Positions 1 to 64,000 of a stretch of DNA of 64,000 bases are shown here, piece by piece (position 1 is the stretch's first letter; the number at the start of each line of letters is the position of its first letter). Origin of the DNA: Streptacidiphilus pinicola. Its GTDB lineage: Bacteria > Actinomycetota > Actinomycetes > Streptomycetales > Streptomycetaceae. Both the position numbers and the translations under genes were made by a program. The notes under the pieces were generated by a model. That model made no database searches and was not told where the DNA came from. It saw nothing but the letters and a program-made list of their open reading frames with translations. The DNA is taken from contig NZ_QKYN01000037.1 in NCBI RefSeq assembly GCF_003258295.1, positions 1 to 64,000 on the forward strand. The letters run 5' to 3'.

Positions 1-182
1 CCCACAAGCACCGGCCGATGCGACACCGCCAACTGCGCCCCCGCAAGCTCCCCCTCAAACCCCACATCCCCCGCAACCACCACCCGCCCCAAAACCCGCC
101 CCCGCAAACCCTCAACCACTTCACCGTCCAACACCACACCCGACTCCACGCCACCCACGCCACCCACGCCAGACGCACCCAT
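1..182 (-). CDS. FAD-linked oxidoreductase, N-terminal part (cut by window edge)
   Basis: Reading from an ATG at 182 towards base 1 gives about 60 residues without a stop. The segment LRGRVLGRVVVAGDVGFEG followed by AVSHRPVLV resembles the start of berberine-bridge/FAD_binding_4 oxidoreductases (typically LRGxVLxPGDxGYD then an RP(A/V)L motif). A GGAAGGGG-like ribosome site lies about 7 bases upstream. The rest of the gene, including most of the FAD domain, lies outside the window. Its codons often end in T or G (GGT, GTT, TTG), unlike the C-ending codons of most neighbours, which may indicate a different origin. The family call rests on a short stretch and is moderately uncertain. Confidence 0.45.
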   Translation of the reverse strand, partial: MGASGVGGVGGVESGVVLDGEVVEGLRGRVLGRVVVAGDVGFEGELAGAQLAVSHRPVLV

Positions 183-385
183 CACAAACCCCTTCCAACA
201 CACCGCACCACGCGGCCCAGTCATCGAAACCAGCTCGCTGCAAGCCGGCCCACACGCACACGCGCGCACACACACCCGCGACGGAAACAACATCACTACC
301 CCGAACCGGTCGAGCGCGACTCGAACGAGCAACACCCCCCACGCCAGTCTGCCCACAACCAGCACCCCCAGCCCGGGATGCAGGA

Positions 386-643
386 CAAACCCGCGACATG
401 CCGGTCGAAGGCCCACACCTCTTCCAGCGGCACGTGGTGGTTGCGCGCGGAAAGTCGTGTGTGGCGGCCAAAGACCTCCGCGATCTGAGGCAGGGTCAGG
501 AAGTCGCCGGCCAGCGGGACGGCACAGCCGAGGAGCTGCTCGGGGCGGTCGAAGGCGAGTGCCGCGAACACGCCGATGTCGCGCGTCGAGATCAGTGAGA
601 GCGGGATGTCGGCGCGGACAGGGAGGTCGGCCACCACAGCACG
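386..643 (-). pseudogene. NmrA-like NAD(P)-binding protein remnant
   Basis: About 85 residues in one minus-strand frame resemble the C-terminal part of NmrA/SDR-type proteins: an ISTRDIGVFAALAFDRPEQ stretch, then VPLAGDFLTLPQIAEVFGR. The N-terminal Rossmann fold (GxxGxxG) is absent, and the downstream translation becomes Cys/Trp-rich and unlike protein. The kinase gene upstream on the same strand ends at 646, immediately before this piece. I read it as a decayed fragment truncated at both ends, although a short active reading frame cannot be excluded. Confidence 0.5.
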
Positions 644-645
644 GG

Positions 646-1173
646 TCAGTCGCCGTTCCCCGCCAGGCCGCTGTCCCGGAGCACCAGGTCGACGGTTGCC
701 TGCAACGAACTCGTGCTCGGCACCACCGTCTCGACCGCACCCGGGAGAAGGTCGAGCTCGCGATACCACGCACGCATCTCGGACGCCCCGAACTCGGCGG
801 ACTCGGGTTTGCCCGCGTGGCGTACCAGGGTCTCCTCGAACGGGACGTCCAAGTAGTACATGCGGGTCAGCCCACAGTGATCACGCCGCAAGGCCTCGAG
901 CATCGCTCCGTACCGGTCGCTGTTCAGGATTCCTTCGACGACCACGTGAAACCCGTGGTCGAGTGAGTAGCGCGCCACCGTGTCGATCAAACCGATCGCG
1001 TGACAGCCCGGGATGTCAGGCTCCCGCAGCACCTGCCGACGAAGAACGTCCTGCTGGACCAGCGCCACACCCCGGCCGAAACGCCGCCGGATCCCCTCCG
1101 CCACCGACGACTTCCCCGAGGCCGAGTTGCCGCGCAGGATCACGAGTCGGGTGGTTGGCTCGCCTACCGTCAC
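646..1173 (-). CDS. P-loop kinase / zeta-toxin-like AAA ATPase
   Basis: This 175-residue protein starts at GTG 1173. A Walker A loop GNSASGKSS sits at residues 15-23, after an LVILRG strand. That arrangement is typical of small nucleoside/chloramphenicol-phosphotransferase-like and zeta-toxin-like P-loop kinases. A lid-like region with Arg residues and a DVPFEETLVRH segment follow in the second half. The substrate cannot be told from sequence. No antitoxin-like partner is adjacent, so a toxin role is unsupported; a metabolic or resistance kinase is equally likely. The ribosome site (GGTGGG) is weak. The neighbours are remnants, so it may be the surviving gene of a decayed block. Confidence 0.7.
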   Translation of the reverse strand: MTVGEPTTRLVILRGNSASGKSSVAEGIRRRFGRGVALVQQDVLRRQVLREPDIPGCHAIGLIDTVARYSLDHGFHVVVEGILNSDRYGAMLEALRRDHCGLTRMYYLDVPFEETLVRHAGKPESAEFGASEMRAWYRELDLLPGAVETVVPSTSSLQATVDLVLRDSGLAGNGD

Positions 1174-1238
1174 GTGCCCACCGTAACGACCCAGACCGTC
1201 ACCAGGTGACCCGCCTCACCTCGCCTCGACCGATCACA

Positions 1239-1358
1239 AACCGGGCGCGCCGGCCCGCCGGGCTGCTGTTCGCCTCCGAGATGCTCCTGAAGAGCAACCA
1301 CGGCGGCACCTGGCGCCGCGCCGACTACACCGAGTGGCTCACCCGGGCCATGGCCTGT
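1239..1358 (+). pseudogene. tyrosine recombinase/integrase scrap
   Basis: A short stretch in one plus frame reads RRPAGLLFASEMLLKSNHGG, then TWRRADYTEWL. It resembles the segment before the second catalytic box of actinobacterial integrases (GLLF...GGxWRRxNF). There is no start codon context, no His/Arg box and no active-site Tyr nearby, so only a fragment remains. The rest of 1174-1491 shows nothing else convincing. It suggests past insertion activity just outside the PQQ operon. Confidence 0.35.
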
Positions 1359-1491
1359 CTGGCATCGGCGCAGCATCCGCCAGCCCGGAAGCCGGCCCCG
1401 CTACCCGAAAACCGATCGGCTACGACGAGCTGACGTCCCGGGCCGGCTCGCCAACCGAGTCACACAACGGCGCCGCGGGCCGGAGGTCGGC

Positions 1492-1977
1492 TCACCTCGC
1501 TCCGGCGAGTCGCCAGGCCTGCCTCCCGACGGGGCCGTCGCCGCAGTCGGAGAGGAACACGTAGCCGAAACGCTCGGTCGTGAGGCACCGGCCGGTGGCC
1601 GCGTTCATGAGCTTGCCGTTCGCGCGCTGCGTCCACAGCGAGTTGTCACTCAGGCACGAGCGCACGACGGCTACGGTGCGATAGCCCTCGCTCTCCAGGC
1701 AGCCGCCGTCCGACGAGAAGATTCGTTCCACTGCCGCGTTCCTGTGGGTGGCGCGCACCTCCCACAGCTGGCGGAGGCTGTCGAATCCCATCCCGCAGCC
1801 TCCCGTACGGACAGCGCCTCCGTAGCGGTCCGCTTCCAGGCAGCGTCCGGTCAAAAGATTGACCATCCGCCCCCGCTCGTCGGCGTGCGCCGCCGTGGCG
1901 GTACCGGTGAACAAGGCGAGGGCCACGGAGGCGACGACAGCGGCGCGGCACCGCTTCATCCACGACGTTCGGCTCAT
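1492..1977 (-). CDS. secreted beta-trefoil (ricin-like) small protein
   Basis: The 161-residue product starts at ATG 1977; the open frame runs further upstream but without protein-like sequence. A Sec signal peptide occupies residues 1-35: basic MSRTSWMKRC, then AVVASVALALFTGTATA, cleaved near AHA. The mature part has repeats of the form GRCLEADRYG...GGCG and GRCLTTERFG...SDCG plus QLW/LWTQR blocks. This spacing is typical of ricin-B-like beta-trefoils, whose repeats carry paired Cys and QxW motifs. A role in carbohydrate or surface binding is inferred. The 365 bases between this start and pqqA, which is transcribed divergently, must hold both promoters; I see no clear -10/-35 pair there. Confidence 0.65.
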   Translation of the reverse strand: MSRTSWMKRCRAAVVASVALALFTGTATAAHADERGRMVNLLTGRCLEADRYGGAVRTGGCGMGFDSLRQLWEVRATHRNAAVERIFSSDGGCLESEGYRTVAVVRSCLSDNSLWTQRANGKLMNAATGRCLTTERFGYVFLSDCGDGPVGRQAWRLAGAR

Positions 1978-2328
1978 ACGGCATCCCTTCAAAGGGCCAT
2001 GACAAGGAGGACCCGTTCGTGCCAGAGCCTCCAGGACGACGGATCGTCGCTCATCGAACCAATGGCGGATCCAGAAGTAACGCACGCCGCCCGCCTGTCG
2101 CGTGTCGAACGCCCGGCACTCGATGAACCTCCCCACCGCGCTTCGGCCTTCCATCGACGAGCGCAGCGACAAGGTCGACGCCGAGCGACCAGAGCGCCGT
2201 GGGCCGTTCGGGTGGGTCTTGGAGCCAGTCTGTGGTCTGCCCCCGCGCACGCGGAAGCACTTTCAGGGCAAGCCCCCGCGCAGTGTCACGGTGGGCACCC
2301 GCCGCGCCCCGAGCGCCGACCGCCATGC

Positions 2329-2334
2329 AAGGAG
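2329..2334 (+). promoter_or_regulatory. ribosome binding site that fixes the pqqA start
   Basis: AAGGAG lies 8 bases before GTG 2343. An in-frame ATG at 2325 overlaps this site and has no site of its own, so GTG 2343 is the better start. Confidence 0.6.
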
Positions 2335-2342
2335 TGGTCCCT

Positions 2343-2528
2343 GTGGTCCGCAAGTCCGAGAAGACCGAGAAGACCGCCACACCGCCGCAGCCCGAGCCCG
2401 AGACCGGCTCACAAACGCCCGAGCAGCAGGCCGTCCAGCCCGCGTCGGTTCGGGCCGCGTGGGACCGGCCCGATTTCCAGTCCGTCGACACGGCCATGGA
2501 GGTCACCGCTTACGCGGGGCGCGACTGA
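2343..2528 (+). CDS. pqqA: PQQ precursor peptide PqqA with long N-terminal extension
   Basis: This is the peptide substrate from which pyrroloquinoline quinone is built. The C-terminus reads AMEVTAYAGRD and carries the Glu-x3-Tyr pair that PqqE cross-links and that becomes the PQQ skeleton. From GTG 2343 the peptide is 61 residues, much longer than the usual 22-25. The extension is Lys/Glu/Pro/Gln-rich (KSEKTEKTATPPQPEPE), then AWDRPDFQSVDTAMEV. It may act as a leader recognised by PqqD. The gene opens a five-gene cluster (A, C, D, E, B), and pqqC starts 56 bases downstream. The identification rests on the E-x3-Y tail plus context. Confidence 0.9.
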   Translation: MVRKSEKTEKTATPPQPEPETGSQTPEQQAVQPASVRAAWDRPDFQSVDTAMEVTAYAGRD

Positions 2529-2584
2529 GCCGTCCCGGAAACCTCTATGAGCATCCTTCAACTCATCGTCGTCCCGGAGGAGTC

Positions 2585-3322
2585 GTGCGCCTGCTCAGGA
2601 CCGAAGCGCCCGCCGTTGCGGCGCCCCCGCTCACGGGCGCCGAGTTCCGCGCCGCGCTGTCCGCACTGGAGCCCCGCTACTGGGACGCCCACCCCTTCCA
2701 CACGCGGCTGCACCAGGGCCTGCTCGACGAGGACGGGTTGCGCCTCTGGGTGGCGAACCGCTGGTACTACCAGCGGTCCATTCCACAGAAGGACGCCGCC
2801 ATCCTCGCCAACTGCCCACTGGCGGAGGTCCGCCGCCAGTGGCTGCCGCGGATCGTCTACCACGACGGCGCCGACGCGGGATCGGGTGGCACCGAGATGT
2901 GGCTGCGGCTGGCCGAAGCGGTGGGGCTGAGCCGGGCAGCAGTGCTGTCCGAGGAGCACGTCCTGCCGGGCGTGCGCTTCGCCGTGGACGCCTACATCTC
3001 CTTCGCGCGCCGTCAGCCGTGGCTGGAGTCGGTCGCGTCCGGCCTGACGGAGCTGTTCTCGCCCGGCCTGTTGCGCCACCGGCTGCGGCGACTGCGCGAG
3101 CACTACCCGTGGATCGCCGATCAGGGCCTTGCCTACTTCACCGCCCGCCTGGACGTCGTGGAGGCCGAGGGCGCGGGAACGCTGGACCTGGTGGTCCGCC
3201 ACGCCACCACGCGCGCCCAGCAGGACGCCTGCGTGGCCGCGCTGTCGTTCAAGTGCCAGGTCCTGCAGGCCGTGCTGGACGCCGTCGACTACCGGTACAC
3301 CGCCGCACAGGCGAAGCCGTGA
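2585..3322 (+). CDS. pqqC: pyrroloquinoline-quinone synthase PqqC
   Basis: This 245-residue cofactor-free oxidase catalyses the last step of PQQ synthesis: ring closure and eight-electron oxidation of AHQQ using O2. Family hallmarks are visible: ALEPRYWDAHPFHTRLHQG near the N-terminus, ANRWYYQRSIPQKDAAI, and RIVYHDGADAGSGGTEMW. The conserved His and Tyr residues of these blocks line the active site in known PqqC. The start is GTG 2585 after a close GGAGG (2576-2580). Length matches the family (230-250). The stop overlaps the pqqD start by 4 bases (GTGA), indicating translational coupling. Confidence 0.95.
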   Translation: MRLLRTEAPAVAAPPLTGAEFRAALSALEPRYWDAHPFHTRLHQGLLDEDGLRLWVANRWYYQRSIPQKDAAILANCPLAEVRRQWLPRIVYHDGADAGSGGTEMWLRLAEAVGLSRAAVLSEEHVLPGVRFAVDAYISFARRQPWLESVASGLTELFSPGLLRHRLRRLREHYPWIADQGLAYFTARLDVVEAEGAGTLDLVVRHATTRAQQDACVAALSFKCQVLQAVLDAVDYRYTAAQAKP

Positions 3323-3606
3323 CGACCGGCCCGACGGCCGCCGTGGGACCAGCTCCGGCCCCACGGCTTGGACCAGGCGTCCGGTTCACCCATGACGCCG
3401 CCCGTGCTGCCGACCTCCTCCTGCTCCCGGAGAAGGTCCTGGTGCTGAACACCACCGCCGCGGCCGTGCTGGCACTGTGCGACGGGAGCCGCGGCCTCGA
3501 CGAGATCACGGCAGCGCTGAAGGACCGCTACGAGCACGTCAACAGGCAGGATGTCATCGACCTGCTCGCCAGGCTCGAACAGCACCGTGCGGTCGCGCAT
3601 GGCTGA
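3319..3606 (+). CDS. pqqD: PQQ biosynthesis chaperone PqqD
   Basis: This 95-residue peptide chaperone binds PqqA and presents it to the radical SAM enzyme PqqE. The RiPP-recognition-element core is visible: PRLGPGVRFTHDAARAADLLLLPEKVLVLN, then a helix with AAAVLALCDGSRGLDEITAAL and a C-terminal VIDLLARLEQHRAV. It starts at GTG 3319, inside the pqqC stop, and its own end overlaps the pqqE start by 8 bases. The tight packing suggests stoichiometric co-expression with PqqE. Length fits the stand-alone PqqD family. Confidence 0.93.
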   Translation: MTTGPTAAVGPAPAPRLGPGVRFTHDAARAADLLLLPEKVLVLNTTAAAVLALCDGSRGLDEITAALKDRYEHVNRQDVIDLLARLEQHRAVAHG

Positions 3607-4741
3607 GGCAGACCGGCCCTGGGAGGTTGCGGCTCCCTTCGGGCTGCTGGCCGAACTCACCCACCGCTGTCCATTGCACTGCCCTTACTGTGCCAACCCA
3701 ATTCAACTCACCCCGCGGGCCGACGAACTGACCACGGCCCAGTGGAAGGACGTGATCTCCCAGGCCCACGCGATCGGCGTCGTGCAGCTGCACCTCTCCG
3801 GTGGTGAGCCTCTGGCCCGCGCCGACCTGCCCGAGCTGGCTTTCCACGCCCGCAGCTCGGGCGCCTACGTCAACCTGGTCACCAGCGGCGTCGGGCTGAC
3901 CCGCGAACGAGCGTTGCTCCTCGCCGATCGCGGTGTCGACCACGTCCAGCTCTCCCTCCAGGACGCGGACGCCGGCCCCGCCGACTACGTCGCGGGAGCC
4001 CGCGCACACCAGTGCAAGCTGGCCGCAGCGAAGGCGATCACCGGCGCCGGGCTGCCGCTGACCGTCAACATCGTCCTGCACCGCGGCAACATCGGTCGGA
4101 CCGCACGCATCATCGACCTCGCCGTCGCCCTGGGCGCGGACCGCGTCGAGCTGGCCAACGCCCAGTTCTACGGATGGGGTCTGCTCAACCGCTCCACGCT
4201 GCTCCCCACCCGGGACCAGCTCGACGCGTCGCTCGTGGCCGTCGAACAGGCACGCACCCGGCACGCTGCGGCCGGCCGCGGACCGCACATCGTTCACGTC
4301 GTCTCCGACTACTACGCCGGCCGCCCCAAGCCGTGCATGGACGGCTGGGCGCGACGGCAACTCACCGTGACCCCGTCCGGGGACGTGCTGCCCTGCCCCG
4401 GCGCCTCGGTGATCCGCTCTCTGCCGGTGGAGAACGCGCTGCGCCGTCCGCTCGCCGAGATCTGGTACGACTCCGAGGCGTTCAACGCGTTCCGCGGCAC
4501 CGGCTGGATGTCCGACCCGTGCCGGTCCTGCCCCAGCCGGCACGAGGACTTCGGCGGCTGCCGCTGCCAGGCCTTCCACCTCACCGGCGACGCGGCCCGC
4601 ACCGACCCCGTCTGTCGCCTCTCCCCCGACCGCGCCCTGATCGACTCCGCGCTGGCCCAGGCAGGCGGACTCCCTCAGGCGGACCACGTCATGCGGACGC
4701 CGCCAGTGGCCGACGCGCGAACCGCGTCGGAAGGACGCTGA
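3599..4741 (+). CDS. pqqE: PqqA peptide cyclase, radical SAM enzyme PqqE
   Basis: This 380-residue radical SAM/SPASM enzyme forms the first carbon-carbon bond between Glu and Tyr of PqqA. The radical SAM cluster motif is CPLHCPYC (Cx3Cx2C) at about residues 24-31, followed by LSGGEPLARADL. The SPASM auxiliary-cluster cysteines lie at the C-terminus (LPCPGASVI, then DPCRSCPSRHEDFGGCRC and PVC). The start is ATG 3599, within the end of pqqD. Function needs PqqD and a flavodoxin-type reductant. All key motifs appear intact. Confidence 0.96.
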   Translation: MAEADRPWEVAAPFGLLAELTHRCPLHCPYCANPIQLTPRADELTTAQWKDVISQAHAIGVVQLHLSGGEPLARADLPELAFHARSSGAYVNLVTSGVGLTRERALLLADRGVDHVQLSLQDADAGPADYVAGARAHQCKLAAAKAITGAGLPLTVNIVLHRGNIGRTARIIDLAVALGADRVELANAQFYGWGLLNRSTLLPTRDQLDASLVAVEQARTRHAAAGRGPHIVHVVSDYYAGRPKPCMDGWARRQLTVTPSGDVLPCPGASVIRSLPVENALRRPLAEIWYDSEAFNAFRGTGWMSDPCRSCPSRHEDFGGCRCQAFHLTGDAARTDPVCRLSPDRALIDSALAQAGGLPQADHVMRTPPVADARTASEGR

Positions 4742-4756
4742 CATGGGGACCGCCGC

Positions 4757-5776
4757 GTGAAGGTGATCGTGCTCGGGACCGCCGCCGGAGGAGGCTTCCC
4801 CCAGTGGAACTGTGCCTGCGCCCTCTGCGCCGCGGCGAGGCAGGGACGCCTGCCGGCCCGGACCGGGGACTGCGTCGCCGTCAGCGGCGACGCACGCTCC
4901 TGGTGGCTGCTCAACACCTCACCCGACCTCTGCGCCCAACTCCTGGCCACCCCCGCCCTCGCACCTGGCCCCGGCACGCGCGACACACCCCTGCGCGGCG
5001 TGCTGCTCACCGATGCGGAGGCCGACCACATCCTCGGCCTCCCCCTCCTGCGCGGCGGCCCGCCACTCGAAGTCCTCGCCGGAGCCACCGTCCTCGAAGC
5101 CCTGCCGCTACGGGAGGTCATCGATTCCTATACGCCCTGGCACTGGACCGCGCTGACACCGGACACCCCCTACGAACTCGCCGGAGGACTGACGGTCACG
5201 CTGCACCCGATCGGCCGCAAAGCCCCGAAATTCGTCAACTCCCCTACTGAATACGCCAGCTGGGTCTGCGCCTACCGCATCGAAGCCCGCCCCGACGGAG
5301 GCACACTGCTCTACGCGCCGTGCTTCGACACCTGGAGCCCAGCACTGGACGCACTGGTGGCAAGCGTGGACTGCGCCCTGCTCGACGGCACGTTCCACTC
5401 CGCCGACGAACTCGCACCAGTCGCACCCGGCGCCACCGCGCAGCGAACCATGGGTCACCTGCCGATCACCGGCCCGGGTGGCAGCCTCGCAGCGCTGACC
5501 CGCCACCCGCGAGTACGCCGGATCTACACCCACCTCAACAACACCAACCCCCTGCTCGACCCCGACTCCCCCGCCCACCGGTCGGTCACTGCGGCCGGAG
5601 TCCAACTCCTCCCAGACGGGACAGAACTGACCCTGCCCCGGCCAGCACACCAGCCACTCCACGACCCCGGCCGACCCACCGAACCACCTCACTTCACCGA
5701 AGCCGCCCCCGCAGCCGGCACCCCCCAGGGCTTGCACCCCACACCTGCCAGACCACTCAGACGCGCAGGCCCGTAA
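4757..5776 (+). CDS. pqqB: PqqB, metallo-beta-lactamase-fold oxidoreductase
   Basis: PqqB is a non-heme iron hydroxylase of metallo-beta-lactamase fold that acts on the tyrosine ring of the PQQ intermediate. The start VKVIVLGTAAGGGFPQWNC is diagnostic; the Cys pair NCACALC, TDAEADHILGLPL, DGTFHS, MGHLPI and THLNNTNPLLD blocks follow. From GTG 4757 the product is 339 residues, somewhat longer than the usual ~300. The extra Pro/Ala-rich C-terminus (from about residue 300) overlaps the end of the convergent methyltransferase gene by 88 bases. No pqqF protease gene follows; processing must use another peptidase. Confidence 0.93.
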   Translation: MKVIVLGTAAGGGFPQWNCACALCAAARQGRLPARTGDCVAVSGDARSWWLLNTSPDLCAQLLATPALAPGPGTRDTPLRGVLLTDAEADHILGLPLLRGGPPLEVLAGATVLEALPLREVIDSYTPWHWTALTPDTPYELAGGLTVTLHPIGRKAPKFVNSPTEYASWVCAYRIEARPDGGTLLYAPCFDTWSPALDALVASVDCALLDGTFHSADELAPVAPGATAQRTMGHLPITGPGGSLAALTRHPRVRRIYTHLNNTNPLLDPDSPAHRSVTAAGVQLLPDGTELTLPRPAHQPLHDPGRPTEPPHFTEAAPAAGTPQGLHPTPARPLRRAGP

Positions 5777-6531
5777 CGCGCTCCGGCCAGGTCGGCACGC
5801 CAGTCGCGGGTCGGCACCAGTCCCGGCTCCACCAGTTCCCAGCCGTTGAAGAAGGCCGCGATCTCGCTGCGGGTGCGCAGATGGATCGGTGCGATGTCCT
5901 GCGAGTGGACCCGCGCCGCCTGGAATGTGCCGGCCAGCCGTTGGGTGTCCTCGGCGTGGCTGAGAGCCAGGCAACTGCCTGGCGTGAGAGCGTCGCAGTA
6001 GCGCGCGACGACGTCGGCCGGCCGGCCCGCGTGGGGGATGCCGTGCAACACAGCGATCATCAGCACCGCGGTCGGTCGGTCCGGATCGAACAAGCGCCGC
6101 GCCTGGGGCGAACCCAGCACGCCGGCGGTGTCGCGCAGATCGGCCCGCAGCGCGGCGCAGGTCCCCTCGGGAAGCAGGAGTTGGTTGTGCGCGACCACGA
6201 CGGGGTCGTGATCGACGTACAGGACGCGCGCGTCCTCGACACCCGCCTCACGGGTCACCTCGTGGGCTGCGCCTCTGGTCGCCAGCCCCGACCCGAGGTC
6301 GAGGAACTGGCGGATCCCCGCCGCGGCCAGGAGGCGGACCGCGCGAACAGCGAAGGCGCGGTTCACCCGCACCACGTTCGGCAGATCGGGCATCGCCTCC
6401 GCGAGCCGACGAGCGGCCTGCCGGTCCGCCTCAAAGTTCACGGTCCCGCCGAGGATGCAGTCGTAGACCCGGGCGATACACGGCTGGGTCGGGTCGACTG
6501 CCGACGGAACCGGACCAGGCCCCTGGCTCAC
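5689..6531 (-). CDS. DUF574-type SAM-dependent methyltransferase
   Basis: This 280-residue protein belongs to the actinobacterial DUF574/SAM-methyltransferase family, numerous in streptomycetes and of mostly unknown substrate. The signature ARVYDCILGG...NFEADRQAA is near the N-terminus, then VNRAFAVRAVRLLA, the SAM-binding FLDLGSGLATRG, and YVDHDPVVVAHN. GTG 6531 was chosen because AAAGGAGG sits 5-6 bases upstream. The family normally ends near GVGCKPWG, so the last dozen residues, overlapping pqqB, are extra. Convergence with pqqB means no shared promoter. A functional link to PQQ is not supported. Confidence 0.88.
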   Translation of the reverse strand: MSQGPGPVPSAVDPTQPCIARVYDCILGGTVNFEADRQAARRLAEAMPDLPNVVRVNRAFAVRAVRLLAAAGIRQFLDLGSGLATRGAAHEVTREAGVEDARVLYVDHDPVVVAHNQLLLPEGTCAALRADLRDTAGVLGSPQARRLFDPDRPTAVLMIAVLHGIPHAGRPADVVARYCDALTPGSCLALSHAEDTQRLAGTFQAARVHSQDIAPIHLRTRSEIAAFFNGWELVEPGLVPTRDWRADLAGARYGPARLSGLAGVGCKPWGVPAAGAASVK

Positions 6532-6761
6532 ACGCACCCTCCTTTCACGTCCGGCCGCCAACCCGACAGCCGTATCCGCCCAAATTCACTGAGCGCCGAC
6601 ACCCGGAGCCACGCGGCCCGCCGACCAAGCCGACTGACCCTCGATGCCGAACCTCGAAACCGTTCGCGCGCGGCTGCTTCCGGACCAGACCCGCGCGCGT
6701 GGCCGAACCACCTCCTCGTCGGCGAACTACGTTATGCGTTGTTCGTTCTACTCTGTGTCAT

Positions 6762-8933
6762 ATGACCGGAATCGACCAGAGCGAGCCCGGCGAATCGCCC
6801 CGCCGGCGGCCGCAGGGTCGGCTGCCGCACGGACCCCGCAGGCGCCTGGTGCCGCTCGTCGCCGCATTGATTCTGCTCGCCGCGGCCACAGGCATCGGCG
6901 TGGCGATCACGCAATGGACGCACACCGCCCCCGGGCCCTCCAGGGCACCGGCCGTCCGGGAGATCAGGGGACTGCACGCGATCGCGACCGCCGACGCGTC
7001 CGGCTACGCACTGTTCACCACAGCCGGAACCGTCCGGTTCCTGCCCGGCGTCGACCTCGGTGCCACCATCCCGGGGCACCAACCCGGCGAACTCGCCATC
7101 ACCGTCGCCGACTACACCAGATGGTTCGACCAGATGGGCCGGCTCGGGATCCACGCCGTGCGGATCTACACCATCCACCCTCCCGACTTCTATCGCGCAC
7201 TGCGGGGCTACGACACCGCCCACCCCACCGACCCGATCTACCTGGTCCAGGGCGTCTACCTGCCCAACGACGTCTACCTCCAGAAGCAGAACCTCTACGA
7301 TCCGCAGGCCACGGAGACGTTCCGTCAGGAGCTGCGTGACGCCGTCTCAGCCGTCAGCGGGAAGCTGATCCGCCCGCCACGGCCCGGGTTCGCGAGCGGG
7401 ACCTGGACCGCCGATCTGTCACGATGGACGGCCGGCTGGGTCATCGGCGTCGAGTGGGACCCCTACGCCACTGCCGCCACCGACCGGGCCAATCCCCACG
7501 CGCCCGCCGTCCACGGGCGCTATTTCGCCAGCACTCCGGACGCCACACCGACCGAACGCTGGATCGCCGCCCGCATGGACGACACCGCCTCAGCCGAAGC
7601 GGCCGAGGGATGGACCGCACCACTGGCCTTCGCCAACTGGCCCACCACCGACCCGCTGCGCCACCTCAACGAACCCAACCCGCAGGAGGACATGGTCGGT
7701 GTGGACGCCTCCCACGTGCTCCCGACCCGCAACTGGCCCGGGGGCACCTTCGCGAGCTTCCACGTCTACCCGTACTACCCGGACTTCCTGCAGTACCAGC
7801 CGAGCCTGCAGACCTACCTCCGGGCCGGGCGCGTGGACCCCTACGCCGGCTACCTGCACGACCTGCTCGCGCACTTCAAAGGCGTGATGCCCGTGATGAT
7901 CACCGAGTTCGGCGTGCCGTCGTCACTGGGGTCGGCCCACAACGCGCCACTCGGCCGGACGCAGGGCGAGCACAGCGAGCAGGACTCCATGCGGACCGAC
8001 GCGCAGTTGCTGCTCATGATGCGCCAACTCGGCATGGCGGGAGCGTTCGTCTTCGAGTGGACCGACGAGTGGTACAAGAAGACCTGGAACACCCAGCTCC
8101 ACCAGATCCCACTGGACCGGCTGCAACTGTGGCACGACACCTTCACCAACGAGCAGTACTTCGGCGTCCTCGCCACCGACCCGGTCCCCTTCGGCCCTCC
8201 CCAGACCATCTACCGGAACCCCGGCGCGACGACCGTCCAACAGGTCACCGCCACCCTGGACGCGTCCTTCATCCACCTCGCCGTCACCTTCGCCCGCCCG
8301 CCCAGCACAGGCATCACGCTCGGTCTGGACACCGTCCCCACCCGCGCCACCACACCACCCCCCGGCTCCACCGACCGGCACGCCGCCTACGCGGTCGTCC
8401 TCGACCCGCTCCATCACACCGGCCAGACCTGGGTACGCGACGAACTCGACCCCGACCAGGTCGACTACGCACCCATCCCGGACGACGCCCGCCCCGCGGC
8501 GCAGGACGGCTGGCGCCCCCTCGAACTCGTCACCGACCGGCCCTGGACCCTGCCGCTGACGCACGTGAGCACCCGCATGCAGTTCGACAACGTCGGCCTG
8601 CTCCGCTATGGAGACTGGGCACCTGACGCCCCGAACTACGACAGCCTCGCCCTGTGGCACCTGACCGGCGCCGAGCTCGATCTGCGCATCCCCTGGGCCA
8701 TGGCCGGGATCAGCGACCCCTCCTCACACCAGGCACTCGTCCCCCGGGGCATGAACCAGGCCACCAGCCGCACCGTCTCGGACATCAGCCTCACCGTCAC
8801 CGACGACGCCCCCACCGCACAGCAGGCCGGCGCCCTCCGCTGGTCCGACTGGCAGACCGTCCAGTACACCGAGCGCACCAAACCCGCGGCAGCGGCACTC
8901 CACGACGCCTTCACCGCGGTCAGCACACCCTGA
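6762..8933 (+). CDS. membrane-anchored clan-A glycoside hydrolase-like protein
   Basis: This 723-residue protein has a basic N-terminus and one membrane helix (LVPLVAALILLAAATGIGVAI, about residues 30-50), giving an extracytoplasmic catalytic part. A TIM-barrel glycosidase pattern is suggested by GVEWDPYA, the strand VMPVMITEFGVPSSLG ending in Glu, and AFVFEWTDEWYKKTWN with a second Glu. Paired Glu residues at the ends of barrel strands are typical of retaining GH-A enzymes. The C-terminal ~230 residues form a beta-rich domain. The exact GH family and substrate are unknown. ATG 6762 precedes the basic/TM region; the frame extends upstream without protein-like sequence. It may process a surface polysaccharide. 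Confidence 0.65.
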   Translation: MTGIDQSEPGESPRRRPQGRLPHGPRRRLVPLVAALILLAAATGIGVAITQWTHTAPGPSRAPAVREIRGLHAIATADASGYALFTTAGTVRFLPGVDLGATIPGHQPGELAITVADYTRWFDQMGRLGIHAVRIYTIHPPDFYRALRGYDTAHPTDPIYLVQGVYLPNDVYLQKQNLYDPQATETFRQELRDAVSAVSGKLIRPPRPGFASGTWTADLSRWTAGWVIGVEWDPYATAATDRANPHAPAVHGRYFASTPDATPTERWIAARMDDTASAEAAEGWTAPLAFANWPTTDPLRHLNEPNPQEDMVGVDASHVLPTRNWPGGTFASFHVYPYYPDFLQYQPSLQTYLRAGRVDPYAGYLHDLLAHFKGVMPVMITEFGVPSSLGSAHNAPLGRTQGEHSEQDSMRTDAQLLLMMRQLGMAGAFVFEWTDEWYKKTWNTQLHQIPLDRLQLWHDTFTNEQYFGVLATDPVPFGPPQTIYRNPGATTVQQVTATLDASFIHLAVTFARPPSTGITLGLDTVPTRATTPPPGSTDRHAAYAVVLDPLHHTGQTWVRDELDPDQVDYAPIPDDARPAAQDGWRPLELVTDRPWTLPLTHVSTRMQFDNVGLLRYGDWAPDAPNYDSLALWHLTGAELDLRIPWAMAGISDPSSHQALVPRGMNQATSRTVSDISLTVTDDAPTAQQAGALRWSDWQTVQYTERTKPAAAALHDAFTAVSTP

Positions 8934-8950
8934 CATCCACACCGGCGCGT

Positions 8951-8968
8951 CCTCGGGTTCCCCCGAGG
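8951..8968. terminator. hairpin after the glycosidase gene
   Basis: CCTCGGG (8951-8957) pairs with CCCGAGG (8962-8968) around a 4-base loop, 17 bases after the glycosidase stop. There is no T-run, as is usual in high-GC actinobacteria. An overlapping GGGGG/CCCCC pairing follows, so this could also be a leader structure for the lipoprotein gene at 9000. Confidence 0.45.
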
Positions 8969-8999
8969 GGGCCGTCCCCCTTGCCAGCATGGAGCACAG

Positions 9000-9572
9000 A
9001 TGACCGGCCGTTCCCTCCGACTCCGTTGTGCCGCGATCACCGCAACCCTTGCGGCCGGGATGACAGGCATCACCACCGGCTGCTCGTCCTCCAGCGGCTC
9101 AGCCGCGTCGAGTTCGGCATCCAGCTCCGCGGTGCCGCCCCGCGTCAGCGCGTCCGGGGGTACCACCGTCGTGCACCTGTACGGCGTCCAGCAGTCGAGT
9201 GGGGTGTACCAGCCGAACGGGAGTGCTGTGGCCGATCCGAGTGCCTCACCGGCGCCGGGCAGCTACCTGGTGGGCACCGACACCGATTACGACGGCGACC
9301 ACACCAGCCACTCGGCCCAGGCGGTGGGCACCGACCACCTGTACTGCCTGATCACAGAGGCCCCGACCACCGGCACCTGCTCCGCCGAGATCGAGTTGGG
9401 CACGGCGATGCTGATCTCCGACGGCTCGACCCAGGACCTCTCGGCCAACGGGGCGATGACCTTCCCGATCACCAACGGCACCGGTCGCTTTGCCGGAGTC
9501 CACGGAACCGTGACGGTCACCGGGGTCACCGGCACCAACAACTCCGACTTCACCATCACATACTCCCGTTGA
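9000..9572 (+). CDS. lipoprotein with dirigent/allene-oxide-cyclase-barrel-like domain
   Basis: This 190-residue secreted protein has a lipobox (MTGITTGC, Cys at residue 28) and a Ser/Ala-rich linker to about residue 45. The mature domain is all-beta, with a C-terminal block (ITNGTGRFAGVHGTVTVTGV...NSDFTITYS) resembling dirigent/AOC-type eight-stranded barrels, where a GTGxFxGxxGxxxxxG motif is common. No enzymatic residues can be assigned. GGAG lies a few bases before ATG 9000. It follows the glycosidase on the same strand after a hairpin, so co-transcription is possible but not assured. Confidence 0.6.
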   Translation: MTGRSLRLRCAAITATLAAGMTGITTGCSSSSGSAASSSASSSAVPPRVSASGGTTVVHLYGVQQSSGVYQPNGSAVADPSASPAPGSYLVGTDTDYDGDHTSHSAQAVGTDHLYCLITEAPTTGTCSAEIELGTAMLISDGSTQDLSANGAMTFPITNGTGRFAGVHGTVTVTGVTGTNNSDFTITYSR

Positions 9573-9595
9573 CTGAACCTGGCGGGCAGCCCCGA

Positions 9596-10147
9596 TCACG
9601 GGTGATCGCGCAACCCCTGCTCGATCTGCACCCAGATCGCCTCCAGATCCATGTCGCCGGCGGCCGCGAGCGCCCATGCCTGCCACGCGGTGACCTCGCC
9701 GAGCCTCAAGACCACCTCGAACAGCGCCTCCTGGTCATCCGCCAGCAGCTTCTCCAGGACCTGCGCACCGAAGGTGCCGTCCAGAAGGTGATCCAGCACT
9801 TTGGCGACGTGTGCACCGTTCCTCCCGGAGCCGCACTGCGCCGCCAGTTGACGAGCCAGCTCCCGGGGGTCGCCGGCATCCGTCTGGGACGCCAGCGCCG
9901 GGACCAGCCAGCTCAGCACGAGCACCACTCCGGCCGTCAGGTGAGCGATGCCGTCGAACGTCCCCGCGTCGGCATCCCGGTACAGGACCTCCGCGAGGAT
10001 CCGTCCGGCCGCGTAGTCCTTGAGGTCACTATCCCGACACGAGGCCGGATACAGCGAGGCACGCAGCAGCGGCACCACGCGACCGGCCGCGGCCGCACGG
10101 GTGGCCCCCACCCGGGGTGCGAGTTGCAGCGCCAGGGAGTCGGTCAT
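9596..10147 (-). CDS. hypothetical protein, helical
   Basis: From ATG 10147 (GGAG 4 bases upstream) the product is 183 residues; an earlier in-frame start at 10177 lacks a ribosome site. The sequence is Ala/Leu-rich and mostly helical, with a hydrophobic middle (LTAGVVLVLSWLVPALAS) and a charged C-terminus (LGEVTAWQAWALAAAGDMDLEAIW). I do not recognise the family and see no HTH, Walker or metal motif. It converges with the lipoprotein gene, with only 23 bases between the stops, and lies downstream of the APH-like gene on its strand. Confidence 0.5.
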   Translation of the reverse strand: MTDSLALQLAPRVGATRAAAAGRVVPLLRASLYPASCRDSDLKDYAAGRILAEVLYRDADAGTFDGIAHLTAGVVLVLSWLVPALASQTDAGDPRELARQLAAQCGSGRNGAHVAKVLDHLLDGTFGAQVLEKLLADDQEALFEVVLRLGEVTAWQAWALAAAGDMDLEAIWVQIEQGLRDHP

Positions 10148-10245
10148 GCGCTCCAGTGTGGGGGCGGTGCGCGCCACACGCCCGGGTTTGCAGGAAGTTC
10201 CCCAGGCCGCTCACTGAACGGCCAGTGCGGTCGACGTGCACAGCC

Positions 10246-11214
10246 TCACCAACCGGTGCGGTGCCGGAGCCAGGCACGCCCGATCTCGGCCATCTGCCGC
10301 TGGTAGGGGCGCAGGCGTGGGGCCCGGGATGGAGCCGGGAGCCGCCAGGAGTTCTCCCAGTAGCCGGTGAGGGCGATGGCGAAGAAGGTGATGGCCTCGG
10401 GGGGAGCGTCTGCCCAGGCGGCGACGTTGCTACTCATGAGCGCCTCGGCCTCTTCGGGGGTGTGCCCGGCCTGGATGAGGTGGGGCAGGAACAACGCCGG
10501 ATCGATCCACGCGGCGCCCCGGTGCAGATAGGCCCAGTCGACGACGACGTCGGTCCCGCTCTGGCCGAGGAGCATGGTGTCCGGCCCCAGGTCGGCATGG
10601 AGCAGGATGGTGCCGTCCGCGTAGGGCAGCCAGAAGCGCTCAGTGGCGGCAAGCCGGTCGAGGTTGCGCGTGGCCCAGGGATCGAGGGCGGCAGCCGTCT
10701 CCGCGAACTGCCGCCATCCGCGGAATTCCTCGCCCAAGACCGTGATGAAGCCGGGCGCTTCCGGGACCGGTGCCGGCGTGACCGCGGCGGTGAGGCGGTC
10801 CAGGAGTCCGAGGGCGCGGGCGAGGTCGGGAGAGCCAGGGGTGAGGTCCGGGTGCCGAGCTCCGGCGATGCCCTCGAAGGCCATCAGCCACCAGCCGGAC
10901 GTCCGCCATGCGTGGCGCAGTCGTGGAACCGGCACCCCGGCGGGCACCAGCAGTTGGTTGATCGCACTCTCCTGCCGGTAGCGCTGGTACAGGACGTGCT
11001 CAGTGGGGATGCCCTTGAGGAACAGCCGGGCGCCGGTGGCGAAACGCAGGCGGGCGGCGAGGCCCGCGAAGCGTGCGCCGGCAAGTGTGTGGACCTCGAC
11101 GACCGGGGCTCCCGCCAGTGACTCCACCTCCGCACGGACCTTGGCGGGAAGCAGGAACCAGTCGGTTCCCGCGTCGGCGTCCGCCAGGTTGTTGACGACG
11201 TTCTCGTCGGCCAC
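10246..11214 (-). CDS. aminoglycoside-phosphotransferase-like kinase
   Basis: This 322-residue kinase-fold protein carries the APH/choline-kinase catalytic blocks. LLHADLGPDTMLLGQSG is the Brenner-type HxDxxxxN-like loop, with Asp in HAD, although the usual Asn reads as Met/Asp-Thr-Met here. VVVDWAYLHRGAAWID is the DFG-equivalent metal-binding Asp. An N-lobe with ARLFLKG supplies the probable ATP-anchoring Lys. Many such proteins phosphorylate small hydroxylated molecules rather than antibiotics. The substrate is unknown. The altered Brenner loop makes activity less certain. Confidence 0.75.
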   Translation of the reverse strand: MADENVVNNLADADAGTDWFLLPAKVRAEVESLAGAPVVEVHTLAGARFAGLAARLRFATGARLFLKGIPTEHVLYQRYRQESAINQLLVPAGVPVPRLRHAWRTSGWWLMAFEGIAGARHPDLTPGSPDLARALGLLDRLTAAVTPAPVPEAPGFITVLGEEFRGWRQFAETAAALDPWATRNLDRLAATERFWLPYADGTILLHADLGPDTMLLGQSGTDVVVDWAYLHRGAAWIDPALFLPHLIQAGHTPEEAEALMSSNVAAWADAPPEAITFFAIALTGYWENSWRLPAPSRAPRLRPYQRQMAEIGRAWLRHRTGW

Positions 11215-11506
11215 CAGTCCCCTCCAGCCATTGGGATGTTGGAGATCTTAGAGCCCAAGCCTCGACAAATTCTTCACAATTGGGGATCTGCATGCGGTCT
11301 GCTTCGACGGAGAAAGGTATAGACCTCCTGCTCAGTGAGGCTGCGGCGGCGCCCGAAGCCGGAAAGGCGGGTCTCCACACATCGCACACATATGAGATGG
11401 TCGGCCGCTGCCGCAGCGGCCTTGGGCGCACGGCTTCCCACCGCCGAGCGTAGAGCGCCATCCGTCAGGCCGACAGGACTGTCGTCACGTCAAGGCCCGG
11501 ACGTGC

Positions 11507-11541
11507 CAGGCCCCGCATCCGTCCGGGATGCGGGGCCTGGG
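11507..11541. terminator. strong hairpin downstream of the DUF11 gene
   Basis: CCAGGCCCCGCATCC (11507-11521) pairs perfectly with GGATGCGGGGCCTGG (11527-11541) around a 5-base loop. It lies 37 bases beyond the stop of the minus-strand gene ending at 11578 and probably ends its transcript. The remaining bases between 11215 and 11577 hold the promoter region of the APH-like gene; no clear promoter boxes are seen. Confidence 0.75.
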
Positions 11542-11577
11542 TCTCATGCCACGTCGGGTGTCACCCGCGCGCCGGCA

Positions 11578-12501
11578 CTAGCAGTGCCGGTGCCGGGACT
11601 TGACGATGACGGTCTTGTGGATGTGGAACTTGGTGTCCACCTTGGTTCCGACCTTCGTCGCCTGGGCCTGGAGTTGGCCTTCGTGCTGGCCCTGGCCCTG
11701 GTGCTGGCCCTGACCCTGGCCCTGACCCTGGCCCTGGTGCTGGCCCTGGTGAGCAGTGGCGTGCGCCGAGGTGTGGTTCAGGTTCAGCGCGGTGCTGTTG
11801 TTGTCGTTGTGGCTGTTGTTGCGGTTGTCGATCTTGATGTTGACTCCACCCTTGCCGGAGCCCGGGTCCTCGTCGCCGGAGAGGATCCGGGTCGGGTCCG
11901 ACGCCGAAGCGACGGGCACGAGGCCCTCACCGAAGTCGAAGGACAGCGCGGCCGTGTTGGTGACGAACTCCGGCGCGTCGTCCGCCACGTTCACGGTCAG
12001 GTAGATCGTCGGGAACTCGGTGGCCGAGTCCAGGGACCCGCCCCGCTCGCACGTCAGCGTGGCCAGCTGGCAGTCCCAGCCGACACCGCTCATCGAGGTG
12101 GCGGTCATCGACGCAGGCAGGTAGTCGGTGACCAGGAAGCCCCCGGTGGCGTCCAGGCCGGAGTTGCCCACCGTGATCATGTAGGTGGCGTTGTGCTGGC
12201 CCTGCTTGAACGGCCCGATGTGGGACTTGGCGATGGACAGGCCCAGCCCGGGGATCACGGGCTGCTTCGGGGCCGGCTTGGCCCGGCCGGCCGGACGTCC
12301 TGCGCGAGTGGGTCGCGGCTGAGACTTCTCGACCGCGCCGAGGACGTGCGCGAGCGGCCGCTCATGGCCGGGCGAGAGGGCGACGTTGACTCCCTCCGAG
12401 GCTCCGAGGCCGGGCCCCTGGCCCAGCGCCGAGGCCGGCGCGCTCATTCCGAGGACTCCAACGCCCGCTGCCACCACTGCCGCTATGCACGAACTGCGCA
12501 T
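11578..12501 (-). CDS. secreted DUF11-type protein with Gln-Gly/His repeats
   Basis: The 307-residue product starts at ATG 12501 with GGAGGG 7 bases upstream; 9 upstream codons of the open frame are discarded. A signal peptide (CIAAVVAAGVGVLGMSAPASA) leads to a linker. A DUF11/isopeptide-like beta domain follows at about residues 85-190: TYMITVGNSGLDATGGFLVT, then NTAALSF. An Asn/His-rich stretch follows, then a low-complexity Gln-Gly-Gln-His run (about residues 245-275), then a basic, His-rich end (HIHKTVIVKSRHRHC). No sorting signal or TM is seen. It is likely an extracellular adhesin or wall-associated protein. Confidence 0.65.
   Translation of the reverse strand: MRSSCIAAVVAAGVGVLGMSAPASALGQGPGLGASEGVNVALSPGHERPLAHVLGAVEKSQPRPTRAGRPAGRAKPAPKQPVIPGLGLSIAKSHIGPFKQGQHNATYMITVGNSGLDATGGFLVTDYLPASMTATSMSGVGWDCQLATLTCERGGSLDSATEFPTIYLTVNVADDAPEFVTNTAALSFDFGEGLVPVASASDPTRILSGDEDPGSGKGGVNIKIDNRNNSHNDNNSTALNLNHTSAHATAHQGQHQGQGQGQGQGQHQGQGQHEGQLQAQATKVGTKVDTKFHIHKTVIVKSRHRHC
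11675..11755 (-). repeat. short tandem repeats encoding Gln-Gly / Gln-His
   Basis: CCTGGCCCTGG-type hexanucleotide units (seen on the plus strand as ctggcc/ctgacc/ctggtg) repeat about a dozen times. They encode the GQGQGQGQHQGQ tract of the secreted protein. Such tracts can vary in copy number by slippage. Confidence 0.75.
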
Positions 12502-13262
12502 GCAAATCCCTCCTTCTTCTCCGAGCACAGCCGCGCAGGCTCGTCGCTCTACGCAATCAGTTAGCTACGCTCCGTTGCGAGCGAGCATATGGTGATCACC
12601 GCCGGTTTTCCCGCCGCGCATCCGGTCGTCCTGACCGAGGCGCCGCGTGGGCGGCTCGTCCCTCCGGCATAAGCGGTCGTCGCGGGGCGCCGACTCGGCC
12701 ACCGAACAGGGGCCTTTCGACGACGTGCGGGAGCCACCTCGCCAAGCGCGGTGGCATCCTGGCCGGCGCTTCTGGAAGCCGAACGCGACACAGCATCTTT
12801 GTCCTTTTGCCGCACGTGAGTTGGAACCCGGCCGGTCGGACGCGACTCGGGATTCGCGGGTGCGCCGCGGGACCCGTGCGGGAGCCTGGGGAGCACTCCT
12901 CACTCACCGGTTCGCGCGGACGCCGCAAGAAGGGCGGCCGCCGGTTCCACCGACCTACCGGAGCGCGAAATCCAGGTCGGCATCCGGGCGACGGCGCTCG
13001 GCGAATACGGCCACCGCGTGCTCACGACTCCCCAGTTGATTGATCCCTGGTCAGAACCGCTCCGCCCCGTGGCGATGTCAGCAAGTGCAGGTCAAAGGCG
13101 GCGGGTATAGCGTGGTGACGGGCCGATCTGTGGACCGCGAAGGAGGCTTGGGACAGGTTACGGAAGTCGCGTACCCGTCTGCATGCGGCTGCGCCGGCCC
13201 CCGCCACGCCGCGACGTTCTCGTCGGCCTCTGGCCTGCCGAAGGGGCCGGGGAGGTGCGGTC
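12502..13262. other. 761-base stretch without a convincing gene
   Basis: Several overlapping open frames occur on both strands but are Arg/Pro-rich and look like shadows of GC-rich DNA. The plus frame from 12946 to about 13110 reads more like real protein (LPEREIQVGIRATALGEYGH) but has no start or family match, so it may be the tail of a decayed gene. The right end must hold the promoter of the GGDEF/EAL gene; a GGGGAGG ribosome site precedes GTG 13263. Confidence 0.5.
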
Positions 13263-16200
13263 GTGAGATCTCAACGGCGATCACATCCTTATCTGCTGAC
13301 CGGCTTCGGCCTGTGGGCGGCTCTCCTCATCTGCCTCTACTACGCGTTCTCCAGCCAGCGGCTGATATTCGTGGCCATCGGCCTGAGCGGCGTGTCCGCC
13401 ATTCTGTTGGGCGTCGCCGTCAACCGGCCGGCCGGCCGCTTGCCGTGGCTGCTTCTCGCCGCCGCGAATCTCAGCTTCGCGGCCGGGGAGTTCGCCCAGA
13501 TCGTGCTCATCCAGTTCCTGCACGAGAACCCGTTCCCCTCGACGGCGGACGCCTTCTACCTGGCCACCTACGTCCTGTACGCGGCAGGGCTGCTCGGCTT
13601 CGTCCGGTGGCGTTCGGCCCGGCGGGACCGCGCCAGCTTCGTCGACGCGCTGACGCTGACCGTCGGCCTGGCCCTGCTCTGCTGGATCTATGTGATCGTT
13701 CCCTACGCGCACACCGCCGGACTGACGTGGCTCCAGAAGGCCATCACCATCGCCTATCCACTGGGGGACATCCTGGTACTGGCGGTGCTGCTGCGTCTGC
13801 TGGCTCCGCGCGGCGGCAAGAGCGTCTCCGTGGTGCTGCTCACCGTAGGTACCCTGGGCCTGCTCGCCTCCGACATCGCTTACGCGCTGATCCAGCTGTA
13901 CGGCACGTGGCGGACCGGCACCGTGGTCGATCTGGGCTGGGCCGTCTTCTACACCGCCTGGGGCGCAGCCGCCCTGCACCCGTCGATGGTGACGCTGACG
14001 CAGCCCGTCGCGGTGAAGCCGGAGACTGGCCGGGGGCGACTGGGTCTGCTCACCCTCGCCTCTTTGATCGCGCCCGGCATGCTGCTGCTGGCCGCCGCCC
14101 GCGGCGACACCAGGAACGCCGGCGTGATCGGAGCCTTCTCCGCCGTCCTGTTCTTCCTCGTGCTCTACCGGCTCTCCGGGGTGGCGGCCACACACCGCCA
14201 GTCGGTGACCCGCGAGCAGGTGCTGCGGGTCGCGGTGGCGGAGCTCGGTCAGGCGACGTCGCCTTCCGATGTCGCCACGGCCGTCCACGCCGCCACGATC
14301 GCCCTGCTCAGCGGTTCCGGCCAGGAGGCCGTGTTCACGGCCAGGGATGAGGCCGGCGTCTGGCTGTCCAGGGCGACACGCGTCGAATTCGAGCAGTCGG
14401 CACCTCTGGCGGGCCCGGCATTGTGCGCGCTGGTCGGAGACGGCCGTCCACGCCAGTTGGCCTCCGACCGTCTGCCGGAGCCGCTCGTGGCCCAAGTGCC
14501 GCGTCGGCGAAGCGCGCTGGTCTGCCCGATCGCCTTGCCTGAGGCGGATGCGGAGGATCCCGTCATCGGTGCGCTGGTCGTGGTCGGGGACGAGCGGGAA
14601 CTGCTGGTGCTCCACGACAGTCTGGTGACCCTCACCACCCAGGCCGCGCAGGCCCTGCAACGCATCCTGCTCAGCCACGAGGTCAGCAAGCGCAACAGCG
14701 AGGCGTACTTCAGGACCCTGGTGCAGAACGCGTCGGACGTCGTCCTCATCCTCGACGACGACCGGATCCGGTACGCGAGCCCGTCGGCCGACCAGGTGCT
14801 GGGCTCGCCCACGCTGGCCGGGAGCCGCCTGACCGACCTGGTCCCGCCGCAGGAGAGCCGCGCGGTGGTCCGCGCTCTGGATCAGATGCGGGAGCCGGAG
14901 TTCCAGGGTCGCCGGGTGCACTGGCGCATGCTGCGGGCCGACCAGACCACGATCGAGGTCGAGGTCCGCTGCAGCGATCTGCGGGAGGACCCGACCGTGG
15001 GCGGGCTGGTGCTGACCCTGCGCGATGTGACCGAGCAACGCAAGCTCGAGCGGGAGCTGACCCACCGGGCCTTCCACGACCCGCTGACCGGTCTGGCGAA
15101 CCGGGTGCTGTTCGAGGAGCGCATCTCCCACGCGCTGACGCAGAGCCAGCGCGCCGGGAGGGTGGTCGGCGTTCTCTTCGTCGACGTGGACGACTTCAAG
15201 GTTGTTAACGACGTACAAGGTCACGCGGTCGGCGACGAGCTCCTGGTCGCTCTGTCGCTGCGTCTGTCGACCACCGTCCGTGCCTCCGACACGGCCGCGC
15301 GGATCGGCGGGGACGAGTTCGCCCTGCTCGTCGAGGACCCGATGACCCCCGAGGACGTGGAGACCTTCGCGGACCACGTCCTCGAGGTCTTCGCGGAGCC
15401 CTTCCGGCTCAGCGTGGGGATGGTGAGTGTCTATGCGAGCGTAGGCATCGCGACCACGGAGGACAGCTTCGACGCGGTGGAGCTGCTGGCCCACGCGGAT
15501 CTCGCGCTGTACGAGGCGAAGACGGCCGGCAAGCGCCAGTGGCGCCGCTACCACCCCGCCCTGCAGAGCGGCATGGTGGAGCGGCACGCACTGCAGGAGA
15601 GCCTGGACCGGGCGGAGATCGAGTCGTTCAAGGTCGTCTACCAGGCCATCGTGGAACTCGGCTCGGGGCGGGTCGCCGGGTTCGAGGCGCTGCTTCGCTG
15701 GCCGCACTCCACCCGGGGCATGGTGATGCCGGAGCAGTTCATCCCGCTCGCGGAGGAGAGCGGGCAGATCGTGCCCCTGGGCAGCTGGGTGCTCGTGCAG
15801 GCGTCCAAGGAGGCCGTCGCGTGGCACGCGATGCTCACCGAGCGGAACCCGGGGCCGCCCGGCGTTGCCCTCGGCGCCAAACTGCCGTACGTGAGCGTGA
15901 ACGTCTCGCCGCGGCAGTTCCGGGATCGCAGCTTCTTCGAGGTGATGCAGTGGTCCTTGGACCGCAGCGGCATCGACCCGTCCAGCCTGGTGCTGGAGCT
16001 GACGGAGGGTCTGCTGCTGCGGCGGGACGACCGCGTCCTCAAGGAGATGCGGGCCCTGACCGAGCTGGGCATCCGGATCGCGATCGACGACTTCGGAACG
16101 GGCTACTCGTCGCTGAGCTACCTGCGCGAGTTCCCGATCTCGATCCTCAAGATCGACAAGTCCTTCATCGACGAGCTCGGCCACTCACCCCAGCAGTACG

Positions 16201-16412
16201 CCCTGGTCGAGGGGATCACGCATCTGGCCGACACCCTCGGCATGAAGGTGATCGCCGAGGGCGTGGAGAACACCACGCAGCGGGACCTGCTGATCTCGAT
16301 GGGCTGCCCGCTCGGTCAGGGCTTCCTGTTCTCCCGGCCACTGGACTCCGAGTCGGCACAGTCACTCCTGCTGGCCGAGTCGTCCGGGATCCCGACACAC
16401 GGCACGTTGTGA
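13263..16412 (+). CDS. membrane GGDEF-EAL cyclic-di-GMP protein
   Basis: This 1049-residue protein has about nine hydrophobic helices in residues 1-300 (LLTGFGLWAALLICLYYAF onwards). A GAF-like region follows at about 315-470, then a PAS domain near 480-590 (FRTLVQNASDVVLILDDD). The GGDEF domain has an intact RIGGDEFALL motif near residue 680, and the EAL domain has EALLRW near 807, DDFGTGYSSLSYL, KIDKSFI and AEGVEN. Both catalytic signatures look complete, so it could make and degrade cyclic-di-GMP. GTG 13263 follows GGAGG. It ends 17 bases before the synthetase gene, so the two are probably co-transcribed. The ligand sensed by the N-terminal membrane part is unknown. Confidence 0.95.
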   Translation: MRSQRRSHPYLLTGFGLWAALLICLYYAFSSQRLIFVAIGLSGVSAILLGVAVNRPAGRLPWLLLAAANLSFAAGEFAQIVLIQFLHENPFPSTADAFYLATYVLYAAGLLGFVRWRSARRDRASFVDALTLTVGLALLCWIYVIVPYAHTAGLTWLQKAITIAYPLGDILVLAVLLRLLAPRGGKSVSVVLLTVGTLGLLASDIAYALIQLYGTWRTGTVVDLGWAVFYTAWGAAALHPSMVTLTQPVAVKPETGRGRLGLLTLASLIAPGMLLLAAARGDTRNAGVIGAFSAVLFFLVLYRLSGVAATHRQSVTREQVLRVAVAELGQATSPSDVATAVHAATIALLSGSGQEAVFTARDEAGVWLSRATRVEFEQSAPLAGPALCALVGDGRPRQLASDRLPEPLVAQVPRRRSALVCPIALPEADAEDPVIGALVVVGDERELLVLHDSLVTLTTQAAQALQRILLSHEVSKRNSEAYFRTLVQNASDVVLILDDDRIRYASPSADQVLGSPTLAGSRLTDLVPPQESRAVVRALDQMREPEFQGRRVHWRMLRADQTTIEVEVRCSDLREDPTVGGLVLTLRDVTEQRKLERELTHRAFHDPLTGLANRVLFEERISHALTQSQRAGRVVGVLFVDVDDFKVVNDVQGHAVGDELLVALSLRLSTTVRASDTAARIGGDEFALLVEDPMTPEDVETFADHVLEVFAEPFRLSVGMVSVYASVGIATTEDSFDAVELLAHADLALYEAKTAGKRQWRRYHPALQSGMVERHALQESLDRAEIESFKVVYQAIVELGSGRVAGFEALLRWPHSTRGMVMPEQFIPLAEESGQIVPLGSWVLVQASKEAVAWHAMLTERNPGPPGVALGAKLPYVSVNVSPRQFRDRSFFEVMQWSLDRSGIDPSSLVLELTEGLLLRRDDRVLKEMRALTELGIRIAIDDFGTGYSSLSYLREFPISILKIDKSFIDELGHSPQQYALVEGITHLADTLGMKVIAEGVENTTQRDLLISMGCPLGQGFLFSRPLDSESAQSLLLAESSGIPTHGTL

Positions 16413-16429
16413 CACCTGGAGGTCCCAAG

Positions 16430-19400
16430 GTGACGGAAGAGCAGCCCTTCGATGACCGCCGCGAGGCGCATGTCCTGCTGCGCGACGACGGAACGCACCG
16501 CGCCGTGTGGCCGGCGCACCTGCCCCTGCCGGAAGGCTGGCAGCAGGTCGGCGAGGACGCCCCGTCAGCCGCCGACTGCGCCGCCGCCCTCCGCGGGGAG
16601 CAGGCCAGGTCGCCGCTCGGCCGTCGGGTCGCCGACGAGGACGGGGCCCGCGCGCCGGCCCGGCCCGGCAACGCTGCGACGGTGTCCGCGACGATCCGGG
16701 CACTCGCGCGGTCCTGCCCGCAGGCACCCGCCGTGCTGTGCGAGGACGCCGAACTCGACTACCGGGAGCTGGACGAGCGCGCCGACCGTCTCGCCGACCG
16801 ACTGCGCGCCCGCGGCGTTCGGCCGGACGCGGTGGTGGCGGTGTGCCTGGACCGGACGCCCGATCTGGTCGTCTCGCTCCTCGCGGTGCAGCGGGCCGGC
16901 TCCGCCTTCCTCCCGCTCGACCCCGCCGCGCCCCCGCAGCGGCTGACCCGGCTCGCCACCGACGTCCGCGCCACACATGTCCTGACGAACCGCCGGCACG
17001 CCCCGCTGTTCGCGGCGCTGTCCGCGGATGCCGCGGAACGGTCCGACCCCGGGGCCGAGGGCTTGCCCTCGGTCGTCGCCGTGGAGGATCTGCTCGCCGA
17101 TCCGGCGGATGTCGGGGACCCCTCGGACCGGCCGTCGCACGACCCCGATCCTGACGGTCTGGCCTACGTCATCTACACCTCCGGGTCGACCGGACCGCCG
17201 AAAGGGATCGCGGTCACCCACCGGGCCCTGGCCGGCTCCCTGTCGGCGGCGGCGGACTACTACGGCCTGGGCGCGGGAGACCGGGTGCTCCACCTGGCCG
17301 CGCTCGGCTTCGACACCTCACTCGAGCAGATCTTCGCACCGCTCACCGCGGGAGCCGCCGTGGTGCTGACCGGCGAACAGGTGTGGGCGCCCACCGAACT
17401 TCTGCGGGGCGTCCCCGAACACGGCGTCACGGTCATCGACCTCACCCCCGCGTACTGGCGTCGACTGCTCGATCTGCTGGGCCCGGGCCAGGAGCGGCTC
17501 ACCTCGGTGCGCCTGGTCATCCTGGGCGGCGAGATCGTGCATGCGAAGGACTGCGAGGCCTGGCTCCGGCATTTCCCCGGCACCAGGCTGGTGAACGCGT
17601 ACGGCCTGACCGAGACGACCATCACCTCGACGGCGGGCGACCTCACCGAGCAGGTCCTCACCGCGCCGGGCGGTGCGCCCGCGCCGGTGGGCCGCGCGCT
17701 TCGGGGCTCGCAGGTCCATGTCCTCGATCCGCAGCTGCGCCCCGTGGCGCCCGGCGAGCGCGGTGAGGTCTACGTCGGCGGGTCCCACCTGGCCGAAGGC
17801 ATCTGGGACCGGCCCGACCTGACCGCCCTGCAGTTCCTGCCGGACCCCTACGCCGGCATTCCGGGAGCGCGGATGTACCGCACGGGCGACACCGGGCGTT
17901 GGCGTGCGGACGGAAACCTGGAGATCCTCGGCCGGGTCGACGACCAGGTCAAGATCCGCGGGTTCAGGATCGACCCGGCGGAGATCGAGAGCGTGCTGCG
18001 CTCCCAGCCGGGCGTGGTCCAGGCGGTGGTGACGGTACGCCCCGCCCGCCAGGGCGGTGACACGGAGTTGGCGGCCTTCTACACGCTCGCAGGAGGCCCC
18101 TCGGCGCAACTGGACCCCTCGCCCGAGCGGCTGCGCTCGGCGTTGGCGGACGTCCTGCCCGGCTACATGGTCCCGGCGGTGTTCACCGCGCTGCCGCAGC
18201 TGCCGCTGACCCCGAACGGCAAGATCGACCGCAAGTCCCTGCCGCACGCCGAACCGGTCCTGGTCTCCGTCCAGGGGCGACCGGCGCTGCCGCCCACCCC
18301 CGTACACGCGGGGATGGCCGAGCTGTGGGGGCGGATCCTGGACGTGCCGCAGATCGAGGCCGAGGACGACTTCTTCGAGCTCGGTGGGAACTCCCTGCTG
18401 GCGATGGAGATGCTGGCCCGCGCGAGGATCATGTTCGGCATCGACATCGACCAGACCCGCGAGCTGGCCCGGTCCCTGCTCCACCACTCCACTCTCTCCG
18501 CCTTCGCGGAATGCGCGCGGCAGGCCCGGGCGGGCACCCTGGCCGAGGCCGAGCACGTCGTGACGGACTTCGCCGCCGAATCCCAGCTGCTCCTCAGTTG
18601 GAGCCGCAGCGAGGCTCGGCCGCCGATCTGGCAACAGCCGGCCGACGTGCTGCTCAGCGGCGCCACCGGCCTGTGCGGCTCGCACATGCTCGCCCACCTG
18701 CTGGAGCACAGCCGGGCACGGGTCCACTGCCTGGTCCGGGCGGCGGACGCGGAGCAGGCGTGGGAGCGCATCCGGGCCGCCCACCAGCGGTACCTGCGGC
18801 ACGACCTGGACGTCGACCTGCGCGACGAGCGAATCCTGCCGATCGTAAGCGACCTGAGCCGTCCCCGGTTCGGGCTCCCCCAAGGCACCTTCACCCGCCT
18901 CGGGGACACCGTCGACGTCATCTACCACTTCGGCGGCCTGGTCAACTTCATCTACCCGTACCAGGATCTGCGGGCCGTCAACGTCGACTCCGTCCGCGAG
19001 ATGGTACGCCTGGCCGCGCCGCGGTCCGTCCCCCTGCACTACACCTCCAGCATGGCGGTCTTCGCCGGCTTCGGTCCGGCCGGCGTCCGGACGGTCAGCG
19101 AGGACACGCCGCTGCACTACGCCGACTACCTGTCGGTCGGATACGTGGAGACCAAGTGGGTGGCCGAGGCGATGCTGCAGCAAGCCGCCCGGGAAGGCGT
19201 TCCGGTGGTCGTGTACCGGCTCCAGGACGTCACCGGGTCGACCAGTACCGGCGTCCTCAACACCTCCACCGAGATCTGCGCGCTGATCAGGTTCATGGCC
19301 GACACCGGTCGCTGCCCGGCCGTCGACCTCCCCCTCGACTTCCTTCCGGCGGACGTCTTCGCGCAGGCCGTCGGGCACATCTCCACGACCCGCCCGGCCC

Positions 19401-20569
19401 GTGGCGGCGTCTACCACCTGACCAACCCGAGGCCGGCGCTGGTGAGTTCGCTTGCCGACTGCCTGCGGTTGCGGGGCTATCCGGTCGAGCTGGTCCCCTA
19501 CGCCACCTGGGTCGCCGACCTGGTCCAGTTCGCGGCCGGCCATCCCACACATCCCATGACGCCGTTCGTGCCCTTGTTCGTGGACCGGTGCAACGGAGCC
19601 GATCTCACCGTCAGCGAGATGTACCTGCAGAACGTCTTCCCGGCGTTCACCCGGGTCAAGGCCGAACGGGCCCTGCTCGACAGCGGGGTCGAGATCCCGC
19701 CGGTGGACCTGCGCATGCTCGACAGCTATGTGGACTTCCTCCAGTCGGAGGGGTACCTCGAGCCGCCGCGCGGTCCGGTCCACGGGCGGCAGCACGTCGG
19801 CTGGGCCGAGATCGACCTGTCCCAGGCCGCCCGGGAAGGGCCGGTGGCGTTCGGTGGCGAACTCGGTCCCGACCAGCTCATGGCGGCCTACAGGGCGGGG
19901 GCCTTTCCGATCCCCGTCACCGACGACGCCAGCCGTGCCCGTCAACAGGCAAGCTGCGCCGAGGGTGTGGCGGCCGGCAGGATCCCGTTCGCCGGGCCCC
20001 GCACCGGCGATCCCTGGGCGGTCGCCTGGTGGTCGCCGGATCCGAGACCGGTCCTGCCCCCTGCCGAGGTGCACCTCAGTCGCAGACTCGCGCGGCGCCT
20101 GCGCAACCGGCTGCAGTGGACGACCACCGTGGACCGTGACTTCGAAACGGTCGTCCGGTCCTGCCGCGACGGGCGGGATCCGGTGTGGCTGACCGACGAC
20201 CTGGTCCGCAGCCTGGTGCGCCTGCATGAAGCCGGCCGGGCGCACAGCGTCGAAGTCTGGGACGGCGAGCAGCTGATCGGCGGCGTGTTCGGGGTTCGGC
20301 TCGGCCGGGTGTTCAGCCTCGACTCGATGTTCGGCCGTCAGGTCGGCGCCGCTCAGGTCGCGGTGGCGGATCTGGCGCGGCGGTTCGCGCAGGCCGGCGG
20401 GGCCGTACTGGACGCCCAGTGGGACAGCCCGCATGTGCGGGCGATGGGTGCTGTCCTGCTGCCCCGGGCCCGGTACCTCGCGCTGTTGCGGGACCGCACC
20501 GGCCCGGAACTGCCGCTGCCGGCCGGGGTCGAGAAGGCCGCGCGGCTGGTGTCGGAGCCGATCTCCTGA
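16430..20569 (+). CDS. MbtH-A-T-R-Aat fusion peptide synthetase (tRNA-dependent)
   Basis: The 1379-residue product starts at GTG 16430, with GGAGG 7 bases upstream. Domains in order: (1) MbtH-like, residues ~5-60 (PFDD, then VWP and PEGW); (2) adenylation, ~80-600, with YTSGSTGPPKG, NAYGLTETT, YRTGDTGRW and NGKIDRKSLP cores; (3) carrier, ~630-720, Ser in FFELGGNSLLA near 654; (4) thioester reductase, ~735-1110, GATGLCG and catalytic YVETK; (5) leucyl/phenylalanyl-tRNA-protein transferase, ~1140-1345, with AWWSPDPRPVL, HEAGRAHSVEVWDG and SLDSMF blocks. No condensation domain exists. I infer that the tRNA transferase domain adds Leu/Phe to the carrier-bound residue and the reductase releases an aldehyde. 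The A-domain pocket, aligned by eye, reads D-T-E-D-I-G-A-I-T, whose acidic residues hint at a basic substrate. Confidence 0.9.
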   Translation: MTEEQPFDDRREAHVLLRDDGTHRAVWPAHLPLPEGWQQVGEDAPSAADCAAALRGEQARSPLGRRVADEDGARAPARPGNAATVSATIRALARSCPQAPAVLCEDAELDYRELDERADRLADRLRARGVRPDAVVAVCLDRTPDLVVSLLAVQRAGSAFLPLDPAAPPQRLTRLATDVRATHVLTNRRHAPLFAALSADAAERSDPGAEGLPSVVAVEDLLADPADVGDPSDRPSHDPDPDGLAYVIYTSGSTGPPKGIAVTHRALAGSLSAAADYYGLGAGDRVLHLAALGFDTSLEQIFAPLTAGAAVVLTGEQVWAPTELLRGVPEHGVTVIDLTPAYWRRLLDLLGPGQERLTSVRLVILGGEIVHAKDCEAWLRHFPGTRLVNAYGLTETTITSTAGDLTEQVLTAPGGAPAPVGRALRGSQVHVLDPQLRPVAPGERGEVYVGGSHLAEGIWDRPDLTALQFLPDPYAGIPGARMYRTGDTGRWRADGNLEILGRVDDQVKIRGFRIDPAEIESVLRSQPGVVQAVVTVRPARQGGDTELAAFYTLAGGPSAQLDPSPERLRSALADVLPGYMVPAVFTALPQLPLTPNGKIDRKSLPHAEPVLVSVQGRPALPPTPVHAGMAELWGRILDVPQIEAEDDFFELGGNSLLAMEMLARARIMFGIDIDQTRELARSLLHHSTLSAFAECARQARAGTLAEAEHVVTDFAAESQLLLSWSRSEARPPIWQQPADVLLSGATGLCGSHMLAHLLEHSRARVHCLVRAADAEQAWERIRAAHQRYLRHDLDVDLRDERILPIVSDLSRPRFGLPQGTFTRLGDTVDVIYHFGGLVNFIYPYQDLRAVNVDSVREMVRLAAPRSVPLHYTSSMAVFAGFGPAGVRTVSEDTPLHYADYLSVGYVETKWVAEAMLQQAAREGVPVVVYRLQDVTGSTSTGVLNTSTEICALIRFMADTGRCPAVDLPLDFLPADVFAQAVGHISTTRPARGGVYHLTNPRPALVSSLADCLRLRGYPVELVPYATWVADLVQFAAGHPTHPMTPFVPLFVDRCNGADLTVSEMYLQNVFPAFTRVKAERALLDSGVEIPPVDLRMLDSYVDFLQSEGYLEPPRGPVHGRQHVGWAEIDLSQAAREGPVAFGGELGPDQLMAAYRAGAFPIPVTDDASRARQQASCAEGVAAGRIPFAGPRTGDPWAVAWWSPDPRPVLPPAEVHLSRRLARRLRNRLQWTTTVDRDFETVVRSCRDGRDPVWLTDDLVRSLVRLHEAGRAHSVEVWDGEQLIGGVFGVRLGRVFSLDSMFGRQVGAAQVAVADLARRFAQAGGAVLDAQWDSPHVRAMGAVLLPRARYLALLRDRTGPELPLPAGVEKAARLVSEPIS

Positions 20570-20628
20570 CCGCCTGCGCGGGAGCCGTCACACCACCGGG
20601 AGGTGCGCCCGCCACCGGAGGCCGGCAC

Positions 20629-22098
20629 TCACCGCGCATCCTCGTCGCCCGTGTCCACGGTGAAGCCGCGCCGGCTCATGGCACCCCAGACCTGCGGGGC
20701 TCCGCGCAGGGCGTCCCACATGCCGCGGACCCGCCACCAAGCCGTGAACTGGCGGTAGCCGATGTTCTCGGCCAGCGCCCCCACGAGTGCGCCGCCCAGG
20801 TCGCGCCAGCGGGGGTACCGGTGGAACGCGTACTCCTCGGCGACGAGGGCGGCCAGGCTGACGACCATGGCGTAGCCGTAGGCGACGAGCAGGAAGCGCC
20901 ACAGGAACGTCAGGTCGACGGCGCCCAGCAGGAGCCCGAGCGGCACCAGGACCAGGCCGGAGAGTTCGACCACGGGGGCCAGCAGCTCGAACAGCACGTA
21001 GAATGGGAGCGCCAGCATGCCGACCCGGCCGTAGCGGCGGTTGCCGATCAGGCGCCGGTGTTTGAGCAGGATCTCGGTGAGGCCGCGATGCCAGCGCCGA
21101 CGCTGCCGACCGAGGATCAGCGGGGTCTCCGGCGCCTCGCTCCACGAGATCGGCTCGCCCACGAAGACGATCCGGTAGTCGCGGTGGTGCTCACGCTGGT
21201 GCCGGTGGAGTCGGACGACCAGTTCCGCGTCCTCGCCCAGACAGTCCGGGTCCATGCCGCCGATCGCGACCACGGCGTCCCGGCGGAAGAGCCCGAAGGC
21301 CCCCGCGATCACCAGCAGTCCGCCGACGCGGGACCAGCCCGTCCGGCCGAGCAGGAAGGCGCGCAGGTACTCGACCGTCTGGATCCTGGCGAGCAGGCGT
21401 TGCGGCATCCGGACCTGCGCGATGCGTCCTGCCAGCACGGTGCAGCCGTTGGCGACGCCGACGACCCCGCCCGCCGCCACCACGTGCAGGGGGTCGTCGG
21501 CGAAGGGCTTGGCGATGGCGAGCAGCGCCTGCGGGTCGAGGATCGAGTCCGCGTCGACCATGCAGAGCAGCGGATAACGGGCGAGGTCGATTCCGAGGTT
21601 GAGGGCGTCCGCCTTGCCGCCGTTGCGCTTGCGGGCGACCAGCAGCGGTACGGCCCCGCCCCGCGGCAGGTGGACCGACTCCACCTCGCCTCGCGCGGTC
21701 ACCTCGCCGGGGACCACGTACGGCACCTCGGTCAGGTCGAACGCCTCGGTCAGCCGTTCCAAGGTGGCGTCCGTCGAGCCGTCGTCGACGACGATCACTT
21801 CGAAGCTGGGGTAGCGGAGCAGCAGCATCGCCTCCACTGCGGAGACGATGCCGGCCTCCTCGTTGTGCGCGGGCACGATCACCGAGACGGGCAGGGTGAA
21901 CGGGCTTGCCGCGATGTCGTCGTAGCCCGCGAACGGCGCTCGGCGCAGATGGCGCGCGAAGTCGCCTGCGGCGATCAGGACCAGGACGAGGTAGGCGGTG
22001 TTGATGGCGAGGAAGTAGCCCAGGATGGCGGCGTCGGTGACGTGGATGACCTGGATCAGGACCTCGTGCCCCGGCACCGGGAACAGTGCGCCCCTCAC
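20629..22098 (-). CDS. membrane family 2 glycosyltransferase (polysaccharide synthase)
   Basis: This 489-residue processive GT2 resembles the hyaluronan/PNAG/cellulose synthase group. An N-terminal membrane helix precedes the catalytic domain VSVIVPAHNEEAGIV, VVDDGSTD, MVDADS, the GEDAELV acceptor-base motif and QRRRW. Three or four C-terminal membrane helices follow (LPFYVLFELLAPVVELSGLVL and others). The start is GTG 22098, overlapping the HEAT gene stop by 4 bases; the longer open frame upstream is a shadow. The polymer is unknown. Position in an operon with a response regulator, and opposite a cyclic-di-GMP gene, fits a regulated exopolysaccharide synthase. Confidence 0.9.
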   Translation of the reverse strand: MRGALFPVPGHEVLIQVIHVTDAAILGYFLAINTAYLVLVLIAAGDFARHLRRAPFAGYDDIAASPFTLPVSVIVPAHNEEAGIVSAVEAMLLLRYPSFEVIVVDDGSTDATLERLTEAFDLTEVPYVVPGEVTARGEVESVHLPRGGAVPLLVARKRNGGKADALNLGIDLARYPLLCMVDADSILDPQALLAIAKPFADDPLHVVAAGGVVGVANGCTVLAGRIAQVRMPQRLLARIQTVEYLRAFLLGRTGWSRVGGLLVIAGAFGLFRRDAVVAIGGMDPDCLGEDAELVVRLHRHQREHHRDYRIVFVGEPISWSEAPETPLILGRQRRRWHRGLTEILLKHRRLIGNRRYGRVGMLALPFYVLFELLAPVVELSGLVLVPLGLLLGAVDLTFLWRFLLVAYGYAMVVSLAALVAEEYAFHRYPRWRDLGGALVGALAENIGYRQFTAWWRVRGMWDALRGAPQVWGAMSRRGFTVDTGDEDAR

Positions 22099-23201
22099 GT
22101 CTCCACCGTCGGGTCCCCGGCCGGGCGTGCCCTGCCCTTGCTGATCGCGGCCTGGGCGAGCGCCGCGCCGGCCTGTCTGGCGGCCCGATCGCCGTGGATG
22201 CCCCCAAGAACGCGGCGCAGCTCCCACTCGCCCCCCTGGCCGAGCCGCGCCATGGAACGGGCCGCGGTGGCCGCCACGCGCGGAACCGGGTCGCCGAGCA
22301 GTTCCCCGAGCCGCCCGGCCACACCTGGGTCGCCGAGGCGACCCAGCGAGCCGGCCGCCACGGCGCGCAGGCTCTCGGGCCGATCCGGGCCCAGGGCGTC
22401 GAGCAGCGGTTCCAGGGCCTGCGGCGCACCGAGGGATCCGAGGGCGCGGGCTGCCCTGATCTGTACCTCGGGATGGGGGTCGGTGGTCAGGGCGAGGGCG
22501 ATCCTCGGCGCCCAGGCGGTCGCGCCCACGGCACCCAGGACCTCGACGGCGACGGCCCGCACCAGTGGCTGCGAGGCGTCGAGGCCTTCCGCGACCAGGG
22601 GTTGGCTGTCCGGACCGAGAGCGGTCAGCGCCAGCACCACCACCGACGGCGGAACCGCGAAGCGCCCGTGGAGCGCACCGAGGAGGGCGGGCACAGCGGA
22701 GGCGTCCCCCATCCGTCCCAGGGCCCTGGCCGCCACCACCCGCAGGTCGGGGTCCGCGTCGCGCAGCAGCGGCAGCAACGCCCCCACCGCCGCCTGATGA
22801 CGCAACTGGCCCAGGGTCTCGGCGGCTCGTGCGCGCCGGATCCGGCCCTCTCGCCCCAGGTCCGACATGGCCCGTTCGGCGAGTCCGCGCCGCTCGAAGA
22901 GCTCGACGAGCGAGCTCGACGCCTGACCGGTCACCTTGCCGAGGAAGACCTGGGCGACCGGCTCCAGCGCGGTCCAGCTGTGGTCGTCCAACTCGGCCAG
23001 CGTGTCGAGGATGCCGGCCCTCTCGTCGTCCTCGGCGCACAGGAGCGCGAGCAACCGGGCACGGTGGGGCTCGGCGGCCCGCTCCGCGCGGACCTGCCGG
23101 ACCTGACGCCGGACGCGCAGACCGACCAGAACGGCCAGCAGCACCGCGCCCGCCACGGCGAGCACCCCCGCGGCCACGTCGAGCAGTCCGAGGGAGCTCA
23201 T
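22095..23201 (-). CDS. membrane-anchored HEAT-repeat protein
   Basis: This 368-residue protein has one N-terminal membrane helix (LLDVAAGVLAVAGAVLLAVLVGL) followed by a basic linker. About eight HEAT/PBS-lyase-type helical repeats follow, e.g. RRARAAETLGQLRHQAAVGA, DLRVVAARALGRMGDASAVP and VQIRAARALGSLGAPQALEP. Such repeats form a scaffold for protein contacts; no enzymatic motif is seen. Its start overlaps the response-regulator stop (ATGA) and its stop overlaps the glycosyltransferase start. This suggests a membrane scaffold linking signal input to the synthase. Confidence 0.85.
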   Translation of the reverse strand: MSSLGLLDVAAGVLAVAGAVLLAVLVGLRVRRQVRQVRAERAAEPHRARLLALLCAEDDERAGILDTLAELDDHSWTALEPVAQVFLGKVTGQASSSLVELFERRGLAERAMSDLGREGRIRRARAAETLGQLRHQAAVGALLPLLRDADPDLRVVAARALGRMGDASAVPALLGALHGRFAVPPSVVVLALTALGPDSQPLVAEGLDASQPLVRAVAVEVLGAVGATAWAPRIALALTTDPHPEVQIRAARALGSLGAPQALEPLLDALGPDRPESLRAVAAGSLGRLGDPGVAGRLGELLGDPVPRVAATAARSMARLGQGGEWELRRVLGGIHGDRAARQAGAALAQAAISKGRARPAGDPTVET

Positions 23202-23572
23202 CGGGCGAGCCTCGCGAGCACGGCCTCGACCCGGCTGATGAGCTCGCGAGGGCTGAAAGGCTTGACGATGTAGTCGTCGGCGCCTGCCGCGAAGCCCGTC
23301 TCGACGTCGGCCTCCTGGGAACGCGCGGTCAGCAGGATCACCGGCAGGGCTCTTGTCGCCGCGTCGGCCCGCAGTTCGCGGCAGACATCCAGGCCGGACA
23401 TCCCCGGCATCCTGACGTCGAGGAGCACGAGGTCCACGTGGTGTTCGCGGACCGACTTGAGGGCGGCCAGCCCGTTCTCGGCGGCGATCACGTCGTGGCC
23501 CGCGTGGGTGAGTTTGTAGGACACCAGATTGCGGATGTCGATGTCGTCATCGGCCACCAGGACGGCTGCCAT
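23198..23572 (-). CDS. single-domain response regulator
   Basis: The 124-residue receiver domain has all key residues: acidic pair VADDD, phosphoacceptor Asp in LVLLDVRMPG (near residue 53), LLTARS with the switch Thr, and KPF with the conserved Lys. There is no output domain. ATG 23572 follows a strong AAAGGAGGGGG site; the longer frame upstream is non-coding. It heads the regulator-HEAT-GT2 operon. A cognate kinase is not adjacent; the hybrid kinase at 45.8 kb is too far away to assign. Confidence 0.93.
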   Translation of the reverse strand: MAAVLVADDDIDIRNLVSYKLTHAGHDVIAAENGLAALKSVREHHVDLVLLDVRMPGMSGLDVCRELRADAATRALPVILLTARSQEADVETGFAAGADDYIVKPFSPRELISRVEAVLARLAR

Positions 23573-23676
23573 CGCCCCCTCCTTTCGCTCGTGATCGGTC
23601 CTCGAGCGGCTCCGCACCGGCGCAGGCACGGTTCGGGTGGAAAGGACAGGTGCCCGGCCAGGATGACGGGGGGTGA

Positions 23677-23714
23677 ACGTCGCGGGCCCCAGACCTGAAT
23701 GAGGCCCGCGACGT
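23677..23714. terminator. 12-bp hairpin between the sedolisin-like gene and the regulator operon
   Basis: ACGTCGCGGGCC (23677-23688) and GGCCCGCGACGT (23703-23714) are perfect inverted arms with a 14-base loop. It lies 105 bases upstream of the regulator start and 340 bases downstream of the sedolisin-like stop. It is either a terminator or a leader element of the operon. The remaining bases from 23573 to 24052 show no gene. Confidence 0.5.
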
Positions 23715-24052
23715 CGTCTGTCCATGGTCGGGCCGCTCTGATGCGGAGGCAGGGCAAGAGCCACGCGGACCGGCACATCCATGGACAGGCGATCCCGCTT
23801 CGGAGTTGACCGTGCAGCGCGGCGGCCGACCGGGGGCGTCTCCCTGCTGCCAGGTTGGGGCAGTGGAGATCATCGGTCGCCGCGTGAGCACGTGAAGGGC
23901 GCCCAGCCCTCCGAAGCGGTCACGACCGGCCCAACGACAGCCGGCCGCGCAGGGTGCGGCCGCTCCCCCGGGCGAGTGATCCACACCAGCCATTCGGACC
24001 TGCGGCGAGTCGGGCGAGTTGGTAAGGGCGACCGCAAGCCCTGGCCAATTCC

Positions 24053-25615
24053 TCATCCGTGCAACCGATTCGGGCGGGACGGCGCGGCCGCCCGCGCCCC
24101 GTCGAACGGGACCCACCCGCCTGCCTGGAGGACGCCGGCCACAGCACCTCGGCCCAGGGTGAAGCGGTAGAGGGTGGGCGGGGCGAAGCCCAGCCGTGGT
24201 TGCTGAAGAGACGCGGCCCGCTGGTCGTAACCCGCCGCCAGCGCGGTCCACAGCGCTGTCGCGACGCCGGTTCCGCCCGCCGTCCGCCACCGGCCGTCGG
24301 CGTGGACCACCGGCCCCCGCACGACCCGCGCTGTCACGTCCGGGACCTCGCGCCGCCCATAGGGATCGACTCCAACCCAACGCGCCTGCCACCAGGGCTG
24401 CGCGAAGACCGCGGACCGACCGCGCCCGCTCTCGGTGCCGCCAGTCGCGGCGTCGTCCGCGGCTCCCACCGCTGTCACATGGGGGTCCGATGCGGGGAAG
24501 AGCACACCGCCGCCGGAGTCGTCTGATGCTTCGGAACCGTGATCCGCCGGGGCGTAGAAGCCGACTCCTTCCGCCGCGCCCTCCTCCAGGACCAGATCGA
24601 TCGCCCGCATGCCACTCCCCGTCCGCTGTTCCTCGGGGGCGCCCCATCCGGTCATCGCCACCGGGATGCCGGCGTCGATAACGCTCTGCCAGGCGTCGAC
24701 CTCTCCCGCCGCGCTGTTCTCGGCGGAGAACACCACCGTCGCGGTGTCCGGTGCCACCGCCTGGACTGTCTCGATCTCGGCCTCGACCGCTGCACGGCCG
24801 GCGTCCCCGTCGACCGGCCCTCCGTCGACCAGTCGCAGTTCCGGCGCGGGCGACGCCAGGGCGAACCGGCGGTCGTACGCGGCGACGTCCTGCGGGCGGA
24901 AGCCCGCGAACTCCGCGAGGGCCACCCGTGGTCGCGGCCCGCTGCGATCCCCCCGGGTGTTCGACACGGAGCCCTGGGCGTCGCGGAGCTGAGCGGGCGT
25001 CAGGCCGTCGGCCCCGCCGAAGCTCACAGTCGGCCGGCGCACGGCGCGATCGGTCAGACCGGCGATGTCCGCGACGAGATACCCCGGGTCCGCCGGGAGC
25101 TCCGGGGGCGTGGCGTTGCCGTAGAACACACGGCCGGAGGCGGGATCGCGCCAGGTGTCCAGACGGATCCCGAGGGTCCGCTCCACATCGGCCGCGCTCG
25201 CGGAGGCGTCCACCACGAGGCGGCCGGAGTGGACGTCGTCGATGTGGAAGCCGTTGCCCTCGAGGTAGGCGCGCAGACGCTCGATCTCGGCGACCGTGCG
25301 GCCGTAGCGGGCGGCAAACTGGCTTCCCCGCAGGTACTGCCGGTAGCGGGGCGAGTCGGGGTCGTCGACCTCGGCGACGTAGGTGTCCAGGTCCGCCCTG
25401 TCCCGTGCGGCCAGCGTGAAGGCGAGCCGAAGGTAGGCGCGGTGAGGCAGGTGCCCCAGATGCTGAGCTCGGCCGGTTCCGGGAAGCACGTCGTCCCGCA
25501 GGACACGGGGCGGCGCGGTGAGCTCCGCGGCGTGGGCCGCCGGCAGGACGGCGGACAGCGCCACGAGAACGGCGAAGGCACCGGCCTTGAGTCGCGCGAC
25601 GGGGCGCAGGCGCAC
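24053..25615 (-). CDS. S53 (sedolisin/kumamolisin)-like protein, catalytic Ser missing
   Basis: This 520-residue secreted protein has a signal peptide (LKAGAFAVLVALSAVLPAAHA) and starts at GTG 25615 with GGGAGGAA 5 bases upstream. A pro-peptide of the Pro-kuma_activ type is evident (YLRLAFTLAARDRADLDTYV; RYRQYLRGSQFAARYG). The catalytic part aligns by eye with S53: the EIETVQAVAPDTA strand, the oxyanion Asp in YAPADHG, and FPASDPHVTAVG. The nucleophile motif SGTS/GGTS reads GGTG, so the Ser is Gly. The Glu/Asp pair upstream also appears altered (Ala and Glu). It is therefore probably an inactive homologue with a binding or inhibitory role. Confidence 0.8.
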   Translation of the reverse strand: MRLRPVARLKAGAFAVLVALSAVLPAAHAAELTAPPRVLRDDVLPGTGRAQHLGHLPHRAYLRLAFTLAARDRADLDTYVAEVDDPDSPRYRQYLRGSQFAARYGRTVAEIERLRAYLEGNGFHIDDVHSGRLVVDASASAADVERTLGIRLDTWRDPASGRVFYGNATPPELPADPGYLVADIAGLTDRAVRRPTVSFGGADGLTPAQLRDAQGSVSNTRGDRSGPRPRVALAEFAGFRPQDVAAYDRRFALASPAPELRLVDGGPVDGDAGRAAVEAEIETVQAVAPDTATVVFSAENSAAGEVDAWQSVIDAGIPVAMTGWGAPEEQRTGSGMRAIDLVLEEGAAEGVGFYAPADHGSEASDDSGGGVLFPASDPHVTAVGAADDAATGGTESGRGRSAVFAQPWWQARWVGVDPYGRREVPDVTARVVRGPVVHADGRWRTAGGTGVATALWTALAAGYDQRAASLQQPRLGFAPPTLYRFTLGRGAVAGVLQAGGWVPFDGARAAAPSRPNRLHG

Positions 25616-25872
25616 GGGGTTCCTCCCAGCGGGATCCGCCCGGCGTGGAACCGCCGGTCCATGTGGTGTTCCGAGCCTGGGCGGGCCACACGCGACCGGG
25701 GCCGAAGGATGGGTCGCGTGTGGCCTGGAATCAAGTCCGCCCCCAACTACGGCGTCCCGCAACCGGAAGGCGTCCGCTCGGGGCACACAAGGCCAGCCGA
25801 CGAGTCAGTTCGGGTGCGCTTTTGCGGAGTTGAACCTGAGGGCCCAAAACGGGCCTTGGGCCCGCCCGTTGG

Positions 25873-26511
25873 TCAGTCGTCGTGGCGCGGGCGCCTGCGG
25901 CGCAGGGCCCACCCTCCCAGACCGGTGCCGACCGTCATCGCCCCGGCGGCCAGCAACGGCCTGGTGAACTGCTGGGCCTGGCGCGTCTGGACGGGTGGTT
26001 GAGCGGTGTCCTCCACTCCTACCCGCGCAGACGCGGTACCACCGGAGGCACTCGACAGGACCTGGAGCGGGGTGGCCGCCAGGACGTGGTGGCTCTTGGT
26101 CGTGGCCAGCATGAGCAGGTGGTCGCCAGGGGCCGTTCCAGCCGGGATGGTCACCGATCCGCAGACATGGCCGTGGGCGTCCGGGACGAGCGTGGCCAGT
26201 GTCTGCGGCGGCCGGTCGTGGCGCTTCGGCACATCGGCATGCGGGCTCCCGGACGGCGACGGACCGGGGAGCGCCGGCAGGGTCGGCAGGGCCAGTTCGA
26301 CCACGATGGGCTCCCCGAACGGAAGCGTCGCGGTGAAGGTGAGCCGCCCGCCGGAGATCACCAAGGTGGTGCTCACGACGAACGGCCCGCCGCCGGGCGG
26401 ATAGGCCTCCGCATCTGCCGCGGAGGCGCCGGTCACCGCGCCCAGGCACGACAGTCCCGTCGCAGCCACGACGATCCCTGCTCTCCTCGCCAGCTTCGGC
26501 CACGCAACCAT
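25873..26511 (-). CDS. secreted, C-terminally anchored hypothetical protein
   Basis: From ATG 26511 (GGAGGA 9 bases upstream, better placed than for the GTG at 26520) the product is 212 residues. A signal peptide (RRAGIVVAATGLSCLGAVTGASA) precedes an all-beta domain at about residues 35-120. A Thr/Ala/Gln-rich linker follows, then a C-terminal membrane helix with a basic tail (LLAAGAMTVGTGLGGWALRRRRPRHD), which anchors it to the outer face of the membrane. No known enzymatic motif. It lies upstream of the sedolisin-like gene on the same strand, with a 257-base gap. Confidence 0.7.
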   Translation of the reverse strand: MVAWPKLARRAGIVVAATGLSCLGAVTGASAADAEAYPPGGGPFVVSTTLVISGGRLTFTATLPFGEPIVVELALPTLPALPGPSPSGSPHADVPKRHDRPPQTLATLVPDAHGHVCGSVTIPAGTAPGDHLLMLATTKSHHVLAATPLQVLSSASGGTASARVGVEDTAQPPVQTRQAQQFTRPLLAAGAMTVGTGLGGWALRRRRPRHDD

Positions 26512-26858
26512 CTTCCCCACTCCTCCGACTCGCGGATTCGAACTCCTCGGCGCACGGGCGGGTCAACGCACCGCACGGCACCATCTGTACGGAGCCCGGG
26601 CACCGCTCCCACCTGTGCGGACCTCGAATCCTCCGAACGGCTCAGCCACGGGGGCTCGAAGCACTCGGTCGGCCGTCGTCGGGCGGATCCCCGGTCGCGA
26701 CGACACTCGGCCGAGTTCCCCACTCAGTGCAACGCTCAATGAACTGGCCTGGTCGGCGTGTTGGCCCCATGTGCAGCCCTTCGGCTCGCCGGACCCGAGA
26801 CACTTGTCCCGACGACATGTTTGAGCGGTCCGCGTGAGTCCGCCCGAGAGGATTGCCA

Positions 26859-27842
26859 TTGCGCGCAGTAGTGACGGGAGGGGCCGGCTTCATCGGCTCC
26901 CATCTGTGTGAGCGTCTCCTTGCGCGGGGATGCCGGGTCGTGTGCGTGGACAACTTCTCCACCTCCGTCTGGTCCAACGTCCAGCACCTGACCCAGCGCC
27001 CTGACTTCCGCCTACTGCGCTGGGATGTGACCCGGCCGGTGCGGGTCAGCGGAACCGTGGACGCCGTGTACCACCTGGCGTCGCCGGCTTCGCCGCGGGA
27101 CTACCTGGCCATGCCGCTGGAGACCCTCCGCACCGGCGCCCTGGGCACCTGGAACACACTGGAACTGGCGGAGCAGCACCGGGCACGGTACCTCCTGGTC
27201 TCCGCCTCCGCGTCGTACGGCAACCCCCAGGTCCACCCGCAGCCGGAGGGCTACTGGGGAAACGTGAACCCGGTGGGGCCGAGCTCCGTCTACGACGAGG
27301 CCAAGCGTTACGCGGAGGCGCTGACGACGGCCTACCGGCAGCGGCGTGACGTGGACGCGAAGATCGTGCGCGTCTTCCACGCCTTCGGACCGCGCATGCG
27401 GCTCGACGACGGGCGCGCGATCCCGACGTTCGTCCGGCAGGCGCTCCTGCGGCAGCCCATCACGGTGACCGGCAGGGGCACGCAGTCCCGCTCTCCGTGC
27501 TACGTCGCGGACATCGTGGACGGACTGCTGGCCATGATGGACAGCGACGCGTCCGGCCCCCTGAACCTGGGCAGTCCGCATGAGCTGTCCATGCGGCAGC
27601 TGGCTCACCGAATCGCACGTCTGGCCGGTTCGCCCGCCCCGATCAGGCTCGTCCCACGACGCCGGGAGGACCCGGAGCGGCAGTGCCCGGACATCACGGC
27701 CGCTCGGCGCGTCCTGCGGTGGGAGCCGAGAACGCCGCTCGATATCGGGTTGGGCCTGACCGTCAACTGGTTCCGGCAACAGCTCAGGGTCGACAGGGCG
27801 CTGCCGCCCACCATCGCGCCGGAGCCGGCGGGCTCCGGCTGA
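26859..27842 (+). CDS. UDP-glucuronate decarboxylase-like NAD-dependent epimerase/dehydratase
   Basis: This 327-residue extended SDR has TGGAGFIGSHL (NAD binding), DNFSTSVWSNV, VYHLASPASP and the catalytic SxYxxxK set (SASASYG and VYDEAKRYAE). The ASPASP and RVFHAFGPRM blocks are typical of UDP-xylose synthases (UXS), which convert UDP-glucuronate to UDP-xylose. TTG 26859 is favoured because AGAGGA lies 6 bases before it; TTG 26853 directly abuts the site. It opens the polysaccharide locus and is followed 66 bases later by a glycosyltransferase. UDP-glucuronate could come from the dehydrogenase at 36.9 kb. Confidence 0.88.
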   Translation: MRAVVTGGAGFIGSHLCERLLARGCRVVCVDNFSTSVWSNVQHLTQRPDFRLLRWDVTRPVRVSGTVDAVYHLASPASPRDYLAMPLETLRTGALGTWNTLELAEQHRARYLLVSASASYGNPQVHPQPEGYWGNVNPVGPSSVYDEAKRYAEALTTAYRQRRDVDAKIVRVFHAFGPRMRLDDGRAIPTFVRQALLRQPITVTGRGTQSRSPCYVADIVDGLLAMMDSDASGPLNLGSPHELSMRQLAHRIARLAGSPAPIRLVPRRREDPERQCPDITAARRVLRWEPRTPLDIGLGLTVNWFRQQLRVDRALPPTIAPEPAGSG

Positions 27843-27908
27843 CGACCCCGCCGCGGCGGCCGGGTCGCGGGCACCCTCTTCCCCCAATCCCCTTATCGTG
27901 AGGCCCTG

Positions 27909-29129
27909 ATGCAGGTCAAGAGCTCGCCGGACGCGAGGCGCCGTGGTCGGCCCGACCTCCCCCTGCGCATCGCGCTGGTGCACGGTTTCGGCAGCCCGGC
28001 GCACCCCCGTGGCGAGGATGAGGCGGTGCGCGACCAGGCCGCCGCCCTCCGGCGGATCGGCTGCGAGGTGTCGATCGTGGGCGCGAGCACGGACGACCGC
28101 CCGCGCGGGCTCCTCCGTGCGGCGCGTACCGGTGCGGAGCTCGCCCTCGGCCTCGGCCGGTGTCCGGACCAGGAGTTGCGGCAGTTGCAGCCCCATGTCG
28201 TCCATGTGCACAACCTCTTCCCCGCCTTCGCGCGCGGCTGGCTGCGCCGCTGGGCCGGGCCGTTGATCGCCACCGTCCACAACTACCGGCCGATGTGCGC
28301 GGCCGCCACACTGTTCCGCGACGGACAGGTGTGCACGCGGTGCCTGGACGGCTCGCCCTGGACGGGCGTCCGTCACCGCTGCTTTCGCCAGTCAGCGGTG
28401 GCCACGGTCCCGCTGGCCCTGGCCGCCCGGCGCGGGGCCGCCAGGGACCCTTTGCTCAGCCGCGCCGACCGGATCGCGGTCCCCTCCCAACTCAGCTGGG
28501 ACCTGTACCGCAAGGCGGGGCTCCCGGTGGAGAGGCTGGCGCTGCTGCCCCACTTCGTCCCGCAACCTCCGTCCGCCGGCGCGCCGACCGACGGCGTCGG
28601 CCGCTGGGCCTACGTGGGACGCCTGAGCCGCGAGAAGGGCGTGGTGGACATGCTGCGCCGCTGGCCCACGACGGAGCCGCTCGACGTCGTCGGGGACGGC
28701 GACCTGGCTCGGGAGTGCCGTCGCGCCGCCCCGCCCTCGGTGCGCTTCGTGGGGACGCTCGATCGGGAGGAGGTGCGCCGGCGGATGCCCTGGTGGACTG
28801 GTCTCGTCTTCCCGAGCCGGGGCTTCGAGTCGGCTCCGCTCGTCTATCCCGAAGCGCTGGCGGCCGGCCTTCCGGTCGTGGCCTGGGCCGGATCGTCCGT
28901 GGCCTACGCGGTGCGCCTGCACGAGACCGGCGCGGTGGTGGGGCGCGGCGAACGCCTCGGCCCGATCCTCGACTCGGTCCGACACCGACGCCCCTCGCTG
29001 CGCGAGCACTGCCGTCACGCGTACCAGGCGGAGTTCTCCGAAGCACGCTGGGCCGAGCTCACCCTGCGCGTCTACCGGCAGGCGGCACAGCGCCGCGTGG
29101 CGCTGCAGACGGAGCGAGGCACAGGGTGA
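27909..29129 (+). CDS. GT4-type glycosyltransferase
   Basis: This 406-residue GT-B enzyme has an N-terminal acceptor domain (IALVHGFGSPAHPRGEDEAV; VVHVHNLFPAFARGWL; a Cys-rich insert CTRCLDGS...HRCF) and a C-terminal donor domain (AYVGRLSREKGVVDML; VVGDGDLAREC; PSRGFESAPLVYPEALAAG, the E-x7-E motif with Glu/Glu). That donor block is the retaining GT4 signature. The sugar is not predictable. It lies directly downstream of the UXS-like gene on the same strand and probably adds a sugar in exopolysaccharide assembly. The 350 bases after it are without a clear gene. Confidence 0.88.
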   Translation: MQVKSSPDARRRGRPDLPLRIALVHGFGSPAHPRGEDEAVRDQAAALRRIGCEVSIVGASTDDRPRGLLRAARTGAELALGLGRCPDQELRQLQPHVVHVHNLFPAFARGWLRRWAGPLIATVHNYRPMCAAATLFRDGQVCTRCLDGSPWTGVRHRCFRQSAVATVPLALAARRGAARDPLLSRADRIAVPSQLSWDLYRKAGLPVERLALLPHFVPQPPSAGAPTDGVGRWAYVGRLSREKGVVDMLRRWPTTEPLDVVGDGDLARECRRAAPPSVRFVGTLDREEVRRRMPWWTGLVFPSRGFESAPLVYPEALAAGLPVVAWAGSSVAYAVRLHETGAVVGRGERLGPILDSVRHRRPSLREHCRHAYQAEFSEARWAELTLRVYRQAAQRRVALQTERGTG

Positions 29130-29479
29130 CGCGGCGACGCGTGCCCTTCGCGCGGTCCTGACGAACGGGACCCGTACCGGCTCCCCCACGGCACAGCGGA
29201 CATGTCATACGACAATCGCCTGGCGCAGGTCAGATTTGCAGAATTTGCGGCGCCCATCGCCCGACTCGTCCGAAGCCGCGCAAGGAGTCGGAATCAGGGT
29301 GCCGCCCTTGGGGCAGACTCACCTGGACGCGACAGGCCAAACCGGTCCGCCAACCGGACGAACCCAGGACTATGACTATGTTTTCGGCATATGCCGAGGT
29401 CTGACCGCCCTCCGAATAGTGACATACGCATTTTCAGGACGGGCACGCCACGGCCGGGAAAATCGATTCGGCATCACGG

Positions 29480-29776
29480 CTACGGCGATGGCTGCCACCA
29501 GGCCGAGGAAGACCATCGCGGATCCGAGGGACGCCTCCGGCGTCCCGGGCCGCGGGAGACCAACGCATGCCACTCGGGATCCGGCTCGCCAGGGACCTGG
29601 CGCCCGTGCGAGTGCCACAGCCGGGCCAACTGATCGAAGAGGGGCGTGGATCCCTGCGGATCCACCGGCGACACCGCCACGGCCAGCGACTCCACGGGAT
29701 CGAGTCGCGTGGTCTCCCACGTTGCGAGGCCTCCCACCAGGCTGACGGGGCCTTCTCCGAACTCCGTCCAGGTCAT
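29480..29776 (-). CDS. small hypothetical protein, possibly frameshifted before a membrane tail
   Basis: From ATG 29776 (GAGGAG 8 bases upstream) an acidic, protein-like 98-residue chain begins MTWTEFGEGPVSLVGGLATW. After about residue 75 the frame becomes Arg/Trp/Ser-rich, with poorer codon use. A second frame then continues to 29376 with coding-like GC3 and a clear membrane helix (GSAMVFLGLVAAIAVAVMP). This suggests that the intact gene spans 29376-29776, with a frameshift near 29545-29565. No family is recognised. It lies downstream of the DUF2637-like gene. Confidence 0.45.
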   Translation of the reverse strand: MTWTEFGEGPVSLVGGLATWETTRLDPVESLAVAVSPVDPQGSTPLFDQLARLWHSHGRQVPGEPDPEWHALVSRGPGRRRRPSDPRWSSSAWWQPSP

Positions 29777-29853
29777 TGCGTGTTCTCCTCTCCATTGATG
29801 CTCTCCGGGCCGCCCGAGCGGCTGCGGCACCGCCGGTGGGCGGGGTCCCCCGC

Positions 29854-30579
29854 TCAGCCCCTTCGCCCGCGGTGCCGGCGCGCCCGCGACGCCTGACGGC
29901 GCTGCCCCCGACTCATGCGGAGCTGGCGCACGAGTTGGTGCAGGGCCACCGCCGCGGTGATCGGCGGAAGGCCGGCGACGACCGTGTCGACCGTGGTGCG
30001 CGGAACGTCCGCGATGCACAACACGGTTGCGACCGACGAGAACGCGACCACCACGCACCAGGAATGCACGACGCGGCGCCCGTCCAGCGCCGCCCGCAGC
30101 AGGGACAGACAGGCGGCGAGCCACGGGCCGTAGATCACGACGGGCCAGGGCTGGGCGAGACTCTGCGGCACCCGCGGTTCCGCGAGGTGGTGCAACGGGC
30201 CGTAGGACAGCAGATACCCGAGGGCGCACACCGCGGTTGCGATCAGCGCGGTGGCACCTTCGATGAGCGAGCACACCACGGTCGGCCGGTTCGGGCGCTT
30301 GGCCTGCCTGCGGTGAGAACGGCGGGAAGGCTCCTCAGGGATCGTCCCACCGTTGCGCCGGGACGTGGATGGGGCGCCGCCCTGGGCCTCGGCCCCGTCA
30401 CGCGAACGCAGGCCCTCGTCGGACCGGCACGCCGACAGAGCGTCGCTCCACCAGTGCTCGACGAGGGTGTCCTCGGCGGACGGCCAGCCGTCGGCCGAGG
30501 CCTCGAAACCCGTCAGCGGCCCGGTGAACGGACCGAGGGGGTCAGCGACCGGCCGGTACACCGGGCACCCCTGATCCAC
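29854..30579 (-). CDS. DUF2637-like (SpdA-type) membrane protein
   Basis: This 241-residue protein has a hydrophilic first ~95 residues, with an acidic start and a basic RRSHRRQAKRPNRP patch. Four membrane helices follow (LIEGATALIATAVCALGYLL; VIYGPWLAACLSLLRAAL; VVVAFSSVATVLCIADV; TVVAGLPPITAAVALHQLV) and an Arg-rich tail. The helix arrangement resembles DUF2637 proteins, which in streptomycetes are often linked to mobile elements and plasmid spread. The start GTG 30579 lacks a good ribosome site, and a GTG about 6 codons later is an alternative. Role unknown. Confidence 0.55.
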   Translation of the reverse strand: MDQGCPVYRPVADPLGPFTGPLTGFEASADGWPSAEDTLVEHWWSDALSACRSDEGLRSRDGAEAQGGAPSTSRRNGGTIPEEPSRRSHRRQAKRPNRPTVVCSLIEGATALIATAVCALGYLLSYGPLHHLAEPRVPQSLAQPWPVVIYGPWLAACLSLLRAALDGRRVVHSWCVVVAFSSVATVLCIADVPRTTVDTVVAGLPPITAAVALHQLVRQLRMSRGQRRQASRARRHRGRRG

Positions 30580-31442
30580 GACGTCGCAGCGGCTTCGACG
30601 GGGTCGGTCCGCCCCGGCCCGAGCGGGAAATACCTTCCGGCGACCGCCCTTCTTCTTTACTGCACCGCGAACGGCACGGCAATACGGCTGAAGCAGGGAG
30701 TTTCTCCGGCGTCGGCGCTCCGCACACTGAATTCACATCGGAGGAAACGACCTTCGATCTCCGACGGATGCGCCCCCCAAGGGTGACATTCAATATGCAA
30801 CCGGTTTGCGGCTCGACCAAATCGGCCATCCCCCGGGGATAATCAGCGAGCCGGGACGGCCAAGAACAACTCCACGAAGGGCCAGGATTAGGCGCGCCGG
30901 CCCGTTCGAACGCCGGACCGCTCACCAGCCGCTAAGCGCGCATTATTCGCATTGGTTTTCGAGCGACCCATACCCGGCTGTGGTGCACACTCGCTCTCCG
31001 TCCGGCCGACCTCAACCGCGCGTCCGCGACCTTTCCCATGACCCTCCCGAGGCCGTCGAAGCTCGGCGACACGCGGCACGAAGTGCCAGGTCAGAGCAGA
31101 CCTGCCAGAACATCGGCCGAGGCTGCGCGACGCTCTGCGACCGAAACTGGTCGTGCTCGACGAAACTACCCATGACATGACTAGACAAACCGACCAAAGC
31201 CACAGCACAGGACAGCGACGATCTTGATCAACGCGTGTGCGCTCGGTGGAATTACCCAGGGGAGGCGAAGAAAGGCGCCAGAACTTTTTGCCCCTCTGTT
31301 ACCTTCATAAGATTCCAGAGAAACCTTTCTTCAAAAGCGATCTGTGCGCCTTCGTGTTAACGTCTCGGACACATCGCCGCGGAAGGGGAAACGCAGTTCC
31401 AAACGCGCGAAGGGTATCGGCAAGCTTGCGAGGAGCCATGCA
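30580..31442. other. 863-base, lower-GC intergenic region
   Basis: No convincing gene. The stretch is noticeably richer in A/T than its surroundings, especially 31240-31370 (e.g. CTTTTTGCCCCTCTGTTACC and TTCATAAGATTCC). Such DNA may hold promoters for the divergent DUF2637-like gene and the IstA-ANTAR gene. A three-codon ATG reading frame (31438) overlaps the ribosome site region of the latter. Confidence 0.4.
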
Positions 31443-32924
31443 ATGTTGACCCGTGAGGAATACAACGAGGCTCGCGTGCTGCAGAGCCAGGGCTGGTCGG
31501 TGTCCGCCATCGCCCGACACCTGTCCCGAGATCGCAAAACGGTGAGGTCGTATCTCACCGGACGCCGCAAGCCCGGCGTCAGGCGCGCCCCCGAGGACTC
31601 CTTCCAGCGCTTCGCCCCCTACTGCACACAGCGGCTGACGGACGCGGCCCACCTCCCGGCCAGCGATCTGTACGAGGAGATCGTCGAACTCGGCTACACG
31701 GGTGGCTACTCGACCTTCACCCGGGCGCTGCGCAAGCACGACCTGCGGCCCCTGTGTCCGACGTGCAACCGCCGGGCCGGCGCTGCGACCCAGTCCGCGG
31801 AGCCCCGGACCACGGAGAGCGTGTACCTCACCGTGCTCCGACTGCTGGATCCGCCCCTGCACTGGGGGTTCGGCAAGTGCGCCTACCTCGCCGTCGGCAG
31901 GCTCGGCACATCGGGGCGCTGGCGTTCCGTCCTTACGGAAAGCGACGGCTTCGCCTACATGGTGGAGGCGATCGACGAGGTGCTGCGGCGCCTGGGCGGG
32001 ACAGGAGCCCGTTGGATCCTCGACCCTTCCGTGGTCGCCGACACCAGGACCGCCGGCCGGAACCTGCGCGAACTCGCGTCGGCCGCCGAGTACTACGGGG
32101 CCTCGGTCGAGACCGCTCCGCCGCGCGGCGAACGCGGCGGCGGCCTGTCCGAGGAGGATCTGCGCCAGATCATGTGCGCCTGGCGCACCATCAGCTCGAC
32201 CTGCCCGCTACGGGCGGCGCAGGAGCGGTTCGATCAGCTGGGCCGGCGCCTGGACACCAGGCGGGCCCAAACCGCACAGCCGCGCGGCGCCGAGAGGGCG
32301 CCCTCGCTGCTGCCGCTGCCGGACACGCCCTACCCGGCGCAGATCTGCGCGATGCGAACGGTGGCACCGCGAGGGCTGGTCCCGTTCCGCGGAAACACCT
32401 ACACCGTCGCCCCCGATCTGGCGGGCGCGGCCGTGGAGGTCCGCTGGCGTCTCGGGGAGGCCCAGGTCTCGATCGCCGCCACCAGTGGGGCTGTCATCGC
32501 CCGACAAGTCCTCGCTCCGCGGGGTTCCCGGCGCACCGTCAGCGGACCGACCGAGCCGATCACGCTCGAACGACAGGTGAGGCCGCCACGCCCACAGGGC
32601 ACGCTGTGCCGGCGCAGCGGCTACGTTCCCCTCTCGGCGGCGGCAGCCGCAGAGGCCCGCAGGCTGCGGACGGAGGATCCCGAGGTCGCCAGACGCTGGT
32701 CGGACCAGCAGGCCTGGACGGCCATCGCCCAGGCCAAGGGACTCCTGGCCGCACACCGGGGCATCAGCGTCGAGGAAGCCTTCAACGTGTTGAGCGACTG
32801 GGCCCGCACCCATCGGCTGGGGCTCGCGGCCCTGGCGCGCGACATCGTCAACGGGACGGGCACCTCCGAGCTCGTCCTCGGGGCGCGGCACGGCGCCGAA
32901 GTCAGTTGGCCCCTGAGTTCCTGA
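31443..32924 (+). CDS. IS21 IstA-like protein fused to C-terminal ANTAR domain
   Basis: The 493-residue product starts at ATG 31443 (AGGAG 7 bases upstream). The N-terminus is the IS21 transposase HTH (LTREEYNEARVLQSQGWSVS, then AIARHLSRDRKTVRSYLTGR). A CPTCNRR segment and an RNase-H-like core follow: DPPLHWGFGKCAYLAVGRLG, GRWRSVL, RWILDPS. Next is the IstA beta-barrel (GLVPFRGNTYTVAPDLAGAA). The first catalytic Asp block (QWDW-type) reads VYLTVLRL, so transposition is unlikely. Residues ~410-475 form an ANTAR domain (AIAQAKGLLAAHRGISVEEA, LARDIVNG), an RNA antiterminator fold. No istB follows. It probably acts as a DNA/RNA-binding regulator of the polysaccharide locus. Confidence 0.85.
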   Translation: MLTREEYNEARVLQSQGWSVSAIARHLSRDRKTVRSYLTGRRKPGVRRAPEDSFQRFAPYCTQRLTDAAHLPASDLYEEIVELGYTGGYSTFTRALRKHDLRPLCPTCNRRAGAATQSAEPRTTESVYLTVLRLLDPPLHWGFGKCAYLAVGRLGTSGRWRSVLTESDGFAYMVEAIDEVLRRLGGTGARWILDPSVVADTRTAGRNLRELASAAEYYGASVETAPPRGERGGGLSEEDLRQIMCAWRTISSTCPLRAAQERFDQLGRRLDTRRAQTAQPRGAERAPSLLPLPDTPYPAQICAMRTVAPRGLVPFRGNTYTVAPDLAGAAVEVRWRLGEAQVSIAATSGAVIARQVLAPRGSRRTVSGPTEPITLERQVRPPRPQGTLCRRSGYVPLSAAAAAEARRLRTEDPEVARRWSDQQAWTAIAQAKGLLAAHRGISVEEAFNVLSDWARTHRLGLAALARDIVNGTGTSELVLGARHGAEVSWPLSS

Positions 32925-33040
32925 GCCGTTCCAGGCGCGCGAAAGCGCGCTCGGCGCACGTCGGCGGAGCTCGGGCACGCTTATATTCACCTGAATTCCG
33001 CTAAACGAAAATCCTCGCCCGTCCGGGGGCGCGGCCGCTC

Positions 33041-33068
33041 TTGGCGCGTCGTGCCCCCGTGCTACGAT
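33041..33068 (+). promoter_or_regulatory. possible sigma-70-type promoter
   Basis: TTGGCG (33041-33046) and TACGAT (33063-33068) are 16 bases apart, matching actinobacterial housekeeping-type boxes, 40 bases before ATG 33108. Confidence 0.45.
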
Positions 33069-33107
33069 CCAGCAGCCGGAAACAATTTTGATCCGTCCAC
33101 GGACCGC

Positions 33108-33500
33108 ATGAGAGGAATCGGGGCCTTGACTATTTCGGCCTCGGTTCGTGAATCAACCCGGCAGCAGGCCGTGGGAATGACTCGCGAACAGGTGTCGGCA
33201 GCCACGGAGCAGGCCCGCACACTCGAAAGACTGCGCATGTGGGCGAGTTCTTCAGAAGGCGATCGGGCGATCATGAGCGAAATCGAGCAGTGCCACGAGG
33301 AATGGCTGCGGATCGCTGTCCTCATGGCAGCGCAGCGCATGACCACCTATCAGCTCGAAGGGGACCCCTTGGCCAGGCTGCAGATTTTCGCGGCGAGCGG
33401 CGGGCGCACGCCGGAAGTGTTGCCCGGACCGGTGGCCGGTGGGATTCCCGAACGCTCCCGCCCGACCGTGCCTCGGGCCCGCTCCGCCGCCGGGCGATGA
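33108..33500 (+). CDS. small hypothetical protein upstream of methyltransferase
   Basis: From ATG 33108 the product is 130 residues. TTG 33126 and ATG 33178 are alternative starts, and none has a clear ribosome site. The central part is helical and charged (MTREQVSAATEQARTLERLR; EIEQCHEEWLRIAVLMAAQR) and could form a short coiled coil; the end is Pro/Arg-rich. I do not recognise a family. Its stop overlaps the methyltransferase start (ATGA), so the two are translationally coupled. Confidence 0.55.
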   Translation: MRGIGALTISASVRESTRQQAVGMTREQVSAATEQARTLERLRMWASSSEGDRAIMSEIEQCHEEWLRIAVLMAAQRMTTYQLEGDPLARLQIFAASGGRTPEVLPGPVAGGIPERSRPTVPRARSAAGR

Positions 33501-34315
33501 CCCGCACGGATCCGCGGACGCGCCTGCGTCCGCTGCCGCTCGGCATCCCCCCTGTCGCGGGCGAGGACGTCCTGTGGCTGCGTGGGCAGAGCCTGCGCGA
33601 CGCGGTCGTCGCCGGGGCCCACGAGCTGGTGACCGACGTCCTGGACCGCACCGGATCCTGCCTGGCCATGGAACTCGGGGCAGGTCGTGGCAGGCTGACG
33701 GACCATCTCGTGGCCGCCGGCTGCGAGGTCGAGGCCGTCACCGCCAGCGATCCAGGTGCGGCGATCCTGCGGCATCGTTTCCGGCACAATCCACGGGTGC
33801 GCGTGATCCACGATGCGGATCACCGTGACTTCGCCACCGGCCGGCCGCTCGGCGCCGCCGTCTGCGTTTCGGCGCTTCCGCTCGATCCCGACTACCTGTT
33901 CACCGTCCGGCTGCTCATCTCCAGGCTCCGGCCGGGCGGCTCACTGCTGTGCACGCACGTGCCTCCCCCGCAGTCCGCGCGAAGGAAGTTCGGCCTGGTC
34001 ATTGGCAAGGGGCTCGGCATTCCGCGGCAGATCGGAAAGGGCGGCAACCTGGTGGCCCGGCCTCCCTGGGCCGGTTGCCTGGGCCCTGCGTATGCGGGAT
34101 GCGACCTTCCCCCGCACCCCGAATACGCAGGGCCGCCGTCGGGGCTGACCGCCGAGTACCTGGCGGCCTTTCTGCAGAAGCGGTTCCGCTACGTCGACGT
34201 CAGATACCACAGCGTGTTTCCCCGGATGGTGCGCTCCACGACGCTGCGGGGCTTTGCGCCGTCGGCTTTCACTATCTTGGCCGTCGACCTGCGCGCCGGG
34301 CACGACATGAATTGA
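33497..34315 (+). CDS. class I SAM-dependent methyltransferase
   Basis: This 272-residue protein has the SAM-binding glycine loop CLAMELGAGRGRLTDHL near residue 55, then an acidic strand end (VEAVTASDPG). The rest is a typical Rossmann methyltransferase scaffold, with LLISRLRPGGSLLCTHVPPP before a variable C-terminal part. Substrate unknown. It lies in the polysaccharide locus, coupled to the gene before it, so a sugar or lipid acceptor is plausible but unproven. Confidence 0.8.
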   Translation: MTRTDPRTRLRPLPLGIPPVAGEDVLWLRGQSLRDAVVAGAHELVTDVLDRTGSCLAMELGAGRGRLTDHLVAAGCEVEAVTASDPGAAILRHRFRHNPRVRVIHDADHRDFATGRPLGAAVCVSALPLDPDYLFTVRLLISRLRPGGSLLCTHVPPPQSARRKFGLVIGKGLGIPRQIGKGGNLVARPPWAGCLGPAYAGCDLPPHPEYAGPPSGLTAEYLAAFLQKRFRYVDVRYHSVFPRMVRSTTLRGFAPSAFTILAVDLRAGHDMN

Positions 34316-34481
34316 TCAGCCCGGCGCCGGCAAATACGGGGAAGTGCTCGTCCAATTTACCCAGAGGGCGAGCTAATTCCGTCCGACGTGTGCTGCAAAT
34401 GGGTGTGACAGGCGCGGTCCGGTGCTCCGGACGACCTATCTTGACAGCTGACTCACCCCCAGTCTCGAGGGACGGCCATTT

Positions 34482-35918
34482 GTGGACTTGCGCGACTACA
34501 TCATGCTGTTGGCCCGGCGTTGGCGCATCGTAGCCGCCGTGCTGCTGCTCGGCGCCGTGGTCGGGTATCTCGGTGGACATGCGGAAACTCCGCAATACAA
34601 AGCGACCGCAACCCTATTCGTGCCGCCGCCCCCGGCAGCCTCCGGGTCCCGGGCGCCGTCGTACGCCGCCATCGCCGCCAGTCCTCAGGTCACCGCCCCG
34701 GTCGTCCACGAGTTGGGGCTGCCGCTGACTCCGGGTCAGCTGGCCCGCCGCATCAGCGCGGACGCACCACCCGGCACCGCCCTGGTGCGCATCTCCGCGG
34801 ACGACCCGGTTCCGGCCGCCGCGACGCGCATCGCCAATGCGGTGGCGCAGCGCCTGGCCGTGATCGTCGAGAGGCTCGATCGTCCAGCCGGTGGCGGTTC
34901 CGCGCCGGTGAGACCGACGGTCGCGATCCCGGCCTCCGTACCGTCGGCACCGCATCTGCCGACCCTGCTGCTGGACCTGACGATCGGCCTCCTGGCCGGG
35001 CTCGTGGCGGGCCTCGTGCTCGCGCTGTTCATGGACGGCGCCGACAGCGTCCTGCGCACGGCCGACGCGCTCGCCGTGGAGCTGGATCTCATCGGCGGCC
35101 CGCCCCTGCTCGGCACCATTCCGAAGGACGGCCGCGTGGCGCGGCGTTCTGTCGCCGTGCTCGCCGACCCGCACGGCCCGCGGGCGGAGGGCTACCGCAG
35201 AGTCCGGACCAACCTGCGCTTCGTCCCGTCCGATCGGGGCGCGAAGGTGCTTGCGGTCACCAGCGCTCTGCCCGGGGAGGGAAAGACCAGCACCGCCGTG
35301 AACCTGGCGGCCGCCCTGGCCGAGACCGGCGCCCGTGTCTGCCTGGTCGACGCCGATCTGCGTCGTGCGCGGGTCGCCGACACGCTCGGTCTGACGCGCA
35401 GCGCGGGGTTGTCCACGGCCCTGCTCGGGCAGGCCGGGCTCGACGACGTCCTGCAGCACCTGGACACCTTCACCGTGCTCGCCAGCGGGCCTCTCCCGTC
35501 CAACCCCACCGAGTTGCTCGGGACCGAGGCCATGCGGCGCACGCTGCTGGACCTCGCCGAGCGCTTCGACCATGTGCTGGTCGACACCGCACCTCTGCTC
35601 CCGGTGGCGGACGCCACCGTCCTGGCGCCGGCCGTGGACGGCTACCTTCTGGTCGTCCGGGCACACCGGACCACCCGGCGCGAACTGGCCCGATCCGTGC
35701 GCGCCCTGCAGCACACGGGAACCGCGCTGACCGGAACGGTGCTGAACGGGTCCTCGGGGCGCGGCGATGCGGGGTCGTACCGGTGCCGCCGACCGACCTT
35801 GGCCAGGGTGCCCGCCCCGCGCCGGTACCGCCCCGTGTTGCAGCTGCTGGCCCGTCCATGCGGACCGACGCCGCACGCCATCGCCCCCTTCCCCACGACT
35901 GAGAGCGCACTGCCGTGA
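34482..35918 (+). CDS. Wzz-domain/BY-kinase polysaccharide co-polymerase
   Basis: This 478-residue protein joins a Wzz-type chain-length domain and a bacterial tyrosine kinase. Helix 1 (IVAAVLLLGAVVGYLGG) and helix 2 (LTIGLLAGLVAGLVLALFM) flank an extracellular loop. The cytoplasmic kinase has Walker A SALPGEGKTSTAVNLA near residue 261, Walker A-prime VCLVDADLRR and Walker B HVLVDTAP. The C-terminus has few Tyr residues (SYRC, RRYRP) instead of a typical Tyr cluster, so autophosphorylation may be limited. GTG 34482 is the start. It controls chain length or export in exopolysaccharide assembly. Confidence 0.9.
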   Translation: MDLRDYIMLLARRWRIVAAVLLLGAVVGYLGGHAETPQYKATATLFVPPPPAASGSRAPSYAAIAASPQVTAPVVHELGLPLTPGQLARRISADAPPGTALVRISADDPVPAAATRIANAVAQRLAVIVERLDRPAGGGSAPVRPTVAIPASVPSAPHLPTLLLDLTIGLLAGLVAGLVLALFMDGADSVLRTADALAVELDLIGGPPLLGTIPKDGRVARRSVAVLADPHGPRAEGYRRVRTNLRFVPSDRGAKVLAVTSALPGEGKTSTAVNLAAALAETGARVCLVDADLRRARVADTLGLTRSAGLSTALLGQAGLDDVLQHLDTFTVLASGPLPSNPTELLGTEAMRRTLLDLAERFDHVLVDTAPLLPVADATVLAPAVDGYLLVVRAHRTTRRELARSVRALQHTGTALTGTVLNGSSGRGDAGSYRCRRPTLARVPAPRRYRPVLQLLARPCGPTPHAIAPFPTTESALP

Positions 35919-36922
35919 TGACTGCACCCCCTTCTCTGCTCGCCGCCCCGGACCCTGCCGCCCGCGCAGGGCTCCCACGATCCACTCGGATCTTCGTCGC
36001 GGGTGCCGGCGGGATGGTCGGCAGGGCGATCTGCGACCAGCTGCGGCGGGAGGGGTTCAGCGACCTGCTGCGCCCGGACTCGCGGCAACTCGACCTGCGC
36101 AACCGTCAGGCCGTCTTCGACTGGTTCTGCACGCACCATCCGGAGGCGGTGATCCTCACCGCTGCCCGTACGGGCGGGATCAAGGCCGTCACGACCAGAC
36201 CGCTCAGCCTTCTCTCCGACAACCTGCGCATCCAGGTGAACGTCCTGGACGCCGCGGCGCAGTCGGGGGTCGGCCGACTGCTCTTCCTCGGTTCGAAGTG
36301 CGTGTACCCGCAGGACGCCGCCCAACCGATCGGCGAAGAAGCCCTTTTCACCGGCGCGTTGGAGCCGGCGGACAGCGCCAACGCCGTGGCCAAGATCGCG
36401 GGGATCGAGCATGTGCTGGCCGTGCGCCGGCAGCTCGGACTCCGGTGGATCACCGCCGTGCCCTGCAACCTGTACGGCCCGCACGACAACTTCCATCCGG
36501 AGCAGGCGAGGGTCGTACCCGCGCTGATGCGCCGCTACCACCGAGCCCGGCTGTCGGGCCAGCAGATCGTGCGCAACTGGGGCACCGGCACCCCTCGACG
36601 CGAGTTGTTGCACGTCGACGACCTCGCCCGGGCCTGCCTGCTGCTGCTGGAGCGGTACGACGACCCGAGTCCGATCAACGTGGGCACGGGCGAGGACGTG
36701 ACGATCAAGGAGCTGGCCTCGATGGTCGCGGCGACCGTGGATTACCGGGGCGCGGTCGTGTGGGACGCGGATCAGCCCGACGGTTCGCCGGGCGGGCGTC
36801 TGGACGTCTCCCGGATCACCGCCCTCGGCTGGAAGCCGCAGGTGTCCTTGGGGGAAGGGCTGGCGCGCACGTACGCGTGGTTCTCCCCGGGCTTTGCCGC
36901 AGGCACCGTCCGCGGTAGCTGA
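35915..36922 (+). CDS. GDP-L-fucose synthase homologue lacking catalytic Tyr
   Basis: This 335-residue extended SDR aligns well with WcaG/GMER: FVAGAGGMVGRAI, AARTGGIKA, GSKCVYPQ (Ser and Cys kept), and NLYGPHDNFHPEQARVVPAL (His kept). At the Y-x3-K motif, where family members have PYAIAKIAG, it reads ANAVAKIAG: the catalytic Tyr is Asn and the Lys is retained. The reaction (epimerisation and reduction of GDP-4-keto-6-deoxymannose) may be impaired or altered. It overlaps the BY-kinase stop at GTG 35915; ATG 35918 is also possible. No GMD dehydratase is visible in the window. Confidence 0.88.
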   Translation: MMTAPPSLLAAPDPAARAGLPRSTRIFVAGAGGMVGRAICDQLRREGFSDLLRPDSRQLDLRNRQAVFDWFCTHHPEAVILTAARTGGIKAVTTRPLSLLSDNLRIQVNVLDAAAQSGVGRLLFLGSKCVYPQDAAQPIGEEALFTGALEPADSANAVAKIAGIEHVLAVRRQLGLRWITAVPCNLYGPHDNFHPEQARVVPALMRRYHRARLSGQQIVRNWGTGTPRRELLHVDDLARACLLLLERYDDPSPINVGTGEDVTIKELASMVAATVDYRGAVVWDADQPDGSPGGRLDVSRITALGWKPQVSLGEGLARTYAWFSPGFAAGTVRGS

Positions 36923-36955
36923 CGATCCGTCCGTCTCTTCGAAAGGTCCTCATCA

Positions 36956-38329
36956 GTGAGGCTCACCGTCATCGGCTGTGGCCACCTCGGGGCCACTCAC
37001 GCCGCCTGCATGGCCGAACTGGGTCACGACGTCCTCGGCGTCGACACCGACCCGGAGCGCGTGCACCTGCTCAACCGAGGCAAGGCGCCCTTCTTCGAAG
37101 CGGAGTTGGACGAACTGCTGGTCCGGCACACGTGCTCCGGAAAGCTCCGCTTCACCACCTCGTACGCCCAGGCGGGCAGCTTCGGCGAGGTCCACTTCCT
37201 CACCCTCGGCACCCCGCGGGCCGACCGCGGCAACGCGACGGACGTCTCCCACCTGCTGTCCGCTGTCCGGCAGTTGTCGCCGCACCTGCGCCAGCCGTCG
37301 TTGGTCGTGGGCAGGTCCACCGTTCCGGTCGGCACCGCCGCCCGGATGGCCGGCTACCTCAAGCGCATCAGCTCGGCCGGGCCCGAGACGCATCTGGCGT
37401 GGAACCCGGAGTTTCTGCGCGAGTCCACCGCGATCCACGACACCCTGTATCCCGACCGCATCGTCGTCGGACTGGACAGCGAGGACGCCGCCGTCGACGA
37501 GGCGATGCTCCGTCAGGTGTACCGGCCCATCCTGCGCAAGGGCGCGCCGTTCCTGACCACCGATCTCGCGACCTCCGAGCTGGTGAAGTGCGCGGCCAAC
37601 GCCTTCCTGGCCACGAAGATCTCGTTCATCAACGCCATGGCCGAATTGTGCGAGGCCGCCAACGCCGACGTCTACCAACTCACCGAGGCGCTCGCGCACG
37701 ACGAACGCATCGGCGCCGGTGGAATGTGGCCGGGGCTGGGCTTCGGCGGCGGGTGCCTGCCCAAGGACATCCACGGGTTCATGGCGGCCGCCGCCTCACT
37801 GGGCACCGGACAGTCGCTCGCCTTCCTGCGCGAGGTGGACGCGGTGAACACTCGTCGCCGAAGCCGGGTCGTGTGGCTCGCCCGTCAGCGCTGCGGCGGA
37901 AACCTGGACGGCAAGCGCATCGCCATCTGGGGTGCCGCGTTCAAACCCATGACGGACGACGTGCGGGACTCGCCCGCTCTGGCCGTCGCCCACTCCCTGT
38001 TCCGCAAGGGCGCCCGGGTCGTCGTGCACGATCCGATGGCTCTGGACAAGGCACGCAAGTCGCACCCGCATCTGACCTTCTGCGAGGACCTCACCGAGAG
38101 CACCGTCGAGGCGGACCTGCTCCTCCACCTCACCGACTGGCCGCAGTACCGGCGGGCGGCGCCGGAACAGCTGATGCCCCGGGTGGCGAGGCCCTACGTG
38201 ATCGATGCCAGGGGCGCTCTGGATGCCGGGCGCTGGCGGCGTGCGGGGTGGACCTACGACTGCCTGGGCCGGCCGCCGTTCCCGGGGCAGGCGGTCGGGC
38301 CGGACGGCCATCTGACACGGAACCGATGA
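36956..38329 (+). CDS. UDP-glucose / nucleotide-sugar 6-dehydrogenase
   Basis: This 457-residue enzyme oxidises a UDP-sugar (most likely UDP-glucose) to the uronic acid in two NAD+ steps. It shows the N-terminal Rossmann loop TVIGCGHLGATHAA, the LAWNPEFLRES block, KCAANAFLATKISFINAMAE and the catalytic Cys in GFGGGCLPKD. GAAFKPMTDDVRDSPAL starts the third domain. All key residues are present. GTG 36956 has an AAGG site about 10 bases upstream. It supplies UDP-glucuronate, the substrate for a UXS-type enzyme and for glucuronate-containing polymers. Confidence 0.93.
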   Translation: MRLTVIGCGHLGATHAACMAELGHDVLGVDTDPERVHLLNRGKAPFFEAELDELLVRHTCSGKLRFTTSYAQAGSFGEVHFLTLGTPRADRGNATDVSHLLSAVRQLSPHLRQPSLVVGRSTVPVGTAARMAGYLKRISSAGPETHLAWNPEFLRESTAIHDTLYPDRIVVGLDSEDAAVDEAMLRQVYRPILRKGAPFLTTDLATSELVKCAANAFLATKISFINAMAELCEAANADVYQLTEALAHDERIGAGGMWPGLGFGGGCLPKDIHGFMAAAASLGTGQSLAFLREVDAVNTRRRSRVVWLARQRCGGNLDGKRIAIWGAAFKPMTDDVRDSPALAVAHSLFRKGARVVVHDPMALDKARKSHPHLTFCEDLTESTVEADLLLHLTDWPQYRRAAPEQLMPRVARPYVIDARGALDAGRWRRAGWTYDCLGRPPFPGQAVGPDGHLTRNR

Positions 38330-38347
38330 TCGGCGCAGCGCCTCGCG

Positions 38348-38391
38348 CGTCGTCGGGGCCCGCAGGTTGCTCCTGGCGGGCCCCGACGACG
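38348..38391. terminator. 16-bp perfect hairpin after the dehydrogenase gene
   Basis: CGTCGTCGGGGCCCGC (38348-38363) pairs with GCGGGCCCCGACGACG (38376-38391) around a 12-base loop. It begins 19 bases after the dehydrogenase stop and 102 bases before the stop of the convergent gene, so it likely terminates both strands. Confidence 0.85.
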
Positions 38392-38492
38392 TGGGTCCGG
38401 ACAGTTCCCTCGGAACACGGGCCACGACCATGACCACTCTTCGACGTGGAGCCGTTCCCTGTCCGGGCCTCAGGCGGCCGGCATCCGCGCGA

Positions 38493-38930
38493 TCAGTGGC
38501 CCCGCTCGGAGCCCCGGTGCACCGTGATGGTGAACTCGGTCGTCTCGATCTTCAGGAGCACGACCTGGTGGAACACGTGGATCTTGACACTGTCGTGCTT
38601 CTCCGCCTCGAGCGGGTCGGTCATGCCGTGCTGAGGAATGGGGTGCTCCGGCCGGGTCTGCGGACCCTTCTCCGGCGTGATGAAGACCGGACGGATGGTG
38701 TCGACCGCGGGCATGGCCCCGGGCAGGCTGTGCTGCCCCTGGGTGTGCGCCTGCGTGGAGACGACGGAGTGCCCGTCGCACGACGCGTCCGCGGTGATGT
38801 TGACGACGTGTGTGGCGGGCAGGGCGATGGGGGCGGCGCTCGCCGCGCCTCCGGCCGCCAGCGTGAGGCCGAGAGCCGCGGCCGGAAGGCCCGCTGCGGC
38901 CAGTAGCCGCCCGCACTTCGAGGAAACCAT
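38493..38930 (-). CDS. secreted small hypothetical protein
   Basis: The 145-residue product starts at ATG 38930 with AAGGAG 7 bases upstream; the longer open frame is a shadow of the GH16 gene. The signal peptide is LLAAAGLPAAALGLTLAAGGAASA. The mature part has THVVNITADASCDGHSVVST, a Gln/His stretch and an alternating beta end (VFHQVVLLKIETTEFTITVH). The HIHKTVIVK end of the protein at 11.6 kb is faintly similar to KIHVFHQVVLLK here. No enzymatic motif. It may be a wall- or matrix-associated protein in the exopolysaccharide region. Confidence 0.6.
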   Translation of the reverse strand: MVSSKCGRLLAAAGLPAAALGLTLAAGGAASAAPIALPATHVVNITADASCDGHSVVSTQAHTQGQHSLPGAMPAVDTIRPVFITPEKGPQTRPEHPIPQHGMTDPLEAEKHDSVKIHVFHQVVLLKIETTEFTITVHRGSERGH

Positions 38931-39091
38931 GTGACTACTCCTTGGCGTGGCGTTGCTGGCCCCGTCGGTGCAGGGGCCATCGAGCAGCCACATCTGTACG
39001 ATCGGCCTCCATGGCCCACACCCCGGGGGGCGGCAATGGGGCCGAACAGGGCATGAGGTTCCCTCGTGCAGCCCAAGAACCAAGCCGGCCA

Positions 39092-40312
39092 CTAACGGTA
39101 GACGCGCACGTAGTCCGCGGCGAAGGAGAAGGGTGCGGTGCTCGTCGGCGAGGGGTGGTATTCGCCCGCGGAGACCGACAAGTTGAGGATGAGGTAGGCG
39201 GACCAGCCGGCGCCGACACCCGTCCCGTCCTGGTACACCATGCGGCCGTTGACGTACCACTGGACCGAGTCGGCACCGTAGGAGGTGCCGATGGTCACCC
39301 ACTGCCCCGGCCTTATCGCGCTCGAGTCCGTGTAGTAGTCGTGGGCCGGGTTCACATGGTTGGTGAACTCCAGCAGGTTCGGGTTGTCCGGGTGGTACTC
39401 GAAGGAGTCGATCTCGTTGTTCCCGTCCCGCCAGGTCCACAGCGCCGGCCACGCGCCCACCGCGGTGGGCAGTTTCACCCGGGTCTCGATGTAGTCGCCG
39501 GTTCTGACCTGGAAGCCCTGGGAGGTGCCCTCCGTGGTGAGCAGACCTGTCGTCCAGGCGCGCAGGCCGTTCTCCAGGACGTGACTGCTCGGCTGGGCGG
39601 TGAAGGTGACGGCCCCGCCGCCGACCGCGACGTCGGACGGCAACAGCCAGTCGAGCTTGTTGTCGTCGGGGTTGTGGTTCGCGTACCGGTAGGACGACGT
39701 CGTGGAGCTGTTCCACTTGGCGGGCGACAGGGCCGAGCCGAACTCCTCCGACCACGCCAGGCTCTTGCCCGTGGTGGGGCCGGTGGTGGGCGCGGCCCCG
39801 ACCACCATGGTCGCGGAGGGCAGGTTGATCCAGGCGTCGGCGACCTCGTACGCGCCGAACACGGTGTAGGTGCCGGCGGCGAAGGCTCGTGTGCCGGTGG
39901 TGAGGGAGTAACCAGAGGGACACACCCGCGGGTTGTCGGTCCCGGGGAAGTCGAGGTTGTCGCCCTTCGCGTCCCTGACCGCGACCACCACACGCTGCGG
40001 CGTGAAACAGGAGCTGGACCGCAGTTCCAGGGTCGCCTGGACGGGCACGTTCGCGGTCGCGTAGGCGGGGCCGAGTTCGATCTCGGTGACGGTGGGTCCG
40101 GTGGTTCCGAGCAGTCCGCTCGCCCAGAGGCCCACCGCCAACAGCCCGCCGGCGGGCAGGACGAGATAGCCGACCAGCCGGTTCCGGTGGCCTCCGGGCC
40201 ATCGTCCGGCCGCCCGACGAGCGGCGCTGCGGAGGTCGGCCGACGTGGGTATCGAGGTCGTGCTGTCCGGTTCCTCATCGCGGCCGCGGCTGCGGCCGAA
40301 GACTTGCTTCAT
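39092..40312 (-). CDS. GH16 endo-beta-glucanase-like hydrolase, membrane-anchored
   Basis: This 406-residue protein starts at ATG 40312. It has a basic cytoplasmic start, one membrane helix (LVGYLVLPAGGLLAVGLWAS) and a beta domain at about residues 75-185. The GH16 catalytic domain carries the motif NEIDSFEYHP, the E-x-D-x-x-E site with nucleophile and acid/base Glu. GFQVRTGDYIETRVKLP and PALWTW flank it. GH16 enzymes cut beta-1,3/1,4-glucans or related polymers. Next to the exopolysaccharide genes it may trim or release the polymer. Confidence 0.88.
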   Translation of the reverse strand: MKQVFGRSRGRDEEPDSTTSIPTSADLRSAARRAAGRWPGGHRNRLVGYLVLPAGGLLAVGLWASGLLGTTGPTVTEIELGPAYATANVPVQATLELRSSSCFTPQRVVVAVRDAKGDNLDFPGTDNPRVCPSGYSLTTGTRAFAAGTYTVFGAYEVADAWINLPSATMVVGAAPTTGPTTGKSLAWSEEFGSALSPAKWNSSTTSSYRYANHNPDDNKLDWLLPSDVAVGGGAVTFTAQPSSHVLENGLRAWTTGLLTTEGTSQGFQVRTGDYIETRVKLPTAVGAWPALWTWRDGNNEIDSFEYHPDNPNLLEFTNHVNPAHDYYTDSSAIRPGQWVTIGTSYGADSVQWYVNGRMVYQDGTGVGAGWSAYLILNLSVSAGEYHPSPTSTAPFSFAADYVRVYR

Positions 40313-40586
40313 GGCTCGGGCCTCACATGTCCCCAGGGAATCGTCAGGCCCCCGACCGCGCCGTGGGCGCGCCTGTCCCATCCGTAACACGGGGCGCAGG
40401 AGGCCGCATCAGCTGCGAGGACGGCGAACTGCGCTGGAAGGAACGGGCGCTCACGGAATCTGGGCAACGCCAGGGTAGGTGTCGGCCGACCCGGGCACCG
40501 TTCGGCCGACACCCGGCTGTCGCCTTGCTCACCGAACTTCCCCACCGCACTGGGATTTTCCGGTGGGCTCCGAGGCAGTGCCCCGC

Positions 40587-40829
40587 TCACACGGCGACCG
40601 CCCGGGCACTCCCGCCGTTGTCCTCGACGCGGTGCAGGGCTTGCACGAACTCGACCAGGAGGTCGCAGGAGTAGGCCAGCGTGACGCGTCCGCTCCCGTC
40701 CCAGAGATAGCCTGCGCGCTTCTCGCCGTCGGTGTTCCACCGGTCCGGCACCAGCACCCACGAGCCGAGTCGGCAGACGGGATACCTGGACAGGTCGGTG
40801 GGGATCGGCGGGTTGGGATTGATCACCAT
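40587..40829 (-). CDS. small hypothetical protein
   Basis: From ATG 40829 the product is 80 residues (INPNPPIPTDLSRYPVCRLG, then SWVLVPDRWNTDGEKRAGYL). An upstream start at 40889 would add 20 residues; neither has a strong ribosome site. The sequence has a DRWN/YLWDG pattern and an alternating composition consistent with a small beta fold, but I do not recognise it. It lies alone between the GH16 gene and the HTH gene. Confidence 0.5.
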   Translation of the reverse strand: MVINPNPPIPTDLSRYPVCRLGSWVLVPDRWNTDGEKRAGYLWDGSGRVTLAYSCDLLVEFVQALHRVEDNGGSARAVAV

Positions 40830-40942
40830 GTCTCGCCAACGACCGTGCGCTGCAGGCGTGTGCGAGCCGTTCGGGCTTCCTTCCATCATCTGTTTCGCGG
40901 CGACCGGTGAAATTCCCCGGCGGTCGGCTCTCCTGCGTCCCC

Positions 40943-42322
40943 TCAGCCGCCGTTCACGGCGTGCAGGCGCAGCCGTGCGCGGCCGGGTGGGCCGTGCTGG
41001 GCCCGGCGCACGAGGTCGACGAGCCGGGGGGTGTAGACCCTTGCGGCGAATTCCGCACCGCAGGTTTCCAGCGCCGCGCGGACCAGGGAGGGGTCTTGGA
41101 GGGCCGCCGCGCGCAGCTGGGCGATCTCGTCCCGGGTCGGGCCGCAGTCGTCGTCACGTCCGCCGACAGCGCCGTCCGGCCCGGCCGCGTGCGCGCTGCG
41201 CACCGTGGGCAAGGGCGCGGCCATGGCGCGCGCGAAGGCCGACCGCACCGCCGGATCGGTCGGCGGCTGCCAGGGACCCTCCCACTCCTGCCGGCTCCGT
41301 GCCGGGTCGACGTGTCGGTCGCGCCATGCCTCGACGAGGTTGGCGCGCTGGGCGGGTGTCACCGCGACCAGGTGGGCGCCCTTGAGCCGGTGGGCCAGGA
41401 AGGCGCTGGGCCTGCGCACCCGGGCCGGTGGTTCCGACAGGCTCAGCCAGGCCACGACTTCGACGGCATGCCAGCCCGCGTCGGCCACCTCCCGCGCGAC
41501 CCAGGCCACTCTGGGCAGCGCCGCCCTGCCCAGCCAGGGGACCTGCTCGATCAGCTCCTTGGCCAGCCGGAAACGCCGGGCCAGCGGACCGGATGGGCGT
41601 CGGGCGGGTGTGTCGGGTTCGGCGGATCCGTGTGCAGACGCTGCGTGGGCAGTCCGGGTGTCTCGCGTGGGTGTCCGCCCATCAGGGGGAAAGCAGGAAG
41701 CAACGGTCGCAGGACCACCACCGGAAACACTCTCCATTGGGGTGCAACAACGACTTCTGCCAGCGGAGTTGACCAAGGCCGTCGGGCACCGGCGCGGACC
41801 CGGGGAACCTCCTCCGGTGCCTCGTCGCCGCGGCGACGAGGCACCCGACCGCGCCGCCGCGAGGAGGCCCAGTGCGGCCATCCGGTCCCGGCCGTCGTCG
41901 GCGATTCCGACGGCCCGGCGCCGTACGCCCTCCCCGGTCGTGCACACGCCCAGCGCGACGTCGAACTGCGGGGGGATCACCAGGGCGAACTCCGACGCCA
42001 GCGCGACGCGGCCCGGCGCGCGAGAACCCCTGACGAGATAGGCCAGCAGTCCGGCCTCCCTGAGCATCCCCAGGTGATACTGGACGGACCGCTCGCTCAG
42101 CTCCAGCTTCCGGGCCAGATAGGCCACTCCCGGCCGGCACGGGGACAGCGTGGAGAGCAGCCGAGCGACGCGGAGGGTGGTCGCGCCGAAGCGTGGACCG
42201 TGCCGCCGGACGGGCCGGTGGCACCCGCTCTCGGCGACCCAGCACACCGCCTGCAGCCAGCCGTAGCCGCTCCGGGCCAGCCGGCTCCGGGTCGTGACGA
42301 GCCATTGACCTGCTTCTGGCAC
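40943..42322 (-). CDS. plasmid-type HTH protein (mobile-element regulator/replication-like)
   Basis: From GTG 42322 (start uncertain; several in-frame alternatives lie upstream) the product is about 459 residues. A winged-HTH region is clear: FGATTLRVARLLSTLSPCRP, then LARKLELSERSVQYHLGMLR and EAGLLAYL. A long Pro/Arg/Gly-rich linker follows, then a second conserved region (RRFRLAKELIEQVPWLGRAA, WVAREVADAGWHAVEVVAWL, RRPSAFLAHRLKGAHLV). Proteins of this shape recur on streptomycete plasmids and integrating elements; some are annotated as HTH or replication-related. A CRP-like palindrome lies about 120 bases upstream. Role unproven. Confidence 0.7.
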   Translation of the reverse strand: MPEAGQWLVTTRSRLARSGYGWLQAVCWVAESGCHRPVRRHGPRFGATTLRVARLLSTLSPCRPGVAYLARKLELSERSVQYHLGMLREAGLLAYLVRGSRAPGRVALASEFALVIPPQFDVALGVCTTGEGVRRRAVGIADDGRDRMAALGLLAAARSGASSPRRRGTGGGSPGPRRCPTALVNSAGRSRCCTPMESVSGGGPATVASCFPPDGRTPTRDTRTAHAASAHGSAEPDTPARRPSGPLARRFRLAKELIEQVPWLGRAALPRVAWVAREVADAGWHAVEVVAWLSLSEPPARVRRPSAFLAHRLKGAHLVAVTPAQRANLVEAWRDRHVDPARSRQEWEGPWQPPTDPAVRSAFARAMAAPLPTVRSAHAAGPDGAVGGRDDDCGPTRDEIAQLRAAALQDPSLVRAALETCGAEFAARVYTPRLVDLVRRAQHGPPGRARLRLHAVNGG

Positions 42323-42441
42323 CGCAAGGGGTTCCGGCGATTCGACGGTGCCCGCCGGTTCGTCCCCGCTCAGCACGTCGACCGGGCCCGCGCGGACAAG
42401 ATTCCCCTGCTGGGGACTCCGACTTCCCCACCCCGAAGAAA

Positions 42442-42457
42442 TGTGATCCACATCACA
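42442..42457. promoter_or_regulatory. CRP-family operator-like palindrome
   Basis: TGTGATCCACATCACA matches the CRP/FNR-family consensus TGTGA-N6-TCACA exactly. It lies upstream of the minus-strand HTH gene (start near 42322). Confidence 0.6.
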
Positions 42458-42592
42458 TTCAAGGGAGCCGGAGGTCGGTGTCGAGGGCGGCCCGCGAGCC
42501 GGATGCCTGCACGAACGCCCTTGCACGTACGAAAGGCGACCGGCGGATCCGGAGGCGCCCAGCGCCACGTCGGCGGCAGGCGGAACTGACAA

Positions 42593-43464
42593 CAGGCATG
42601 AAGGTATTGCAAAATGGCACCGTGTCCTGGAGAGGGCGCAAAAGTGCAGCCGCTACGGCTGTGGATTCAGCGGAATCCTTGAGTTCGACCAGTGCGCCGT
42701 CGGTCGGCACCGACGGCGTCCGATCCTCGGTCGGGGACTGTGGCGGTCCCGGGAACGAGACAAGTGGTTCGAGAGAGCGAACGGTGTGGCGCCGTTCAGC
42801 TTTCGAACGCCGGGCTCCTGGAGCAGGAAGGCCCGCTGTCGGCTAAACCATCGCTGTCCCTCCGTCGCAGAAGGACGGCGTCGGCCGGATTGTCCGGCTC
42901 GCGCCGCCGGGGAGGGAGCGGAATCGAATGTGGCGCGAGCGCGCCACCGAACGACGCATCGACCGTGGGCCGTTGCACCGGGGGCGGGTAGAGGTACCCT
43001 TCATTTCATCGACTCCTGGTGACGACAGGATGTTCGGTCGGGTCCGAATCGGATCGAGAGCCCCCGTGATCCTGACCAGGTCACGGGGGCTGCCTTCGAT
43101 CCCGATCACGCCGCAGCGTACCCGCTTTCATCAGCCCCTCCAGCGCTCGGATTCAGCCGACAAAACCCGTGCCGATTCCGGCTGGTGACGCCGAACCAGC
43201 CTCGATCAGGGCGTCTACCCGTGGCAGAGAAGAGAATTTTGGCCCGCAGTCGGCGTCACGGAACGCGGCCGGCCCCGCGGATGCTCACTGAAATTGGACG
43301 AGGCCGCTCGTCAAAATCCCCAACGCGCTCGGCGAATCTCCCCGGCCTGGAGCCGCACACGCCGAAGCCAAGGCGTGTTCGGCAACCGACGCGGCGTCAG
43401 TCGGCCATTTCCACAGGAAGATCGCACGCATAGCAGGGCGCGGGGCGTGAGTACTCTCGCTGCC
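42593..43464. other. 872-base region upstream of parA with a hairpin
   Basis: No convincing gene; the small open frames are Arg/Ser-rich shadows. A perfect 11-bp inverted repeat, AGCCCCCGTGA (43059-43069) and TCACGGGGGCT (43081-43091) with an 11-base loop, stands out. It may be a terminator or an operator. The rest should contain the parAB promoter and possibly a centromere-like site; no iterated parS motif is obvious. Confidence 0.45.
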
Positions 43465-44613
43465 ATGGCAACACAGCCCCTCGAGAACGGCCGCGAGCAA
43501 CTGGTCTCAACACTGGCCGCGCCCCTGCGCAGAGAATTCAAAGTACGTGCCTTTGCCCATCGAATGAACGTCCACGAAGCGGCGGAGGAGGCGCTGACCC
43601 ACTGGCAGACCTGTCACCACTCCCCGACCGTTCCGACGACGGGCGCGCTCGCCTGGGCGGTCAGCCTTTCCGTCGGAATCCCCGAAGCGTTCAAGGCCTC
43701 CTGCGGCAGGCGAGGGGTGACGGAGGCTCAGGGACTCGCACAGGCCCTGAGCCTGTGGCTGGAGAACAACCCGCTCCCCACCCTGGAACCCGCTCCCCAG
43801 CCGGTCGCACGCCTGATGATCGCCAATCAGAAAGGTGGCGTGGGCAAGACGTTCCTCGCCTCGGGAATCGCACAGGCCCTGGCCGAGGAAGGACGACGGG
43901 TCCTCCTGATCGACTACGACCCGCAGGGCCATCTCACGGCCGAGCTGGGTTTCGAGGACCTGATCTACGAGGACGACACCGAGACCCTCATGATGCACAT
44001 GGACGGCACGGCGCGGCAGGACATCCACGAGCTGCTGGTGGCGCTCGACCACGGGCGCTTCGGTGGACGGCTCCACCTGCTGCCCGCATCCGACGACGCG
44101 TTCCTGCGGGACATCGCCCTGTCCAAGGTGTCCTTCAGCGAGGCGGCTCTGGAGCGGGCGCTGGAACCGCTCGAGGACGACTACGACGTCATCATCCTCG
44201 ACGGGCCGCCCAGTCTCGGCCTCAACATGGACACGGCGCTCTACTACGTCCGGCGTCGGGCCGGTGAGTTGGCCGACCGGTCCGGCGTCCTGAGCCCGGT
44301 GTGGGCCAACCGCGCCTCGCACCGCGCGGTGCGCCTCCTCAAGGCCCAGAAGGACGACCTGTGCCGCAAGGGCAGGATCGAGGTCGACTACCTCGGACTC
44401 GTCATCAACGCCTACGACAGCCGACGCGGCAAGCTCGTCCAGGAGAACCGCGCTCAGTGGGAGAAGAGCACGGCCCCGCCGGTCATGGCCGTGATCGGCG
44501 ACCTGAAGCACGGCCGCGAGGCGGCCGACGGGGAGATTCCGCTGCTCGAGTACGCACCCGAGAGCGACCACGCCTGTGCCATGCGGGATCTGGCCAGGGA
44601 GCTGGCGCTTTGA
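43465..44613 (+). CDS. parA: ParA-type partition ATPase with N-terminal RHH-like repeats
   Basis: This 382-residue protein has a deviant Walker A NQKGGVGKTFLASGIAQAL at about residues 117-136, then VLLIDYDPQGHLTAELG and Walker B VIILDGPPSLG. These mark the ParA/MinD family. The N-terminal ~100 residues contain two similar stretches, REFKVRAFAHRMNVHEAAEE and EAFKASCGRRGVTEAQGLAQ. Each is followed by ALxxW, as in ribbon-helix-helix DNA-binding segments. ATG 43465 was chosen; GTG 43447 is possible. It is coupled to parB and indicates plasmid-type segregation. Confidence 0.88.
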   Translation: MATQPLENGREQLVSTLAAPLRREFKVRAFAHRMNVHEAAEEALTHWQTCHHSPTVPTTGALAWAVSLSVGIPEAFKASCGRRGVTEAQGLAQALSLWLENNPLPTLEPAPQPVARLMIANQKGGVGKTFLASGIAQALAEEGRRVLLIDYDPQGHLTAELGFEDLIYEDDTETLMMHMDGTARQDIHELLVALDHGRFGGRLHLLPASDDAFLRDIALSKVSFSEAALERALEPLEDDYDVIILDGPPSLGLNMDTALYYVRRRAGELADRSGVLSPVWANRASHRAVRLLKAQKDDLCRKGRIEVDYLGLVINAYDSRRGKLVQENRAQWEKSTAPPVMAVIGDLKHGREAADGEIPLLEYAPESDHACAMRDLARELAL

Positions 44614-45620
44614 CCCCCGCCCCGAAGCGTGTGACCCGAGGGTTCGAGATCGACGAGCACGGCCAGGCCAGGGACCCCGGGCCGCGGCCGGTCAGGACAC
44701 GCCAGGAGATCATCAAGGGGGTGCGCAGGACCGCGCCGCAGCGGGTGGAGCTCTCCCGTCTGGCGCACAACCCGTTCAACCCGCGCGACCAGTTGACCGG
44801 GGTGGAGGAGGTCGCGGACTCGCTACGGGTCCGGGGGCAGGTGCAGCCCGTGACGGTCGTGGGGCGCGCGGCGTTCCTCCAGGCCCATCCCGGCCAGGAG
44901 GAGCAGCTGGGCGCGGCGGACTATGTCGTCATCGACGGCAACCGCCGACTGGCCGCGGCCGGCCACGCCGGGCTGGCGGATCTGCGTGTCGACGTCAACG
45001 ACGACCTGGCGGCCAGTGCGGCCGACATCCTGGAGAGCGCCCTCGTGGCGAACATCCACCGCATGGACGTGCCGCCGCTGGACCAGGCGAAGGCCATCGA
45101 GGAACTGGTGCGCGCTCACGGCTCCCAGAGCGCGGTGGCCAGGCGCCTCGGCAAAACACCCGCCTGGGTCTCCCAACGCCTCGCGCTGCTCCAACTCACC
45201 CCCGAACTCCAGGATCTGGTGCAAGCCGGCGGCCTCAACGTCGAGGCCGCGCGCCGCATCGGACGCCTGCCCAGGACCGACCAGGCGCAGGCGGCCGAAC
45301 GGGACCTCCGCTCCGGTGCGCGCAAGGTCCGCAGGCATCGGAAACAGCCCGATGCAGACGCCGAGTCCCCGACCGCCACCTTGCCCGAACCCGCGCAAGC
45401 AGAACCGGGCCGGCACAACGGCGACGCTCATCGAGAACCGGACGCCGAGCGGAGCCTTAACGCCGTTAACGCCGTTCACGCTGGGGTGCTGGGTCGACGG
45501 CCTCCGTCGGAGATCGCCGACCTCATCGCTTCGGCCTACTCCAAGCAGGAGTTGCTCGTCGTCGTCGCGCGGCTGCTCGCCATCCTCCAGGACTTCCCCG
45601 GCACCCTGGGAGAAGCGTGA
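44610..45620 (+). CDS. parB: ParB-type partition protein
   Basis: From TTG 44610 (TTGA overlap with the parA stop) the product is 336 residues. The ParB N-terminal domain has VELSRLAHNPFNPRD, VADSLRVRGQVQPVTVV and IDGNRRLAAAG (the NRR nucleotide-binding box). A KorB-type HTH follows: AVARRLGKTPAWVSQRLALL, then LQAGGLNVEAAR-like. The C-terminal ~80 residues are a likely dimer tail. With parA it forms a partition operon, more plasmid-like than the chromosomal pair near the origin. Confidence 0.9.
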   Translation: MTPAPKRVTRGFEIDEHGQARDPGPRPVRTRQEIIKGVRRTAPQRVELSRLAHNPFNPRDQLTGVEEVADSLRVRGQVQPVTVVGRAAFLQAHPGQEEQLGAADYVVIDGNRRLAAAGHAGLADLRVDVNDDLAASAADILESALVANIHRMDVPPLDQAKAIEELVRAHGSQSAVARRLGKTPAWVSQRLALLQLTPELQDLVQAGGLNVEAARRIGRLPRTDQAQAAERDLRSGARKVRRHRKQPDADAESPTATLPEPAQAEPGRHNGDAHREPDAERSLNAVNAVHAGVLGRRPPSEIADLIASAYSKQELLVVVARLLAILQDFPGTLGEA

Positions 45621-45791
45621 ACCGGTCGGCTGGGTCCGGCCGTTGTTCGCCCGGCAACGAAATGGGGACTTCCGGGAATCAGCGCCCTTCGCGCTTCGCG
45701 CCCGGTTGCGGCCCCGGAAGCCCGGGGGTGCCATGGGAAGCACCAGGCCTCGGCGGTCACCCGGCGACGGCGGTCCACGGAAGGCGCGGCC

Positions 45792-48557
45792 ATGGACGAC
45801 AACGTGCGGCAGAACAGGCGGGGCGGCAACTCGGCGAGCATGGAGGAGGAGCGCTTCCGGCTGCTCCTGAAGAACTCTCCGGACATGGTCTTCCGTCGCG
45901 CCGCGCGAGGGACGCTGCTGGACGTCTCGGAACCCGCACGGGACATGCTGGGTGCCGAGGTCGACGACATCGTGGGCACCGACATCACCGCGTGGATCCA
46001 TCAGGAGGATCTCCAGGACTTCCGTGACGCCCAGCAGGACCTCGAAAAGTGGGGCCGTGCCGTCGTCGTCCTGCGCCTGCTCCCTCGCCACGGCGAGCCC
46101 TTCTGGGCCGAGGTGACGTCCTGGCAGGTCCTCGACGAGGCCGGAGGCCTCGTCGAGGTGCGCGGGTTCGTCCGCCACAGCGGGGAACACGGACGCGGGG
46201 AGCTGCTGCGGGCGCTGCAGGAGCAGGCCCGCGCGGTCATCGACAGCGCCAACGACGCGTTCGTGTCGGTCGACGAGCAGGGGCTCGTGATCGACTGGAA
46301 CCCCAGCGCGGAATCGATGTTCGGCTTCTCACGCCAGGCCATGATGGGCCGTCCCCTGGTGGAGACCGTCATTCCGGAGCGGCACCGCGCGGCCCACCGA
46401 GCCGCTCTGGCGCGGGTCGTGACCGGCGGTGACTCCTACATGCTCGGACAGCAGGTGGAGCTCACGGCCTTGCACCGCGACGGACACGAGTTCCAGATCG
46501 AGCTCGCGGTCTGGCCGATGCGGCTGGGGACGATCCGCTGCTTCAACGCCTTCGTTCGCGACATCACCGAACGCAAACAGGCTGAACGCGACCTCGCGCG
46601 TGCCCGGGACGAGGCCCTGCGCGCCTCCGAGATCAAGTCCCAGTTCGTCGCGACGATCAGCCACGAGATCCGTACGCCCATGAACGGGGTGATCGGGCTG
46701 AGCGAGTTGCTGCTCGACACCGACCTCGACCCCGTCCAGCGACGTTACGCGGAGGGCGTCCGGGACGCGGGGTCGGCCCTGCTCTCGCTGATCAACGACG
46801 TGCTGGACTTCTCCAAGCTCGAGGCGGGCAAGCTGGTCCTCGAGGACATCGTCTTCGACCCCCGGCTCCTGGTCGAGGAGGCGGTGGCACTGGTCGCCCA
46901 GTCGGCCACGGCCGGCGAGGTGGAGTTCCTGACGGACGCCGACCCCGACCTGCCGGCCGCCGTGCTGGCAGACGCCACTCGGGTGCGCCAGATCCTGCTG
47001 AACCTCGTCTCCAACGCCGCGAAGTTCACCCACGCGGGAGAGATCGTGGTGCGCGCCCGCCCGCAGGGGGACGAGGTCCACATCGAGGTGGCCGACACCG
47101 GTATCGGCATCGATCCGGCCCAGCAGGAGCGCCTGTTCGACGCATTCGCGCAGGCGGACTCCTCCACCACGCGACGCTACGGCGGCACCGGTCTGGGCCT
47201 GGCCATCTGCCGGCGCCTCGTGGACGCCCTGGGCGGCGCCATGGGCGTGCGCAGCCGACCAGGGCACGGCAGCACGTTCTGGTTCACTTTCCCCCTGCGG
47301 CTGCCAGCGAAGGGCGAGCAGCCGCCGCCCGTGGCACAGCCGGCCTCCCTGCACGGACGGCGGGTTCTGGTCGTCGACGACAACCAGACCAACCGCGAGA
47401 TCCTGGAGACGCAGCTGCGGAACTGGCTGATGCGACCCGTCGCGGTGGACAGCGGCCCACGGGCGCTGGACGAACTCCGGCGCGCCTGCACGGCCGGCGA
47501 GCCCTACGAACTGGCGATCATCGACCATCGCATGCCCGGCATGGACGGGCTGGAGCTGGCCGAACGCGTCACCACCGCCCCGGCGCTGGCCGGGACCCGG
47601 CTCTTGCTGCTCTCCTCGGACGGCGTTCTCGACCCCGCCCAGTTGCAGGCGGCCGGGATCCGCGACAGCGTGTGCAAGCCGGTGCGGCAGGCCGATCTCC
47701 TCGACCGTCTTGCCCGTCTGATGAGCCCAGGCGCGGTGACCCGCACGCCGGCTCAGGATCGCCTCCCCGCGCCGGCGGCACCGCTCGAACGCGGCAAGGT
47801 CCTCCTGGTCGAGGACAACGAGATCAACCAGACGGTCGCACTGGGCATGCTGGCCCGGCTCGGCTACGACGCCGACGTCGCCGGTGACGGCGTCGAAGCC
47901 CTCGAGCTCCTCGCGGAACGCCGCTACCGGGCCGTGCTGATGGACTGCCGCATGCCCCGCATGGACGGCTACACCACCACCCACCTCCTGCGCGACCGCG
48001 AATGGGAGGGGAACGCGCCGCGCCTGCCCGTCATCGCCATGACCGCCAGCGCTCTGGCGGAGGATCGGGAACGCTGCCTTGCCGCCGGCATGGACGACTA
48101 CATCACCAAGCCCCTCGCGGCATCCGATCTCGACCGTGCCCTGAGCCGGTGGACCGACCCCGGGACCGCCACCACCGACGTCGATCCCGCGCCAGGGTCC
48201 GCGGACCCCCTCCTGCACCGTCTGGCGGAGATCCGTGGAGAGGACACCCCGGAGGGTCTTCGCCTGGTCACCGATCTGGTCGACTCCTTCCTGGAGCGGG
48301 TGCCCGGGCTCGTCGACGCGCTCCGGGCCGCAGCCGACAGGGGTGACGCCACCTCGATCGAGGAGCACGCGCACACCCTGAAGGGCGCCGCGGGAAACGT
48401 GGGAGCCGCCGATCTGGCGTCGTGCGCCGCCGAGTTGGAGGACCTCGCGCGCACCGGCCGCGGCGCCGAGGCGTCGGGCGTGGCTGCGAGGCTCGGCCCG
48501 CTGCTGGACCAGGTGCGTAGGGCGCTGCGATCCGCGGACCTCCGCCGGCTTCCCTGA
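45792..48557 (+). CDS. tripartite hybrid sensor histidine kinase (PAS-PAS-HK-REC-REC-Hpt)
   Basis: This 921-residue cytoplasmic protein has no membrane helices. The PAS domains lie at about 20-130 and 145-260 ([36 protein letters not shown]). HisKA contains [10 protein letters not shown] near residue 290. HATPase has [16 protein letters not shown] and GGTGLGLAI. Receiver 1 carries VVDDNQTN and an Asp in IIDHRMPG; receiver 2 carries VEDNEINQ and [11 protein letters not shown]. The C-terminal Hpt has [13 protein letters not shown]. All phosphotransfer residues are present. It lies in the plasmid-like segment just downstream of parB, with no regulator next to it. Confidence 0.93.
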
Positions 48558-48638
48558 CCGTGACGCCCCGTCTCCGACCCCGTCGGAGGCGCGGCCGGAC
48601 GCGTCGTTCGGCGCCGAGGTGTCTGCCAGACTGCTTCG

Positions 48639-49583
48639 GTGACCGCCGCCGAACCGACGCCGAGCGCGTCGCCGCTCACGCTCCCGTCCGCACTCGAGGA
48701 CTTCTTCGCCCGCACGATCCCCACCGGCAGCGCGTCCCTGCGCGAACGGCACGCCTGGACCCGCCGAGAGCTGGCAGTCGCTCTGACGCTTCCTCAATTT
48801 CCCCAGGTGCGTTCCGTCGAGGAGCTCTTCACCACCCCGGTGCTCGCCCAGCTGTGGGAGCTCGGGTGCAGCGACGCGCTGCGCTCCCGGACCGCCCGCC
48901 GCGGTCGGCACGAGGGCCCGCAGTCCCGCAACACCCGCCGGGCACGCTGGAGTTCCCTGCACCGGCTGCTCACGCTGTCGGGATGCGAGGCGCGACTGCC
49001 GCCACGTCCCGCCCTGGAGCCGCCGCCCACGCCCCCGGCGGACTTGACGGCGTATCGAGTGGCGGAGCATGTCCAGGCGCACACCGGACGCCGGGTCCGC
49101 GGCGGCGTGGACCTCAAGATGGTGCGGCTACTGGCCCTGGTCGGCCTGATCCTCGACACCGGAGCCCGAACAGCCGAGCTGCACGCGCTGCGCTGGGCCG
49201 ACTTCGGCCCCCGTCTGCGCACCGTCACTCTGGTGCGTCACCCGCAGGGGGCCGACCCGGGCACGCCGCCACTGCGGCAGGTGTTCGCCCTGACTCCGCG
49301 TACCCGCGCCGCGCTCCGGGACTGGCGTGTCCACCGGGACCGCCTCGCGGCCTCGATCCAGGGCTCCGACGAGGACAAGGTGTGGGTCACCCTGTCCGCC
49401 TCCCTGAGCGGCCCCCCGGGGCGCAGCCTGGCCCTCGGCGGGCTCGCGCGCACCTACAACGCCGTCACCGACCTGCTCTCGGCCTGGACCGGGGAGCCGT
49501 TGCCACCCCATCTCAAGGACCTGTCCCTCGCCCGGGCCGAGGCGGTCATCCCGCTCTCCTCCGAACCAGTGGCCGAGACCTGA
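48639..49583 (+). CDS. degenerate tyrosine recombinase (phage-integrase fold)
   Basis: The 314-residue protein starts at GTG 48639. Box I of the tyrosine-recombinase fold is recognisable: LILDTGARTAELHALRWADF, with the first catalytic Arg in TGAR. The second part lacks the H-x-x-R box (HLKDLSLARAEAV appears instead) and the chain ends without the catalytic Tyr (LSSEPVAET). It is therefore probably inactive as a recombinase but may still bind DNA. Its stop is 18 bases before the first telomere-like palindrome, so its position at a replicon end may matter. Confidence 0.65.
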   Translation: MTAAEPTPSASPLTLPSALEDFFARTIPTGSASLRERHAWTRRELAVALTLPQFPQVRSVEELFTTPVLAQLWELGCSDALRSRTARRGRHEGPQSRNTRRARWSSLHRLLTLSGCEARLPPRPALEPPPTPPADLTAYRVAEHVQAHTGRRVRGGVDLKMVRLLALVGLILDTGARTAELHALRWADFGPRLRTVTLVRHPQGADPGTPPLRQVFALTPRTRAALRDWRVHRDRLAASIQGSDEDKVWVTLSASLSGPPGRSLALGGLARTYNAVTDLLSAWTGEPLPPHLKDLSLARAEAVIPLSSEPVAET

Positions 49584-49600
49584 CGGCCTGTCGCCTGCCT

Positions 49601-49747
49601 GCGGGCCGCGCAGCGGGCCGCACGTCATGTTGCGGCCGCGCAGCGGCCGGCGTTCCCCTCCCCCGGAGGGCCGCGCAGCGGCCCGTTTCGGAGGCGAAGC
49701 CTCCGCACTCCGATGGTGCGCAGCACCATCGGAACCCGCTCCGCGGG
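49601..49747 (-). repeat. internal Streptomyces-type telomere-like palindrome array
   Basis: Six hairpins are packed in 147 bases. Read on the minus strand from 49747: CCCGC-GGA-GCGGG (49735-49747), identical to the conserved first palindrome of archetypal streptomycete telomeres. Next come a 10-bp stem with TGC loop (arms 49710-49719 and 49723-49732) and a 7-bp stem with TTC loop (49689-49705). Three GGCCGC-TGC-GCGGCC-type stems follow (49668-49684, 49633-49649, and about 49601-49621 with one mismatch). Three-base TGC/GGA loops are the telomere hallmark. The terminus would face the tpg gene. The first arm stands 65 bases from the tpg stop. Confidence 0.75.
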
Positions 49748-49811
49748 GGGCGGGCATGGCCGCAGTGCTTCTTATCTTGCCCTCATGCAGCTGACCCGTC
49801 CTTGGTTCCGG

Positions 49812-50366
49812 TCAGAACCGCACGTCGAAATAGGCGACGTCGGTGAACTCGACCCGCAGGCCCTGCGCCCGTCCACCGTCCTTGAAGTAGCTCTCCTGGA
49901 GCCCCTCGGCGACGATCTCGCGCAGCTGCCGGTCACTCACTCCTCGTTCCTGCGCCTCGAAGAGCCGTGCGGCGTAGTCCGGGGGCAGGTGGACGGTGAG
50001 GCGACGTTCCCGGGGATCGTCGCTGCTGCCGACCGGCGCGGTGTAGCCGAACCGAGCCCGCGTCTCGACGGTGATACCGCCCGAGGCGGCTGCCTGCCTG
50101 CGGGCCCGCCGACGCACAACGGGCTGCCAGGTCTTGGCAACCTCCCGGTCCAGGGCCTCGCGCAGGGCGCGTTGAGGGTGCTGCAGTGTGCCGGCCAGAT
50201 AGCGCTCGACCGTGCGCTTCGTGGTGCCGAGCCTGGCCGCGACCCTCGCCTTGTCCTGCTTCTCCGCACGCATCAACTCCTGGACCTGCTTGCGCGGCTG
50301 CGTGGGGAGCGGCCGGGTGAGGTGCTCGAGGTCACGGCGTGTCAGCGCGTCGGTGATCTCTTCCAC
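49812..50366 (-). CDS. tpg: telomere terminal protein Tpg
   Basis: This 184-residue protein is the length of known Tpg proteins, which bind covalently to the 5-prime ends of linear streptomycete replicons and prime end-patching. An N-terminal HTH-like part (AARLGTTKRTVERYLAGT) follows RPLPTQPRKQVQELMRAEKQ. The C-terminal half contains RRLTVHLPPDYAARLFEAQE and YFKDGGRAQGLRVEFTDVAY. The start is GTG 50366, with GGGGAG 8 bases upstream inside the end of tap. Order tap-tpg with 3 bases between them matches known operons. Confidence 0.9.
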   Translation of the reverse strand: MEEITDALTRRDLEHLTRPLPTQPRKQVQELMRAEKQDKARVAARLGTTKRTVERYLAGTLQHPQRALREALDREVAKTWQPVVRRRARRQAAASGGITVETRARFGYTAPVGSSDDPRERRLTVHLPPDYAARLFEAQERGVSDRQLREIVAEGLQESYFKDGGRAQGLRVEFTDVAYFDVRF

Positions 50367-50369
50367 TGG

Positions 50370-52643
50370 TCACTCCCCCTCGTCCAGGACGCTGTCCCCG
50401 CCCTTGATGTGACGGGCGGGATTCAACGGCTGCGGGCTGTGTTCGAGGAGCTCGACCGCCCAGAGCATGGCCTGCACGCCTTCCGGCTTGGCCAGACCGG
50501 GTGCGGCGCCGAGGCGGAACGTGCCCGGCAGCACACGGCCGCTCCCGGTCAGCGGCAGGACCCCCAGCGGGTCGGGGGTGGGCGCGGCGTAGACCACGCA
50601 GTCGGACAGCACGCCGAGCGGGTACCGGCCGCCGGCCTTGGCGACGTTCGCCATCTTGCGGTGCATGTTGACCCTGGCCCTGGAGATGACCGCGGCTCGG
50701 ATGTCGGGGCGCCAGGTCGGCCGATTCAGCGCCGGCCAGCGCTGGAAGTCCCGGTGACCGACGCCCTGGGCGCGCTCGCGGAGCTTGCCGATGCCGCCCT
50801 TGACGGTTCCCTTGATCGCCGACAGGACGATCCCGATCTCGCGGTGGCGCTGGACGGCGGCGAGCAGCCGGTCGTCGTCCAGTCGCTGGAGATCCGTCAG
50901 CCGGGCGTCCTGGAGTGCCCGTCGCAGCGCGCCCAGGTCGCCGGTGCTGGTCCTGAGCATCTGGTGGGCGGCCAGGGCGGCGAGAAAGGCCCGTTCGTCG
51001 GCGTCCTTCCCCACCGGGATGCCGGCCTCGGCGACGGTGGTGACGTAGGCCTCCCGGAGCCGGTCGTGCCACGGGTCCAGGTAGGGCCCGGACTCGTGGC
51101 GCAGGAACGCCTCGATCGGCTGGACGTCGTGTCCGAGCTCCTGGGCGTAGGCGACGGTCGGGGTCGCGTACCAGGCCGGGCCCTCGGGGCGCTTGCCGCA
51201 GGAGGTGAAGGGGTTGGGCAGGCGTGGATCGAGGTCGATTCCGGAAAGGTCGACGTACCAGCTGCCGGGAGTCCGCTTGTCGAAGCGGGGCCGGTTCTCG
51301 TGCACCGGCGCCGACAACCCGACGTCGAGACGCGAGGCGGCAGAGAGGAACGCCGTGGTCAGGTCGAGGCCGACCGCGTAGGGCTGCACCAGTTCCTCGT
51401 CCGTGACGGTCTCGATCGGTCGGATCCACTGGCACGCCTCCTCGTCCAGGAAACCCTTGGTCCACCCCTCGGCGACGGGGTGGTCGGGGGTCGCCTCCGG
51501 CGGCGCCGGATCCACGGCGGCCGTCAGCGCACCCGGATTCGCCCCGGAGACCCACGCGCAGGTCGCGGGATCCCTCACCGGCCGGCTCGGTGGGCGCAGT
51601 GCCGTCATCAGTTCCATCCCGGTCACCGCGGTCGAGCCGCGGGGCGTCAGCACCCTGACCGCGTAGACGCCCAAAACGCGGGCCAGGTCCGGCGCGGGCA
51701 GCGTGGCGGCGTCGCCCCAGAAGCGCTCGTCCAGCGCCCCCCACGGCACGATCGCGAGTTGCACGCACTGTCGCCGACCGTCCTTGACGGGCCGGTAGAT
51801 GCGCGCCCAGGGGCCGAAGCCGCGCTTGGTGAGCTCCCACTTCGCCTTCCGCAGCTGTCTGACGACCCTGTGGTCCTCCGGCAGACGCTGGGTGCGTCGG
51901 GCCAGGTCGACGTGGTGGGCGGGCAGCCGTCGGCCGGGGTGGAGGTCCTCGTCCCGCAGGGTGCCGGGCAGCCCGAGGCGCTCCGCCGCCCCGGTGGTCA
52001 GGACGACCAGCGGATCCCCCTCCCGGCCGAACCGGTGCAGCCTTGGGCTGCCGAGACCCGACTCTGTCAGGGCCCAGGCCACCAGCTGCGCCGGCGTCGT
52101 CGCCGGGCACCGTAGCTTGACGCCGCCGGCCCCGTAGGCGGTGCCGTCCCCGTCCAGCACCGCGAGCGGCCCGCTCGGGAAGCAGCGACTCCCACCCCCC
52201 GAGGAGCCGACCGGGTTGTCGCGTGGGACCGGCGTCTCGATCGCGCTGGACCGCTCCGAGGACGAACGCGACGCCTCGGACGCGGGGCCGTCCTCCACTG
52301 CTGCGACGGACTCGCGCGGGGGCACGGCCACCGCCGGAACGGCCGTCCGTTCCGCCACGGTGGTGGCCGGAGCGGGGAAGCGCTCCGACCACGTCTCCAG
52401 CAGCCGCTGGTAGGCCTGCCGGCGCGGAGGTCGGGGCTCGGAGCGTCCGTTCTCCCAGTTCCGCACCGTCTGCGCCGTTGTGGCCAGCGCTTGCGCGACC
52501 GCGCTCGGCGGGAGGCCGGCGGCCTCCCGCAGCCTCGTCCGCTCGGCGGGGGCGGGCAGCCGCGACGCCTGAGGGTCGTTCAGCAACGCGTCCACGGCCT
52601 CGAACAGCCGACTCTCGGTCGCCTCCGGATCGGTTCTGGTCAC
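50370..52643 (-). CDS. tap: telomere-associated protein Tap
   Basis: This 757-residue protein matches Tap in size, with an N-terminal XRE-type HTH (ALATTAQTVRNWENGRSEPR near residues 50-75). A Ser/Pro/Glu-rich linker of about 80 residues leads to a large conserved part: DGDGTAYGAGGVKL, WELTKRGFGPWARIYRPVKD, AVGLDLTTAFLSAASRLDVG and MHRKMANVAKAGGRYPLG. Tap binds the telomere overhang and recruits Tpg. GTG 52643 overlaps the stop of the LuxR-type gene by 4 bases, so tap appears to be expressed from that upstream gene's promoter. Confidence 0.9.
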   Translation of the reverse strand: MTRTDPEATESRLFEAVDALLNDPQASRLPAPAERTRLREAAGLPPSAVAQALATTAQTVRNWENGRSEPRPPRRQAYQRLLETWSERFPAPATTVAERTAVPAVAVPPRESVAAVEDGPASEASRSSSERSSAIETPVPRDNPVGSSGGGSRCFPSGPLAVLDGDGTAYGAGGVKLRCPATTPAQLVAWALTESGLGSPRLHRFGREGDPLVVLTTGAAERLGLPGTLRDEDLHPGRRLPAHHVDLARRTQRLPEDHRVVRQLRKAKWELTKRGFGPWARIYRPVKDGRRQCVQLAIVPWGALDERFWGDAATLPAPDLARVLGVYAVRVLTPRGSTAVTGMELMTALRPPSRPVRDPATCAWVSGANPGALTAAVDPAPPEATPDHPVAEGWTKGFLDEEACQWIRPIETVTDEELVQPYAVGLDLTTAFLSAASRLDVGLSAPVHENRPRFDKRTPGSWYVDLSGIDLDPRLPNPFTSCGKRPEGPAWYATPTVAYAQELGHDVQPIEAFLRHESGPYLDPWHDRLREAYVTTVAEAGIPVGKDADERAFLAALAAHQMLRTSTGDLGALRRALQDARLTDLQRLDDDRLLAAVQRHREIGIVLSAIKGTVKGGIGKLRERAQGVGHRDFQRWPALNRPTWRPDIRAAVISRARVNMHRKMANVAKAGGRYPLGVLSDCVVYAAPTPDPLGVLPLTGSGRVLPGTFRLGAAPGLAKPEGVQAMLWAVELLEHSPQPLNPARHIKGGDSVLDEGE

Positions 52644-55360
52644 GTCGCGCTCGACTCCGTCAGCTCAGGGGAGGCGCACAGGCTGGAGGAACGATCGGTG
52701 CCTCCGCTCGATCCGGGGTGATGGGCGTCGGCCGACCGGCTCAGCGCCGCACGTGCCCGGCGCACCAGTGCGTCGGCGGAGCAGGTCTCGGCCGCCTCCT
52801 CGGCGCGCCGGCCGGCGGTGACGGCGTCGCGTCCGCCGGCGTCCAGCGCCTCGGCCAACTCCGTCAGGGCGCAGGCGCGTTCGTAGGGTGCCGGAACGCG
52901 TTCCAGCATCCGGACGGCCGAGTCCAGCAGCGTCACCCTCGCATGCGGGTCCGGCTCGACGTCGGCGCAGGAGCGGCGGGCCGCGCCGATCCCCGAGAGC
53001 GTGCCGTAGCGCTCGGCCCGCCTGTGCTGGTCGGCCGCCACCTCCCGGGCCCGATCCAGATCGCCCAGCCGCGCGCAGGCCGTGACGAGCAGGCGCTGCC
53101 AGCCACTCAGTCCGGGATTGTGGATGCCGTGTCCGTCCAAGCGCGCTGCGGCCTGCGTCATCTCCGCCTCGGCGGCGGCGAACGCGCCCTGCTCCAGCAG
53201 CAGTGCGCCGCGGACGGTCTGCGGGTCGGGGACGACGACGGCGTTGGGGTACGGCGCGTGGAGCCGGCAGCGGGCGGCGAGCGCTCGCGCCTCGTCCGCC
53301 TTGCCGCGCGCGTTGAGCACGGCGATCATGGTGGCGCCCGCGTACCAGTGCACGGGCGTGCCCGTGCCCACGCGGTCGGCCAGCTCCAGACCCCACCGCG
53401 CGCACCCTTCGGCGTCGGCCAGGTCGCCGGTGCGGTAGTGCACGAAGCCGAGGACCGTGTGCCCGAAAGCCAGGTGCGCGCCGCGCCAGCCGGCCTGCTC
53501 GTACTCGGCGATACCCTGGCCGAAGAGTTCCAGCGCCCGTTCGCGGCGGTCCCCGTACATGTAGGTGAGCGCGACCAGCACCGGCACTTCGAAGCCCCAC
53601 TCGGGGTGCGCCCAGCGCAGCTCCCCCTCGAGGGCGCGGTCGCTGTAGCGGAGTGCGAGGTCCACCGGCTCGCCGCGCACCGTGGCGTCCCAGGCGCGCA
53701 GCCCCAGGACGTAGCGAGCCGCGATGGACCGGTCGCCCGAGGTGTAGAGGCGTTCGGCCAGCTCTGCCAACCGTACGGAACGCTCCCGCGACCCCTCCTC
53801 CCGCGCGTCGAAGGCTCCCCACATGAAGTTCCACAGCTGCATCTTGAGCCACACGGCGGGGTCCGTCGCCCGGCTCGCCTCCGTCCGCATGATGGCGGCC
53901 GCCCGGGCGAGGTCGTCGCTGTGCGCGAGTGACTGCGCGAGCCGGACGCTGATCTGTTCGCGCAGGTGCGTCGGGATCACCGGTTGCTCCAGCGCCGCAC
54001 GCAGGTGCTCGGAGGTGAGCGCCGGGTCGTACAGCAGGGTGGAGCAGCCGAGTTCGAAGAGCACCCGGGCCCGCTCGGCGACGGGCGGTGGTTCCTCCAC
54101 CGCGCGCGCCAGGCAGCGCTGCGCGGCCTCCGGCGCCCCTGCCTGCATGAACAGGCGCGCCGCCTCCCGGAGGTGCTCGACGACCCGGGCGTCGCCACGC
54201 GGCGGCACCTCCAGCCAGTGTCGGGCGGCGACCACCGGGCTGCGGCCCGCTTCCAGAAGCGCTCGCGCCGAGCGTTGGTGCAGTGCGGTTCGCTCCTCAT
54301 CGGGAATGTCGCGGTAGACCGAGGTCGCGATCAACGGGTGGACGAACTCCAGTATCTGATGTCCAGTCAGGACACGCTCGCGCCGCAGCACGTCCAGGGC
54401 GGCACGCGCCTCGGTCGGGCCGTGCCCGGCGACATCCCCCGCCAGTTGGAGTGGCGTCACCATGCCGAGGACCGCGACCGCGCGCGCCAGCCCAAGGGGC
54501 CCGCTTCCCAACTGCTGCAGCCTCGCGATGAGTCCGCTGCCCGTGGTCTCCGCGGCCAGCCGCCGCAGCTCGGGCCAGGACGACTCCACCGGGGCGATCC
54601 CCCGGTTGCGGGCCTTCCCCACCAGCTCCACCGTCTCGAAGGGGTTGCCTCCCGCCACAGCCCAGACATCGCGACAGAAGGCGTCCTCCACCGCCGTCCC
54701 GGAGCCGTCCGGGTAGAGCTCGCGCACGAGGGTGTCCACCCCCTCCGGCGTGAGCGGGGGGAGCCCGAGCAGGCTGGCCCCGTTGTCGTCGCCGACCCTC
54801 CGGAACTCATCAGCCCAGTCCGGCAGTTCGTCGGGACGATAGGCAACCGCCACGAGGATGGGCGAGTTCGTGACCCTGGCCGCGAAGCCGGCGAGCCAGG
54901 TGAGCGATTCGGCATCGGCCCAGTGGGCGTCGTCGACGACCAGGACCAGTGGCCCGCGCGCGAAGGCGAGGTTGGTGACCACCCAGTCCAGGCCGTCCCG
55001 CACGCCCTGGGGGTCGGGAGCGGCGCGGCCCGCCGCGACGCCGACCGCCGCACCCACGATGTCGTGCCACCCGCCGAGCAGTTCCCGACGCTCCGCGTCC
55101 TCGGCGGGTCCCAGCAGCGGCTCCAGCAGACCCCTGACCACGTGGAACGCGGTCCCCTGCTCCCGCTCGCCACCGCGGGCGGCCAGCACCAGCAGCCCGG
55201 CCGACCGCGCGGCCGCCTGCACGGCCGCGAGGAGACTGGTCTTGCCGAGCCCTGCCGCTCCGGTGACGATGAGCAGGTCCCCGCTGTGCTCGTCTCGCAG
55301 CGCGCCCACGGCCGCCTGGATGATGTCGAGTTCGTCTTCGCGTTCGAGCAGACCCTGCAC
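52640..55360 (-). CDS. LuxR-type AAA ATPase/TPR regulator without its HTH domain
   Basis: This 906-residue protein has Walker A GAAGLGKTSLL at about residues 27-37, Walker B LVLVVDDAHWADAESLTWLA and GLPPLTPEGVDTLVREL. This is the AAA_16/MalT-like arrangement of large LuxR regulators (LAL family). TPR-like helices fill residues 350-860. Family members end with a ~60-residue LuxR HTH; here the chain stops soon after ALVRRARAALSRSADAHHPG with a Ser-rich tail, and tap begins. GTG 55360 follows GGGAGG. Without an HTH it cannot bind DNA by the usual means. Confidence 0.85.
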   Translation of the reverse strand: MQGLLEREDELDIIQAAVGALRDEHSGDLLIVTGAAGLGKTSLLAAVQAAARSAGLLVLAARGGEREQGTAFHVVRGLLEPLLGPAEDAERRELLGGWHDIVGAAVGVAAGRAAPDPQGVRDGLDWVVTNLAFARGPLVLVVDDAHWADAESLTWLAGFAARVTNSPILVAVAYRPDELPDWADEFRRVGDDNGASLLGLPPLTPEGVDTLVRELYPDGSGTAVEDAFCRDVWAVAGGNPFETVELVGKARNRGIAPVESSWPELRRLAAETTGSGLIARLQQLGSGPLGLARAVAVLGMVTPLQLAGDVAGHGPTEARAALDVLRRERVLTGHQILEFVHPLIATSVYRDIPDEERTALHQRSARALLEAGRSPVVAARHWLEVPPRGDARVVEHLREAARLFMQAGAPEAAQRCLARAVEEPPPVAERARVLFELGCSTLLYDPALTSEHLRAALEQPVIPTHLREQISVRLAQSLAHSDDLARAAAIMRTEASRATDPAVWLKMQLWNFMWGAFDAREEGSRERSVRLAELAERLYTSGDRSIAARYVLGLRAWDATVRGEPVDLALRYSDRALEGELRWAHPEWGFEVPVLVALTYMYGDRRERALELFGQGIAEYEQAGWRGAHLAFGHTVLGFVHYRTGDLADAEGCARWGLELADRVGTGTPVHWYAGATMIAVLNARGKADEARALAARCRLHAPYPNAVVVPDPQTVRGALLLEQGAFAAAEAEMTQAAARLDGHGIHNPGLSGWQRLLVTACARLGDLDRAREVAADQHRRAERYGTLSGIGAARRSCADVEPDPHARVTLLDSAVRMLERVPAPYERACALTELAEALDAGGRDAVTAGRRAEEAAETCSADALVRRARAALSRSADAHHPGSSGGTDRSSSLCASPELTESSAT

Positions 55361-55853
55361 GCAGACCTCCCTGCTTTCGCTTGGGAGCCTAGCCTCGCGC
55401 TCCGTGCACCAACCTCCTCTCGCCTCAACGAGGGTGCAGGCGGAAGCACTCCGCTGCACCCGGCTTCCGGCCCGCGGTCTCATCCGGCCTGGTCATCGCC
55501 GGGACAGCCGTCCGGCGGGCGGGCGAGCGCTCTCCGAGATTGTCCAGCTGCCGCTCACCCCACCGGACAGGCCCGCTCTCCGAGACTCCCCACCCTTGCG
55601 CCGGCCGGCCCATCGCGTGACTGCCCACCGTTGGCGTCGCGACCCTCGCTCGGGCGCACCCGGCCCAGGGATTCACCCGGACGGACCGGCCGCCGCACCC
55701 CACCTGCGATGCGCTCACGCAATGCGCCCAGCGGCCCTGACTGCGGCTTCGCCGCGTACTTGACTGTGCGTCACTGCGCTGGATTGATTGCCGACGAACA
55801 GCCGCCGTCTCGTATCCACGGCGCTCCCCCCAATCCCTGATGGAGGACTGTCG
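55361..55853. other. 493-base divergent intergenic region
   Basis: No gene is evident; the open frames are shadows. It must contain promoters for the LuxR-type gene (leftwards) and the DUF4331 operon (rightwards). No clear operator is seen. Confidence 0.5.
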
Positions 55854-56186
55854 ATGTCCAGCACCCCGGAAGCGGCCCGACCGGACCACCCGGATCGATC
55901 CGACGGAACGCCACCGCTCTCCCGACGCCGACTGATCAAGCAGGCGACGGCGGCGGGGGCGGTCACCGTCGTCGCGGGACTCGCCCTCGGCGCCCGCGCG
56001 GACGCCGCGGTGGCGGACACGTCCGCGAGCCACAGCCAGCGCCCCGGCCGGAACGAGCAGGACGAACCGCTGATCGTGCGGGTCGTCGACGCCCACACGG
56101 GCGAGCTGGACTTCTTCCAGGGCCAGCGGCACCACCGGGTGCGCGACGCCCAGCTCGTCGCCGAACTGCTCCGCGCATCCCGCTGA
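55854..56186 (+). CDS. small Tat-exported protein
   Basis: This 110-residue protein starts at ATG 55854 (GGAGG 7 bases upstream). A twin-arginine signal is clear: LSRRRLIKQATAAGAVTVVA, cleaved near ARADA. The mature part is short and acidic, with a Gly-Glu-Leu turn and a C-terminal helix (DEPLIVRVVDAHTGELDFFQ, then RVRDAQLVAELLRASR). No cofactor motif is seen, though Tat export implies folding before transport. It precedes the DUF4331 gene in a probable three-gene operon. Confidence 0.7.
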   Translation: MSSTPEAARPDHPDRSDGTPPLSRRRLIKQATAAGAVTVVAGLALGARADAAVADTSASHSQRPGRNEQDEPLIVRVVDAHTGELDFFQGQRHHRVRDAQLVAELLRASR

Positions 56187-56246
56187 CCGGCCTCCCCACC
56201 GGCCTCGCGCCTGTCCAACCCGTCCGCCGCACCTGTGAGGTTCATC

Positions 56247-57641
56247 TTGTCGTCCCACCGCGAAGCACCGGAGATCTCGAAGGACCCGGTCGCCGACAGC
56301 ACTGATCTGTACGCCTTCGTGAGCCCAGACGCTCCTGGGACCGTGACGCTGATCGCCAACTACATTCCGCTCCAGAACCCGGCCGGTGGCCCGAACTTCT
56401 ACGAGTTCGGCGACGACGTCCTGTACGAGATCCACATCGACAACGACGGCGACGGGCGCGCCGACATCAGCTACCAGTTCCGGTTCACCACGCATCTGCG
56501 CAACCGTGACACCTTCCTCTACAACACCGGCCCGATCGCGTCCCTGAACTCGCCCAACTGGAACCGATTCCAGACGTACACGCTGACGCGCGTCGAAGCC
56601 GGCGGACGCACCACGACACTGGGCGAGGACCTCACCTGCCCGCCCTGCAACGTAGGGCCGCTGTCCACCCCCGACTACCCGGCGCTCGCCGACGCCGCCG
56701 TGCACCATCTGCGGGGCGGGCGAAAGGTCTTCGCCGGACAGCGGGCGGAGGGCTTCTACGTCGACCTCGGCTCCATCTTCGACCTCGCGGACCTGCGCCC
56801 GTTCCAGTCCCTGCAGGTCTTTGCGAAGGCGCAGGGACTGCCCGACCAGCCAGGGGTGAACGCCACCAAGGAGCTGAACGTCCACAGCCTCGCGCTGCAG
56901 GTCCCGATCCACGAGCTCACGCACCAGGGCTGGCACGGGACCCAGGTGCACGATTCCCGGGCCACCATCGGCGTCTGGACCAGCGCGAGCAGGCGTGCGG
57001 CGCGCGTCATCGAGGCGGGCGAGGGAACCGACTCGGAGTCCGGGCCGTTCGTGCAGGTCTCCCGGCTCGGGAACCCGCTGTTCAACGAGGTCATCGTGCC
57101 GATGAGCCGCAAGGACGAGTGGAACGCGGTCCCCCCGGCGGACGACAAGAGGTTCGCGACCTATGTGGCGCACCCGGAGCTCGCCAGGCTGCTTCCGGTC
57201 CTGTACCCGGGGGTCTTCCCCAACCTGGCCGCGCTCGACGCGTCGGACAAGGCCCGCGCCGACCTGCTCGCGATCCTGCTCACCGGCATCCCCAAGGGCG
57301 TCATCCCCGGATTCCAGAACTTCACCGGCGCGACCGAGGCCGACATGCTGCGCCTCAACGTGTCCGTTCCACCCTCGGCCCACCCCAACATCCTCGGCCT
57401 GATCGCCGGCGACAAGGCCGGCTACCCCAACGGCCGCCGCGTCTTCGACGACGTCGTCACGATCGAACTGCGTGCCATCGCCGGGCTGACGTACCCGCTC
57501 GTCGACCACGGCTTCACGCCCGACGCGGCGGCAAGCGTGGTCACCGACGGTTTGACCGACTCCTCGCCCGAGGCGCCGTACCTGACGACGTTCCCCTATC
57601 TCGGGGTCCCCTACGACGGCTACCACCACCCCGCCTCCTGA
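56247..57641 (+). CDS. DUF4331 family protein
   Basis: From TTG 56247 (GAGG 6 bases upstream) the product is 464 residues and begins with the family hallmark SSHREAPEISKDPVADSTDL. The frame also allows GTG 56235. Later blocks include FYEFGDDVLYEIHIDNDGDG and PNILGLIAGDKAGYPNGRRV. DUF4331 proteins are of unknown function, usually extracytoplasmic. No signal peptide is visible here, so export, if any, is unusual. It lies between a Tat protein and a third small gene. Confidence 0.88.
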   Translation: MSSHREAPEISKDPVADSTDLYAFVSPDAPGTVTLIANYIPLQNPAGGPNFYEFGDDVLYEIHIDNDGDGRADISYQFRFTTHLRNRDTFLYNTGPIASLNSPNWNRFQTYTLTRVEAGGRTTTLGEDLTCPPCNVGPLSTPDYPALADAAVHHLRGGRKVFAGQRAEGFYVDLGSIFDLADLRPFQSLQVFAKAQGLPDQPGVNATKELNVHSLALQVPIHELTHQGWHGTQVHDSRATIGVWTSASRRAARVIEAGEGTDSESGPFVQVSRLGNPLFNEVIVPMSRKDEWNAVPPADDKRFATYVAHPELARLLPVLYPGVFPNLAALDASDKARADLLAILLTGIPKGVIPGFQNFTGATEADMLRLNVSVPPSAHPNILGLIAGDKAGYPNGRRVFDDVVTIELRAIAGLTYPLVDHGFTPDAAASVVTDGLTDSSPEAPYLTTFPYLGVPYDGYHHPAS

Positions 57642-57743
57642 TCGTCGTTCCCCGCTCCCCTGTCCGAAGCTCCGGCGTCCATGACGGCCCCAAGGCCGCA
57701 CGGACGCCGGAGCTCACGTTGTCGCCCCGCAAGGAACCCTCCC

Positions 57744-58106
57744 ATGGCCCACACGCACGGCAACCCCGCCGCCCGCGCCGCACTCCCCCGACCTCGTGAA
57801 CACGCGCCGCTGCCCGCCCCCTCGTACGAGGGCAGCGTCGTGCTCGACATCGGGGCGGGCACCGGCGCTCTGGTGATCCACGCGCGCGCCGAACAGGATG
57901 GTCTGGAGATCCATGTCAGCCCCGTCAACCGCCCCCTGCACCGGACGCACGCCGCGGTCCGGCCCCGTCACCTGCCCGACGGCACTTCCCACGCCGCGGT
58001 CATCACCCCGCTTCCCACCGGCATGTACACGGTCTGGGACGGTGACGCGGCCCACGGCCTCGTCACCGTGACGGACGGCCAGGTCAGCGAGTACCGGTGG
58101 GCTTGA
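57744..58106 (+). CDS. small hypothetical protein of the DUF4331 operon
   Basis: The 120-residue product starts at ATG 57744 (AAGGA 8 bases upstream). It is beta-rich, with a VVLDIGAGTGALVIHARAEQ stretch that superficially resembles a methyltransferase glycine loop. The chain is too short for that fold, and the following HVSPVNRPLHRTHAAVRPRH and VITPLPTGMYTVWDGD suggest a small beta domain. It ends just before a hairpin. It probably works with the DUF4331 protein; function unknown. Confidence 0.65.
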   Translation: MAHTHGNPAARAALPRPREHAPLPAPSYEGSVVLDIGAGTGALVIHARAEQDGLEIHVSPVNRPLHRTHAAVRPRHLPDGTSHAAVITPLPTGMYTVWDGDAAHGLVTVTDGQVSEYRWA

Positions 58107-58108
58107 CG

Positions 58109-58130
58109 CCGGCCCGGGGCCGGGCCGGCG
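58109..58130. terminator. GC-rich hairpin between convergent genes
   Basis: GCCGGCCCGG (58109-58118) pairs with CCGGGCCGGC (58121-58130), directly after the operon stop and 10 bases before the convergent stop at 58140. It is a plausible two-way terminator. Confidence 0.7.
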
Positions 58131-58139
58131 GCGCTGGGA

Positions 58140-59381
58140 TCAGCCTGCGGCCCGGCCCCGGGCGACGGCGACGTCTCCGGGCTCGTGCCCGACGACCGGG
58201 TGCGAAACGATCGGGTGCGCGATCGTGCACGAGTCGGTGTCATTGGACCAGTCGGACTGCTCGGCAAAGGTGCCGGTGCCCATGGCGACGTCGGCCGCTC
58301 CGCCAGGAGTGCGGGGTGTGAGCCAGGCGCACTCGTCCGCGTCCTCCTCGCCGTTGTAGGAGCTGGAGGTGTTGTTGGTCCAGCCGCCCGCCGGGAGCGG
58401 GTCCGACATCGCCTCGTGCCACTCGTGCCCGAGCGTGATCGTCCAGCCGTCCCACAGACCGGGCGAGTTGACGAAGCCGGTGCCGCACGACGCCCCGGCG
58501 TCCATGGTGTACGGCTGGTTGGAGAACGCGAGGTTGCCGTAGGGAGAGGCCACCGCGCCGCCGGTGAGCGTGGGGTCCGCGGTCGAGTCGTGCCAGGCGC
58601 AGTACTGGCCCAGGTAGTGGTCGGGGTCGGTCCCGTGCGGGGACAGGATCACGTAGTAGGCCTGACGATTGGCGGCGGGCGTGGTGTTGCCGAAGTGCCG
58701 TGCCGCGGCGACGGCAACCTGTCCGAGCTGGTGGCCCGACGCGCTGCCCGGCGAACGGGCGGAGTCGTACCACACTCCGGCGAGGACGCCGCCGCTCTGA
58801 TAGGGGATGAAACGGGCTCCCACCGGGCAACCGGTGGCACCGGCGGCGACGTTCGGGCCGTCGCACCACTGCGTCAGATCCGCCGACCACCGCTCGCCGC
58901 CGGTGCCCACCCCCTTGAACATCTCCTGGGCCACCGGCGCGGCACCGTACGGGTCGCCGGAGAACGTCGCGTCCAGCCTGCGGTTGACGCCCTGGGCTCC
59001 CCACTGCGAGCCGTAGAAGACCAGGTAGACCTTCACCTTCCCGTCCAGGACGCCCACGCCGCCGATGCCGCCGCCGTAGGAGAGCGTCTGGGGGACGACG
59101 GGGACGCCGGCGGAGTCATGCGCCTTCACCCAGCTCCGCATCTTCGCGTCGCCCGACCGCGTCGGGACGACGCCGTGCCGGTACGGGTGACCCGACGCGG
59201 GGTCGTAGGGGTCGGACGGGCGGACGCCGCGAGCGTGAGGTGTGCGGCCGGCGGTCTCGCCGACGGAAGGGGTCCTGGACGGAGTCGTCGCCGTGGCCGA
59301 CGGAGTGCCGCCGATCAGGAGGGCGGTCACACCGACCGCGCTCAACACCACGGCTGCTGCGGGATAGCGATGGGTTCTCAT
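58140..59381 (-). CDS. secreted protein with GHEWHE motif, peptidase-like
   Basis: This 413-residue protein has a signal peptide (YPAAAVVLSAVGVTALLIGG, then ATATT). The mature part has VYLVFYGSQWGAQGVNRRLD, QLGQVAVAAARHF, QYCAWHDST and LGHEWHEAMSDPLPAGGWTN. The His-Glu-x-His cluster is not the classic HExxH, so a metallopeptidase role is only suggested. Such secreted proteins recur in actinobacteria without known function. ATG 59381 starts it; its end converges with the DUF4331 operon. Confidence 0.6.
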   Translation of the reverse strand: MRTHRYPAAAVVLSAVGVTALLIGGTPSATATTPSRTPSVGETAGRTPHARGVRPSDPYDPASGHPYRHGVVPTRSGDAKMRSWVKAHDSAGVPVVPQTLSYGGGIGGVGVLDGKVKVYLVFYGSQWGAQGVNRRLDATFSGDPYGAAPVAQEMFKGVGTGGERWSADLTQWCDGPNVAAGATGCPVGARFIPYQSGGVLAGVWYDSARSPGSASGHQLGQVAVAAARHFGNTTPAANRQAYYVILSPHGTDPDHYLGQYCAWHDSTADPTLTGGAVASPYGNLAFSNQPYTMDAGASCGTGFVNSPGLWDGWTITLGHEWHEAMSDPLPAGGWTNNTSSSYNGEEDADECAWLTPRTPGGAADVAMGTGTFAEQSDWSNDTDSCTIAHPIVSHPVVGHEPGDVAVARGRAAG

Positions 59382-59569
59382 GCGCTCATGCCTTCACCGT
59401 TCCGCCGTGCCAGGACGCTCGGATCGCGACGATCCACCCGCCCGGTCCAATGCCCGCTCGCTCAAAGTCCGCACCCAGCCAACCTGGTTGACACATCAGG
59501 CAACTGGGGAACGGAGAGCGTCCGCCGTGGCACCGGGGTGTACCGGGTGGCCCGACGCATCCTCCGATC

Positions 59570-62080
59570 ATGGTGATGAGACAGAAAACCGCATGCCTGC
59601 TAGCTGTTCTGACGACGAGTCTGGCGCTCGGCGCGGTCGGTGTCGGCGCGTCGACACCTGCCGGCGCCGACGAGTTCACGATCTCCCAGGACACGCTGCG
59701 CACCGGCTGGGATCCGAACGAGCCCGGGCTGACCCCCGCACAGGTGTCCAGCTCCCAGTTCGGCCTGCGCTTCTCCACGGCCGTGGACGGGCAGGTCTAC
59801 GCCCAACCCCTGGTCGTCGGCGGCACGGTGGTCACGGCCACCGAGAAGGACCAGGTGTACGGGATCGACGCCACCACGGGAGCGATCCACTGGAGCAGAC
59901 GGCTCGGCACACCATGGGCGGCTGCCAACATCGGCTGCGGTGACCTCACCCCCGACATCGGCGTGACCGGCACCCCCGTCTACGACCCGGCCACCAACGC
60001 CGTCTACGTGACCGCCAAGACCGACCACCCCGACGGCGCCCACCCGGCCTGGTTCCTGCACGCGCTCGACCCGGCCACCGGAGCTGAGCGCAGCGGCTGG
60101 CCCGTGCGGATCCACGGCGCCCCCTCCAACGACCCGACGCGGCACTTCGACTCCTTCACCGCCGCCCAGCGACCGGGTCTGCTGCTGCTCGGCGGCAGGG
60201 TGTACGCCGGCTTCGGCTCGTACTGCGACAAGGGCCCGTACGTGGGCTACGTGGCGAGCGTCGACACCCGCACCCGTGCCGAGAACCTCTGGGCCACGGA
60301 GTCCTCCTCCGGCCACGGCGAGGCCGGGATCTGGCAGTCCGGTGGCGGACTGGTATCGGACGGACCGGGACGGATCTTCTTCGCCACCGGCAACGGTCAG
60401 ACTCCGTCCGCCGTCCCCGGCGACCACCCACCGGGCCGGCTCTCGGAGTCGGTGGTCCGGCTCGGGGTCAGCGCGGACGGCTCGATGCACGCCCGGGACT
60501 TCTTCAGTCCCGTCAACGCCCCGGCTCTGGACCACAGCGACGGCGACCTGGGCTCCGGCGGGCCGCTGGGCCTGCCCTCGGTACCCTTCGGCGCCAGCGC
60601 CGCGCACCCGCACCTGCTCGTCGAGGTCGGCAAGGACGGCCGGGTCTTCCTGCTGGACCGCGACCACCTCGGCGGCCGAGGCCAGGGACCCGGCGGCTCG
60701 GACGCGGTCCTCGGCGTCACCGGGCCGTTCCAGGGCGTCTGGGGCCATCCGGCGGCCTACGGCGGCCAGGGGGGCATCGTCTACGAGATCAGTTCGCGCG
60801 GAAGGCTGCGCGCTCTCGCCTTCGGGCTGGACGCGAGCGGCAACCCGGGACTGCGCTGGGCCGGCGTCAGTTCGGAGTCCTTCGGCTACACCTCCGGCTC
60901 ACCGGTGGTGACCTCCGACGGCACCGAGCCGGAGTCCGCGACCGTCTGGTCGGAGGCCACCGACGGCGGCAACGGTGCCCACGGCCGACTGCGCGCGTAC
61001 GACGCCGTTCCGAGCGGCGGACGGCTGCGACTGCTCTTCTCCGCGCCGATCGGCCGGACCTCGAAGTTCGCCGTCCCGGCTACCAGCGGCGGCCGTGTCT
61101 ACGTCGGCACCCGCGACGGCCGTCTGCTCGCCTTCGGGCTGCCGACGGGCGCGGCTTTGCTGGGGGCCTCGACCGACTTCGGCGACGTGGCAGTGGGCTC
61201 GGCCAGGACTGTGGACATCACGGTCAAGGCCACCCGGACGGTCACGATCACCGGCGTCAGCGCCACCGGCGGGTCGTTCACCGCCGCACCGGCAGGTCTG
61301 CCCAGGGTGTTGACGGCCGGTCGGACCTACACGGTCCCGGTGACGTTCGCACCCGCGACTGCAGGACCAGCGAGCGGGCTACTGACCTTCACGAGCAACC
61401 TCGCCTCCTTCAGCTTCGGCCTCACCGGCTACGGGACCAAGCCCGGTTTCACCGCCTTTCCCAACAGGCTCGACTTCGGGCAGATCGCCACCGGCACCAA
61501 GCAGACCCTCGGGTTGAGTTTCACCAACACCGGGACCGCACCCGAGCGCGTGACGGCGACATCGGCGCCGCACGCTCCCTTCTCCGCCCCGGGCCTGGCC
61601 GCCGCCGACGGCCTGACGGTCCAGCCGAAGCAGTCGGTGACGGTGGACGTCACCTACGCGCCGACCGTCGCGTCCGGCGGCGACACCGGTTCGCTGGGGG
61701 TCACCGGGCCGGACGGCACCGCCACCGTGCTGCTCAGCGGCAGCGCCGTCCAAGGGGCCCCGCACCTGACGATCACTCCGGCCACCACGGCCTACGGCTC
61801 CGTTCCGGTCGGCTCCTCGAAGGCGCTGACCTTCGACATCGCGAACACCGGGAACATCCCGCTGACCATCATGAAGGCCGCACCGCCGGCCGCGCCGTTC
61901 GTCGTCGGCAACCCCGTCAGCGAGGGGCGGGTGCTGGCCCCCGGAGAGGTCGTGCACCAGTTGGTCGCCTTCTCGCCGACCGCGACCGGCCCGTTCACCG
62001 GGAGCTACCAGGTCACCGCCAACGACGGCCAGGGCCCGCAGACGGAAACCCTCACCGGGACCGGTTCTACCGCCCGGTAG
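59570..62080 (+). CDS. secreted PQQ-like beta-propeller protein with anchor-D repeats
   Basis: This 836-residue protein has a signal peptide (CLLAVLTTSLALGAVGVGAS). Residues ~40-540 form a PQQ_2-type beta-propeller (VYGIDATTGAIHWSRRLG; LHALDPATGAERSGWPV; RVYVGTRDGRLLAFGLPTG). About three Ig-like choice-of-anchor-D repeats follow (LDFGQIATGTKQTLGLSFTN; TTAYGSVPVGSSKALTFDIA). It is called PQQ-like for fold only: no cofactor or catalytic Asp motif of quinoprotein dehydrogenases is seen. ATG 59570 or 59576 are possible starts. It converges with the next gene, with a 14-base overlap of the ends. Confidence 0.75.
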   Translation: MVMRQKTACLLAVLTTSLALGAVGVGASTPAGADEFTISQDTLRTGWDPNEPGLTPAQVSSSQFGLRFSTAVDGQVYAQPLVVGGTVVTATEKDQVYGIDATTGAIHWSRRLGTPWAAANIGCGDLTPDIGVTGTPVYDPATNAVYVTAKTDHPDGAHPAWFLHALDPATGAERSGWPVRIHGAPSNDPTRHFDSFTAAQRPGLLLLGGRVYAGFGSYCDKGPYVGYVASVDTRTRAENLWATESSSGHGEAGIWQSGGGLVSDGPGRIFFATGNGQTPSAVPGDHPPGRLSESVVRLGVSADGSMHARDFFSPVNAPALDHSDGDLGSGGPLGLPSVPFGASAAHPHLLVEVGKDGRVFLLDRDHLGGRGQGPGGSDAVLGVTGPFQGVWGHPAAYGGQGGIVYEISSRGRLRALAFGLDASGNPGLRWAGVSSESFGYTSGSPVVTSDGTEPESATVWSEATDGGNGAHGRLRAYDAVPSGGRLRLLFSAPIGRTSKFAVPATSGGRVYVGTRDGRLLAFGLPTGAALLGASTDFGDVAVGSARTVDITVKATRTVTITGVSATGGSFTAAPAGLPRVLTAGRTYTVPVTFAPATAGPASGLLTFTSNLASFSFGLTGYGTKPGFTAFPNRLDFGQIATGTKQTLGLSFTNTGTAPERVTATSAPHAPFSAPGLAAADGLTVQPKQSVTVDVTYAPTVASGGDTGSLGVTGPDGTATVLLSGSAVQGAPHLTITPATTAYGSVPVGSSKALTFDIANTGNIPLTIMKAAPPAAPFVVGNPVSEGRVLAPGEVVHQLVAFSPTATGPFTGSYQVTANDGQGPQTETLTGTGSTAR

Positions 62081-63329
62081 CTCGCGGGTACGCCCGCGTG
62101 TCCGGCTGAGGGCGGACCAGGTCCCGGTACAGTCGCTCCAGTCGGGCGATCTGGACGGAGCCGCGCTCGGTGCGGCCGATGAGCTCGCGGTTCGCCGCGC
62201 GATCGGCCGCGCCCAGCGGTTCGGCGGCTGTCAGGGCATTGGCCAGAGCGGTGTGCAGCGGCTCGGCAAGCAGGTCGGCCAGCAGACCGTCCGCCGCCAA
62301 CTCCCGGTACGGCGCGATGTCCGCGAGCAGCAGGCGGCACCCGGCCGCCGCCGCCTCCAGCACCGAGGAGCTGCGCTGGTCGGCGCACGGTACCGAGACC
62401 GCGACCTCGCTCGCACGCATGAGGGCGAACAACTCCTCCTGGCCGAGCAGCCGATCGATCACCGTGATGCGGTCGGCCGCCTGCCGGGCTCGGCCGCGCA
62501 GCAGGGTCAGGTAGTCCTGCTGCGCGCGCGCCGCGCCGGGCTGGGCCGGCCGGTGGCCGGCGAGGAGCACCAGGTGCAGGTCGGGCCGGACCCGGGTGGC
62601 GGCGGCGAACGCCTCGAGAATCTCCTGCGACCGGTAGACCGGTGCGGTGGTGCGGATCGACAGCACGACGGTGGCATCGGCCGGGATGCCGAAACGCGCG
62701 CGCGTCAGCCGGGCGTCGTGGCCCTCATCGCCGTCGAGGTCGGCGTCGGAGCCGCCGTCGAGGAGGTCGTCCGGCACGCCCCAGGAGAGCACGGTGACCA
62801 GCGCACTGGGCACCCGGTAGCGGCTCACGACCTTCGCCGCGACCTCCCTGGAGGTCGGCAGCACCCAGGCGGCGCGGCGCAGGGCGAGACCTGCCACCAG
62901 CGCTCGACCGGCGTGGCGCTCGGCCGCCCGCAGTTCCGAGCCCCAAGGGGTGACCACGCTCGGCGCCGCGCGCGTCGGCAGTGCGAGGGACAGCGCCCCG
63001 TGCACGCCGAGGGTGTGGACGTGGATGACGTCCGGTCGGATCCGGCGCACCTCGCGGCGCAGCCAGCCGGCCGTGCGCAGCACGCGCCACGGCCACCAGG
63101 ATCCGGCTGCGGGTGCGCACGAGAGGCGCCAGTCTCCGGCTCCTGAGCCCGGGCCCGGATGGTGCCAGCTGCACACCGTCACCGCATGCCCCCGCCCTGT
63201 CAGAGCGTCCGCCCAACGGCGGGTGTGGGCCGATCCGGCCGGTGCCAGCATCAGCACGCGCAGCGGGGCGGCCGGGCCGGGCCCGGTCGACTCCGCCGCG
63301 CGGAGGTCAGCCTCCGGCATGGCGTTCAC
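62067..63329 (-). CDS. GT4-type glycosyltransferase
   Basis: This 420-residue GT-B enzyme has an N-terminal MLAPAGSAHTRRWADALTGR-like acceptor domain and VIHVHTLGVHGALSLALPTR. The donor-domain blocks are weaker than usual (SIRTTAPVYRSQEILEAFAA; SVPCADQRSSSVLEAAAAGC), with a single clear Glu of the E-x7-E motif. GTG 63329 lies within the end of the preceding epimerase gene; an ATG at 63320 is an alternative. The coupling suggests that both act on the same polymer. Confidence 0.82.
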   Translation of the reverse strand: MNAMPEADLRAAESTGPGPAAPLRVLMLAPAGSAHTRRWADALTGRGHAVTVCSWHHPGPGSGAGDWRLSCAPAAGSWWPWRVLRTAGWLRREVRRIRPDVIHVHTLGVHGALSLALPTRAAPSVVTPWGSELRAAERHAGRALVAGLALRRAAWVLPTSREVAAKVVSRYRVPSALVTVLSWGVPDDLLDGGSDADLDGDEGHDARLTRARFGIPADATVVLSIRTTAPVYRSQEILEAFAAATRVRPDLHLVLLAGHRPAQPGAARAQQDYLTLLRGRARQAADRITVIDRLLGQEELFALMRASEVAVSVPCADQRSSSVLEAAAAGCRLLLADIAPYRELAADGLLADLLAEPLHTALANALTAAEPLGAADRAANRELIGRTERGSVQIARLERLYRDLVRPQPDTRAYPRATGR

Positions 63330-64000
63330 CCAGCACGAAGCGGCCTTTGCCGACCGCGGCGCGCAGCCGCCGGAGCGGGCCGCGGGTGTAGTCGTCCCAG
63401 CCGGTGGCCGTCGTCAGCCAGCGCTGGTCGGCGAGCAGCCGGCCGGCCGCGGTCAGCAACGAGACGTGCAGGCAGTGGTAGGCGAGGCTGGCGGGCGCGC
63501 GGTAGCGCAGGTCGTACCGGGTCCAGTAACCCAGGTCGAACCCGGGCAGCGAGTCGCGGATCCGGTCCGCCGCCCGACCGGCGACCTCGACCGTGCCCAG
63601 GTGACGTCCCAGTTCCAGCAGTCCGAACAGCGCGAAGATCGCGCCGTTGAGGATGTGACCGGCGGGCTCCGAGGGGCACTCCTCGAGGAACGGCCGCCGC
63701 CCGGGCTCGTCGTAGTGCGAACAGCCGCCCGTCGACAGCGGCCGCAGCATCAGCTCCGTGGCGCCCCGGCAGGCGTCCAGGAAGGAGCCCTCGCCCGTGA
63801 CGGCGTATCCCCGCAGCATCACCGAGACCGCCAGGCCCTGGGCCATCGCCGAGTACCACCCCGGGCCCACGCCGTAGCGCGGCACCGGGACGGGGTAGCG
63901 CCAGCCACCGTTGCCGTCCTGGGCGGCACGCAACCAACCGGCCTGGTCCAGTAGTGCCTGGACGTCCAGCGGCCGGTCGGCGCGGGTGTCGGCGTGCCAG
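63307..64000 (-). CDS. D-glucuronyl C5-epimerase family protein (cut by window edge)
   Basis: About 230 C-terminal residues are in the window and the frame runs open to base 64000. The C-terminal Glce-type alpha/alpha domain is recognisable: YSAMAQGLAVSVMLRGYAVT, HYDEPGRRPFLEECPSEP, GHILNGAIFALFGLLELGRH and FDLGYWTRYDLRY with the expected Tyr/Trp/Arg set. The family epimerises glucuronate to iduronate within polymers, mainly known from heparan-type chains; bacterial members are less studied. The overlapping GT4 gene and the UDP-glucose dehydrogenase at 37 kb suggest a uronate-containing polysaccharide. Confidence 0.8.
   Translation of the reverse strand, partial: WHADTRADRPLDVQALLDQAGWLRAAQDGNGGWRYPVPVPRYGVGPGWYSAMAQGLAVSVMLRGYAVTGEGSFLDACRGATELMLRPLSTGGCSHYDEPGRRPFLEECPSEPAGHILNGAIFALFGLLELGRHLGTVEVAGRAADRIRDSLPGFDLGYWTRYDLRYRAPASLAYHCLHVSLLTAAGRLLADQRWLTTATGWDDYTRGPLRRLRAAVGKGRFVLGERHAGG

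Follow-up and report, generated by a model that had tools for sequence, protein, structure and literature searches.

A candidate tRNA-using peptide-aldehyde synthetase in a single chain, linked to a GGDEF-EAL protein gene in Streptacidiphilus pinicola

How does a nonribosomal synthetase that has no condensation domain form a peptide bond, and what is its product for? These questions are raised by an open frame in the window, the 64,000-nucleotide stretch of Streptacidiphilus pinicola DNA analysed here (positions 1 to 64,000 of contig NZ_QKYN01000037.1). The frame runs uninterrupted and with intact motifs from GTG 16430 to TGA 20569 on the + strand, follows a ribosome-binding-site-like GGAGG (16418..16422, +; found by eye 7 bases 5' of the GTG) and encodes a protein of 1379 aa, which Pfam and TIGRFAM profiles assign as a single-chain MbtH-A-PCP-R-Aat synthetase (16430..20569, +). 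Pfam places AMP-binding at residues 93-459 (3e-81), followed by its C-terminal domain (518-598), PP-binding (630-694), the thioester-reductase family NAD_binding_4 (742-981) and Leu_Phe_trans (1197-1343, 5e-44). TIGR01733 and TIGR01746 score above cut-off, and no condensation domain is among the Pfam matches of the protein, leaving an A-PCP-R synthetase without a C domain. By Pfam and motif, the peptidyl carrier protein (18317..18511, +; residues 630-694) carries FFELGGNSLL, and by profile and motifs the thioester reductase domain (18647..19759, +; residues 740-1110) carries GATGLCGSH and YVETK. The domain content, the domain order and the missing C domain described in an earlier note on this DNA agree with the Pfam matches and motifs of the frame; the note's coordinates, 16430-20569, are confirmed for the frame but omit its most conserved partner, a GGDEF-EAL gene at 13263-16412, here called GE.

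The locus was compared with those of 394 related genomes of one bacterial family, in which 76 L/F-transferase matches gave 74 loci (two genes lay in two pieces each). An A-R synthetase adjoins Aat in 62 of the 74, and a GE gene lies next door in 61 of these 62; a class-wide Aat search gave a match in 180/394 genomes. In the window, the leucyl/phenylalanyl-tRNA transferase (Aat) part (19811..20566, +; Pfam match 20018-20458), whose start was placed by visual comparison with the E. coli enzyme, aligns at ~2e-34 with the three E. coli Aat entries in the PDB (2cxa, 2dps, 2z3k). A structure model of residues 1160-1379 (pLDDT 88) matches the E. coli Aat structures with query-normalised TM 0.65-0.68 and E down to 3e-18, so that the L/F-transferase fold, whose absence would have counted against the reading of the earlier note, is present in the predicted structure. 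Asp186 and Gln188 (E. coli numbering), which we take to be catalytic, are kept in 60/60 GE-linked rows with a residue there (1/61 is gapped). E. coli Glu156 is replaced by Asp in 60/60 GE-linked Aats and in 11/13 Aats that are not GE-linked, and Trp49 is retained in 0/61 and 0/13, respectively, in the present alignment; hence, the amino acid taken may not be Leu or Phe.

It is very improbable that the Aat part still serves as an N-degron transferase, a housekeeping enzyme merely tethered to an A-PCP-R protein that acts alone as an amino-acid reductase. The fused Aat part is the sole PF03588 match of its genome assembly, and any N-end-rule activity must therefore come from it. However, Aat is dispensable in the family, since 326/394 genomes are without a match, most Aat loci adjoin an A-R synthetase, as given above, and the pocket is changed family-wide relative to E. 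coli; moreover, synthetase and transferase cooperate in the published reconstitution of a related system (PMC10548850).

In the Aat tree (74 rows with E. coli; the broken L114 excluded), the six fused loci, which come from five genomes, form a single Streptacidiphilus clade. An assembly artefact is ruled out, because the same open R-Aat junction recurs in the five further fused loci from four other genomes. The GE-linked Aats as a whole are not one clean clade: L092 groups with L065, L066 and L087, L054 and L102 are nested inside, and L111 and others form long branches. In the split relatives aat lies just 3' of the synthetase gene, often with a 4-bp overlap. The position of R before Aat, which had been called unexpected, thus simply follows the order of the two separate genes, here joined into one frame, and was dropped as a mechanistic oddity. 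The earlier note knew of no single-chain form that also includes MbtH. 'Translational fusions' of NRPS and L/F-transferase are described in PMC10548850, and the fused tRNA-using peptide synthetase is therefore, as an enzyme type, already published (2023) and not unprecedented; neither MbtH nor GGDEF occurs in the main text of that article.

The MbtH-like N-terminal domain (16442..16570, +; residues 5-47, from Pfam PF03621 and alignment) is short on its C-terminal side. Its score of 28.8 bits (8e-7) lies just above the cut-off of 27, and it contains WP and PxGW, while no counterpart of the usual MbtH C-terminal portion can be recognised. A W..GW core of MbtH is found 5' of the A domain in 55/60 GE-linked synthetases (window excluded); of the other five, L052 has masked bases at this place, L081 has a stop codon, and in L082, L088 and L114 Trp is replaced. 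An MbtH-A alignment had 29/55 usable rows. Because the split relatives also have the MbtH part, its fusion predates that of Aat.

The adenylation domain (16706..18223, +; residues 93-598, from Pfam and alignment) has the specificity code D T E D I G A I T, read at positions that we assume to follow GrsA numbering, and all 61 GE-linked rows share D T E D (I/V/L) G A (I/V) T. The GE-linked pocket places Glu and Asp where A1 of ApnA (4d4g), which we take to activate Arg, has Glu and Ser. Judged by this code, the domain most likely activates a basic amino acid, with arginine favoured. A different basic or guanidino substrate (Lys, Orn, homoarginine or similar), combined with another aminoacyl-tRNA to give an unknown dipeptide aldehyde or heterocycle, would fit two acidic pocket residues that suit any basic side chain and Aat pocket residues unlike those of E. 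coli, but we regard it as unlikely given that the A pocket region is close to that of ApnA A1 and that Arg has been predicted for the A domains of relatives throughout the published set (PMC10548850).

GE (13263..16412, +; 1049 aa), which ends 17 bp 5' of the synthetase, is a membrane 10TM-GAF-PAS-GGDEF-EAL protein as assigned from Pfam (PAS/GGDEF/EAL), a structure model, motifs and adjacency. Its sensor part (13263..14696, +; model and alignment) comprises ~10 transmembrane helices, modelled as 10 long helices, and then a GAF-like domain; a Foldseek search with the sensor returned nothing at E <= 0.001, with GAF folds ranking first, weakly, at 0.003 and worse. By Pfam and motifs, the GGDEF domain (15069..15536, +) has an RxxD I-site and the GGDEF motif, and the EAL domain (15594..16340, +) keeps its catalytic motifs. 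GGDEF, RxxD and FEAL(V/L/I)RW are each present in 61/61 GE-linked rows, window included, and GE is predicted from these intact motifs to be bifunctional. It is not the PDE RmdB: the GE sensor has a match in only 107/394 family genomes, as opposed to the near-universal 6TM-GGDEF-EAL protein RmdB, found in at least 91/93 strains (PMC6205966).

The GE gene is divergent to the synthetase in 50 of the 61 linked loci and co-directional in 11, and it is found in 0/12 loci without an adjacent A-R synthetase, within the stretch examined; the sole synthetase-Aat locus without GE is L054. One of the 12, L102, is truncated where its contig stops; that genome has a further contig (L129) on which a GE gene lies divergent to an A-PCP-R that itself runs into the contig end, so that L102 and L129 are probably one more linked locus, left out of the 61. 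GE distances correlate with those of R (r = 0.92) and of Aat (r = 0.89), values inflated by shared descent, and 0/2000 permutations were as high (Mantel, 60/61 loci). Could GE nevertheless be a passenger, co-inherited in one genome clade and functionally uncoupled? The census covers related genomes of one family, GE-like sensors are more widespread than the synthetases (the 107 genomes above), and four members of the GE clade (tree by a quick method, midpoint-rooted) have neither R nor Aat in the surrounding 20 kb. Also, BldD boxes are not enriched: 2 of 58 upstream regions have one with <=1 mismatch, compared with ~2.6 expected, which gives no sign of direct control through c-di-GMP-BldD. We nevertheless consider a passenger improbable, because the adjacency persists across both gene arrangements and through duplication (S. 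melanogenes has two synthetase copies, L047 and L048, each with its own GE), because GE and synthetase genes overlap by 4 bp in L050 and L051, and because the remaining neighbours are not conserved. The commonest neighbour family beyond GE, synthetase and Aat occurs in 15/61 GE-linked loci, as judged with a home-made gene caller. By the same gene calls, the families of two convergent neighbours in the window, a family-2 glycosyltransferase (20629-22098, -) and a single-domain response regulator (23198-23572, -), occur in 4/61 and 5/61, respectively; together with a HEAT-repeat protein (22095-23201, -) they are possible cluster members (20629..23572). A promoter and terminator scan of 12900-20900 found nothing, and the PHROGs search matched one epimerase and two functionally uncharacterised families.

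Which product does the synthetase make? The lead of the earlier note, an Aat homologue paired with a synthetase in S. lividans, was correct and is the livipeptin system, for which synthetases of the A-PCP-R type without a C domain act with an L/F-transferase, translational fusions included; homologues are reported from Streptacidiphilus (6) and Kitasatospora (3) (PMC10548850). Livipeptin activity requires the NRPS, the L/F transferase and an N-acetyltransferase and is abolished by RNase, and omission of the acetyltransferase removes the inhibitory activity (PMC10548850); the unacetylated branch may therefore make something else. In the window, the C-less A-PCP-R synthetase and an encoded L/F-transferase homologue were found, while the Pfam-scanned neighbours belong to families other than those of the livipeptin cluster. 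PF00583, one acetyltransferase family, has no match within the 64-kb window, the nearest on the contig being at 164171. It is not likely that the product is livipeptin itself, that is, an N-acyl Leu/Phe-argininal protease inhibitor acetylated by an enzyme encoded elsewhere while GGDEF-EAL merely tunes expression. The genome has 94 PF00583 matches outside the window, the domain set equals the published one (PMC10548850), and the A code is identical to that of L054 (last six letters from the alignment, the first three by eye in another frame), a locus whose gene order is livipeptin-like (weak GNAT, O-methyltransferase, acyl-CoA dehydrogenase). However, genes of these three L054 types are absent among those annotated beside the window synthetase, and a search with the L054 GNAT against the window and the remaining census loci returned nothing better than chance (E 0.95 or poorer).

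Hence, the anatomy, the motifs, the A code, the single fusion origin and the gene linkage observed here are best accommodated by a self-contained livipeptin-type synthetase that probably builds a peptide aldehyde from Arg and tRNA-borne Leu or Phe, prone to pyrazinone closure and tied to c-di-GMP signalling. The MbtH part would assist the A domain, and the carrier Ser would be loaded with a basic amino acid, of which arginine is the likeliest. Arg-S-PCP would mimic an N-terminal Arg, the normal acceptor of L/F transferases, and the Aat part would take the role of a C domain by transferring Leu or Phe from tRNA to the free amino group of the carrier-bound Arg; such tRNA dependence is supported by analogy with the characterised livipeptin relative. 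The R domain, using NAD(P)H, would then release the dipeptide as an aldehyde. From the sequence we infer a Leu/Phe-Arg aldehyde whose free amine could attack the aldehyde, since no N-acetyltransferase gene is conserved alongside in this branch; closure would give a dihydropyrazinone and, on oxidation, a Leu-Arg or Phe-Arg pyrazinone of the arglecin type. With MbtH in the same chain, this chemistry becomes expressible and testable without partner proteins.

The presence of GE beside nearly every relative examined suggests a product tied to cell signalling, and the co-inheritance of the module with this membrane GGDEF-EAL protein makes it probable that c-di-GMP signalling either governs synthesis of the product or senses it. 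More tentatively, the tRNA-built dipeptide, as aldehyde or Leu/Phe-Arg pyrazinone, might be the ligand or the output of its own GGDEF-EAL protein, a possibility we hold to be the less likely outcome. If true, a c-di-GMP enzyme would have a dedicated, co-inherited small-molecule synthetase, and a molecule drawn from charged tRNA pools would report the translational or amino-acid state to c-di-GMP and hence to development. What GGDEF-EAL proteins of streptomycetes sense through their N-terminal domains has been described as unknown (PMC6205966), and a synthetase inherited alongside offers a direct and testable candidate for where one such signal comes from. A literature search, including the main text of PMC10548850, found no link in print between livipeptin-type chemistry and c-di-GMP. 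New here are the conserved adjacency of GE to a tRNA-using synthetase and the place of the window in this c-di-GMP-linked branch without a nearby PF00583 gene.

Several known systems are comparable. With E. coli Aat, the Aat part has sequence, fold, Asp186 and Gln188 in common; in contrast, it is the C-terminal domain of a synthetase, has the Glu156 and Trp49 replacements and is longer before WWSPD. N-terminal MbtH-synthetase fusions are already known from 4gr4/4gr5, which we take to be SlgN1 and in which an MbtH part likewise opens the synthetase chain; to our knowledge that fusion has neither an R domain nor a tRNA-dependent transferase, unlike the window synthetase. GE resembles in membrane architecture the CdgF/CdgC-type proteins of Streptomyces (10TM-PAS-PAC-GGDEF-EAL), of which CdgF likewise has intact GGDEF and EAL (PMC6205966), but GE adds the modelled GAF-like domain and the synthetase linkage. 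For arglecin and argvalin of Streptomyces it has been proposed that a terminal (Arg or Phe) aldehyde and the amine of the neighbouring residue close spontaneously, with subsequent oxidation, to a pyrazinone (PMC11212599), the closure suggested for the window product, although these compounds are presumed by-products or breakdown products of the antipain-type protease-inhibitor NRPS and have no gene link to the window system. A further close counterpart is the livipeptin system of S. lividans 66 (Sli0883-0885; BGC0001168), in which, as proposed for the window, an L/F-transferase replaces the C domain, Arg is predicted and the gene set is small. There, the transferase gene is separate, an N-acetyltransferase is required, and O-methyltransferase and butyryl-CoA dehydrogenase genes follow (PMC10548850), whereas in the window a single chain begins with MbtH, a GGDEF-EAL gene accompanies it and no acetyltransferase was found in the vicinity.

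The synthetase is a single open frame of 1379 residues (16430–20569, + strand), and the domain architecture assigned to it in the earlier note is real. Pfam matches comprise MbtH (residues 5–47), AMP-binding (93–459), the AMP-binding C-terminal domain (518–598), PP-binding (630–694), NAD_binding_4 (742–981) and Leu_Phe_trans (1197–1343), and the curated cut-offs of TIGR01733 for the adenylation (A) domain and TIGR01746 for the thioester reductase (R, residues 740–1110) are exceeded. Signatures of the adenylation region (YTSGSTGPPKG, NGKIDRK), the carrier (PCP; GGNS) and the reductase (GATGLCGSH and YVETK, also compared across R domains) are legible in the sequence. As claimed earlier, a condensation (C) domain is not among the profile matches on the synthetase. 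The leucyl/phenylalanyl-tRNA (L/F) transferase part, Aat, matches E. coli Aat structures in sequence (E about 2e-34) and in predicted fold (query-normalised TM 0.65–0.68 in a structure search with the model), so that the Aat fold, on which the earlier note had staked its reading, is present. Among the fold matches that come next are Sbb17 (ranks 10 and 11) and Sba18 (rank 16), both peptide synthases that depend on aminoacyl-tRNA. PF03588 has a single match in the 281 contigs (8.43 Mb) of the host assembly.

The more surprising part of the finding is the partner gene GE (13263–16412, + strand), which lies outside the region covered by that note (16430–20569) and ends 17 bp before the synthetase. 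Its product carries Pfam PAS-GGDEF-EAL domains; on their N-terminal side are a GAF-like domain and roughly ten transmembrane helices (model and fold search). PF03588 is present in 68 of the 394 genomes of the family, and all of its loci (73 stretches and the window, n = 74) formed a census in which A, R and GE were located by tblastn with the window's own domains. A and R adjoin Aat on the same strand in 62 of the 74 loci, and GE adjoins the synthetase in 61 of these; GE relatives were found by tblastn in none of the 12 remaining Aat loci, one of which, L102, is truncated at the edge of its contig and probably goes with the GE and A-PCP-R of locus L129. Since the window's genome has only five EAL matches, chance adjacency is very unlikely, although these are related genomes and the 61 loci are not independent. 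Stronger evidence is that the adjacency persists through a change of orientation (50 divergent, 11 co-directional), that each of two synthetase copies in Streptacidiphilus melanogenes has its own GE, these two GEs being separated in the GE tree just as the corresponding Aats are in the Aat tree, and that no other neighbour family occurs in more than 15 of the 61 GE-linked loci. GE and R distances are correlated (0.92), and the GGDEF, RxxD I-site and EAL motifs are intact in all 61 GE-linked rows.

In a GE tree built by a quick method, all 61 linked GEs fall inside one 67-row clade (SH-aLRT 100), together with GE beside A-PCP-R (L129), a 3.6-kb contig with GE only (L128) and four Kitasatospora GE copies with no R or Aat within their 20 kb (L123–L126). 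Thus, the synthetase is nearly always accompanied by GE, and GE can occur where the synthetase is absent. Less closely related GE-like genes lacking a synthetase were also found (L127, L130–L139), and the called frames of three, L130, L131 and L132, are much longer (1489–1520 aa). In the sensor part, the four Kitasatospora second copies are closer to the window's GE (60–67%) than is the synthetase-linked GE of their own genomes (50–55%); beside these second copies lie genes of like lengths, about 119–125, 367–369 and 486–504 aa (partial Pfam identification, L124 only). By described architecture, GE resembles CdgF, a 10TM-PAS-PAC-GGDEF-EAL protein presented in PMC6205966 as possibly bifunctional and of unknown signal. 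As no excess of BldD boxes was found upstream of the synthetase/GE loci, it is from the linkage alone that we infer a connection between the product and GE.

R and Aat form one open frame in six of the 62 loci (the window, L047, L048, L049, L052 and L053), all from the window's own genus (g1), and are separate in the other 56; the split genes overlap by 4 bp in 30 of the 52 loci with both genes called. The whole protein has close relatives in S. neutrinimicus, Kitasatospora indigofera and, at two loci, S. melanogenes. All six fused forms cluster together in the Aat tree (support 100/98), and their cluster joins a split Streptacidiphilus pair, L050/L051 (88/78 for the join). The simplest reading is a single fusion event, in which aat would have been joined to the gene upstream of it. 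Among 60 GE-linked synthetases (window left out), 55 have an MbtH W..GW core ahead of the A domain, and because split relatives already have this MbtH-like N-terminus, the MbtH fusion is older than the Aat fusion. Synthetase or Aat genes seem broken, shifted or missed by the home-made gene caller in L114 (Aat spread over two frames), L115, L081, L082, L088, L089 and L103, and some of these copies may be decaying.

The A code, D T E D (I/V/L) G A (I/V) T, is found in 61/61 GE-linked rows. ApnA A1 (4d4g), which we take to be an Arg/Tyr-activating domain, has Glu at the same pocket place and Ser where the GE-linked A domains have Asp. The acceptors of L/F transferases are N-terminal Arg or Lys, and Arg on the carrier would therefore be a ready acceptor for the Aat part, which would explain how the latter could stand in for a C domain. 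Asp186 and Gln188 (E. coli numbering) are kept in 60/60 GE-linked Aats; since Asp takes the place of Glu156 in all 60 (likewise in 11 of the 13 Aats not linked to GE) and no Aat of the alignment retains Trp49, the choice of amino acid donor may have shifted. The reductase would then release a dipeptide aldehyde, whose amine, if free, would be expected to close on the aldehyde to a dihydropyrazinone, with oxidation to a pyrazinone. We infer this pyrazinone step; arglecin and argvalin are attributed to spontaneous closure of terminal aldehydes in PMC11212599, and most pyrazinones are described in PMC12144821 as dipeptides cyclising upon release.

Convergent to the synthetase (20629–23572, − strand) are genes for a glycosyltransferase-2 (PgaC-like, below the PgaC model cut-off), a HEAT-repeat protein and a single-domain response regulator. 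A further gene (24053–25615, − strand) has a Pfam pro-kumamolisin activation domain and no peptidase domain match. Genes similar to the convergent set follow the synthetase locus in L055, there with a histidine kinase (L055:2278–4377), and in L060, and adjoin the synthetase-free GE copy in Kitasatospora L124. Another Aat-NRPS pairing is seen in L065, L066 and L087, where the Aat homologues are close to a synthetase of C-A-PCP type that carries a TubC docking domain (Pfam, for L065 alone); the gene calls of L065 and L066 include one that is MbtH-like, and none of the three loci has R or GE. The Aat homologues in L106, L109, L112 and L113 lie near other NRPS genes with an A code starting DAWF(L/M)G, which differs from the Arg-like code of the window's branch. 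In a class-wide search, the Aat match of one genome outside the family (G729) reached no more than 2.3e-40, a value within the NRPS-linked range; nearly all other matches listed outside the family were stronger.

The Streptomyces lividans system, as presented in PMC10548850, combines a C-minus NRPS with an L/F-transferase, is RNase-sensitive and requires the N-acetyltransferase Sli0885 for activity. The same paper reports translational fusions, lists six Streptacidiphilus homologues and leaves the structure of livipeptin unsolved; a search of its main text found no MbtH, GGDEF or c-di-GMP. L054, the sole A-R-Aat locus of the census that lacks GE, shows a livipeptin-like gene order: synthetase, transferase, 257-aa protein, O-methyltransferase and acyl-CoA dehydrogenase. 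Its A domain is split across two reading frames (L054:6500–8200; frameshift or sequence error). The match of the 257-aa protein to GNAT is weak (E 0.03, under the cut-off), and searches for its counterpart in the window and the other census loci gave chance-level matches only. PF00583 has no match in the window. The A code of L054 equals that of the window. Thus, the GE-linked and livipeptin-like branches would have the same predicted chemistry as far as the aldehyde, with different surroundings. The combination of a C-minus NRPS with an L/F-transferase is already known as a kind, and what is new is the arrangement: MbtH and a fused Aat in one chain, no acetyltransferase found, and a fixed c-di-GMP partner.
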